DNA of 34,467 nucleotides from Bacteroidaceae bacterium (lineage in GTDB: Bacteria > Bacteroidota > Bacteroidia > Bacteroidales > Bacteroidaceae): the NCBI GenBank assembly GCA_024401225.1, contig JAKSLM010000030.1, positions 1 through 34,467 on the forward strand, in the 5' to 3' direction. Position numbers and translations under genes: made by a program. How positions within the stretch are numbered: position 1 is the first letter of the stretch; every line of letters starts with the position of its first letter. Of the stretch, positions 1-34,467 are shown in pieces. Under the pieces are notes generated by a model. The model was given only the letters and a program-made list of their open reading frames with translations, did not search any database and was not told where the DNA came from.

Positions 1-3000
1 CTGCCTTAGCTTCCTCAGCCTGGCTCTTACCCATGCCGCCCTTAGCCTTAAGACCGTGGTTGATACATGGAGCGTAAGCGATGACGAGTGATGGACCTGG
101 ATATGCCTCTGCCTCGCGGATAGCCTTGAGACACTGTGCGTTGTCAGCACCCATAGCAACCTGAGCTACGTATACATAGCCGTAAGTAGACTGCATGAGA
201 CCGAGATCCTTCTTAGTGATGCGCTTACCACCTGCAGCGAACTGTGCGATAGCACCGATAGGAGTAGCCTTTGATGACTGACCACCTGTGTTAGAGTAAA
301 CCTCAGTATCGATTACGAAGATGTTGATGTCCTCACCCGATGCGAGAGCGTGGTCGAGACCACCGTAGCCGATATCGTATGAAGCACCGTCACCACCGAT
401 GATCCACTGTGAACGCTTAACGAGGTAGTGAGAGAGCTCAGAGAGCTGCTTGCATGTTGGGCAACCTGCCTCACGACCAGCCTGGATAGCTGGAGCGAGC
501 TTAGCTGCTGCTGCCTTTGATGCCTCAGCATCGTCCTTGCCTGCGATCCATTCCTCTGCTGCAGCCTTGAACTCAGCTGGAGTCTCAGCCTTAGCGCAAA
601 GCTCGTTGAGGAGGTCTACGATGCGAGCGCGCATCTTCTTGTTGGCGATTGCCATACCGAGACCGAACTCACAGAAGTCCTCGAAGAGTGAGTTAGCCCA
701 TGCTGGACCCTGACCCTTGGCGTTCTTAGTGTATGGAGTAGATGGGATTGAACCTGAGTAGATTGATGAACAACCAGTAGCGTTAGCAACCATCTGACGA
801 TCACCGAAGAGCTGAGAGATGAGCTTAACGTATGGAGTCTCACCACAACCTGAACAAGCTCCTGAGAACTCGAAGAGTGGAGTAGCGAACTGAGAGAGAC
901 GTGGGTTAGACTTGATGTCGATGAGATCCTGCTTTGAAGCAACGTTCTTAACGCAGTAGTCCCAAAGCTCAGCCTCCTTGATGTCCTTAGGATCAGCTGG
1001 TGAGTAAGGAACCATCTTGAGAGCCTTAGCACCCTTAGTACCGAGACATACGTCAACACAGTTACCACAACCGAGACAGTCCTTAACGCCTACCTGGATG
1101 CGGAACTTAAGACCCTTGAGCTGTGCAGGAGCCTTGATCTCGAGTGTCTTAGCATCACCGAGACCTGCAGCTTCCTTCTCATCCATTGCGAATGGACGGA
1201 TACAAGCGTGAGGACAAACGAATGCACACTTGTTACACTGGCAGCAAGTGTCAGCATCCCATTCTGGAACGAATGCAGATACACCGCGCTTCTCGTAAGC
1301 TGCTGTACCCTGTGGCCACATACCGTCCTCGATACCCTTGTAAGCTGATACTGGGAGGAGGTCACCGTTCTGTGCGTTGATTGGACGAACGAGGTTTGTG
1401 ATGTAGTCAGGCTCATCGTACTGTGCCTCTGGATCAGCAGGAAGGCTTGCCCATGCTGGATCAACTGTGAGCTGCTTGTACTCGCCACCACGATCTACAG
1501 CTGCGTAGTTCATGTTGACAACGTCCTCACCCTTCTTGCCGTAAGACTTAACGATAGCTTCCTTCATCTTTGTGATAGCGAGGTCAACTGGAATAACCTC
1601 TGAGATGCGGAAGAATGCTGACTGGAGGATAGTATTTGTACGGTTACCGAGACCGATCTCCTGAGCGATCTTAGTAGCGTTGATGTAGTATACTGTGATG
1701 TTCTTCTCAGCGAAGTACTTCTTCACGTTGTTAGGGAGGAAGTTAACGAGCTCCTCACCCTCGAAGATAGTGTTGAGAAGGAACTGACCGTTCTGACGGA
1801 GACCGCGGAGCACATCGTACATGCGGAGGTAAGCCTGTACGTGGCAAGCTACGAAGCTTGGAGTCTTGATCTGGTAAGTAGAACGGATTGGGTTGTCGCC
1901 GAAGCGGAGGTGAGAACAAGTGAAACCACCAGACTTCTTAGAGTCGTATGAGAAGTATGCCTGGCAGTACATGTCTGTGTTGTCACCGATGATCTTTACT
2001 GAGTTCTTGTTAGCACCTACAGTACCGTCAGCACCGAGACCGAAGAACTTGCACTCCTTGTTTGAAGGGTCGCCGAGAGCCATCTCCTCGTCGAGTGGGA
2101 GAGACTTGAATGTAACGTCGTCGACGATACCGAGAGTGAAGTGATCCTTTGGCTGTGGGAGCTCGAGGTTCTTGTAAACCGAGAGGATCATAGTAGGAGT
2201 AACGTCGCATGAACCGAGACCGTAGCGACCGCCGATGATCATAGGAGCGTTCTCCTGTCCGTAGAATGCATCCTTAACATCGAGGTAAAGTGGTTCGCCG
2301 TTAGCACCTGGCTCCTTTGTACGATCGAGAACAGCGATGCGCTTGCAAGAAGCTGGAACTGCTGCGAGAAGGCGCTCTACTGAGAATGGACGGTAGAGGT
2401 GAACTGATACCATACCGTACTTCTTGCCGTTAGCGTTAGCGTAGTCGATAGCCTCGCGAGCTGCCTCAGTAGCAGAACCCATGAGGATGATTACGTCCTC
2501 AGCGTCAGCTGCACCATAGTATGAGAATGGCTTGTACTCACGACCAGTGATCTTTGAGATTGCCTCCATGTACTTCTCTACTGCTGCAGGAACTGCATCG
2601 TAGAATGGGTTACATGACTCGCGGTGAGCGAAGAATGTCTCTGGGTTCTCAGCCATACCCTTGGCTTCAGGATGCTCTGGAGTGAGGGCGCGTGAACGGA
2701 ACTCAGTTACCTTGTCCATTGGAACGAGAGGACGGATATCCTCCATGTCCATAAGCTCAACCTTATTGTACTCGTGTGAAGTACGGAAACCGTCGAAGAA
2801 GTTGATGAATGGAACGCGGCACTCGAGAGCAGCGAGGTGAGCTACAGCCGAGAGGTCCATAACTTCCTGTACTGAGCCTTCGCAAAGCATTGCGAAACCT
2901 GTCTGGCGGCAAGCCATAACGTCGCCGTGGTCGCCGAAGATACAGAGTGAGTGAGAAGCTACTGTACGAGCTGATACGTGGAATACAGATGGAAGGAGCT

Positions 3001-3307
3001 CACCAGCAATCTTGTACATGTTAGGGATCATGAGGAGCAGACCCTGCGATGCTGTGAATGTAGTAGTGAGGGCACCAGCCTGGAGAGAACCGTGAACAGC
3101 ACCTGCTGCACCAGCCTCTGACTGCATTTCCTGAACGAGTACTGTGTCGCCGAAGAGGTTCTTGCGGCCCTGAACAGCCCACTCATCAACGTGCTCAGCC
3201 ATTGGAGACGATGGAGTGATAGGGTAGATGGCAGCTACTTCTGAGAACATGTAGGCTACATGTGCTGCAGCAGTATTACCATCACAAGTAATAAATTTCT
3301 TTGCCAT
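1..3307 (-). CDS. nifJ: Pyruvate:ferredoxin (flavodoxin) oxidoreductase, 3' end cut by window
   Basis: Single-chain PFOR, which oxidatively decarboxylates pyruvate to acetyl-CoA and reduces ferredoxin in the cytoplasm of anaerobes. About 1102 codons are visible from the ATG at 3307; the family is near 1180-1200 residues, so only the C-terminal tip is missing. The start MAKKFITCDGNTAAAHVAY is followed by the pyrimidine-binding motif YPITPSSPMAEHVDEWA. Two 4Fe-4S clusters lie near residues 686-700 (CCQCNKCAFVCPHAC) and 742-753 (CLGCGNCVDVC). Further Cys sit in SGCGETPY (about 815-825). The TPP/Mg motif GDGASYDIGYGGLDHALASG is near 966, followed by DTEVYSNTGGQSSKATP. The frame is open throughout. 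The gene is monocistronic on the visible side, with 132 bp to the next gene. Ferredoxin it reduces could feed the Rnf complex, whose rnfB starts at the other end of the window (inference). Confidence 0.97.
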   Translation of the reverse strand, partial: MAKKFITCDGNTAAAHVAYMFSEVAAIYPITPSSPMAEHVDEWAVQGRKNLFGDTVLVQEMQSEAGAAGAVHGSLQAGALTTTFTASQGLLLMIPNMYKIAGELLPSVFHVSARTVASHSLCIFGDHGDVMACRQTGFAMLCEGSVQEVMDLSAVAHLAALECRVPFINFFDGFRTSHEYNKVELMDMEDIRPLVPMDKVTEFRSRALTPEHPEAKGMAENPETFFAHRESCNPFYDAVPAAVEKYMEAISKITGREYKPFSYYGAADAEDVIILMGSATEAAREAIDYANANGKKYGMVSVHLYRPFSVERLLAAVPASCKRIAVLDRTKEPGANGEPLYLDVKDAFYGQENAPMIIGGRYGLGSCDVTPTMILSVYKNLELPQPKDHFTLGIVDDVTFKSLPLDEEMALGDPSNKECKFFGLGADGTVGANKNSVKIIGDNTDMYCQAYFSYDSKKSGGFTCSHLRFGDNPIRSTYQIKTPSFVACHVQAYLRMYDVLRGLRQNGQFLLNTIFEGEELVNFLPNNVKKYFAEKNITVYYINATKIAQEIGLGNRTNTILQSAFFRISEVIPVDLAITKMKEAIVKSYGKKGEDVVNMNYAAVDRGGEYKQLTVDPAWASLPADPEAQYDEPDYITNLVRPINAQNGDLLPVSAYKGIEDGMWPQGTAAYEKRGVSAFVPEWDADTCCQCNKCAFVCPHACIRPFAMDEKEAAGLGDAKTLEIKAPAQLKGLKFRIQVGVKDCLGCGNCVDVCLGTKGAKALKMVPYSPADPKDIKEAELWDYCVKNVASKQDLIDIKSNPRLSQFATPLFEFSGACSGCGETPYVKLISQLFGDRQMVANATGCSSIYSGSIPSTPYTKNAKGQGPAWANSLFEDFCEFGLGMAIANKKMRARIVDLLNELCAKAETPAEFKAAAEEWIAGKDDAEASKAAAAKLAPAIQAGREAGCPTCKQLSELSHYLVKRSQWIIGGDGASYDIGYGGLDHALASGEDINIFVIDTEVYSNTGGQSSKATPIGAIAQFAAGGKRITKKDLGLMQSTYGYVYVAQVAMGADNAQCLKAIREAEAYPGPSLVIAYAPCINHGLKAKGGMGKSQAEEAKA

Positions 3308-3420
3308 AAAAATGTGTAAATTATTTTGGTATAATTATTTTTGTCTAGTTGTTGCGCTAGATTGAAAATACTTAGGGTAATAATAATGTTTGTGCTATGG
3401 AGCGCTTGGCTCCTCTCCTT

Positions 3421-3456
3421 TTTAATATAGGAATCCGATTTAATATAGGAATCCGA
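3421..3456. repeat. Perfect 18-bp tandem duplication at the 3' end of the ATPase gene
   Basis: Two adjacent identical 18-bp units (3421-3438 and 3439-3456), each TTTAATATAGGAATCCGA. The second unit encodes the last residues and TAA stop of the ATPase on the minus strand, so the first is a spare copy of the gene's end just downstream. Confidence 0.9.
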
Positions 3457-4621
3457 ACAGCCACAGAGGTATCTGGTTGCCTTCGCCTACGTCGCATTGG
3501 TTGACAGCGAACAGAGTCTTGCTCTTCGACTTGAGCTTGGTGGAATGCTCGGCAATCTTGAATTCCGTCTTTCCATCGATGAGGAACGAGCAGAGGTTGC
3601 CCACCTTGTTTACCTTATGGTCCTTCCAGAGTGTGTTGCAGAAGAAGGTCTCGTGCACATCGTGCTCGTCGAAGTTCTGTGGATAGAATGAGTACATGAG
3701 GTTGGAGTTGTGCAGGAGCACTCGTGCTGGCTTCTTTGGGAATTCGTCGCCCTTGGCGTAGATCATGTTGACGAGTCGAGCCTCCATGAGGTACTTGATG
3801 TAGTGCATTACGGTGGCGCGGCTCATGCCGAGTTCCTGCGCAAGCTGGCTGACGTTAGGCACGCTGCTACCGCTTGTGGTAAGCATGTAGAAGAGCTGCT
3901 TGATCTTTGCCAGATACTTGAGTTCAATCTGCTTGATGAGAAGGATGTCGACCTCTATCATCATGTTCATGTTCTTGAGCAGATTCTCGCTGTAGGTGCC
4001 CTGACCGAGGAAGAATGGATAGAAGCCGTGGTGCAGGTAAGCCTGGAAATGTTCGCGCGGATTGGTCTGTGCGAGGATATCGGTGGCAATCTGCTTATGG
4101 TTCTCGATGATCTCGTCGAGCGAGTATGGCTTCAGTCGGAGTCCGGTCTTCAGGTTGATGAATTCACGGAATGAGAAGCCACGAAGGTTGTATGACTTTA
4201 CGATACCGTTGAGCTCAGGATTCTCTTCCTTCAGGCGCATCACGCTCGAACCGGTAAACACGATGCGGAGCCCTGGGTAGCGGTCGTAACATTCGCGTAG
4301 CTGCTGACTCCAGTCAGGCTGCTTGTATACCTGGTCAATGAGGAGCACCTTTCCTCCGTTGTGATAGAACTCACCTGCAAATTCTGTGATACCAATGTTC
4401 TGTACATAGAAATTGTTCGTATTAATGTACAGGCATGTGTGATCATTTGGCGAGAAATGTTCCTTTGCATACTGAAGCAGGAAAGTGGTTTTGCCCACGC
4501 CTCTGGCTCCCTTGATGCCAATCAAACGGTCTTTCCAGTTGATCTCGTCCATCAGGTCGCGATGTACTGTAGCTGGAAGGTGTTCTACTAAATAAGCATG
4601 TGTCCTAAAGAAGGATTCCAT
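3440..4621 (-). CDS. AAA-family ATPase with C-terminal winged helix (AAA_14-like)
   Basis: A 393-residue stand-alone ATP-binding protein of a type common in Bacteroidetes; the cellular role is not established. A Walker A motif GARGVGKT is at residues 38-45 and a Walker B-like strand KVLLIDQVYK at 91-100. A sensor-1-like strand IVFTGSSVMRL follows. The C-terminal half has a helix-turn-helix (QLAQELGMSRATVMHYIKYL) and the usual tail region. The residue after the Walker B Asp is Gln98, where members of the family I remember usually have Glu, so hydrolysis may be altered. Length is normal for the family. The gene has its own promoter (4701-4732), and no partner gene is adjacent. A toxin-antitoxin or DNA-repair role cannot be inferred. 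Confidence 0.85.
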   Translation of the reverse strand: MESFFRTHAYLVEHLPATVHRDLMDEINWKDRLIGIKGARGVGKTTFLLQYAKEHFSPNDHTCLYINTNNFYVQNIGITEFAGEFYHNGGKVLLIDQVYKQPDWSQQLRECYDRYPGLRIVFTGSSVMRLKEENPELNGIVKSYNLRGFSFREFINLKTGLRLKPYSLDEIIENHKQIATDILAQTNPREHFQAYLHHGFYPFFLGQGTYSENLLKNMNMMIEVDILLIKQIELKYLAKIKQLFYMLTTSGSSVPNVSQLAQELGMSRATVMHYIKYLMEARLVNMIYAKGDEFPKKPARVLLHNSNLMYSFYPQNFDEHDVHETFFCNTLWKDHKVNKVGNLCSFLIDGKTEFKIAEHSTKLKSKSKTLFAVNQCDVGEGNQIPLWLFGFLY

Positions 4622-4700
4622 ATCGTCTTTTTGGTATTTTTGAAAGTTCGTAAAGTAAGTGAAAAAATGCTTTTTTTATACATTTTTCCTTACAAGGGTG

Positions 4701-4732
4701 CAAAGTTACTAACTTTTTATGTAAAATGCAAA
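4701..4732 (-). promoter_or_regulatory. Bacteroidetes promoter for the AAA ATPase gene
   Basis: On the minus strand TTTG (4732-4729), a 20-nt spacer and TAACTTTG (4708-4701) match the Bacteroidetes -33/-7 consensus TTTG...TAnnTTTG. The implied start of transcription leaves a leader of about 70 nt before the ATG at 4621. This is the best-matching promoter in the window. Confidence 0.8.
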
Positions 4733-4764
4733 CTCGACTTTACAAATTTTTCAAAAAAGTCAAA

Positions 4765-5796
4765 TTATTTTGGATATTGCATCGTACAGCAATGCAAAGA
4801 GCCATGTTGGCGTACAAGAATTTCGCAATTTATGCCAATTATTTCTTTTTCAGGAAAAGCCTTTTGCAATTGACTGGTAGCAAGCTTATCGTTGCTTTCG
4901 TCACCATAGGTCGGCATCAGGACGGCGCTGTTCATGATAAGGAAGTTGGCATAGGTGGCAGGCAGTCGCTGAGGGTTGCCGCACTCATCCACCTCATCCT
5001 CGTCGTATATGGCGCGAGGCATTGGGAGTGGAATGAGATTGTAAGGTTTGCCGTCGAGGGTGCGGAACGCTTTGAGCTCTTCCTCCATGGCATGGAGCTC
5101 GGCGTAGTGCTCATCGTTCTGGTCGAGACACTGGACATAGGCAATGGTGTCGACCGAGCAGAATCGGGCCACGGTGTCCACATGGCCATCGGTATCATCG
5201 CCGGCAAGCCACGAATGGTCGAGCCACAGCACGCGCTCGGCGTTGAAGAACTGGCAAAGCTGAATCTCAATCTCAGCCTTGTTCATCACGTCGTTGCGGT
5301 TGGGTGCCATGAGGCATGGGGTAGTGGTGAGTATGGTTCCTTTGCCATCGCTCTCTATGCTTCCGCCCTCAAGTACGAAGTCGAGGCAGTTGGTGTAGAT
5401 GCCCTCGATCGCACCAGCTTCGTGAAGGTTGCGGTTTATCTGGTTGTCGTGGTTGGATGCAAACTTCATGCCCCAACCGTTGAACTGGAAGTCCATCAAG
5501 ACCTTCTGCCCGTTGTGCAGGCAAGTGATGAATCCGTGGTCGCGTGCCCATGTGTCGTTCGTCTTGCATCCGAACATACGGATGTTGGTCAGCGGCACGT
5601 TGTGCTCCTTCAGTTCCTCTACCACTTCGGTAGGATGCTGAGCCACGATGAGCAGAGGCTCGCGCTTAGCAATCTCACGAGCCATGTTGCAGTAGCAGTC
5701 CACCACCTTATTATATATATAGGCCCAATCCGTGTCGCGGTGAGGCCAGGTCAGTTGCACAAAGTCCTGTGCGTCAAATTCTGCAGGAAGTATCAT
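4765..5796 (-). CDS. aguA: Agmatine deiminase (peptidyl-arginine deiminase family)
   Basis: Hydrolyses agmatine to N-carbamoylputrescine and ammonia on the bacterial route from arginine to putrescine; cytoplasmic, with no signal peptide. At 343 residues it has normal family length. The guanidino-modifying fold is recognisable from WPHRDTDW (17-24), WARDHG with Asp86, LEGGSIE with Glu143, [10 protein letters not shown] with His205 and Asp207, and the C-terminal nucleophile in [10 protein letters not shown]. Cys336 fits the nucleophile position, with a second Cys at 337. The start codon overlaps the trmD stop in an ATGA quartet, so translation is probably coupled to trmD and both are made from one mRNA. 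Confusion with a secreted peptidylarginine deiminase is unlikely because no export signal is present. Confidence 0.93.
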
Positions 5797-6491
5797 TTTT
5801 CCAAAAGATCTGGGCGTCGCTCCTTCGTACGTGCCAACGCCTGTTCGTATTCCCAGTTCTTAATGTTTGCCTCATGCCCTGACAACAGTATCGAAGGCAC
5901 GCTCCATGTCTCCTCTGGGTTGGAGATAGGGTGGTAGTCGGCCGGACGGGTGTAGCATGGAGCCTCGAGCAGATTGTCCTGGAACGAGTCGCTCAATGCC
6001 GATTCCACATCGCCTATTACTCCTGGCACGACGCGTATTATGGCATCAGTCATTATGGCTGCTGCAAGTTCGCCGCCCGTCAGCACGTAGTCGCCAATCG
6101 ACACCTCCTTGGTGATGAGGTGCTCGCGGATGCGGTAGTCGATACCCTTGTAGTGTCCGCAGATGATGATGATGTTTTCCTTGAGCGACAATTCGTTAGC
6201 CATAGGCTGATTGAAGGTCTCACCGTCGGGAGCCGTGAATATAATCTCGTCGTAGTGACGTTCCGACTTCAGCTTGGTGATGATGGCATCGAGAGGCTGG
6301 CACTGGATCACCATGCCTGCCTTGCCTCCGAAGGGATAGTCGTCCACACGCTTGTGCTTGTCGGCTGTGTAGTCGCGCAGGTTGTGTACGTAGATCTCCG
6401 CCAGTCCCTTCTTCTGGGCTCTGCCCAGGATGCTCTCCTTCGTGAAAGGCTCAATCAGTTCCGGAAGAACCGTTATAATGTCAATACGCAT
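5793..6491 (-). CDS. trmD: tRNA (guanine-37-N1)-methyltransferase
   Basis: SPOUT-class, knotted methyltransferase that uses S-adenosylmethionine to methylate G37 next to the anticodon, preventing +1 frameshifting. The 232 residues are close to the usual length. Signature motifs are [11 protein letters not shown] (50-60), [11 protein letters not shown] (110-120) and the knot loop [11 protein letters not shown] (131-141). Asp168 in SDSF lies at the position of the catalytic Asp, just before [10 protein letters not shown]. Upstream is the large intergenic region with a -7 box at 6514-6521. Downstream it overlaps aguA by 4 nt. In many bacteria trmD is linked to rpsP, rimM and rplS; here it is not, and rpsP lies about 27 kb away. 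Confidence 0.97.
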
Positions 6492-6513
6492 ATCTGTTGT
6501 TGTTTATTTTTTG

Positions 6514-6521
6514 CAAAGGTA
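6514..6521 (-). promoter_or_regulatory. trmD: -7 box for the trmD-aguA operon
   Basis: On the minus strand TACCTTTG, followed by C, matches the Bacteroidetes TAnnTTTG box 23 nt upstream of the trmD ATG. No clear -33 element is visible. Confidence 0.55.
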
Positions 6522-6819
6522 GTGAAAATTTGGAAAAATATCCTCACCCGCGTAAAATATTTTCTCGTTATAGTTGTTATTAACAATAGAAGGATATTCA
6601 TAAAACATAAAACGTGACAATTAAAACATAAAAGTTTCGCATGCTAATAGTTTTAGATTTTTATTAAGATTCTTGCCTTGCAAACGAAAATCTATATAAA
6701 AATATTCAACAAACCCTCATGCTTCGAGCGAAGATGAGCAGCAGGCTCTCCGCATCAAGTTCAACTTGCGTTAATAGGGCCATCTTTCATGTTTTTACAT
6801 GCGAAAAACTTGTTTTTAC

Positions 6820-6892
6820 TATACATAAAACTACATGGTAATAGCAACCTACTGCATATCAGTACGCTACACCATGTAGTTTACTATGTATA
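6820..6892. repeat. Inverted repeat, 20-bp arms, 31-nt loop
   Basis: The left arm 6820-6839 (tatacata then aaactacatggt) pairs with the right arm 6871-6892 (accatgtagttt, a 2-nt insertion, then tatgtata). It could form a long hairpin in either strand. It is not next to a gene end, so a plain terminator role is doubtful. Confidence 0.7.
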
Positions 6893-6944
6893 AAGGCTAT
6901 TTTCTATATACACAAATATACATGCCCAAATAAGCATTTGTTAA

Positions 6945-7005
6945 TAAGATATACTATCTTCTGCTGTAAGATATACTATCTTCTGCAATAGGATAGTATA
7001 TCTTA
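6945..7005. repeat. Three copies of a palindromic repeat around AAGATATACTATCTT
   Basis: Identical 20-bp copies at 6945-6964 and 6967-6986 (22-bp period) are followed by an inverted 14-bp copy at 6992-7005. The core AAGATA-TAC-TATCTT is itself a 15-bp palindrome. The spacing of about two helical turns resembles a multi-site operator, but the binder is unknown. Confidence 0.75.
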
Positions 7006-7145
7006 TTTCTGTATTATTCAAGCGTTTTCTTCCAACGTTAGTACACCACGTCGACTAACAGACCACAGATTTCTCCTTCGCAGAGGCAAAAGATACCATT
7101 TTTCTCTATAAAACAGAAAAAAGTATGTTTTCTTGTGGCAAAATG

Positions 7146-7176
7146 TTGCTTATATGAAAATTATTCGATAATTTTG
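7146..7176 (+). promoter_or_regulatory. Candidate promoter for the AraC-type regulator
   Basis: TTG (7146-7148), a 20-nt spacer and TAATTTTG (7169-7176) followed by C fit the Bacteroidetes consensus. It is 327 nt from the ATG at 7504, and the fold-back element 7235-7461 lies between, so the transcript would carry a large hairpin in its leader. Confidence 0.5.
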
Positions 7177-7234
7177 CACTTGAGATACCAATCTTGTAAT
7201 TTTAAGTGTTGAAAAAAGAACGCTATGTTGTGCT

Positions 7235-7461
7235 TTTTAACTGATAATTTTGAATCCCCACAGAGGCACAGAGTACATAGAGTTATTTAACTATGGAGGC
7301 TTTGGCACTTCGTGCTGCGCTGAGGGAGGACACAGAGCCATGCGGTTCCTCTGATGGTGTACAATCGCCAGAAGGGCGACTCTGTGTTCTCCCACTGTCC
7401 GCATGGTAAATTTCTCAGTGCTCTCTGTGCCTCTGTGGGGATTCAAAATTATCAGTCAAAA
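7235..7461. repeat. Fold-back element with 33-bp perfect terminal inverted repeats
   Basis: Arms 7241-7273 and 7423-7455 are exact reverse complements (33/33). They extend outward to 7235 and 7461 with one mismatch. Each arm contains CCCCACAGAGGCACAGAG. The 149-nt interior has further self-complementarity: ccatgcgg (from 7338) with ccgcatgg (7399-7406), and a small tcgcc/ggcga hairpin. No transposase, and no clear target-site duplication. It is MITE-like or a structured leader element. Confidence 0.8.
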
Positions 7462-7503
7462 TATATAACATAGACAAAAAGGAAGTATCACAAGTACTAC
7501 AGT

Positions 7504-8607
7504 ATGGAACAAGAAATCATATCAAGTGTGCGCTTTCTTGGTATATTGCCAATGTTTGTTGCAGTAGTTTGCCTCATCTTCATCAATCGAGGGAGGAGCA
7601 AATTGCAGTCAGCCATCTATAACCGTTCACGCTGGTTCATCACCGCTGCTACCCTCATACTCGGCATTCAGTTTGCCATACAGTTTGTGGGACAGCTGCG
7701 CGAGCAAAGCGTCACACTCTGCTGGACGCTCAACATGATGGCCTATGTCATCGCCACGCCACTCTACAACATGGCGGAGCTCAACCTGTTGCGTGCCGGT
7801 CACAATATGCGGGGGAGGTACCGGAACAACACTGTCTTCGTCACACTATGCTACATCGTTTTCGCCATCGGCTACCTGACCGACACGCTCATCAACGACC
7901 AGCAACCATGGCTGACGGCAACGTTCGTCGTGGCACTCCTCTATTTCCTCAACCTCCTGGAACTCTCATGGCTACTCTTCCAGGAGATGAAGAAGGCAGA
8001 TACACGCCTGACGGATGAAGAGCTGGCGGAACGTCATAATGTGCTCCGCTATACCGCCCGGGTTATGAAGTGGATCATCCTTGTTTCCCTCTTCTCCCCA
8101 TGGGTGGGCATGTCGTCATCTCTGATGCTCAATGCACTCTACGGCATCGTCATCTTCCCGTTGCTGCTGGTGTTCATCGTTCTGTTCCTGGTCTATGGGG
8201 CTAACATGGCAGAGTGCATCAAGGTAAGCGATGAGATAGCGGAAGCCGTAACTGTGGAGACAGAGAACCAGAACGAGCTGGTTCGCCAGCGCATCGAGCA
8301 GTGGGTCAATGCCCGGAGTTTCACCAATCCGGACATCACCATCAGCGAGGCGCTCCAGGAAATGGGCATTTCGGCCACGGCGCTCAACTTCTACCTCGAG
8401 CAGCACACCCCTGTCGATAACTATCGCCGTTGGCTGCCTTACCTGCGCATCGAAGAAGCGAAGCGCATCATGACCGAACACCCCGAATACACGCTCGAAG
8501 CCATTGCTGCCGACTGCGGCTATGCCAACAAGAGCAGCCTCTCTCATGCCTTCAAGCAGCAGGAAGGCATGACACCAGGGCAGTGGCTCACTAAGCAGAA
8601 GGAATAA
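7504..8607 (+). CDS. Membrane-anchored AraC-family transcriptional regulator
   Basis: A 367-residue protein with an N-terminal half of about six to seven hydrophobic segments, starting near residue 8 and including stretches around 45-62, 112-126, 138-157, 190-205 and 212-233. A C-terminal AraC/XylS DNA-binding domain covers about residues 265-367. The second helix-turn-helix is clear: YTLEAIAADCGYANKSSLSH followed by AFKQQEGMTPGQWL. The ligand is unknown. The hydrophobic part suggests it senses something at the inner membrane. It precedes the four-helix gene and surface-protein cassettes on the same strand, but 9-bp repeat arrays and hairpins separate them, so regulation of these neighbours is only an inference. 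Confidence 0.88.
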   Translation: MEQEIISSVRFLGILPMFVAVVCLIFINRGRSKLQSAIYNRSRWFITAATLILGIQFAIQFVGQLREQSVTLCWTLNMMAYVIATPLYNMAELNLLRAGHNMRGRYRNNTVFVTLCYIVFAIGYLTDTLINDQQPWLTATFVVALLYFLNLLELSWLLFQEMKKADTRLTDEELAERHNVLRYTARVMKWIILVSLFSPWVGMSSSLMLNALYGIVIFPLLLVFIVLFLVYGANMAECIKVSDEIAEAVTVETENQNELVRQRIEQWVNARSFTNPDITISEALQEMGISATALNFYLEQHTPVDNYRRWLPYLRIEEAKRIMTEHPEYTLEAIAADCGYANKSSLSHAFKQQEGMTPGQWLTKQKE

Positions 8608-8620
8608 CTCTCTTGATGCT

Positions 8621-8683
8621 CCTAGAACTTCTAGAAAATCTAGAATCTCTAGAACCTCTAGAACCTATAGAACCTCTAGAAAA
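8621..8683. repeat. Seven-unit 9-bp array, consensus TCTAGAACC (upstream copy)
   Basis: Seven contiguous 9-nt units run without indels between the AraC-gene stop and the four-helix gene start: cctagaact, tctagaaaa, tctagaatc, tctagaacc, tctagaacc, tatagaacc, tctagaaaa. Every unit has TAGAA, and most have the palindrome TCTAGA. A related array in the same orientation follows the next gene. Confidence 0.92.
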
Positions 8684-8697
8684 CAACAACAACTCTT

Positions 8698-9516
8698 ATG
8701 TATAAAACCACCCCTCCCCACTTAATCCCCAAGGTCTTGAAGAAGCAGGTGCACTGGCAGAACCTTTATTTCTTCCAGAAGTCGGATGTGATCTATCAGA
8801 TGGCATTTGTGTTTTGCGACAGATACATTCATCTTTACAAAGACCGCACCAGGGATCAGGTTATTCAGGCTGCACGCTCCTGCAAGCAGAACATCGTCGA
8901 GGGACTGGCAGACGGCATCACTTCCACCGAGATGCAGATGAAACTGCTCAATGTGGCACGTTCTTCGTTGCAGGAACTCCAACAGGACTTCGAGGACTAC
9001 CTAAAATCACGCCACCTGAAGTTCTGGGGATTACCTCCCAAGCTGAAGAAGGGTGAGACACGAACCATTCCAGAGAGCTATTATGACGGCAATACCGTTC
9101 GCTACGACACCATGCTGAACTACTGTCGTCAGCACAACACGCTTGAGGAGTATGAACCGCTCTTCAAGCAGTGGAATGATGAGGAACTCTGCAACTATGG
9201 CCTCACCCTCTGTCACATGATAGACCGTATGATGATGAGTTTCCTGGAAAAACTGGATGTGGAGTTCGTGACCGAGGGAGGCATAAAGGAAAGGATGTAC
9301 AAAGCTCGCACAGGTTATCGCAGTCAGCAGGACGAGCGTCTGAAACAGCTCGAAGCCGAGCGCCCCATCCTGGAGCAGCAACTGACAGAAGCCCAAGCCG
9401 AAGCCAGCACATGGAAAGCCGCCTACGAAGACCTGAAGCAACGAGCCCTAAAAGCCTACTACACCCAGCAAGAAGAAATAAAAGCCCTGAAAGAAGAACT
9501 AAGCAAGAAAAGCTAA
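8698..9516 (+). CDS. Four-helix-bundle suffix-domain protein with C-terminal coiled coil
   Basis: A 272-residue cytoplasmic protein without signal peptide. Residues about 28-100 resemble the four-helix-bundle family related to proteins of 23S rRNA intervening sequences (Tyr/Phe-rich start, AARSCKQNIVEGLADG, LNVARSSLQELQQDFEDYL). Residues about 105-190 are an extension like the 'four helix bundle suffix' domain I recall from Bacteroidetes. Residues about 205-272 form a charged coiled coil (RLKQLEAERPILEQQLTEAQ). Molecular function is unknown. The gene is framed by TCTAGAACC arrays on both sides and ends with a possible hairpin terminator. No reverse transcriptase or template repeat is nearby, so a diversity-generating retroelement accessory role is not supported. 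Confidence 0.8.
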   Translation: MYKTTPPHLIPKVLKKQVHWQNLYFFQKSDVIYQMAFVFCDRYIHLYKDRTRDQVIQAARSCKQNIVEGLADGITSTEMQMKLLNVARSSLQELQQDFEDYLKSRHLKFWGLPPKLKKGETRTIPESYYDGNTVRYDTMLNYCRQHNTLEEYEPLFKQWNDEELCNYGLTLCHMIDRMMMSFLEKLDVEFVTEGGIKERMYKARTGYRSQQDERLKQLEAERPILEQQLTEAQAEASTWKAAYEDLKQRALKAYYTQQEEIKALKEELSKKS

Positions 9517-9523
9517 AAGAACT

Positions 9524-9567
9524 CCTAGAATCTCTAGAACCTCTAGCCCTCTAGAAGCTCTAGAAAT
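9524..9567. repeat. Five-unit 9-bp array, consensus TCTAGAACC (downstream copy)
   Basis: Units cctagaatc, tctagaacc, tctagccc (8 nt), tctagaagc, tctagaaat begin 8 nt after the four-helix-gene stop. The repeat and orientation match the array at 8621-8683, so the gene sits between direct copies of the same array. Confidence 0.9.
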
Positions 9568-9581
9568 CAGCGCTTTGCGCT

Positions 9582-9619
9582 ATGGCATTGTCATGAATTC
9601 AATTTCATGACAATGCCAT
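9582..9619. terminator. 16-bp perfect hairpin between the four-helix gene and the surface cassette
   Basis: Arms 9582-9597 and 9604-9619 are perfectly complementary around a 6-nt loop (ttcaat). It may act as a terminator for the four-helix gene, although only a weak T run follows. The inner 11 bases of each arm are copies of the TTCATGACAAY motif repeated downstream, so it may equally be part of an operator. Confidence 0.55.
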
Positions 9620-9656
9620 TTCTCGTTCATGACAACACAAGTCAGTTCATGACAAC
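9587..9656. promoter_or_regulatory. Cluster of four TTCATGACAAY sites upstream of surface protein 1
   Basis: Copies are at 9587-9597 (inverted), 9604-9614, 9626-9636 and 9646-9656, with a partial TTCATG at 9663. Direct copies are 22 and 20 bp apart. Each contains the palindrome TCATGA. The cluster ends about 20 bp before the -7 box at 9678, where activator or repressor sites would be expected. Confidence 0.55.
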
Positions 9657-9677
9657 GCCCGTTTCATGCTTTTATAT

Positions 9678-9685
9678 TAACTTTG
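9678..9685 (+). promoter_or_regulatory. -7 box for surface protein 1
   Basis: TAACTTTG followed by C matches TAnnTTTG, with a leader of about 45 nt before the ATG at 9738. There is no good -33 element, which fits a promoter that depends on a bound activator. Confidence 0.6.
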
Positions 9686-9737
9686 CACCTATATACATGC
9701 GCACGTTCTAATATTAATCAAAAATAACAACTAAAAA

Positions 9738-12700
9738 ATGAAGAAAACAAGATTTCTACTTTCCGTATTCATGGCGATAGTCATGATGGCGTTGAGCCCG
9801 GCGAAGAGTTGGGCGCAGGATGTTACCATTGGTAACGGAACGTCTGGTGTAAATTATTATCCATATAATAATATTGAGAAAACCAGTTCAAGTGTCATGT
9901 GCTACACATCTGCAGAACTAAGAGGAGGCACGATAACTTCGATTGCATTCCGTGTATGCAGTGCAAGTCAGTTAGCCACAAACTTTGTCAAGGTTTATAT
10001 GGCAGACACGGATATAACCTCTTTGACCACTACACTGGATGTGGCAAGCATCAGCTTCACGGAAGTCTATTCAGGAAATCCCACACTCGGTGCTGCCACT
10101 GGCTGGGAGCCTCTCGCGCTGACCACCTCTTTCAACCATAACAAACAAAAGAATCTGCTTGTTGCTGTTTGTAGAAGTAGCAGTAGATATAATGGTGGTC
10201 TGACATATTATTATCACACTACGGGAACAAACTACTCAATATACTGCGGCGGAAACGATGAAAGTAATGCCGACATCACGTCTTCTACAAATACTTACTA
10301 TGCGTGGAATGGTTGGAGACCTGACACTCGTTTCACTTTTGCACCATGCACAACGCACCAAGGCACATATCACGCGGCAGTAGCACCAAACTGCACCACA
10401 AATGGTACTGTCGCACACTGGCAGTGCGACGTGTGTGGCAAATACTTTAGCGACGAGAATTGTACCAGTGAGCTGGCAAGTATCGTCGATCCTAAACTGG
10501 GTCATGACCTGAATGCAGAAAAATATTGCTCTCGTTGCGAACAGACCATTAATCAGCTTGACGGCACACCGTTTAACCTTGCTAACTATAACAATACAAT
10601 AGATGTATATAGTGACCATTTTGTATCAGGACCAGTTAATCAGCCTTACACAGGCAACCTGATCTTCACAGGCAATGGCAGCCAGATGATTAATCTGAAA
10701 CAAATGCCAGCAAATGGCAAATTCGCACTCCGCGATGCTACCATTACTCTCAACTCACCAGCAATATTCTCCCTAGCTACGGATAATGAGGTGGTCATTG
10801 AAGGTGATGTAAAAATTACAACCAACAATGGCGCACTCTATGGTACTGGCACATCTCCAAACCTTGATGTGACAGGTCCAGGTAATCTTTCCATTAGTGG
10901 TGGAAGCAGTGCAGCGATTGAGAGTTGCTTCAACAATTTGAACATTGACATTGAGGGTGATCTCAAATTAGCTGGTGATGCATTTTTTAGTGGTACCTGT
11001 AATGGTGAAATAAAGGTTAATGCCAAGAGTATCACAGCTAATTGCAACGGTAGTCGACCGTTCTTCTATTATGCATTCAAAGCCACATTGCATGCAAAGG
11101 GAGATATCCTGTTGGAGTCAACATCAACAACGAATGATTCCAATATTTCATATGACAAGATTTGGTGCTTCAAGGGCATAGAGAGCGACGAAGGTACCGT
11201 GCTGATGCGTATGGGTAAGGGCGGAGGCCACGAGAGTGTTGGCGTGAAGGTCGGATATGCTGGTATTCCAGACGTGTCGGATGGAAACTCCTATGTCTCA
11301 GCCTTCACCTGGAAGGTTGTTGACAAGACTACTGGTACTGCTACCTACTATGGAGGCGATCCAAGAAGTTTCGGAGGCATCTCTGGCACTTCGTCTTATG
11401 ACGTCTATCTCAGCCTGGTGAAGGACAGCGAAGGCAACACGGTATTCGACATGGAAAAACTATACAACAGCCCTATCAATCTGTATGATGGTTATTTCAA
11501 AAATGATCAATTCAATAATATCTGCTGGGAGGGTCACCCTGTATTCACAGGAACAGCTAACGGACCTAGGTTCTTGGCATTCAAAGAAACGCTTTCTACT
11601 GCCAATACACCTATCCTTCGTGACCTCACCTTCAACACAGTAAGTTCTTGTCTGCAGGCTCCTGCGGGGATAGACGTTGCGGCAACAATTGATGGCAATG
11701 TGTCTATGTCATGCAGTGATATCGCGATAAATGTAACCAATTCATGCACCATCACAGGTAGCGGTTCGCTCACACTCCGTGGCTCTGGCATGATTTATTC
11801 CTGCCCTGACATGAATATCAACATTACAGGCGACCTGGTAGGTTCTACTACCTCTTCAGGTGCCCCTCTGTATTCCCACAGCTTTGATTTCACTAAGCTC
11901 CAAGCCAACAGCATTACATTCAGGGGCAAGGCGGGCAGTGCCACAGAACATGCTATCATTTTGCCTGTACCAGAAACAACACCTGCAGCTTCTGACCCAA
12001 GCATCACCTACAATGTGAAGGTGGAGAAGAAGAACAGCAACACTGTGTGGAGTGCCGACTATGACATCTTTAGGCCTCTGAGTGTTTTCACAAGTCTTGA
12101 TGGTAATGTCACCGTTTTGGATGGAAACACGTTCGCCAATGAGTTAACACCTCTTGCCCTCTCTGACAACAGCGACCTCGACCTCTCGGCTTATACCGAT
12201 CCTTCCTCATATTTCTATGTGCCAAGTGTAAGCTATGAGCGCACCTTGGGCACTAGCAACTGGGGTACCATCAGAATGCCATTTGAGCTGCGTAGCAACG
12301 CTGATGTGCAATACTATGCCATGACTGCTGTTGATCTCTCTGAAGGCACCATGACAGTTGCTCCTGTCGATGTGGTTTATCCTGGAGTTCCTTGTCTCTT
12401 CAAGCGTCTTACCAGTGGTAATCTCAACCTCAGTAGTGGCAAGACATTGGTGACCAATAAATATACTGATAGATTTTGTTGTGATTACTGGCATTTGAGA
12501 GGTACATACGCAGCATTGAACCTCGATGCCACAACAAGCTCTAATCATTACTACTACATCAACTCCGACCAGTTCTGGCATGCTACAGGCACCGTCGATG
12601 TGAAGCCTTATCGTGCTTACTTTACAGGCGAGGCTCCTGCAAGCTCTGCCAAGTCTCTGACCATCGTGACCGATGATGGCGAGACAACCAGCATTGAGGC

Positions 12701-12827
12701 AGTAATGGACAACGAAGGTAATATCCACGATGCAAGCAACGGCATCTACGATATGCAGGGTCGCAAGCTCAACAGCCTGCAGAAGGGCATCAACATCGTG
12801 AACGGCAAAAAGATTGTAGTAAAATAA
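9738..12827 (+). CDS. Large secreted beta-helix-like surface protein (cassette 1)
   Basis: A 1029-residue exported protein of unknown function. The signal peptide is residues 1-26 with predicted cleavage SWA|Q. About residues 210-275 form a Cys-rich module with CDVCGKYFSDENC and CSRC, of a type I recall from other Bacteroidales surface proteins. Two related Gly/Asn/Thr-rich beta-helix-like regions follow, each opening with an NLxxxxF/Y...FTGxxxG pattern and containing LRDxTxN. Near the end is a WGTIRMPFEL module. The protein closes with IYDMQGRKLNSLQKGINIVN then GKKIVVK, like type IX secretion or sorting tails. The paralogue at 13340 shares the signal peptide and C-terminal modules. A 56-residue peptide gene follows 16 nt after the stop. 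Confidence 0.85.
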   Translation: MKKTRFLLSVFMAIVMMALSPAKSWAQDVTIGNGTSGVNYYPYNNIEKTSSSVMCYTSAELRGGTITSIAFRVCSASQLATNFVKVYMADTDITSLTTTLDVASISFTEVYSGNPTLGAATGWEPLALTTSFNHNKQKNLLVAVCRSSSRYNGGLTYYYHTTGTNYSIYCGGNDESNADITSSTNTYYAWNGWRPDTRFTFAPCTTHQGTYHAAVAPNCTTNGTVAHWQCDVCGKYFSDENCTSELASIVDPKLGHDLNAEKYCSRCEQTINQLDGTPFNLANYNNTIDVYSDHFVSGPVNQPYTGNLIFTGNGSQMINLKQMPANGKFALRDATITLNSPAIFSLATDNEVVIEGDVKITTNNGALYGTGTSPNLDVTGPGNLSISGGSSAAIESCFNNLNIDIEGDLKLAGDAFFSGTCNGEIKVNAKSITANCNGSRPFFYYAFKATLHAKGDILLESTSTTNDSNISYDKIWCFKGIESDEGTVLMRMGKGGGHESVGVKVGYAGIPDVSDGNSYVSAFTWKVVDKTTGTATYYGGDPRSFGGISGTSSYDVYLSLVKDSEGNTVFDMEKLYNSPINLYDGYFKNDQFNNICWEGHPVFTGTANGPRFLAFKETLSTANTPILRDLTFNTVSSCLQAPAGIDVAATIDGNVSMSCSDIAINVTNSCTITGSGSLTLRGSGMIYSCPDMNINITGDLVGSTTSSGAPLYSHSFDFTKLQANSITFRGKAGSATEHAIILPVPETTPAASDPSITYNVKVEKKNSNTVWSADYDIFRPLSVFTSLDGNVTVLDGNTFANELTPLALSDNSDLDLSAYTDPSSYFYVPSVSYERTLGTSNWGTIRMPFELRSNADVQYYAMTAVDLSEGTMTVAPVDVVYPGVPCLFKRLTSGNLNLSSGKTLVTNKYTDRFCCDYWHLRGTYAALNLDATTSSNHYYYINSDQFWHATGTVDVKPYRAYFTGEAPASSAKSLTIVTDDGETTSIEAVMDNEGNIHDASNGIYDMQGRKLNSLQKGINIVNGKKIVVK

Positions 12828-12843
12828 TAAAAGAATAAGCATT

Positions 12844-13014
12844 ATGAAAAAGCAATATATAAAACCAGAACTGATTGTGATTGAAACAGACTCGATCGAA
12901 GATGTTCTCTTGGTAACCAGTCCTGGCCCTGGCTATGGTGGCGATGATGGAGGTAGCGGAGCTGCCGAATCTAAGTTCCGCAACTGGGGATGGGAAGAAC
13001 TGGAAGACTGGTAA
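12844..13014 (+). CDS. Small Gly-rich acidic-tail peptide (cassette 1)
   Basis: A 56-residue peptide starting MKKQYIKPELIVIE. The N-terminal half has alternating hydrophobic residues (ELIVIETD...DVLLVTS). A flexible Gly-rich middle SPGPGYGGDDGGSGAAES follows, then an aromatic/acidic end WGWEELEDW. The partner at 15588 has the same architecture (K-x-YI-x-P, D-x-LLV-x-S, GPG/GG, AKE or AAE). It lies 16 nt downstream of the large surface protein and before a strong hairpin, so the two are probably cotranscribed. Similar short peptides are frequent in Bacteroidetes, but I know no function. It has no classical signal peptide, and no RiPP maturation enzyme is nearby. Confidence 0.8.
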   Translation: MKKQYIKPELIVIETDSIEDVLLVTSPGPGYGGDDGGSGAAESKFRNWGWEELEDW

Positions 13015-13024
13015 CAACCGTAAT

Positions 13025-13070
13025 GGGGCAGGTTGCATTGACCCATGATTGGGTCAATGCGACTTGCCCC
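13025..13070 (+). terminator. 21-bp hairpin ending surface cassette 1
   Basis: Arms 13025-13045 and 13050-13070 pair over 21 positions with two G-U wobbles around a 4-nt loop. The stem starts 10 nt after the peptide stop. The following T run is weak (tatcctt), but the stem is long and GC-rich. Confidence 0.75.
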
Positions 13071-13081
13071 TATCCTTCAAT

Positions 13082-13299
13082 TGGTAATAGTAACTCTCAG
13101 GTACCTCCCAAATATTTAATTTTTTAACGTGAATGTCCGTGAACCTTTAGCTCGGCGTAGCCAATTGCCCGTGAATTATTTCGTGAATTTAATTTTGTTC
13201 AAGAGTTATACCAATTTACGAACAAATTCACGGGCAATTCACGGGCATTCACGTTCGCCGAAGGCAAAAACAAAGATACCTGAGTCGTTACTGGTAATA
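13082..13299. mobile_element. 202-bp MITE-like palindromic element with 8-bp target duplications
   Basis: The element 13090-13291 is flanked by direct repeats TGGTAATA (13082-13089 and 13292-13299). The ends are inverted: GTAACTCTCAGGTACC on the left and, read from the right, GTAACGACTCAGGTATC. Internally 13126-13143 pairs with 13238-13255, and 13163-13177 pairs perfectly with 13225-13239, both built on CCCGTGAATT-like units. There is no coding capacity. It fits a non-autonomous insertion. It fills the gap between cassette 1 and surface protein 2. Confidence 0.75.
13165..13197 (+). promoter_or_regulatory. Possible outward promoter inside the MITE-like element
   Basis: TTG (13165-13167), a 22-nt spacer and TAATTTTG (13190-13197) point toward surface protein 2 at 13340. 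No other TAnnTTTG box is seen between 13198 and the start. The spacer is slightly long, so this is tentative. Confidence 0.3.
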
Positions 13300-13339
13300 A
13301 GATAGATTATAAATAATATCAAATAAAAGCGAAAAAAAA

Positions 13340-15583
13340 ATGAAAAAAACAAGATTCCTTTTCTCGCTACTCATGGCAGTGGCCATAATAGCTTTTGGCC
13401 CGACGAGGGCATGGGCGCAGGAACCGACTCAGATACCTGTAATCACAGAAGGTAATGGTAATACCTACACTTTCAATGTAGGCAACGAACCTTCTGAAGA
13501 ACCAGTAGTCGTTAGACTCCCTTGCGATCTTACTTTGCCTGATGGCAAGGAAATACTAATCAATGGCGAAAATATCATCCTCGACCTCAATGGCAAGACC
13601 ATCAGCGGTAATACTACAGGTCAGACAATCTACCTCACCGAAGGTTCACTCACCATCACAGACAATAGTACGACAAAGACCGGAAAGATTGTGAATGTGA
13701 GTCACTCTGGTTTTGGATATGCATTGATGGCTGATGGTGGTACCCTCACCATACATGGTGGTACATTCGAAAGTGAAAGTACTAATGCTCTCTATGTATA
13801 TGGAATATGGGGCGCAACTGCTATTATAGACGGCGGACGATTTACCTCTAAACACGAAGGAACCTCTGGTGTGTACGTGTACCCTGACATATCTGCTCTG
13901 GCGATGAACTATTCTTATTACGATGCATCCGAAACAGAGTTGGAGGCTCCTGAAAATGGTCCTGTCAAAGATGCGAATGGTGCCCCAGTCAGTGATATCA
14001 TCGTTATGCCTGCCGTAAAATATGTCATCAGCATAACAATGGAGACCTATGATAGTGATAACGAGTTGATAGACACACAGTATTTCATAACTTTGGATAA
14101 AGCTCTCAAAGCTATCAATGAAAGTGGAGCAAGCAGTAAAACTTTCGTAATCACCCTGGATAAGGATCAGGTAGTAAGTGGTTTTCCTGATTTGTACTAC
14201 AATGATATCATCTTGGACCTCAATAATCACACTGTTGACGGAACGTTTGAAGATTCCGAAGTTACCAAATATCACACTTTGGAAGCTAAGGGCAATCTGA
14301 CCGTCAAGAACGGTACCTTGATGGCATCAATCAATGGAACTGGCAACATCAACGTGTGTACCATCGACAATGCTACCGTTGTCGGAAGTTACATAAGCTG
14401 GCAGGCAGTTGCTGGCCTCGACATCAAGAACGGATCAACCTTCGAAATCAATAATACTGAAGGAAGCGGTATGTTCACAATCGAATCTTGTGAGCTCGAT
14501 GCTACCTCTAAGATCGTTCTTACAGGTGTTAATTCTATAGGTATGTACGGTAACGAGAATGGTGGTTACCGCAACGTAATGCATCGTCTGACTGTACCTG
14601 AAGGATATGAGGTCAAAAGGGAGAAGCAGTTGAATCAGTCCTCGCCTGACAAGAAGTTTAGATTCTGCAAGGTTGGCGAGGTCGATGAAGATGGTAATCC
14701 TGTTGTAGCTGATATGACAGGTGTCACTATGACTATCCTTGGTTCAACCCCACTCACACCATGCACGTTGGCTTATATCAAGGATGATAATCCAGAAAGC
14801 AGAGAGGACTATGTGCATCTGTGCGCAACTTGCTACTATGAGGATGTGACAGGTCGAATAAAGTACAACGATGCTAATGAGGCATTCTATACATGCAAGC
14901 ATTTCAAACTCAACGAAACAGAAGGTTTGCCACCAGTTGAGATCAAGAATGCTGATCTGGCAACGTACGGTCGTGAGATCACAGTGGGATGGGGTACACT
15001 CTGTCTGCCTTTCGAACTCACAGTGGGCGCTTCGGATCCTCACAGCTACTACACCTTCACAGCTGTCAATGCTGATTGTATCACTCTGAGCCAGATAGAG
15101 GACAAGGTTCCTGCTGGACATGCTGTGTTTGTGATGCCTGCAGAAGGCGAAGAGAGTGTATCGCTCAGCGCTACTAATGTGAAGGTATGGAAGGACATTG
15201 CAGAAACCACTGGTCCATCAGCCGATGGCATGACTTTGAAGGGTACTGTGAAACCAACAACAGCAACCTCAGGCTACTACCTCGATGCAACTGACGGATT
15301 CCTCTACAACATTGCCATCTATTGCAGCGAAAGCCATAATGAAAATATCAAGGTGCCAGCATTCAGAGCATGGCTCGATGGTAGCATCAATCCTTTGGCA
15401 TCAGCTCGCCTGCGCATCACTACTGGTGATGAGGATGCAACAGCAATCGAAGCTGTCTCTGCTATGTCGGAGGGTAATGTGGAGTTCTACGACTTGAACG
15501 GCCGACGCATCAACTCGCTCCAGAAGGGTGTGAACATCATGAAGTTTGCTAATGGTAAATCAATCAAGGTAAACGTAAAGTAA
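13340..15583 (+). CDS. Secreted beta-helix-like surface protein (cassette 2)
   Basis: A 747-residue exported protein. Signal peptide residues 1-26 (MKKTRFLFSLLMAVAIIAFG then PTRAWA|Q) nearly match that of the 9738 protein, also at nucleotide level. Two pectate-lyase-like beta-helix stretches are visible: one begins near ILDLNGKTISG with LTITDN and GGTLTIHGGTF, and one near IILDLNNHTVDGTF with LTVKNGTL. Then come a Cys-containing segment HLCATCYYE, a WGTLCLPFEL module shared with its paralogue, and the tail FYDLNGRRINSLQKGVNIM then KFANGKSIKVNVK, which resembles a sorting tail. Substrate or ligand is unknown. The next gene starts 4 nt after the stop, implying translational linkage. Confidence 0.85.
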   Translation: MKKTRFLFSLLMAVAIIAFGPTRAWAQEPTQIPVITEGNGNTYTFNVGNEPSEEPVVVRLPCDLTLPDGKEILINGENIILDLNGKTISGNTTGQTIYLTEGSLTITDNSTTKTGKIVNVSHSGFGYALMADGGTLTIHGGTFESESTNALYVYGIWGATAIIDGGRFTSKHEGTSGVYVYPDISALAMNYSYYDASETELEAPENGPVKDANGAPVSDIIVMPAVKYVISITMETYDSDNELIDTQYFITLDKALKAINESGASSKTFVITLDKDQVVSGFPDLYYNDIILDLNNHTVDGTFEDSEVTKYHTLEAKGNLTVKNGTLMASINGTGNINVCTIDNATVVGSYISWQAVAGLDIKNGSTFEINNTEGSGMFTIESCELDATSKIVLTGVNSIGMYGNENGGYRNVMHRLTVPEGYEVKREKQLNQSSPDKKFRFCKVGEVDEDGNPVVADMTGVTMTILGSTPLTPCTLAYIKDDNPESREDYVHLCATCYYEDVTGRIKYNDANEAFYTCKHFKLNETEGLPPVEIKNADLATYGREITVGWGTLCLPFELTVGASDPHSYYTFTAVNADCITLSQIEDKVPAGHAVFVMPAEGEESVSLSATNVKVWKDIAETTGPSADGMTLKGTVKPTTATSGYYLDATDGFLYNIAIYCSESHNENIKVPAFRAWLDGSINPLASARLRITTGDEDATAIEAVSAMSEGNVEFYDLNGRRINSLQKGVNIMKFANGKSIKVNVK

Positions 15584-15587
15584 GATT

Positions 15588-15752
15588 ATGGAAAAGAAAA
15601 TATATATTACTCCACACATCGAGGTGATAACCGTAGATGAGGACATGCTCCTCGTTGGTAGTTTCGGTCCAGGTGGAGGCTCAGGCTCCGTTGGTGCCAA
15701 GGAACTGGATTTTGATGATGACGACGAGGTCCTGTTCGACATCTTCGAATAA
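15588..15752 (+). CDS. Small Gly-rich acidic-tail peptide (cassette 2)
   Basis: A 54-residue peptide starting MEKKIYITPHIEVITVDEDM, then LLVGSFGPGGGSGSVGAKEL, ending in a very acidic stretch DFDDDDEVLFDIFE. It is homologous in layout to the 56-residue peptide at 12844. The start lies only 4 nt after the stop of surface protein 2. There is no signal peptide and no Cys. The acidic tail could bind cations or a basic partner, but that is speculation. It is too short for many gene callers and may be missing from public annotations. Confidence 0.8.
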   Translation: MEKKIYITPHIEVITVDEDMLLVGSFGPGGGSGSVGAKELDFDDDDEVLFDIFE

Positions 15753-15760
15753 AACAAGTG

Positions 15761-15815
15761 TCTTATGGGCAGCTACGTTGATCCAATCATGGAGCAAGAC
15801 GAACTGTCCATAAGA
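15761..15815 (+). terminator. Weak hairpin after cassette 2
   Basis: TCTTATGGGCAG (15761-15772) pairs with CTGTCCATAAGA (15804-15815) with one G-U wobble, around a 31-nt loop, 8 nt after the peptide stop. The large loop and absence of a T run make it tentative. Confidence 0.35.
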
Positions 15816-15883
15816 CCTCCTAAGTGGAAAAAGTGGACTTATAGCACTATTCTGAAAACATTTGTTTTTCTAATGCTAACAAA

Positions 15884-15915
15884 TAACGGGTTTGTGAAAT
15901 GAATCACAAACCCGT
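15884..15915. terminator. Bidirectional terminator between cassette 2 and carB
   Basis: Perfect 13-bp stem 15884-15896/15903-15915 (aacgggtttgtga and its complement) with a 6-nt loop. It lies 30 nt beyond the carB stop on the minus strand, with a T-rich run (ATTTGTT) following in that direction. Confidence 0.8.
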
Positions 15916-15945
15916 TGTTGTCTTTATCGTTAGGACGCTATGTGC

Positions 15946-18900
15946 TTAGAACTCGCCCCATGCCTTGATCTCGATGTCATCAAGACTCTTGTTGCAGAAG
16001 GCATTGATGAATGCTGATGCAAGTCGAGGGTTGGTGATGAGAGGAATGTTGAGGTCGATGGCTGCACGGCGTATCTTGTAACCGTTGGAGAGCTCGCTCA
16101 CGGTGAGGTCCTTAGGTACGTTGACTACCATGTCAATCTCCTTGTTGTGGAGCATGTCGAGTGCCTGAGGCTGCTTGTCTTCCTCCGATGGCCAGTAGAC
16201 GAGAGTGTTCTTGATGCCATTCTCTGTGAGGTAGCGTGAAGTACCGCCTGTGGCATAGATGTTGTAGCCGTGCTTCTCGAGCATCTTTGCTGCGTCAAGC
16301 ATTTCAGCCTTGCGCTTTCCGTCGCCGGTAGAGAGGAGAATGTTCTTCTCTGGGATGCGGTGACCAACGGAGAGCATAGAGCAGAGGAGGGCAGAAGCGG
16401 TGTCGTCGCCGATACATCCAACCTCACCAGTTGATGCCATGTCGACTCCAAGCACAGGGTCGGCCTTCTGAAGGCGGTTGAATGAGAACTGCGAAGCCTT
16501 AATGCCGACGTACTCGATGTCGAAGAGGTTCTTGTGTGGCTTCTCGACTGGAAGGCCAAGCATGATCTTTGTTGCAAGATCGATGAGGTTGATCTTAAGT
16601 ACCTTGCTAACGAATGGGAACGAACGTGAAGCGCGGAGGTTGGTCTCAATGACGAGTATGTCGTTGTCCTTAGCCATGTACTGGCAGTTGAACGGACCAG
16701 AGATGTTGAGTTCCTTGGCAAGAAGCTTTGAGATCTTCTTGATGCGACGCATGGTTTCTACATACAGCTTCTGTGGTGGGAACTGGAGCGTAGCATCGCC
16801 CGAGTGAACGCCGGCAAACTCGATGTGCTCCGAGATGGCATAAGCGATGATTTCACCATCCTTGGCAACTGCGTCGAAGTCGATCTCCTTTGCATGCTCG
16901 ATGAATTTGCTTACTACTACAGGGTGCTTCTTGCTTACGTTTGCTGCAAGCTTGAGGAAACGCTCAAGCTCGTCCTGGTTGGAACATACATTCATCGCAG
17001 CTCCCGAGAGTACGTACGATGGACGTACGAGTACTGGGAATCCTACCTTATCAATAAAGTCGTTGATATCGTCCATGCTTGTGAGTGCTGCCCACTCTGG
17101 CTGGTCGATGCCGAGGCGGTCGCAAAGGGTAGAGAACTTGTCGCGGTCCTCGCAGTTGTCGATGCTTTCAGGTGTTGTTCCCAGGATTGGAATATTCTCA
17201 CCGTGCAGACGCATGGCGAGGTTGTTTGGTATCTGTCCACCCGTAGAGACGATGACGCCGTGTGGAGTCTCAAGTTCGATGATGTCGAGTACGCGCTCGA
17301 ATGTGAGCTCATCGAAGTATAGGCGGTCGCACATGTCGTAGTCGGTCGAAACTGTCTCTGGGTTATAGTTGATCATGATGCTGCGGTAGCCGTTGTTACG
17401 GATGGTGTTAAGTGCTTGAACGCCACACCAGTCAAACTCAACACTTGAACCAATGCGATAAGCACCTGAACCGAGCACTACGATCGACTTGCCATCGTTC
17501 TCGTACTCGATATCGTTGGCTACACCCGAGTAGGTGACATAGAGATAATTGGTCTGTGCAGGGTACTCAGCAGCGAGTGTGTCAATCTGCTTTACAACAG
17601 GAACGACACCCATCTTCTTACGGAATGCACGTACGATGCCAGTAGCCTCTTCCTGCTCGATCTGTCCCTCAAGACCAACGGCACGAGAGATCTGGAAGTC
17701 GGTGAATCCCTGTACCTTTGCCTTGCGCATGAGTACAGCATCAACAGCCTTGAGTGATCCCTTGGCTTGAAGTTCGCCGTATGTGTTATAGATGTTGAGG
17801 AGTTTGTCAAGGAACCACTTGTCAATCTTTGTAAGATCATGAATCTGATCGATGGTGTAGCCCTGATGGATGGCCTTCTCAACGACAAGGATACGCTTGT
17901 CGGTTGGTGCCTTAAGGGCTGCATCGATGTCGTCAATCTTGAGTTCCTTGTTTCCTACAAAGCCGTGAAGTCCCTGTCCGATCATGCGAAGTCCCTTCTG
18001 AATTGCCTCCTCGAAGGTACGTCCGATGGCCATTACCTCACCTACGGATTTCATCGAACTGCCAAGCTCACGGTCTACACCACGGAACTTACCGAGGTCC
18101 CAACGAGGAATCTTGCAGACTACGTAGTCGAGTGCAGGCTCGAAGAATGCAGATGTGGTCTTTGTGACAGAGTTCTTGAGATCGAAGAGTCCGTATCCAA
18201 GACCAAGTTTTGCTGCTACAAAAGCGAGAGGGTAGCCTGTAGCCTTTGAAGCAAGGGCAGACGAACGTGAGAGTCGGGCATTAACCTCGATGACACGATA
18301 GTCCTCGCTTACTGGATCGAAGGCATACTGCACGTTGCACTCACCTACGATTCCGATGTGGCGGATGATCTTGATGGCGAGGGCACGGAGCTTATGGTAT
18401 TCGGAGTTTGTAAGTGTCTGTGAAGGAGCGATGACGATCGACTCACCGGTGTGGATGCCAAGTGGGTCGAAGTTCTCCATGTTACATACTGTGATACAGT
18501 TGTCGAAGCGGTCGCGCACTACCTCATACTCGATTTCCTTCCATCCCTTGAGCGACTTCTCAACGAGCACCTGTGGAGAGAATGAGAATGCCTTCTCTGC
18601 AAGCTTGTTGAGTTCTTCCTCATTGTCGCAGAAGCCTGATCCGAGTCCGCCGAGAGCATAGGCTGCACGAATGATGACTGGATAACCGAGATCTGCAGCA
18701 GCCTTGCGTGCATCCTCAATGTTATCGCAAGCCTGCGACTTGATGGTCTTGACGTCAATCTCATCGAGCTTCTTGACGAAGAGTTCGCGGTCCTCAGTAT
18801 CAATGATTGCCTGAACAGGAGTACCAAGTACCTCTACGTTGTACTTCTCGAGAATCTTCTGCTCGTAGAGTGCCACACCACAGTTGAGTGCTGTCTGTCC

Positions 18901-19170
18901 ACCGAATGCAAGAAGGATGCCCTGTGGCTTCTCTTTCTGGATGACCTTCTCTACGAAGAATGGAGTGACAGGAAGGAAATAGATCTTGTCAGCTACACCT
19001 TCCGATGTCTGTACTGTTGCGATGTTAGGGTTGATGAGGACTGTCTCTATGCCTTCCTCCTTGAGCGCCTTGAGTGCCTGCGAACCAGAGTAGTCGAACT
19101 CACCTGCTTCACCTATCTTGAGTGCTCCAGAACCGAGGAGCAGTACTTTCTTTACATTTTCTTTATCCAT
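15946..19170 (-). CDS. carB: Carbamoyl-phosphate synthase large subunit, eukaryote-like type
   Basis: Makes carbamoyl phosphate from ammonia (supplied by CarA), bicarbonate and two ATP, for pyrimidine and arginine synthesis. The 1074 residues hold two ATP-grasp halves. The first starts VLLLGSGALKIGEAGEFDYS with INPNIATVQTS and AFGGQTALNCG; the second starts VVLGSGAYRIGSSVEFDWCG with STGGQIPNNLA. A C-terminal MGS-like allosteric domain has ILLSTGDGKRKAEML and IYATGGTSRYL. Several segments (SGALKIGEAGEFDYSGSQA, RPSYVLSGAAMNV, SRSFPFVSK) are closer to eukaryotic CAD/CPSase II, as I remember it, than to the E. coli enzyme. It follows carA after 13 nt on the same strand and ends at a strong terminator. 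Confidence 0.96.
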   Translation of the reverse strand: MDKENVKKVLLLGSGALKIGEAGEFDYSGSQALKALKEEGIETVLINPNIATVQTSEGVADKIYFLPVTPFFVEKVIQKEKPQGILLAFGGQTALNCGVALYEQKILEKYNVEVLGTPVQAIIDTEDRELFVKKLDEIDVKTIKSQACDNIEDARKAAADLGYPVIIRAAYALGGLGSGFCDNEEELNKLAEKAFSFSPQVLVEKSLKGWKEIEYEVVRDRFDNCITVCNMENFDPLGIHTGESIVIAPSQTLTNSEYHKLRALAIKIIRHIGIVGECNVQYAFDPVSEDYRVIEVNARLSRSSALASKATGYPLAFVAAKLGLGYGLFDLKNSVTKTTSAFFEPALDYVVCKIPRWDLGKFRGVDRELGSSMKSVGEVMAIGRTFEEAIQKGLRMIGQGLHGFVGNKELKIDDIDAALKAPTDKRILVVEKAIHQGYTIDQIHDLTKIDKWFLDKLLNIYNTYGELQAKGSLKAVDAVLMRKAKVQGFTDFQISRAVGLEGQIEQEEATGIVRAFRKKMGVVPVVKQIDTLAAEYPAQTNYLYVTYSGVANDIEYENDGKSIVVLGSGAYRIGSSVEFDWCGVQALNTIRNNGYRSIMINYNPETVSTDYDMCDRLYFDELTFERVLDIIELETPHGVIVSTGGQIPNNLAMRLHGENIPILGTTPESIDNCEDRDKFSTLCDRLGIDQPEWAALTSMDDINDFIDKVGFPVLVRPSYVLSGAAMNVCSNQDELERFLKLAANVSKKHPVVVSKFIEHAKEIDFDAVAKDGEIIAYAISEHIEFAGVHSGDATLQFPPQKLYVETMRRIKKISKLLAKELNISGPFNCQYMAKDNDILVIETNLRASRSFPFVSKVLKINLIDLATKIMLGLPVEKPHKNLFDIEYVGIKASQFSFNRLQKADPVLGVDMASTGEVGCIGDDTASALLCSMLSVGHRIPEKNILLSTGDGKRKAEMLDAAKMLEKHGYNIYATGGTSRYLTENGIKNTLVYWPSEEDKQPQALDMLHNKEIDMVVNVPKDLTVSELSNGYKIRRAAIDLNIPLITNPRLASAFINAFCNKSLDDIEIKAWGEF

Positions 19171-19183
19171 GTGTAGAGTGATT

Positions 19184-20317
19184 TTAGAGAAGTTTTACGA
19201 AATCGTCAAAGAGGAACTCTGTGTCTACAGGACCGGATGCTGCCTCTGGGTGGAACTGTGCCGAGAACCAAGGGTTCTTCTTGTGCTTGATGCCTTCGTT
19301 CGAACCGTCGTTCATGTTGACGAAGAGTGGTTCCCAGTCAGATGGGAGGGTAGCATTGTCGACTGCGTATCCATGATTCTGCGAAGTGATGAAACAACGG
19401 TTGGTACCAACCTGCTGCACAGGCTGATTGTGCGAGCGGTGTCCGTACTTGAGCTTATAGATCGATGCTCCTGCAGCCTTGGAAAGCAACTGGTTTCCCA
19501 TACAGATACCCATGCAAGGGCGTACGTTAGGGTTGGCGAGGAACTTCTTGATGTTCTCAACGGCATCGACCGCAGTATCAGGGTCGCCAGGACCATTGGC
19601 AAGGAAGAGTCCGTCAAACTCGAGGTTGTTGAAATCGTAGTTCCAAGGAACTCGGATCACCTCAACTCCACGCTTCAACAGGCAGCGGATGATGTTATGC
19701 TTAACGCCGCAATCTACAAGGACAACCTTCTTGCCCGGCTTGCACTTGTTTCCCTTTGGCAACTTGAGTGTCTCGACGTTGCCTTCAACTACATCCGATG
19801 GCTTGTAAGTTATGACGTCCTTGCACGAAACCTTCTCTATGTAATTGATTCCTTCGTACTGAGCAGAAGGGATGTTGTCAGGCTCATCGTCAAAGATGAT
19901 CTTTCCCATCATCACACCATGCTCACGAAGCACCTTTGTAAGCTGGCGTGTGTCGATGCCGGTAATACCTGGCACCTGCTCGCGCTTGAGCCAATCGCCA
20001 AGGCTTTCCTTCGCATTCCAATGACTGTAGTCTGTGCTGTAGTCGCTGACGATGATAGCCTCTGCATGTATCTTCTCCGACTCCATGTAGGTAGCTGTAC
20101 CATTAGGTTCGATAGAGAACTCAGGTACGCCGTAGTTTCCCACAAGAGGGTAGGTGAGTACCATCATCTGACCAGCGTAACTTGGGTCTGTAAGTGATTC
20201 TGGATAACCCATCATGGCTGTGTTGAACACAACTTCGCCTGCTACAGGCTTCTCATAACCGAAAGACTGTCCATGAAACTTTGTTCCATCATCGAGGATA
20301 AGTGTTACGTTTCGCAT
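19184..20317 (-). CDS. carA: Carbamoyl-phosphate synthase small (glutaminase) subunit
   Basis: Class I glutamine amidotransferase subunit that releases ammonia from glutamine and channels it to CarB. The 377 residues are normal length. The N-terminal CPSase domain contains GEVVFNTAMMGYPESLTDPS (27-46). The catalytic triad is Cys272 in GICMGNQ, His356 in QFHPEAA and Glu358. Asn275 replaces the His usually found in GICxGHQ of many amidotransferases; it is not a triad residue. As in carB, the C-terminal part (LPSDWEPLF, NDGSNEGI, FSAQFHPE) resembles eukaryotic CAD. It is the first gene of carA-carB. It sits downstream of glmS, separated by a glmS terminator, and no clear -7 box was found in the 70-nt gap. 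Confidence 0.96.
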   Translation of the reverse strand: MRNVTLILDDGTKFHGQSFGYEKPVAGEVVFNTAMMGYPESLTDPSYAGQMMVLTYPLVGNYGVPEFSIEPNGTATYMESEKIHAEAIIVSDYSTDYSHWNAKESLGDWLKREQVPGITGIDTRQLTKVLREHGVMMGKIIFDDEPDNIPSAQYEGINYIEKVSCKDVITYKPSDVVEGNVETLKLPKGNKCKPGKKVVLVDCGVKHNIIRCLLKRGVEVIRVPWNYDFNNLEFDGLFLANGPGDPDTAVDAVENIKKFLANPNVRPCMGICMGNQLLSKAAGASIYKLKYGHRSHNQPVQQVGTNRCFITSQNHGYAVDNATLPSDWEPLFVNMNDGSNEGIKHKKNPWFSAQFHPEAASGPVDTEFLFDDFVKLL

Positions 20318-20386
20318 ATTTCTTACAGTTTTTTGTAGTTATTTTGATGTTTGTATTTAATTGAACTCATTATATATTTTAATAAA

Positions 20387-20414
20387 AGGAGCCATCGAAA
20401 AAAACGAGGCTCCT
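20387..20414 (-). terminator. glmS: Rho-independent terminator of glmS
   Basis: Stem AGGAGCC/GGCTCCT (20387-20393 with 20408-20414), extended by tcg/cga after a one-base bulge, with an A-rich loop. On the minus strand it follows the glmS stop by 9 nt and continues into TTTTATT. It separates glmS from carA. Confidence 0.85.
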
Positions 20415-20423
20415 ATATTTAAA

Positions 20424-22268
20424 CTATTCGACAGTAACTGATTTAGCAAGGTTGCGAGGCTGATCAACATCCTTTCCTTTAGCAATTGCAACATAATATG
20501 CAAGCATCTGAAGAGGAATAGAAGCGAGCAACGGTTCGAGACACTTCTCTGTCTCAGGCAACTCGATAGTAGCATCAGCAAGCTTCTTGACCGTTTCATC
20601 ACCCTTGGAGATGATAGCGATAACACGAGCGTGACGTGCCTTGATCTCCTGAATGTTGCTAAGCACCTTATCGTGCAACTCGTTTTGAGTAGCAATAACG
20701 ACAACTGGCATTTCCTCGTCGATGAGGGCGATAGGACCATGCTTCATTTCCGCTGCTGGATAACCTTCTGCATGAATGTAACTGATCTCCTTCAACTTCA
20801 AAGCGCCTTCGAGTGCAACTGGATAGTTGTAGCCGCGGCCCAGATAGAGGAAGTTGTGAGCGTAAGTGAATACTCGCGAGATGTCCCTGATCATGTCGCC
20901 TTGCTCCAAGAGTTGCAGCATAAGCGAAGGGATGTTTTCGAGAGCGCTGATGACAGTAGTGTAACGCTGCTGGTCGACAGTACCACGCTCCTTTCCAAGT
21001 GCAAGAGCGAGCATCGTGAGCACCGTAACCTGTCCAGTAAATGCCTTTGTACTTGCAACACCAATTTCTGGACCTACATGGATGTAGGAACCGGTGTGAG
21101 TAGCACGAGCTATACTTGAGCCGATGGCGTTACAAATGCCGTAGATGAAAGCACCTTTGCTCTTGGCCAACTCAATGGCTGCAAGAGTGTCGGCAGTTTC
21201 GCCCGACTGGCTTATGGCTATCACAACATCCTGATTGTTGATGACAGGATTGCTGTAACGGAATTCACTTGCGTATTCGACCTCAACAGGAATCTGACAG
21301 AAGTCTTCAATCAACTGCTTGCCGATAAGGCCAGCGTGCCAGCTTGTACCACACGCAACGATGATGATGCGTCGTGGATTGATGAGATGCTTGCGATTGT
21401 CAATGATTGCAGAGAGAGTCACATTGTTGGCTTCAACGTTGATTCGTCCACGCATACAGTCCTTCAGACAGTCTGGCTGCTCATAGATCTCCTTGAGCAT
21501 GAAGTGTGGGTAACCACCTTTCTCTATCTGTGCGAGGTTGAGATCGACCTCTGTGACATCGTGGTCAACCTTTGTGTTGTCGAAATCCACGTATTGTGGC
21601 TCTTTGTTGCGATTGAGAACTACAATGTCCTCATCATCGAGGTATACTACCTTATTAGTATATTCTATAATAGGAGAAGCATCGCTTCCGATGAAGAATT
21701 CCTCTTCACCTATACCAACTACGAGTGGCGAACTCTTTCTGGCTGCGATTATCTCATCAGGATTGTCCTTGTCAAGAATGGCAATTGCGTATGCACCGAT
21801 TACGGAACGAAGGGCTGAACGTACTGCGGTGAGGAGGTCAACCTTCGATGTTGTCTTGATATAATCAATCAACTGGATAAGAACCTCTGTGTCGGTACTG
21901 CTCTTGAATTCCACACCTTTCTCAATAAGCTGCTTTTTGAGAACCGAATAATTCTCAATGATACCATTGTGGATCATTGCAAGCGATCCAGAACTGGACA
22001 TGTGTGGGTGAGCATTAGCGGTGTTAGGTTCACCATGAGTAGCCCATCTGGTGTGTGCGATTCCAACAGTTCCGCTTATGTCCTTATCCGAGGCATAAGC
22101 TTCAAGATCTGCAACCTTTCCTTTGGCTTTGTAAACGTTGAGTTTGTGTTCGTCTGTCAAAAGTGCGACGCCAGCACTATCATATCCTCTGTATTCAAGT
22201 CGTTTCAGACCTTTTATCAGTACTGGATATGCATTTCTTTTACCTAAATATCCTACAATTCCGCACAT
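20424..22268 (-). CDS. glmS: Glutamine-fructose-6-phosphate aminotransferase (isomerizing)
   Basis: First step of UDP-GlcNAc synthesis: fructose-6-phosphate plus glutamine gives glucosamine-6-phosphate. The start is placed at the ATG 22268 because the N-terminal nucleophile must be Cys after Met removal (MCGIVGYLGKR). The longer frame from 22301 would bury it, and the -7 box at 22299-22306 overlaps that extension. The 614-residue protein has a class II glutaminase domain (HTRWATHGEP, IHNGIIEN), then two SIS sugar-isomerase domains (ACGTSWHAG, SQSGETADT, then LGRGYNYPVALEGALKLKEI and EMKHGPIALI), ending PRNLAKSVTVE. No glmS ribozyme-like leader is possible in the short 5' region. It is divergent from the penicillin-binding protein gene. 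Confidence 0.97.
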   Translation of the reverse strand: MCGIVGYLGKRNAYPVLIKGLKRLEYRGYDSAGVALLTDEHKLNVYKAKGKVADLEAYASDKDISGTVGIAHTRWATHGEPNTANAHPHMSSSGSLAMIHNGIIENYSVLKKQLIEKGVEFKSSTDTEVLIQLIDYIKTTSKVDLLTAVRSALRSVIGAYAIAILDKDNPDEIIAARKSSPLVVGIGEEEFFIGSDASPIIEYTNKVVYLDDEDIVVLNRNKEPQYVDFDNTKVDHDVTEVDLNLAQIEKGGYPHFMLKEIYEQPDCLKDCMRGRINVEANNVTLSAIIDNRKHLINPRRIIIVACGTSWHAGLIGKQLIEDFCQIPVEVEYASEFRYSNPVINNQDVVIAISQSGETADTLAAIELAKSKGAFIYGICNAIGSSIARATHTGSYIHVGPEIGVASTKAFTGQVTVLTMLALALGKERGTVDQQRYTTVISALENIPSLMLQLLEQGDMIRDISRVFTYAHNFLYLGRGYNYPVALEGALKLKEISYIHAEGYPAAEMKHGPIALIDEEMPVVVIATQNELHDKVLSNIQEIKARHARVIAIISKGDETVKKLADATIELPETEKCLEPLLASIPLQMLAYYVAIAKGKDVDQPRNLAKSVTVE

Positions 22269-22298
22269 AACTTTTGGGTGTATATGTAAAAATTTCGG

Positions 22299-22306
22299 CA
22301 AAGATA
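22299..22306 (-). promoter_or_regulatory. glmS: -7 box for glmS
   Basis: On the minus strand TATCTTTG followed by CC matches TAnnTTTG, about 30 nt upstream of the GlmS ATG at 22268. It supports the shorter GlmS start. The divergent promoter of the downstream PBP gene lies about 50 bp away. Confidence 0.65.
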
Positions 22307-22350
22307 CGAAAAGACTTGAAATTATTGATACCTAAATGAATTTTTTTTCA

Positions 22351-22358
22351 TAATTTTG
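22351..22358 (+). promoter_or_regulatory. -7 box for the PBP-kdsB operon
   Basis: TAATTTTG followed by CACC, 28 nt upstream of the ATG at 22387. A TTG at 22325-22327 could be the -33 element, but its 23-nt spacing is longer than usual. Confidence 0.6.
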
Positions 22359-22386
22359 CACCAAATTTTAATCATTCAATGACAAT

Positions 22387-24753
22387 ATGGAAGAAATAAA
22401 GCCAGTCAAGTCACACCTTAGACTTGTACTTACCATACTTTGGAGTCTTACTTTATGCTTCATTCTGGGAGCAGTATTTTTCGTTTATGCCATCTCAAAG
22501 GGATGGCTTGGGGACTTGCCTCCTGTGAGCGATTTGCAGAACCCAATCAATAAGTATGCTTCGAGGGTTTACTCTTCGGATGGTGAACTGATAGGTACAT
22601 GGTGCTATGCGTCGGAGAACCGTGTTATTGTACCTTACGATTCGCTACCGGATAATCTGGTCAATGCACTTGTGGCTACGGAGGATGTACGATTCTATGA
22701 CCACTCAGGTGTCGACATCAAGGCCCTCGGTCGTGCTATTATTAAAAGAGGTATACTGCGTCAGGCATCAGCCGGTGGTGGATCGACCATTACGCAGCAG
22801 CTTGCCAAGCAGCTCTATACAGATGTAGCCAAGGATGCCGGCAAGCGTATCATGCAGAAACCGCTTGAGTGGTACATCGCCGTGCAGCTGGAGCGATTCT
22901 ATACAAAGGAGGAAATCATTACGATGTATTTCAATTACTTTGATTTCCTTTACAATGCCGTGGGCATCAAGAATGCTGCCAAGACATACTTCGGCAAGAC
23001 CACTATTGACCTTTCACTTGAAGAGTGTGCAACACTCGTTGGTATGTGCAAAAATCCATCATTGTACAACCCTAAGCGATTCAACGAGCGCAGCCGCGAG
23101 CGCCGTAATGTAGTTCTTGCCCAGATGCTTAAGGCTGGCTTCATAACAAAGGAGGAATATGAGGAGACAAAGGAGAAGCCTCTTGAGGTTGGTGCATTCC
23201 ATGTTGAAGACCATAAGGAAGGTCCTGCTCCTTACTTCCGTGAATACCTTCGCCGCATAATGATGGCTCAGAAACCGGAGCGCAAGAACTATGCAAGTTG
23301 GCAGGGACAACAGTTCCATGACGACTCTGTGGCATGGGAGACGAATCCTATCTATGGATGGTGCAACAAGAACCGCAAGAAGAATGGTACCAACTACAAT
23401 ATCTATACTGATGGCTTGAAGATTTACACTTCGATCGATACTCGCATGCAGAAGATGGCGGAGGATGCACTCTTCGAACATGTGGCAACCTATCTGCAGC
23501 CTAATTTCGAACGCGAGATAAAGGGCTCTGCCATTGGACCTTATCGCAACCTTAAGCTTTCTCAGGTCAATAAGATCATCGACCGTGCTGTACGACAGAG
23601 CGAACGTTATCGTGTGATGAAGGCTGATGGAATGTCGGATGAAGAAATCATGAAGGCATTCAACACTCCTATAACGATGTCTGTATTTAAATATGGTACG
23701 CGCTATGATAATCCTGAAGAAGTGGAAGTGACCATGTCGCCACGCGATTCCATTATCTATTATAAGAAATTCCTGCGTGGTGCAGTTTGTGCCATCGATC
23801 CTACAAACGGACACATGCTTGCCTATGTGCCTGGATTGAACTTCAACTATTTCCAGTACGACAATATCTTTGTAGGACATCGTCAGGTAGGATCAACCAT
23901 CAAGCCATTGCTTTATTCCCTTGCCATTCAGAATGGATGGACGCCTTGCGACGGCATTAATGCCAGCCCTCACAACTATGGAGGTTGGACCCCAAAGGGT
24001 AGTGCACTCGGTTATGTGTCGCTTACTACAGCGCTTACTCATTCCAACAACCATGCTTCGGTAGCATTGCTTAATGAACTCACACCTCAGTCGTTCCTCG
24101 ATTACTTGGAGAATGACCTAAAGGTAAGCACCTATTCCTTCGGCCGCAATCTTACCATCGCTCTCGGATCGGGCGATGTAAGTGTAGGTGACATGGCAAG
24201 TGCTTATACAGTATTCCCTGGCATGGGTGTGCATTACTCGCCATTGCTCGTAACTCGCATTGAGGATTCGGAAGGCAATGTGATCGCATCATTCTCTCCT
24301 CAGGTGAATGAGGTGATGAGCAAGGAGAAGGCTTTCCAAATGATTACAATGCTGCGCTCGGTGATCAACAATGGTACAGGTCGTGCACTCCGTGGAAGTG
24401 GATACAATATTACAGCCGACCTTGGTGGAAAGACAGGTACTACGAACGATAATGCCGATGGTTGGTTTATCGGTTTCTGCCCTAAGCTTGTTGTTGCTTG
24501 CTGGGTAGGAGGTGAGGACCGCGATATTCACTTCGGCAGCATGGCATACGGACAAGGTGCTCGTGCCGCTCTACCTGTGTTTGGAAAGCTGATGAATAAG
24601 ATCTATTCGAAGAATCTTCTTGGCATCTGCCAGACCGACTCGTTCGACATTCCTCGTAGCTTTAGCCCTTGTGTCTCAGAACTTGATGGCTTGCAGTCGG
24701 CCAAGAGCATGATTGATGTTGAGGAAGACGAGCCAGAAGCATTTGATTTCTAA
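22387..24753 (+). CDS. Class A penicillin-binding protein (bifunctional glycosyltransferase/transpeptidase)
   Basis: Polymerises and cross-links peptidoglycan in the periplasm, anchored by one N-terminal membrane helix (about residues 13-35). The 788 residues fit the PBP1A type. The GT51 domain has catalytic Glu99 in ATEDVRFYDHSGVD and the GGGSTITQQLAKQLY motif (130-144). The transpeptidase domain has the SxxK motif Ser503-Thr-Ile-Lys506, the SxN motif Ser553-Asn-Asn555 and KTGT at 682-685, so both active sites look intact. The C-terminus is an acidic tail (DVEEDEPEAFDF). kdsB starts 23 nt after the stop and is probably cotranscribed, linking wall and LPS synthesis. Whether it should be called mrcA or pbpC is not decided here. 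Confidence 0.94.
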   Translation: MEEIKPVKSHLRLVLTILWSLTLCFILGAVFFVYAISKGWLGDLPPVSDLQNPINKYASRVYSSDGELIGTWCYASENRVIVPYDSLPDNLVNALVATEDVRFYDHSGVDIKALGRAIIKRGILRQASAGGGSTITQQLAKQLYTDVAKDAGKRIMQKPLEWYIAVQLERFYTKEEIITMYFNYFDFLYNAVGIKNAAKTYFGKTTIDLSLEECATLVGMCKNPSLYNPKRFNERSRERRNVVLAQMLKAGFITKEEYEETKEKPLEVGAFHVEDHKEGPAPYFREYLRRIMMAQKPERKNYASWQGQQFHDDSVAWETNPIYGWCNKNRKKNGTNYNIYTDGLKIYTSIDTRMQKMAEDALFEHVATYLQPNFEREIKGSAIGPYRNLKLSQVNKIIDRAVRQSERYRVMKADGMSDEEIMKAFNTPITMSVFKYGTRYDNPEEVEVTMSPRDSIIYYKKFLRGAVCAIDPTNGHMLAYVPGLNFNYFQYDNIFVGHRQVGSTIKPLLYSLAIQNGWTPCDGINASPHNYGGWTPKGSALGYVSLTTALTHSNNHASVALLNELTPQSFLDYLENDLKVSTYSFGRNLTIALGSGDVSVGDMASAYTVFPGMGVHYSPLLVTRIEDSEGNVIASFSPQVNEVMSKEKAFQMITMLRSVINNGTGRALRGSGYNITADLGGKTGTTNDNADGWFIGFCPKLVVACWVGGEDRDIHFGSMAYGQGARAALPVFGKLMNKIYSKNLLGICQTDSFDIPRSFSPCVSELDGLQSAKSMIDVEEDEPEAFDF

Positions 24754-24776
24754 TCTAATTAAATAAGGATACAAAT

Positions 24777-25541
24777 ATGAAATATATAGGAATAATCCCT
24801 GCACGCTATGCGTCAACCCGTTTTCCTGCCAAGCCATTGGCAATACTTGGAGGCAAACCAGTCATCCAGCGTGTTTATGAACAGGTGAATGGTGTGCTTG
24901 ACGATGCTGTCGTGGCAACTGACGATCAACGCATATTCGATGCCGTTGAGGCTTTCGGCGGAAAGGTTGTTATGACATCTACCGAACATAGGAGTGGTAC
25001 GGACCGCTGCTACGAAGCGCTGACGAAGGTAGGAGCTGACAACTTCGATGTCGTTGTGAACATACAGGGCGACGAACCGTTCATCCAGCCACAACAGCTC
25101 GAGGCTGTGCGTGATTGCTTCTCTGACGATTCGGTCGACATTGCTACGTTGGTTAAGCCGTTTACTGTAGCTGATGGCTTTGCTGCACTTGAGAACGTGA
25201 ATTCGCCAAAGGTTGTGGTGAATAAGAATATGGAGGCCCTTTACTTCTCACGAAGCATCATACCTTACATGAGAGGAAAGGAACATGACGAATGGCTTCC
25301 AAACCACACCTATTATAAGCATATAGGACTGTACGCATACCGGTCGGACGTGCTTCGCCAGATAACATCCCTTCCACAGGGTACTCTTGAGCGAGTAGAG
25401 TCGCTTGAGCAGTTGCGTTGGTTGGAGAATGGCTTTAAGATTAAGGTTGGCATCAGCGAGATTGAAACTATCGGCATTGATACTCCCGACGACTTGGCTC
25501 GTGCAGAAGAATATCTCCAAAATCTTATTGCCAAGCACTAA
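24777..25541 (+). CDS. kdsB: 3-deoxy-manno-octulosonate cytidylyltransferase
   Basis: Activates Kdo with CTP to CMP-Kdo for lipopolysaccharide core/lipid A assembly in the cytoplasm. The 254 residues are close to the usual 245-255. The N-terminal nucleotide-binding loop IPARYASTRFPAKPL and GGKPVIQRVYEQ are followed by VATDD, HRSGTDRC, VVNIQGDEPFI, YFSRSIIPY and the C-terminal IGIDTPDDLARAEEYL, all typical of KdsB. It is the second gene after the PBP. A hairpin region and a strong terminator follow before gyrA. Confidence 0.96.
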   Translation: MKYIGIIPARYASTRFPAKPLAILGGKPVIQRVYEQVNGVLDDAVVATDDQRIFDAVEAFGGKVVMTSTEHRSGTDRCYEALTKVGADNFDVVVNIQGDEPFIQPQQLEAVRDCFSDDSVDIATLVKPFTVADGFAALENVNSPKVVVNKNMEALYFSRSIIPYMRGKEHDEWLPNHTYYKHIGLYAYRSDVLRQITSLPQGTLERVESLEQLRWLENGFKIKVGISEIETIGIDTPDDLARAEEYLQNLIAKH

Positions 25542-25550
25542 ATGACAATC

Positions 25551-25596
25551 GAGGCGGAAAACGCAAAAACGTTGCTTTGCCGTCTAATTTCGCCTC
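25551..25596 (+). other. Possible hairpin just after kdsB
   Basis: GAGGCG (25551-25556) can pair with CGCCTC (25591-25596) 10 nt after the kdsB stop, and a second small stem ATTTCGA/TCGAAAT follows near 25615-25635. The region probably belongs to the 3' end structure that finishes with the terminator at 25644. Confidence 0.35.
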
Positions 25597-25643
25597 TGTT
25601 ACGTTCTACGGTTGATTTCGACACCCCCTCGAAATGATGATAT

Positions 25644-25683
25644 AAAAGCGAAAATGGGCAAATTTGACCCCGTTTTCGCTTTT
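25644..25683 (+). terminator. Rho-independent terminator of the PBP-kdsB operon
   Basis: A 15-bp stem (25644-25658 with 25669-25683, one G-U wobble), 10-nt loop, and a run of Ts continuing to 25685. Confidence 0.88.
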
Positions 25684-25699
25684 TTAAGGTTTTTGTGCG

Positions 25700-25729
25700 T
25701 TGTTGTAATGATATTTATTATTATCTTTG
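25700..25729 (+). promoter_or_regulatory. gyrA: Promoter of gyrA
   Basis: TTG (25700-25702), a 19-nt spacer and TATCTTTG (25722-25729) followed by C match the Bacteroidetes consensus. The leader to the ATG at 25764 is about 28 nt. Confidence 0.75.
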
Positions 25730-25763
25730 CATGAAAATAATAGGAAACTTACAAATATATTAA

Positions 25764-28433
25764 ATGGAAGATTTAGACAGAATAATTAAAGTTGACATCA
25801 ACGAGACCATGAAACAGTCTTATATCGACTACTCAATGTCGGTAATTGTTTCACGTGCCCTTCCTGATGTCAGAGACGGATTCAAGCCTGTGCATCGCCG
25901 CATTCTCTACAGCATGGATGAGAATGGTATCACATCTGATAAGCCAACACGTAAGTGTGCTCGTATCGTCGGTGATGTGCTCGGTCACCTTCACCCACAC
26001 GGCGACTCGTCTGTCTACGGTGCCCTCGTACGTTTGGCTCAGCCTTGGGCTATGCGTTACACGCTCGTAGATGGTCAGGGTAACTTCGGTTCGGTCGATG
26101 GTGATGGTGCTGCTGCCATGCGTTACACCGAGGCTCGCCTTAGCAAGATAGGTGAGGCAATGCTTATGGATATCGATAAGGAGACTGTAGACATGGAACC
26201 AAACTTCGACAACTCGGAGATGGAGCCAACAGTTCTTCCTACCCGTATTCCTAACCTCCTCGTTAATGGTGCTACAGGTATTGCTGTAGGTATGGCAACC
26301 AACATTCCTACACACAACCTTGGCGAAGTAATTGACGGATGCGTTGCATTCATCGACAACTCCGAACTCACCAGCACAGAGTTGATGCACTACATCAAAG
26401 CTCCTGATTTTCCTACAGGTGGTGTAATCTGTGGTATCGATGGCGTTCGTGAGGCTTATGAGACAGGTCGTGGACGTGTGGTCGTTCGCTCAAAGACTGA
26501 GATCGAGAACGATGGTTCGCACGACAAGATCATTGTAAACGAGATTCCTTATAATGTAAATAAGTCAGAACTCATCAAGAAGATTGCTGACCTCGTAAAC
26601 GAAAAGCGTATCGATGGTATCAGCAATGTCAACGATGAGTCCGACCGTGAGGGTATGCGTATCGTTATCGACGTGAAGCGCGATGCCAACGCCAATGTTA
26701 TCCTCAACAAGCTTTATAAGCTCACAGAGTTGCAGTCAAGCTTCTCAGTAAACAGCATTGCCATTGTCAACAAGCGACCAAAGCAGTTGTCACTTCGCGA
26801 CATGATCAAGTGCTTCGTCGACCATCGTCATGACGTTACTATACGTCGCACTCGCTACGAGAAGCGTAAGGCAGAGGAGCGTGCTCATCTTCTTGAAGCT
26901 CTCATCGTGGCATCCGACAATATCGATGAGGTAGTACAGATCATCAAGGGTTCAAAGAATCCTCAGGAAGCACAGCAGAAACTCATGGCTCGCTTCGGCT
27001 TCGATGAGCCACAGGCCAAGTATGTTGTTGAGATGCGTCTCAGCCAGCTTACAGGCCTGCAGCAGGAGAAGCTTCATGCTGAGTACGATGAACTCCAGAA
27101 GCTCATCCAGTACCTCCTGCAGATTCTTGACGATCCTGAGCTTTGCAAGAAGGTCATGAAGGACGAGCTTCTTGAGGTTAAGGAGAAGTTCAACGATGAG
27201 CGTCGCACTGTGATTGACTATACTGCTTCTGAAAACTTCAACCCAGAAGACTTCTATCCAAATGAGCCAGTGGTTATTACTGTCAGCCATCTTGGATACA
27301 TCAAGCGTACAGCGCTCAGCGAGTTCCGCACTCAGGCTCGTGGCGGTGTAGGTTCAAAGGGTGGCTCTGCTCGTCAGAGCGACTTCATTGAGCACATCTA
27401 TCCTGCTATGACTCACAATACAATGATGTTCTTCACTCAGAAGGGACGTTGTTTCTGGATGAAGGTTTACGACATCCCTGAAGGCGACAAGACATTCAAG
27501 GGACGTGCCGTTCAGAACCTTCTCAACATCGACAGCGATGATAAGGCAACAGCATTCATCTGTATTGAAAACATCAATTGCGAGGAGTTTGTCAATAGCC
27601 ACAACCTTATCTTCTGTACTCGCCAGGGTATCATCAAGAAGACATCGTTCGAGAACTATTCACGTCCACGTTCAAACGGACTTATTGCCATCAACCTCAA
27701 TGAGGGCGATAGCGTAGTAGAGGTATTGCTCACCAATGGCGAGGAAGAAATCCTCATTGCCAACCGCAATGGTCGTGCCATCCGCTTCAACGAGAATACT
27801 GTCCGCAACATGGGCCGTGGTGCTACTGGTGTTCATGCCATCCGTCTCGATGATGATGAGGATGAGGTAGTAGGTATGATCTCTCTCCGCAAGCCAGAAG
27901 GCATTGATGACGACCTCGTCAAGCTCGAGGCTGCCGAAAGCGCAGAGGAACGCGATGCCGTGCTCGACGCACTCAAGGAGAAGTATCCTGTCATCCCAAC
28001 CATTCTCGCTCTCTCAGAGAAGGGGGTTGGTAAGCGTACAGCATTCTATGAGTACCGCATCACCAACCGTAACGGTAAGGGTGTTAAGACTATCAACATC
28101 ACCGATAAGACTGGTAAGCTCGTTGCCTTCAAGAAGGTTACAGAGGAGAACGATATCATGATCATCAACAAGAGCGGTGTGACTATCCGTCTTGCGGTGA
28201 CAGACATCAAGCAGTCGAGCCGTAACACTCAGGGCGTTAAGCTCATCGACATTGCTAAGCGCAACGACGTCATCTCAAGCGTCTGCGTAGTAGAGCATGT
28301 TGACGAACCGGATGAGCCAGAGTACGATGAGAATGGCAATCCTATCATCCCTCTCGATGAGAATGGCAACCCAATCGTTTCGACCGAGGCAGCGCAGGAA
28401 CCAGCAACTGAGGATACAGCGTCAGAAAGTTAA
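25764..28433 (+). CDS. gyrA: DNA gyrase subunit A
   Basis: The breakage-reunion subunit of gyrase, which introduces negative supercoils with GyrB. At 889 residues it is slightly long. The winged-helix/tower region holds [20 protein letters not shown] (26-45), the quinolone region [19 protein letters not shown] (77-95) and catalytic Tyr121 in [10 protein letters not shown]. The C-terminal pinwheel starts after about residue 500, with a diverged GyrA box QARGGVG at 524-530 (consensus QRRGGKG), which keeps a gyrase rather than topoisomerase IV reading. The tail is acidic and contains a direct repeat of DENGNPI followed by an Ala/Glu/Thr end. Gly86 occupies the position of E. coli Asp87, and Ser82 that of Ser83. 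It has its own promoter, and two TPR-protein genes follow on the same strand. Confidence 0.95.
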
Positions 28434-28523
28434 GATAACAAAACAAAAATAACTAACCGCTTTCCCGATCGTCCGCTTGCTTATGGCAGGTGGATGTGAC
28501 GGAAGCAAATAATTCTACTAAGT

Positions 28524-29798
28524 ATGAAGAAATTAATGTTTATCGCAGCTGCAGGTCTCATTGCACTCTCTGCAAGCGCACAGGACAAGGAAGCTCTCAA
28601 GCTCGAGAAGAAGGCTATCAAGGAGGCTGAACAGCTTGTCAAGAAGGCTCAGAGCACTTTTGATGGTTGCATTGCCAACCCTCAGATGGGCCGTAAGGAG
28701 ACTAATTTTGAAAAGCTCGATGGTGCTCGTGACCTTATCGATCAGGCACTTGGCAACAAGTACCTCACTGACAATGTTCAGCTCTACAAGGTTGCTGCCG
28801 ACATCTATAATCAGTACTACAGCAAGCTCGAGAAGGAAGTTGCTGCCGACGAGAGCAAGCAGCCAGAGTTCCTCGGTACTGCTCAGAAGGTTGCTACTTA
28901 CTGCATGAAGTACGACTCGCTCTATAATCTCGATCCAAAGAAGAAGGAACCAGAGTACAAGACTGCTCACACTCTCTATCAGACTATCGGTATCAACCCA
29001 ATCCTCAAGCTCCTCATGGCTGCTCAGACAAAGTCTAACAGCGATGATCAGGCAGAAATCAAGTCAGCAGCAGGCTATGCAGATGTAGTTGTTAATGCTC
29101 TTACAAAGTCAGGCCTCTTCAAGGACTTCACTCACGACAACAAGGCTGAGTGGATTGACTACGCTAAGGTGTTCAAGGCTCAGTCGCTCGTTAATGTAGA
29201 AGGTGCTGATCCTGCAAAGGTTGAGGACGCATACATGCAGCTCAAGGGCACAAAGTATGAGGCTACAGCATATCAGGCACTTGCTAACTTCTATAAGGAG
29301 AAGGACAAGAACAAGTTCGTTGAGTATCTTAAGCTCGGTATGGAAAAGGGTGGTGACGAGGCTTATCCTACATTCGCTTTCCAGCTTATGATGTACCAGT
29401 TCCAGAACGAATTGAAGGACGACTGCTTGAAGACTATCCAGGATATCAAGGTTAAGTGCCCAGACAATGACAACACAGTACGTGCTTACCTCATGGAGGG
29501 TCAGATCTACTTCGAGAAGAAGGACTTCGAGAAGGCAGAGAAGTTGTTCCGCGAGGCTGTTGAGAAGTTCCCAGACGAGGAGCAGGCTATCCCAATGCCA
29601 GCACGTTCAGCTTGGATGAAGGCTCAGACTACTCAGGACAAGAAGGATATGCAGCACGCTATCGACCTCTTCAAGGAACTTCAGGAGAAGTACCCAGACA
29701 ATTCTGACTTCTGGGGTGAGCCACTCTACATCCTCTACAACAATGTAAGCAACTTCAAGGAGCGTGATAAGTACAAGAAGTACTATAACGTTAAATAA
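28524..29798 (+). CDS. Periplasmic tetratricopeptide-repeat protein
   Basis: A 424-residue exported protein of unknown function with signal peptide MKKLMFIAAAGLIALSASA|Q. The body is helical with Lys/Glu-rich segments. Clear TPR units lie in the C-terminal third (AYLMEGQIYFEKKDFEKAEK then LFREAVEKFPD; HAIDLFKELQEKYPDN), and weaker repeats precede them. No enzymatic motif is seen, so it is probably an adaptor in the cell envelope. It lies 90 nt after gyrA without a visible terminator or -7 box, and 14 nt before a second TPR protein of equal length, suggesting a gyrA-tpr-tpr transcript. Confidence 0.85.
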   Translation: MKKLMFIAAAGLIALSASAQDKEALKLEKKAIKEAEQLVKKAQSTFDGCIANPQMGRKETNFEKLDGARDLIDQALGNKYLTDNVQLYKVAADIYNQYYSKLEKEVAADESKQPEFLGTAQKVATYCMKYDSLYNLDPKKKEPEYKTAHTLYQTIGINPILKLLMAAQTKSNSDDQAEIKSAAGYADVVVNALTKSGLFKDFTHDNKAEWIDYAKVFKAQSLVNVEGADPAKVEDAYMQLKGTKYEATAYQALANFYKEKDKNKFVEYLKLGMEKGGDEAYPTFAFQLMMYQFQNELKDDCLKTIQDIKVKCPDNDNTVRAYLMEGQIYFEKKDFEKAEKLFREAVEKFPDEEQAIPMPARSAWMKAQTTQDKKDMQHAIDLFKELQEKYPDNSDFWGEPLYILYNNVSNFKERDKYKKYYNVK

Positions 29799-29812
29799 AG
29801 TTTTTTCTATTG

Positions 29813-31087
29813 ATGAAATTTAAATCTATTATACTCTTTATGGCAGCACTGTGTATTTGCAGTGCTGCTTTTTCACAGGATAACAAGGCTGCTGGTCAGG
29901 GACAGAAGGGTGCCAAGGCTCCTCAGTACAAGGTCTCTGCCACCATTAAGTCTGCCCGTACACTTATCAAGGCGGCAAACTATTCAAAGGCAAACGATGA
30001 GATTGCCAAGGCATTCAAGCAACACAAAGAAGCAAAGCAAAACACTACACTCCACAGCTTACAGCTCAATTGCCTCTACCAGATGGCTTTGGCTGAAAAC
30101 AAAAAGATGTATCTGAACAACAAGACAGATACAGCTACTTACTTTTCTTATATTTATAATATGTACGCGTGTGCGCTGGATTGCGACTCGCTTGAGTCGA
30201 TTCCGAACGAGAAGGGTAAGGTCGACTATCACTATCGCGACTCTCATGCAGCCAAGCTGATAGAGTTTCGCAAAAATCTTGGCATGTCGGGCCGTTTCTT
30301 CTATCGAAAGAAGGACTATGCCAATGCCTATAAATATTTTGACTATTACTATACGACAAAATCGTCACCTATCCTGAACAAGGGCAAGTACCGCATCACG
30401 GATGAGAACGATTCGGTCGAATATGCATACTTATGTGCTGTCAGCGCTTTCGGAGCAAAGAAGTACGATGGGGTGAAGAGGTATATTGATGTGGCTGTAA
30501 TGGATACCGCTCTCCGTGCTCAGCTTATGGAGATAGGAGTGAAGTCGTATTTCGCACTTAATGATACCGTTAGTGCTATGAAGATGCTGAAGGAAGGCTT
30601 CTCGCTCTATCCCGAGACAGAGTTCTTCTACATGTCTCTTGTCAATAGCTATAATGAGAAGGGAAAGTATTCCCGATCGCTGCAGTTCACCGACTCCTTG
30701 CTATCGAAGGTTAAGCCTAACCGCAACCTCTATTATATCAGAGGCAAGGTGCAGGACATGCTTGCCCAACCTGATTCGGCACTTGTCTCTTACCAGAAGG
30801 CTATAGAGCTGAAGGGCGATGATGCTGAGTCGTATGCAGCAATAGGCAACATCTACTTGTCGAAGGGACAGGCGGCCTACCAGTCGTTCAACCTTCCGCT
30901 CTCGCATCCGAAATACTCAAAGCAGCGCTCTGCCATCATGGACATATTCAAGAAGGCACAATCGGCATTCGAATCTGCCCGCCAGTTGCAGCCGTCAGCT
31001 ACGGCTTTGTGGAAGAATGGACTTCGCGATGTATACTACCGCTTGAACCTTGGAAAGCAATTGCAGGAGCTTGAAGGCATGAAGTGA
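29813..31087 (+). CDS. Second periplasmic TPR-like protein
   Basis: A 424-residue exported protein starting at ATG 29813 (an upstream TTG at 29810 is in frame but less likely), signal peptide MKFKSIILFMAALCICSAAFS|Q. TPR-like helical pairs include YANAYKYFDYYYTTK, YSRSLQFTDSLLSKVKPNRN then LYYIRGKVQDMLAQPDSALV, and ESYAAIGNIYLSKGQAAYQS. The length matches its upstream neighbour and both begin with a short Lys/Gln-rich stretch, so the pair may be diverged duplicates. Function is unknown; it probably interacts with other envelope proteins. It converges with the DUF3256-type gene, with only 55 nt between the stop codons. Confidence 0.8.
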   Translation: MKFKSIILFMAALCICSAAFSQDNKAAGQGQKGAKAPQYKVSATIKSARTLIKAANYSKANDEIAKAFKQHKEAKQNTTLHSLQLNCLYQMALAENKKMYLNNKTDTATYFSYIYNMYACALDCDSLESIPNEKGKVDYHYRDSHAAKLIEFRKNLGMSGRFFYRKKDYANAYKYFDYYYTTKSSPILNKGKYRITDENDSVEYAYLCAVSAFGAKKYDGVKRYIDVAVMDTALRAQLMEIGVKSYFALNDTVSAMKMLKEGFSLYPETEFFYMSLVNSYNEKGKYSRSLQFTDSLLSKVKPNRNLYYIRGKVQDMLAQPDSALVSYQKAIELKGDDAESYAAIGNIYLSKGQAAYQSFNLPLSHPKYSKQRSAIMDIFKKAQSAFESARQLQPSATALWKNGLRDVYYRLNLGKQLQELEGMK

Positions 31088-31142
31088 CCTTTGGCCTAAG
31101 GGGTGTAATGAGCGTTCGTTCAAGGTCTGAAGTGACCGTGTC

Positions 31143-31502
31143 CTAAGGCTTGAACATGACAACTTTCTTGCTCTCTAAGCCGTTGATGCGGTAAGTGTAG
31201 GTTGCCTTCACCAAGCTTTCGCCGTTGTCCTTCATGAGTTCAAGGTGCAGCTCCGACTTCTCGCTCAGCGCCAGTATGGCTGTGGTGTCGGTCAGTTCCT
31301 TCAATACAGTAGCACCTCCGAGCTTGTTCTTTACCTCGGCCTTCATCTTTGCCTCCATGTAGTCAACCAGGTCAAGGCGGTTGTTGAGCGTGAGTAGGGG
31401 AGTGATACTGTCTGGAAGCGTCTTCAGCACATCGCTCATTGTCTGGGCATTAGCACAGAGCGAAGCGGCAGCAAATATGAATATTGATAATACTTTCTTC
31501 AT
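31143..31502 (-). CDS. Small exported DUF3256-type protein
   Basis: A 119-residue protein of unknown function. I place the start at ATG 31502 (MKKVLSIFIFAAASLCANA|Q), because this gives a normal signal peptide and the -7 box at 31523-31530 lies inside the longer frame that begins at 31535. The mature part TLPDSITPLLTLNNRLDLVD then YMEAKMKAEVKNKLGG matches the DUF3256 family of Bacteroidetes as I remember it (MPDSLxPLLTxxNRxDxxDF...GG). The protein is clearly shorter at the C-terminus than the usual member, ending at a VVMFKP strand. Its ATG overlaps the proposed start of the opposite-strand PAP2-type gene (CATG). Confidence 0.75.
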   Translation of the reverse strand: MKKVLSIFIFAAASLCANAQTMSDVLKTLPDSITPLLTLNNRLDLVDYMEAKMKAEVKNKLGGATVLKELTDTTAILALSEKSELHLELMKDNGESLVKATYTYRINGLESKKVVMFKP

Positions 31503-32940
31503 GATAACATCTAAATTTTCTGCAAAGATAAGCAATTTTCCTTACACACGTGCGTGCATTAGTATTTTTTATACTTATGTGCTTGCATTTGCGCTGTCTG
31601 CCAATGCTCAGATACAGGAAAGGAATGCGGATGGAGGCGTTGACTATGAGATTGGTGATGTGACACGCACCACCGATGATGGCGACCTCACTCCTGAGTA
31701 TCTTGCAAAGATTGATTCGCTGATGCAGGTCTATGAAGAAGAAAAGATGGTACGCGACCTCATCAAGAAGATTGAATACCAGCAGATAGACGAAGAGAAG
31801 ACGTTTGACATCCGTTCGGTCACTCCATTGCTTCAAGGCTCCGTCCATCTCATCACTCAGCGAGGTTACATCAGGCAGCAGGCACAGTTCGCTACCCACA
31901 ATATGGACGCCGCATCCTACTCCGCTGCCCTTGCTCCATTGGCTATCAATTGGGCGCTGAAAGCGGCGGGAGTGAAGAGTCGCAGTTCTGCTCGCCGCAT
32001 GGCTACTGCCAATCTTATGACCTATGCCTTGGTTGAGGGACTGTCGCTCGGCACCAAATACTCTGTCAGCGAGATACGTCCCGACCGCACCGATCGCCAC
32101 TCCATGCCATCGGTCAAGAGTGCTCTTGCCTTTGCCTCAGCTACAATCCTCTCGCGCGAGTATGGGCATCTGTCGCCTTGGGTGTCGATAGGCAGCTATG
32201 TGGCTGCTACGGGAACGCAGTTTCTTGATATCCGTTCCAATCGACATTGGCTGCACGACTCATTCATCGGAGCAGGCATAGGAATGCTTTCGGCTAATAT
32301 TGGTTACTTCCTGAGCGACAGAATCTTTGGCGATGGCGACATCAATACCTTCGAACTTCGCAAGCGCGACCTCTTTCGTCTCAACAAGATGTACAATTGT
32401 CCTTCTGCCATCTCGTTCGTTTCCGGCTCGGAGTTTGGCAACCGCATGATCGACATTGCCAATCATCGGGTGAAGCTTGGTTCATGCCTCTCGGCAGGTG
32501 TCGAAGCGTCGTGGTTCATCAATCCTAACTTCTCGCTTGAGGCCATAGCACTCATGTCCGATAGCCAGGCGAAGGTGATGACCGCTGGAGGCGCTGCCGG
32601 TGCGACAACGGGTGAGGACGACTATTTCACGGGCGATAACTTCTCCATCTATCATTTCGATGTGGGTGCAAAGCTGTCTGCTCCGCTCATGCTTCCTGAT
32701 AGGGCTGGAGTGCGCATCCTTGCAGGTGTGCGTACCACTTCGGGCATGACATTCATGCGCGATGCTACTGAGCTGCAACTTGATTCGCAGACACGCTTTG
32801 AGCTGGGATGCGGATTCTCGTACGATGCTCTCGATACTCACAATTATTCTCTTGGATTCTCCTTCGATTATCGTCACGCATTTGCATCCTTCATGAAGAA
32901 TAGGTATAGCTTCTATACCGTCTACCGGATCCTGTTTTGA
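31501..32940 (+). CDS. Degenerate PAP2-phosphatase-like protein fused to an outer-membrane barrel
   Basis: About 479 residues from ATG 31501. The start is uncertain: the frame is open from 31381, and the 31501 start gives a hydrophobic signal ending LSANA|Q. Residues about 95-275 follow the PAP2 (type 2 phosphatidic acid phosphatase) layout. Motif 1 is intact: K-x6-RP, ending at Arg193-Pro194. Motif 2 reads PSVK (203-206) instead of PSGH, losing the catalytic His. Motif 3 keeps His249 and Asp253 but has Asp at 243 where Arg is expected. The C-terminal about 150 residues alternate polar/hydrophobic beta strands and end in VYRILF with a terminal Phe, as in outer-membrane barrels. It probably cannot hydrolyse phosphate esters by the usual mechanism. 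Confidence 0.72.
   Translation: MITSKFSAKISNFPYTRACISIFYTYVLAFALSANAQIQERNADGGVDYEIGDVTRTTDDGDLTPEYLAKIDSLMQVYEEEKMVRDLIKKIEYQQIDEEKTFDIRSVTPLLQGSVHLITQRGYIRQQAQFATHNMDAASYSAALAPLAINWALKAAGVKSRSSARRMATANLMTYALVEGLSLGTKYSVSEIRPDRTDRHSMPSVKSALAFASATILSREYGHLSPWVSIGSYVAATGTQFLDIRSNRHWLHDSFIGAGIGMLSANIGYFLSDRIFGDGDINTFELRKRDLFRLNKMYNCPSAISFVSGSEFGNRMIDIANHRVKLGSCLSAGVEASWFINPNFSLEAIALMSDSQAKVMTAGGAAGATTGEDDYFTGDNFSIYHFDVGAKLSAPLMLPDRAGVRILAGVRTTSGMTFMRDATELQLDSQTRFELGCGFSYDALDTHNYSLGFSFDYRHAFASFMKNRYSFYTVYRILF
31523..31530 (-). promoter_or_regulatory. -7 box for the DUF3256-type gene
   Basis: On the minus strand TATCTTTG followed by C, 20 nt upstream of the ATG at 31502. It lies inside the 5' part of the opposite-strand PAP2-type gene. 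Confidence 0.55.
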
Positions 32941-33012
32941 TAGAGGAGGGGAAAGATGATGTTCTTCCTTTTAAGTGTTATTGTTTTTGATGATTTTCAG
33001 TCATATATAAAA

Positions 33013-33039
33013 AAGAGGGCGTCGTAATGACGTCCTCTT
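33013..33039 (-). terminator. rpsP: Rho-independent terminator of rpsP
   Basis: An 11-bp stem (33013-33023 with 33029-33039, one G-U wobble) and 5-nt loop. On the minus strand it is followed by TTTTTTA and lies 24 nt after the rpsP stop. It may also stop transcription from the PAP2-type gene in the other direction. Confidence 0.85.
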
Positions 33040-33063
33040 GTCTTGTTTGCTTCGGAATGAAGA

Positions 33064-33594
33064 TTATGCCTCAGCTGGAGCTTCCTCTTCAGCAGTTGCA
33101 GCTTCAGCAGCGGCCTCAGCAGCAGCAGCGGCAGCAGCAGCCTTCTTCTCAGCTACCTTAGCAGCCAATGCAGCGTTTGCCTTCTTCTCAGCCTCAAGGC
33201 GAGCAGCGAGGTCAGCCTTCTTGTCAGCAGCCTTCTTGTCAGCAGCCTTAGCAGCCTTAGCAGCCTTCTCTGACTTCCATGCCTCAAACTTCTTGTCAGC
33301 AGCAGCCTCGTCGAATGCGCCCTTCTTTACACCACCAAGGAGGTGCTTCTTGAGGTATACGCCCTCGTCTGAGAGGATGTTCTTAACAGTAGTTGTTGGC
33401 TGTGCACCTGTGAGTACCCAGTAGAGGGCACGCTCAAAGTTGAGGTCTACAGTTGCAGGGTTAGTGTTTGGATTGTAAGTACCGAGCTTCTCGATGAACT
33501 TACCATCACGCTTAGCGTCTGCGTTAGCGATTACGATTGAATAGAAAGCGTAGTTCTTACGACCATGACGCTGAAGTCTAATTCTTGTTGCCAT
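33064..33594 (-). CDS. rpsP: 30S ribosomal protein S16 with long Ala/Lys-rich tail
   Basis: Ribosomal small-subunit protein that binds 16S rRNA early in 30S assembly. The start is set at ATG 33594, giving [20 protein letters not shown], the canonical S16 beginning; a longer frame from 33636 adds 14 unrelated residues. Residues 1-82 are the S16 core ([40 protein letters not shown]). Residues about 83-176 are an extension: first a [13 protein letters not shown] segment, then a low-complexity Lys/Ala part and a final Ala/Glu stretch. E. coli S16 is 82 residues; extended forms are known in Bacteroidetes. The gene is alone, with its own -7 box, a structured leader and a terminator. Confidence 0.95.
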
Positions 33595-33618
33595 TTTGTT
33601 TGAAAAAAGTTTATTATC

Positions 33619-33690
33619 GAAAGCGTGAGGATACAATTATCCTTCTGCACTTTCAATGGGTTAATGACTGTGTCACCAGCTCGTGGTGAC
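33619..33690 (-). promoter_or_regulatory. rpsP: Structured 5' leader of rpsP
   Basis: The rpsP leader is about 125 nt long if transcription starts just after the -7 box. It can form two hairpins: GTCACCA/TGGTGAC (33672-33678 with 33684-33690, 5-nt loop) and AGGATA/TATCCT (33628-33633 with 33638-33643, 4-nt loop), the latter enclosed by GAAAG/CTTTC. Ribosomal-protein leaders often carry such elements for autoregulation; here that is inference. Confidence 0.5.
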
Positions 33691-33723
33691 GTGAATTGGT
33701 GTCGCTATCTCGTAACGACGATG

Positions 33724-33731
33724 CAAAGTTA
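33724..33731 (-). promoter_or_regulatory. rpsP: -7 box for rpsP
   Basis: On the minus strand TAACTTTG followed by CATCG matches TAnnTTTG, about 130 nt upstream of the S16 start. No clear -33 element. Confidence 0.6.
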
Positions 33732-33827
33732 CGACTTTTTTCTTCATTTTTAATGAAAAACGAGAAACTTTCGCTCCAAACCGTAAAAAAAAACACTATA
33801 AATAGATGTTATGTGCAAAATAAATGA

Positions 33828-33835
33828 TAAATTTG
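33828..33835 (+). promoter_or_regulatory. rseC: -7 box for the rseC-rnf operon
   Basis: TAAATTTG followed by C, 29 nt before the ATG at 33865; it fits TAnnTTTG. A second look-alike (tatattttgc) ends only 4 nt before the ATG and is too close. Confidence 0.5.
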
Positions 33836-33864
33836 CATGTTGATTGTAATCTATATTTTGCAAA

Positions 33865-34293
33865 ATGAAGGACAAGATAGAGCATTCGGGCACCATAGTG
33901 TCCATTGTCGGCAATGATGTAAAGGTTCGTATACTGCAAGCTGCCGCATGCTCTGGCTGCAAGGCCAAGTCGATGTGCACATCTTCCGAACAGAAGGAGA
34001 AGTATGTTGATGTCAATGTGTCCTTCCCCGAACGCTATGCGGTTGGGGAGGAGGTATTGGTGTGCAGCACCCTCACCGCGGGCAAGGTTGCCGTATGGCT
34101 TGCCTTTGGTGGTCCTCTCGTCATCATCTGCCTGTGGGCGTTCGTCGGCACCCTGGTGCTGCATCTCCACGAGCTGCTTACCTGCGGCATCATGTTCCTC
34201 CTGCTTGCCATCTATTTTGTGGTTATGCATCAGGTCGAGAAGCGCTACTTGAAGAAGGTACTCACCTTTTGGATTGAAAAATACAATAATTAA
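33865..34293 (+). CDS. rseC: RseC/SoxR-reducing-system family membrane protein
   Basis: A 142-residue inner-membrane protein that in Bacteroidetes typically heads the rnf operon. The N-terminus MKDKIEHSGTIVSIVGNDVK precedes a Cys cluster Cys29, Cys32, Cys38 (ACSGCKAKSMC), which is the family signature and suggests a redox or Fe-S role. Two membrane helices follow at about 75-98 and 104-122, with a basic C-terminal tail. The start matches the family pattern. rnfB begins 29 nt after the stop on the same strand, so the two are almost certainly cotranscribed. In E. coli RseC is linked to SoxR reduction together with Rsx (Rnf-like) proteins; the Bacteroidetes role is less clear. Confidence 0.92.
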   Translation: MKDKIEHSGTIVSIVGNDVKVRILQAAACSGCKAKSMCTSSEQKEKYVDVNVSFPERYAVGEEVLVCSTLTAGKVAVWLAFGGPLVIICLWAFVGTLVLHLHELLTCGIMFLLLAIYFVVMHQVEKRYLKKVLTFWIEKYNN

Positions 34294-34322
34294 TCAATAA
34301 ATAAACACTAACTAACAAACTT

Positions 34323-34467
34323 ATGAACGTAATTCTAATTGCTGTAGCTGTCTTGGGACTCATAGGTCTTATCCTTGCGGTAAGCATCTTTGTGGTCGGC
34401 AAGAAGTTTGCGGTTGTAGAAGATCCGCGTATCGGACAGGTTGCAGAGGTACTTCCTGGTGCAAACT
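34323..34467 (+). CDS. rnfB: Rnf electron-transport complex subunit B, cut by window end
   Basis: Only the first 48 codons are present. The N-terminus MNVILIAVAVLGLIGLILAV is a single membrane anchor, and the following VVEDPRIGQVAEVLPGAN is the start of the RnfB Fe-S domain (LPGANCGGCG in the family). The Rnf complex couples ferredoxin:NAD+ electron transfer to ion pumping across the inner membrane. The position after rseC is the usual Bacteroidetes order. The Fe-S clusters themselves lie beyond the window. Confidence 0.92.
   Translation, partial: MNVILIAVAVLGLIGLILAVSIFVVGKKFAVVEDPRIGQVAEVLPGAN

Follow-up and report, generated by a model that had tools for sequence, protein, structure and literature searches.

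Candidate LPP-like RiPP precursors encoded behind large exported proteins in a Bacteroidaceae genome

Introduction

Linear Polyphosphorylated Peptides (LPP) are, according to the discussion of PMC13381572, restricted to Bacillota. Their leader carries the motif YxxPxVLxHQxIxFETxxS, as given in the same paper, whose section 8 attributes the fixation of the leader Tyr and Pro to two RRE residues, D70 and N33 of LppB, and whose section 12 states that the role of LPP is unknown. Here we analyse a window of 34,467 nucleotides (the whole stretch studied, contig JAKSLM010000030.1) from a Bacteroidaceae genome, in which two small peptide genes with a YxxP motif follow genes for large exported proteins. 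Searches of the open-licence PMC literature listed no paper whose title and abstract link such peptides to surface proteins or to T9SS.

Results

Layout of the two units

A sequence-only reading of the window had described two consecutive units, each made of a large exported protein and a tiny peptide, and the ORF coordinates agree with it. In unit 1, the gene of protein 1 (1029 aa, 9738..12827, + strand) is followed 16 nt downstream by peptide gene 1 (56 aa, 12844..13014, +); in unit 2, that of protein 2 (747 aa, 13340..15583, +) is followed after 4 nt by peptide gene 2 (54 aa, 15588..15752, +), both peptides being predicted precursors. Judged by eye on the translations, both proteins start with a signal-peptide-like segment of 26 residues, MKKTRF... 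at 9738..9815 (+) for protein 1, and 13340..13417 (+) for protein 2. The C-terminal domain of protein 1, of about 200 aa (12228..12824, +), comprises a WGTxxxPFEL module and the tail YDMQGRK...KGINIVNGKKIVVK; that of protein 2, of about 207 aa (14960..15580, +), was modelled with AlphaFold2. In peptide 1, YxxP is encoded at 12856-12867 (+) and a conserved Ser, the 22nd residue from the Tyr, at 12919-12921 (+); in peptide 2, the corresponding positions are 15603-15614 (+) and 15660-15662 (+), this Ser being the 20th residue from the Tyr.

A 21-bp hairpin lies directly 3′ of peptide gene 1 (13025..13070, +; inverted repeat, −42.7 kcal/mol, z −8.8). It has no T run after it, and is possibly a terminator or a 3′ end. 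Another hairpin, 130 nt 3′ of peptide gene 2 (15882..15919, +; inverted repeat, −23.7 kcal/mol, z −7.4), is likely a terminator between this gene and a convergent carB-like ORF, and a second, weaker fold is found at 15760-15830 (−30.2 kcal/mol, z −5.1). The Bacteroides-type promoter pattern was uninformative, with 4 matches where 2.45 were expected, and none close to the start of either unit. The 80 carB loci kept, with flanks of at most 10 kb and many shorter, yielded 4 tails and a single weak ORF resembling the peptides, so that no conserved cassette was seen at this site.

The exported proteins share their ends

Proteins 1 and 2 align by BLASTP at their N-termini (MKKTRFL..., E 8e-9) and over their last ~200 aa (E 3e-16, 31% identity), and no meaningful match was found between their bodies. 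As the likeness is confined to the signal peptide and the C-terminal domain, the pair is not a recent tandem copy: the initial description of a duplicated cassette holds for the ends and the kind of partner, and fails for a recent duplication. The MKKTRF-type signal and the exact KGxNI tail, noted in both units, are local forms of a pattern that is looser overall.

Searches of the two proteins and two peptides against Pfam and NCBIfam gave nothing above cut-off, the best match for a peptide being NF050043 (E 0.046), and the beta-helix initially suggested for the large proteins thus receives no backing from these collections. Tail profile A3, in which protein 1 is itself a row, matches protein 1 at 1.6e-20. 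In the model of the C-terminal domain of protein 2, nearly the whole chain is beta, and the C-terminal part forms a sheet of its own (AlphaFold2, mean pLDDT 83); it had no Pfam family above cut-off, and its model no PDB match at E<=0.001. Named sorting-domain families were considered as the identity of the tail and rejected, with few weak matches and nothing at E<=0.001 in the fold search; the type A sorting domains TIGR04183 and PF18962 were absent from the family matches of the window proteins at E<=1. The genome itself encodes the T9SS translocon SprA (SprA_N PF14349, 1.8e-207), and all 47 tail-bearing genomes of the order sample are among the 277 with SprA (p 0.04).

A conserved peptide family

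An alignment of peptides 1 and 2 spans their length and has 27 invariant columns; the likeness is most evident at the N-terminal end. A four-row peptide profile found matches in 29 of the 45 genomes of the genus (own genome counted). Five genomes of the genus had 6 to 12 matches each to the peptide profile, G155 had 21 and G337 had 6, and peptides were found across 6 families of the order sample. All 70 peptides examined carry Y..P, a feature partly imposed by the search, and, counted from the Tyr, the conserved Ser is residue 20 in 62 of them and falls at 19-22 in all. Their cores are acidic (net charge negative in 70/70), often Gly-rich, and fast-diverging.

Peptide genes are under purifying selection: over 13 related pairs, picked by eye, the pooled pN/pS was 0.48, and the Ka/Ks near 1 that the sequence-only reading had named as a refuting outcome was not observed. 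That the peptides might be due to chance or to ORF calling has almost no credit with us. They are short, and many are individually weak, with E near 1e-4 for the four-row profile, but this selection, together with the matches in the genus and a strong hairpin 3′ of each gene, makes them more than chance, and their recurrent position and spread over 6 families point the same way. Known small-protein families were also tried as an identity for the peptides, and yielded isolated weak matches, none above cut-off.

Peptides are encoded next to surface proteins

A tail protein lies upstream of 50 of the 58 fetched peptides that have an upstream ORF, against 4 of 153 other ORFs on the same DNA. The check that the sequence-only reading had proposed, whether such a protein stands before the peptide, thus has a clear positive outcome as far as the tail is concerned, and the view of protein and peptide as a functional unit is supported. 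A minority of peptides sit before lipoprotein genes instead; in G099, a lipoprotein-like gene comes next after the peptide at 5 of 5 loci. The converse does not hold: in the genome of the window, a peptide comes after 4 of the 32 tails listed (out of 49), and 28 have none behind them. Most fetched tail proteins are without a peptide, and pairing is therefore not obligatory.

This position close behind tail proteins, and the presence of SprA in the own genome and in all 47 tail genomes of the order, would both fit a peptide that stays unmodified and acts on the upstream protein as export chaperone, adaptor or regulator of expression, for example, its likeness to a RiPP leader being convergent. 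We consider this unlikely, as the same family also precedes lipoprotein-like genes in G099, occurs in G302 where no SprA match was found, and is missing behind 28 of the 32 listed own-genome tails; such a partner would moreover leave the co-occurrence with an RRE, a kinase and a peptidase, described below, unexplained. The related suggestion that the peptide could assist secretion is likewise not where the wider evidence points, given the YxxP leader, this module and the peptides that precede lipoproteins. A role as inhibitor of C10 proteases was also rejected: 2 of the 10 scanned upstream proteins are C10 peptidases, but peptides also follow an LRR protein and unknowns.

Co-occurrence with an HprK-like kinase

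Peptide and HprK-like kinase profiles were run on 295 genomes of the order. The kinase was matched in 8 of the 9 peptide genomes versus 30 of the 286 others (Fisher p 3.1e-7), G000 and G155 contributing rows to the profiles and being also counted as positives; without these two, it was matched in 6 of 7 peptide genomes (p 1.5e-5). Counted by family, the figures are 6/6 versus 19/114 (p 4.8e-5), and 4/4 when f1 and f111 are left out (p 0.001). The 30 kinase-bearing genomes of the order mentioned above had no detected peptide.

A candidate maturation module

The genome of the window has one PqqD-type RRE, found outside the window at C1:96311 (PqqD PF05402, 1.1e-14, over cut-off), with a peptidase matching S24 PF00717 just over cut-off (4.5e-5). 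Module peptidases matched signal peptidase I TIGR02228 at 2.6e-5 and 6.7e-9, and module kinases HprK_rel_A at 3.2e-6 and 1.6e-9, all below the curated cut-offs. The kinase model (pLDDT 92) resembles PEPCK and HPr-kinase structures. In the peptidase, Ser and His are invariant, with near-equal spacing compared to LppS, and the Asp match is tentative (its distance from the His is 15 residues, compared to 25 in LppS). Kinase, peptidase and RRE were together in 15 of the 17 kinase regions fetched, out of 38 genomes with the HprK-like kinase. Of the candidates scanned from other genomes, 6/6 were NTP_transf_5 and 3/3 ABC exporters, and two modules are set among polysaccharide genes; beside the own-genome module, read by eye, neither an NTP transferase nor an ABC exporter nor a peptide was recognised.

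The best PDB matches of the RRE profile were RREs of lasso and LPP systems (6jx3, 2.7e-4; 9x8z, 0.012). By bit score, a lasso RRE came above LppB (TfuB1 24.0, LppB 18.8, PbaB1 18.6, TbiB1 17.6). The Tyr- and Pro-fixing residues of LppB, D70 and N33 (D88 and N51 in the 9x8z chain, an offset of 18 counted by hand), have D73 and N35 as their counterparts in the alignment, and these two are invariant in 5 RREs.

A lasso-peptide precursor of the paeninodin type would also account for a YxxP leader and a PqqD-type RRE, and 1 of 51 peptides matches the paeninodin model (E 0.078). However, the leader peptidase PF13471 was over cut-off in none of the 7 peptide genomes, with weak matches in 3 (E 0.002-0.007), for which reason we set this very improbable reading aside; by eye, the cores are also without a fixed ring-closing Asp/Glu.

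PF05402 was over cut-off in 6 of the 7 peptide genomes searched, i. e. in 5 of 5 genus genomes and in G155. G337, which is 89% complete, had neither a PqqD nor an HprK-like match despite its 6 peptide matches. YxxP peptides lie within or adjoining modules in G134, G302, G063, G274 and the second module of G002, the G157 case being weaker, and when 24 module regions were scanned for the motif, 4 matches came up, one of them plainly spurious. In G129 and G289 the detected peptide is not close to the kinase, and in G099 the two are on different contigs. The module might be real and serve only the peptides in or beside it, dispersed ones being relics or re-used. The fast divergence of the cores, and the own-genome module with no exporter or NTP transferase recognised beside it, speak for this, but dispersed copies keep their frame (the pooled pN/pS above) with YxxP and Ser near-invariant, and PqqD is present in all 5 genomes searched in the genus and in G155 with its 21 matches, though missing in G337. 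We regard it as quite improbable.

Discussion

The YxxP leader and the co-occurrence with an RRE/HprK/SipW-like module suggest a precursor of a modified peptide. Our preferred reading, which we think probable, is that the peptides are RiPP precursors of an LPP-like kind, whose genes would be transcribed together with those of surface proteins and whose maturation would take place in trans. Each unit would be a two-gene operon, with an exported surface-type protein and then the precursor as last gene. The N-terminal ~25 residues, MKKxYIxPxxExVxxxxxxxIIxxS, would form the leader, whose YxxP may dock in trans on the PqqD-type RRE at C1:96311. The adjoining HprK-like kinase would most likely phosphorylate the near-invariant Ser, and the adjoining SipW/S24-like serine peptidase would remove the leader, freeing the acidic, often Gly-rich core. 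We infer that the peptide is then exported, and that the mature form acts at the surface with the protein encoded beside it.

A bolder extension, which we put forward tentatively, is that RRE, HprK-like kinase and SipW-like peptidase form a central hub acting in trans on many scattered precursors, and that each surface protein or lipoprotein encoded with one would be delivered along with a phosphorylated companion peptide of its own. If so, the companion perhaps anchors, tags or masks the protein or the capsule. One module acting on scattered precursors is an arrangement that sections 6, 7, 8, 11 and 12 of PMC13381572 do not describe. The question of what LPP do becomes testable through the repeated pairing with surface proteins or lipoproteins, and through the two modules set at polysaccharide loci. 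Our reading also offers a function hypothesis for small proteins that recur, without annotation, in Bacteroidales of the rumen and gut type.

Comparison with known systems

With T9SS cargo, as presented in the part of PMC10202324 used here, the upstream proteins share export and a conserved C-terminal tail, but of 45 tails, at E<=0.1, just 3 matched TIGR04183 (best 0.0033) and 1 matched PF18962. With paeninodin-like lasso systems, as far as the excerpts of PMC13381572 and PMC7533575 go, the common points are a [Y/W]xxP leader, a PqqD-type RRE, an HprK-like kinase and a nucleotidyltransferase, whereas here an SpI-like peptidase is found, with PF13471 below cut-off in the 7 genomes searched.

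The likeness to LPP, on the sections of PMC13381572 cited above, extends to short precursors whose N-terminus is conserved and whose C-terminus varies, a YxxP leader with a Ser further along, and a discrete PqqD-type RRE with an HprK-like kinase and a candidate archaeal-type (SipW-like) signal peptidase. It may also include an NTP transferase and an ABC exporter (MsbA-like in LPP), found near several Bacteroidales modules, and two modules lie among polysaccharide genes. The differences from the LPP described in these sections are the host order, Bacteroidales (to which the carB relatives assign the window) instead of Bacillota, the presence of several precursors per genome, and their location, most being dispersed beside surface proteins whereas LPP precursors are in the cluster. 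The leaders here are moreover without HQ and FET, and have the Ser at 20 from the Tyr, compared to 19 in LPP. Since the leaders lack part of the LPP motif, we call these peptides LPP-like rather than LPP; if borne out, our reading would bring RiPPs of the LPP type, so far a matter of Bacillota, into Bacteroidales.

The two units and their surroundings

The sequence-only reading had proposed two consecutive units in the window, each a large exported protein followed by a small peptide, and all four ORFs were confirmed at their positions: protein 1 (9738-12827, 1029 aa) with peptide 1 (12844-13014), and protein 2 (13340-15583, 747 aa) with peptide 2 (15588-15752). Protein and peptide genes are separated by 16 nt in unit 1 and 4 nt in unit 2. 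The two proteins match at both ends, over ~50 N-terminal (E 8e-9) and ~200 C-terminal residues (E 3e-16), with no meaningful match between their middle parts. Pfam and NCBIfam gave no family above cut-off for any of the four products. Strong hairpins are predicted 11 nt 3′ of peptide gene 1 (−42.7 kcal/mol, z −8.8) and 130 nt 3′ of peptide gene 2 (−23.7 kcal/mol, z −7.4), which would fit the peptide gene being the final gene of each predicted unit.

Between the units, a long imperfect inverted repeat (13126-13261, −63.5 kcal/mol, z −10.3) may be a mobile or attenuator-like element preceding unit 2. Upstream of unit 1 are nested inverted repeats (9582-9659; 16 nt perfect, and 21 nt arms), and a gene for a four-helix-bundle protein with suffix domain (8698-9516; TIGR04258, 1.3e-18), adjoined by an AraC-type regulator gene (7504-8607).

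A conserved peptide family

Peptide 1, used as query against its own genome (3.0 Mb, 105 contigs, 84% complete), revealed more copies 3′ of other exported proteins. A four-row peptide profile gave 7 matches there at E≤1, and at E≤1e-3 it found matches in 29 of the 45 genomes of the genus, own genome counted. The listing for these 45 genomes held 76 matches, 7 of them from the own genome; DNA was taken for 61 of the other 69, leaving out 8. The genus loci and own loci yielded 70 peptide ORFs at E≤0.01, 2 of them additional to the listed matches. A 51-row profile (A4), every row from the window's genus, gave at E≤0.1 8, 12, 9, 9 and 6 matches in genomes G000, G002, G029, G030 and G041, a few of these borderline or cut by a contig end.

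A Y..P motif is present in 70/70 peptides, a universality partly built in by the search itself. Counting from the tyrosine, serine is the 20th residue in 62 of the 70, and its position stays in the range 19-22 throughout the set; it is 22nd in peptide 1 of the window and 20th in peptide 2. Net charge past position 20 is negative in 70/70. Pooled pN/pS was 0.48 over 13 related pairs, chosen by eye and partly non-independent, with dN slightly above dS in one pair. Purifying selection on the reading frame is moderate, not strong.

Two arrangements were observed besides. Two tandem peptide genes stand behind one tail protein at L073 (4061-4186 and 4386-4541), with a similar pair in G155 (C28:42799-43133). 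In G289, a YxxP peptide is continuous in frame with lipoprotein-like sequence (L344:5445-6557, 370 aa), either a fusion or a missing stop.

Association with a C-terminal tail

The tail common to these exported proteins closes a larger C-terminal domain of ~190 aa (WGTxCLPF... plus tail), which lies at 12228-12824 in protein 1 and 14960-15580 in protein 2. In the DNA retrieved, 191 ORFs match, repeat-retrieved genes included, or 118 after dropping repeats and partial ones. Pfam searches with single members gave scattered weak matches and no clear family. The predicted model is almost all beta (pLDDT 83), and a PDB fold search with it returned no match at E≤0.001. This is apparently an unannotated domain of exported Bacteroidales proteins. 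T9SS type A sorting models recognised few tails. The own genome carries SprA; among 295 genomes of the order 277 have it, including all 47 tail-bearing ones, a weak excess (p 0.04).

An upstream ORF (same strand, ≥100 aa, ending ≤400 nt upstream) was found for 58 of the 70 peptides, the other 12 being contig ends, lipoprotein-first cases and others. A tail profile built, to limit circularity, from 42 tails lacking a following peptide (own genome and G030) that had first been selected with the peptide-associated profile A3, matched 50/58 upstream ORFs versus 4/153 other ORFs of ≥200 aa in the same DNA (Fisher p 5e-35). Among the 8 missed, L008 and L043 have a variant form of the tail, L057 and L099 have one that can be recognised by eye, and 4 are without tail. 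Apart from the tail, upstream proteins are diverse: a family scan of ten gave 2 C10 peptidases, 1 BspA-type LRR protein and 7 without family.

In G030, 9/9 peptide matches lie directly 3′ of one of the listed tails. The relation does not hold in reverse, as most tails examined stand without peptide. Inspection of the DNA for the best 32 of 49 tails in the own genome gave 4 with and 28 without; in G030, 9 of the best 37 of 53 tails have one, and 12 inspected among the remaining 28 listed had none. Outside this genus, a tail protein is directly upstream in 11 of 15 loci inspected in genus g113 (family f111), and upstream of at least 13 of 21 peptides in G155, a count resting on match coordinates and inspected loci, with only 22 tails scored there.

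A smaller peptide class lies 5′ of lipoprotein-like genes (L012, L013, L046, L059, L081), as do 5/5 loci of G099 (family f56). At L268 (minus strand) and L269, peptides stand behind proteins that by eye end in dockerin-like repeats, not the tail.

A candidate maturation module in trans

We took the peptide leader to be reminiscent of lasso leaders, a likeness with which weak family matches are in line, and therefore searched for an RRE. Of 7 peptide-bearing genomes, 6 have PqqD (PF05402), the exception being G337; lasso peptidase (PF13471) was above cut-off in 0/7. The own-genome RRE (L292:14303-14569, outside the window) neighbours two genes, one for a protein of 154 aa resembling S24/signal peptidase I and one for a protein of 304 aa related to HprK. 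A structure model of the kinase (pLDDT 92) matched PEPCK first and HPr kinases second, over part of its length. Of 20 further regions taken, 17 were centred on the kinase, and 15 of these held kinase, peptidase and RRE together. NTP_transf_5 was present in 6/6 candidates scanned and ABC exporters in 3/3. A C11 clostripain-family gene adjoins the own-genome module (L292:16025-17317), and relatives carry genes similar to it, by eye, at the same place.

YxxP peptides occur inside or adjoining the modules of G134, G302, G063 and G274 and the second one of G002, with G157 a weaker case; in G274, G302, G002 and G157 the gene after the peptide begins like a lipoprotein gene. A motif scan gave 4 matches in 329 kb of module regions, 3 plausible, and 2 in 1487 kb of carB regions, 0 plausible by eye. 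Among three modules whose neighbours were scanned, those of G302 and G131 sit among polysaccharide export and glycosyltransferase genes, and that of G321 beside a glycosyltransferase and a glycogen-synthase-like gene.

A 6-row kinase profile searched in the same 295 genomes matched 38 at E≤1e-10. The kinase was found in 8 of the 9 peptide-positive genomes (A4, E≤1e-3), G337 being the sole exception, versus 30 of 286 others (p 3.1e-7). G000 and G155 had contributed rows to the profiles; with both removed the count was 6/7 (p 1.5e-5), and with G000 and the whole genus g113 removed 5/5 (p 1.9e-5). Per family it was 6/6 versus 19/114 (p 4.8e-5), or 4/4 without f1 and f111 (p 0.001).

Comparison with known systems

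The best reading, which we hold to be fairly probable, is that a surface protein and a predicted LPP-like precursor form a two-gene unit, with predicted maturation in trans. RiPP mining in Bacteroidales is the subject of PMC10352776. For the Linear Polyphosphorylated Peptides (LPP), PMC13381572 describes a gene set of SpI, RRE, HprK-like kinase, NTP transferase and MsbA-like transporter, often within capsule loci; precursors 35-200 aa long whose leader reads YxxPxVLxHQxIxFETxxS; RRE-dependent cleavage by SpI; and several phosphates on core Ser3. The paper gives LPP function as unknown and states that LPP are confined to Bacillota. Our peptides match that leader motif only in part, so they are classed as LPP-like, not LPP. 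In the PDB, the RRE profile scores highest with RREs of lasso and LPP systems, a lasso one on top, and N33 and D70 of LppB, the LPP RRE, align with invariant residues of our five RREs.
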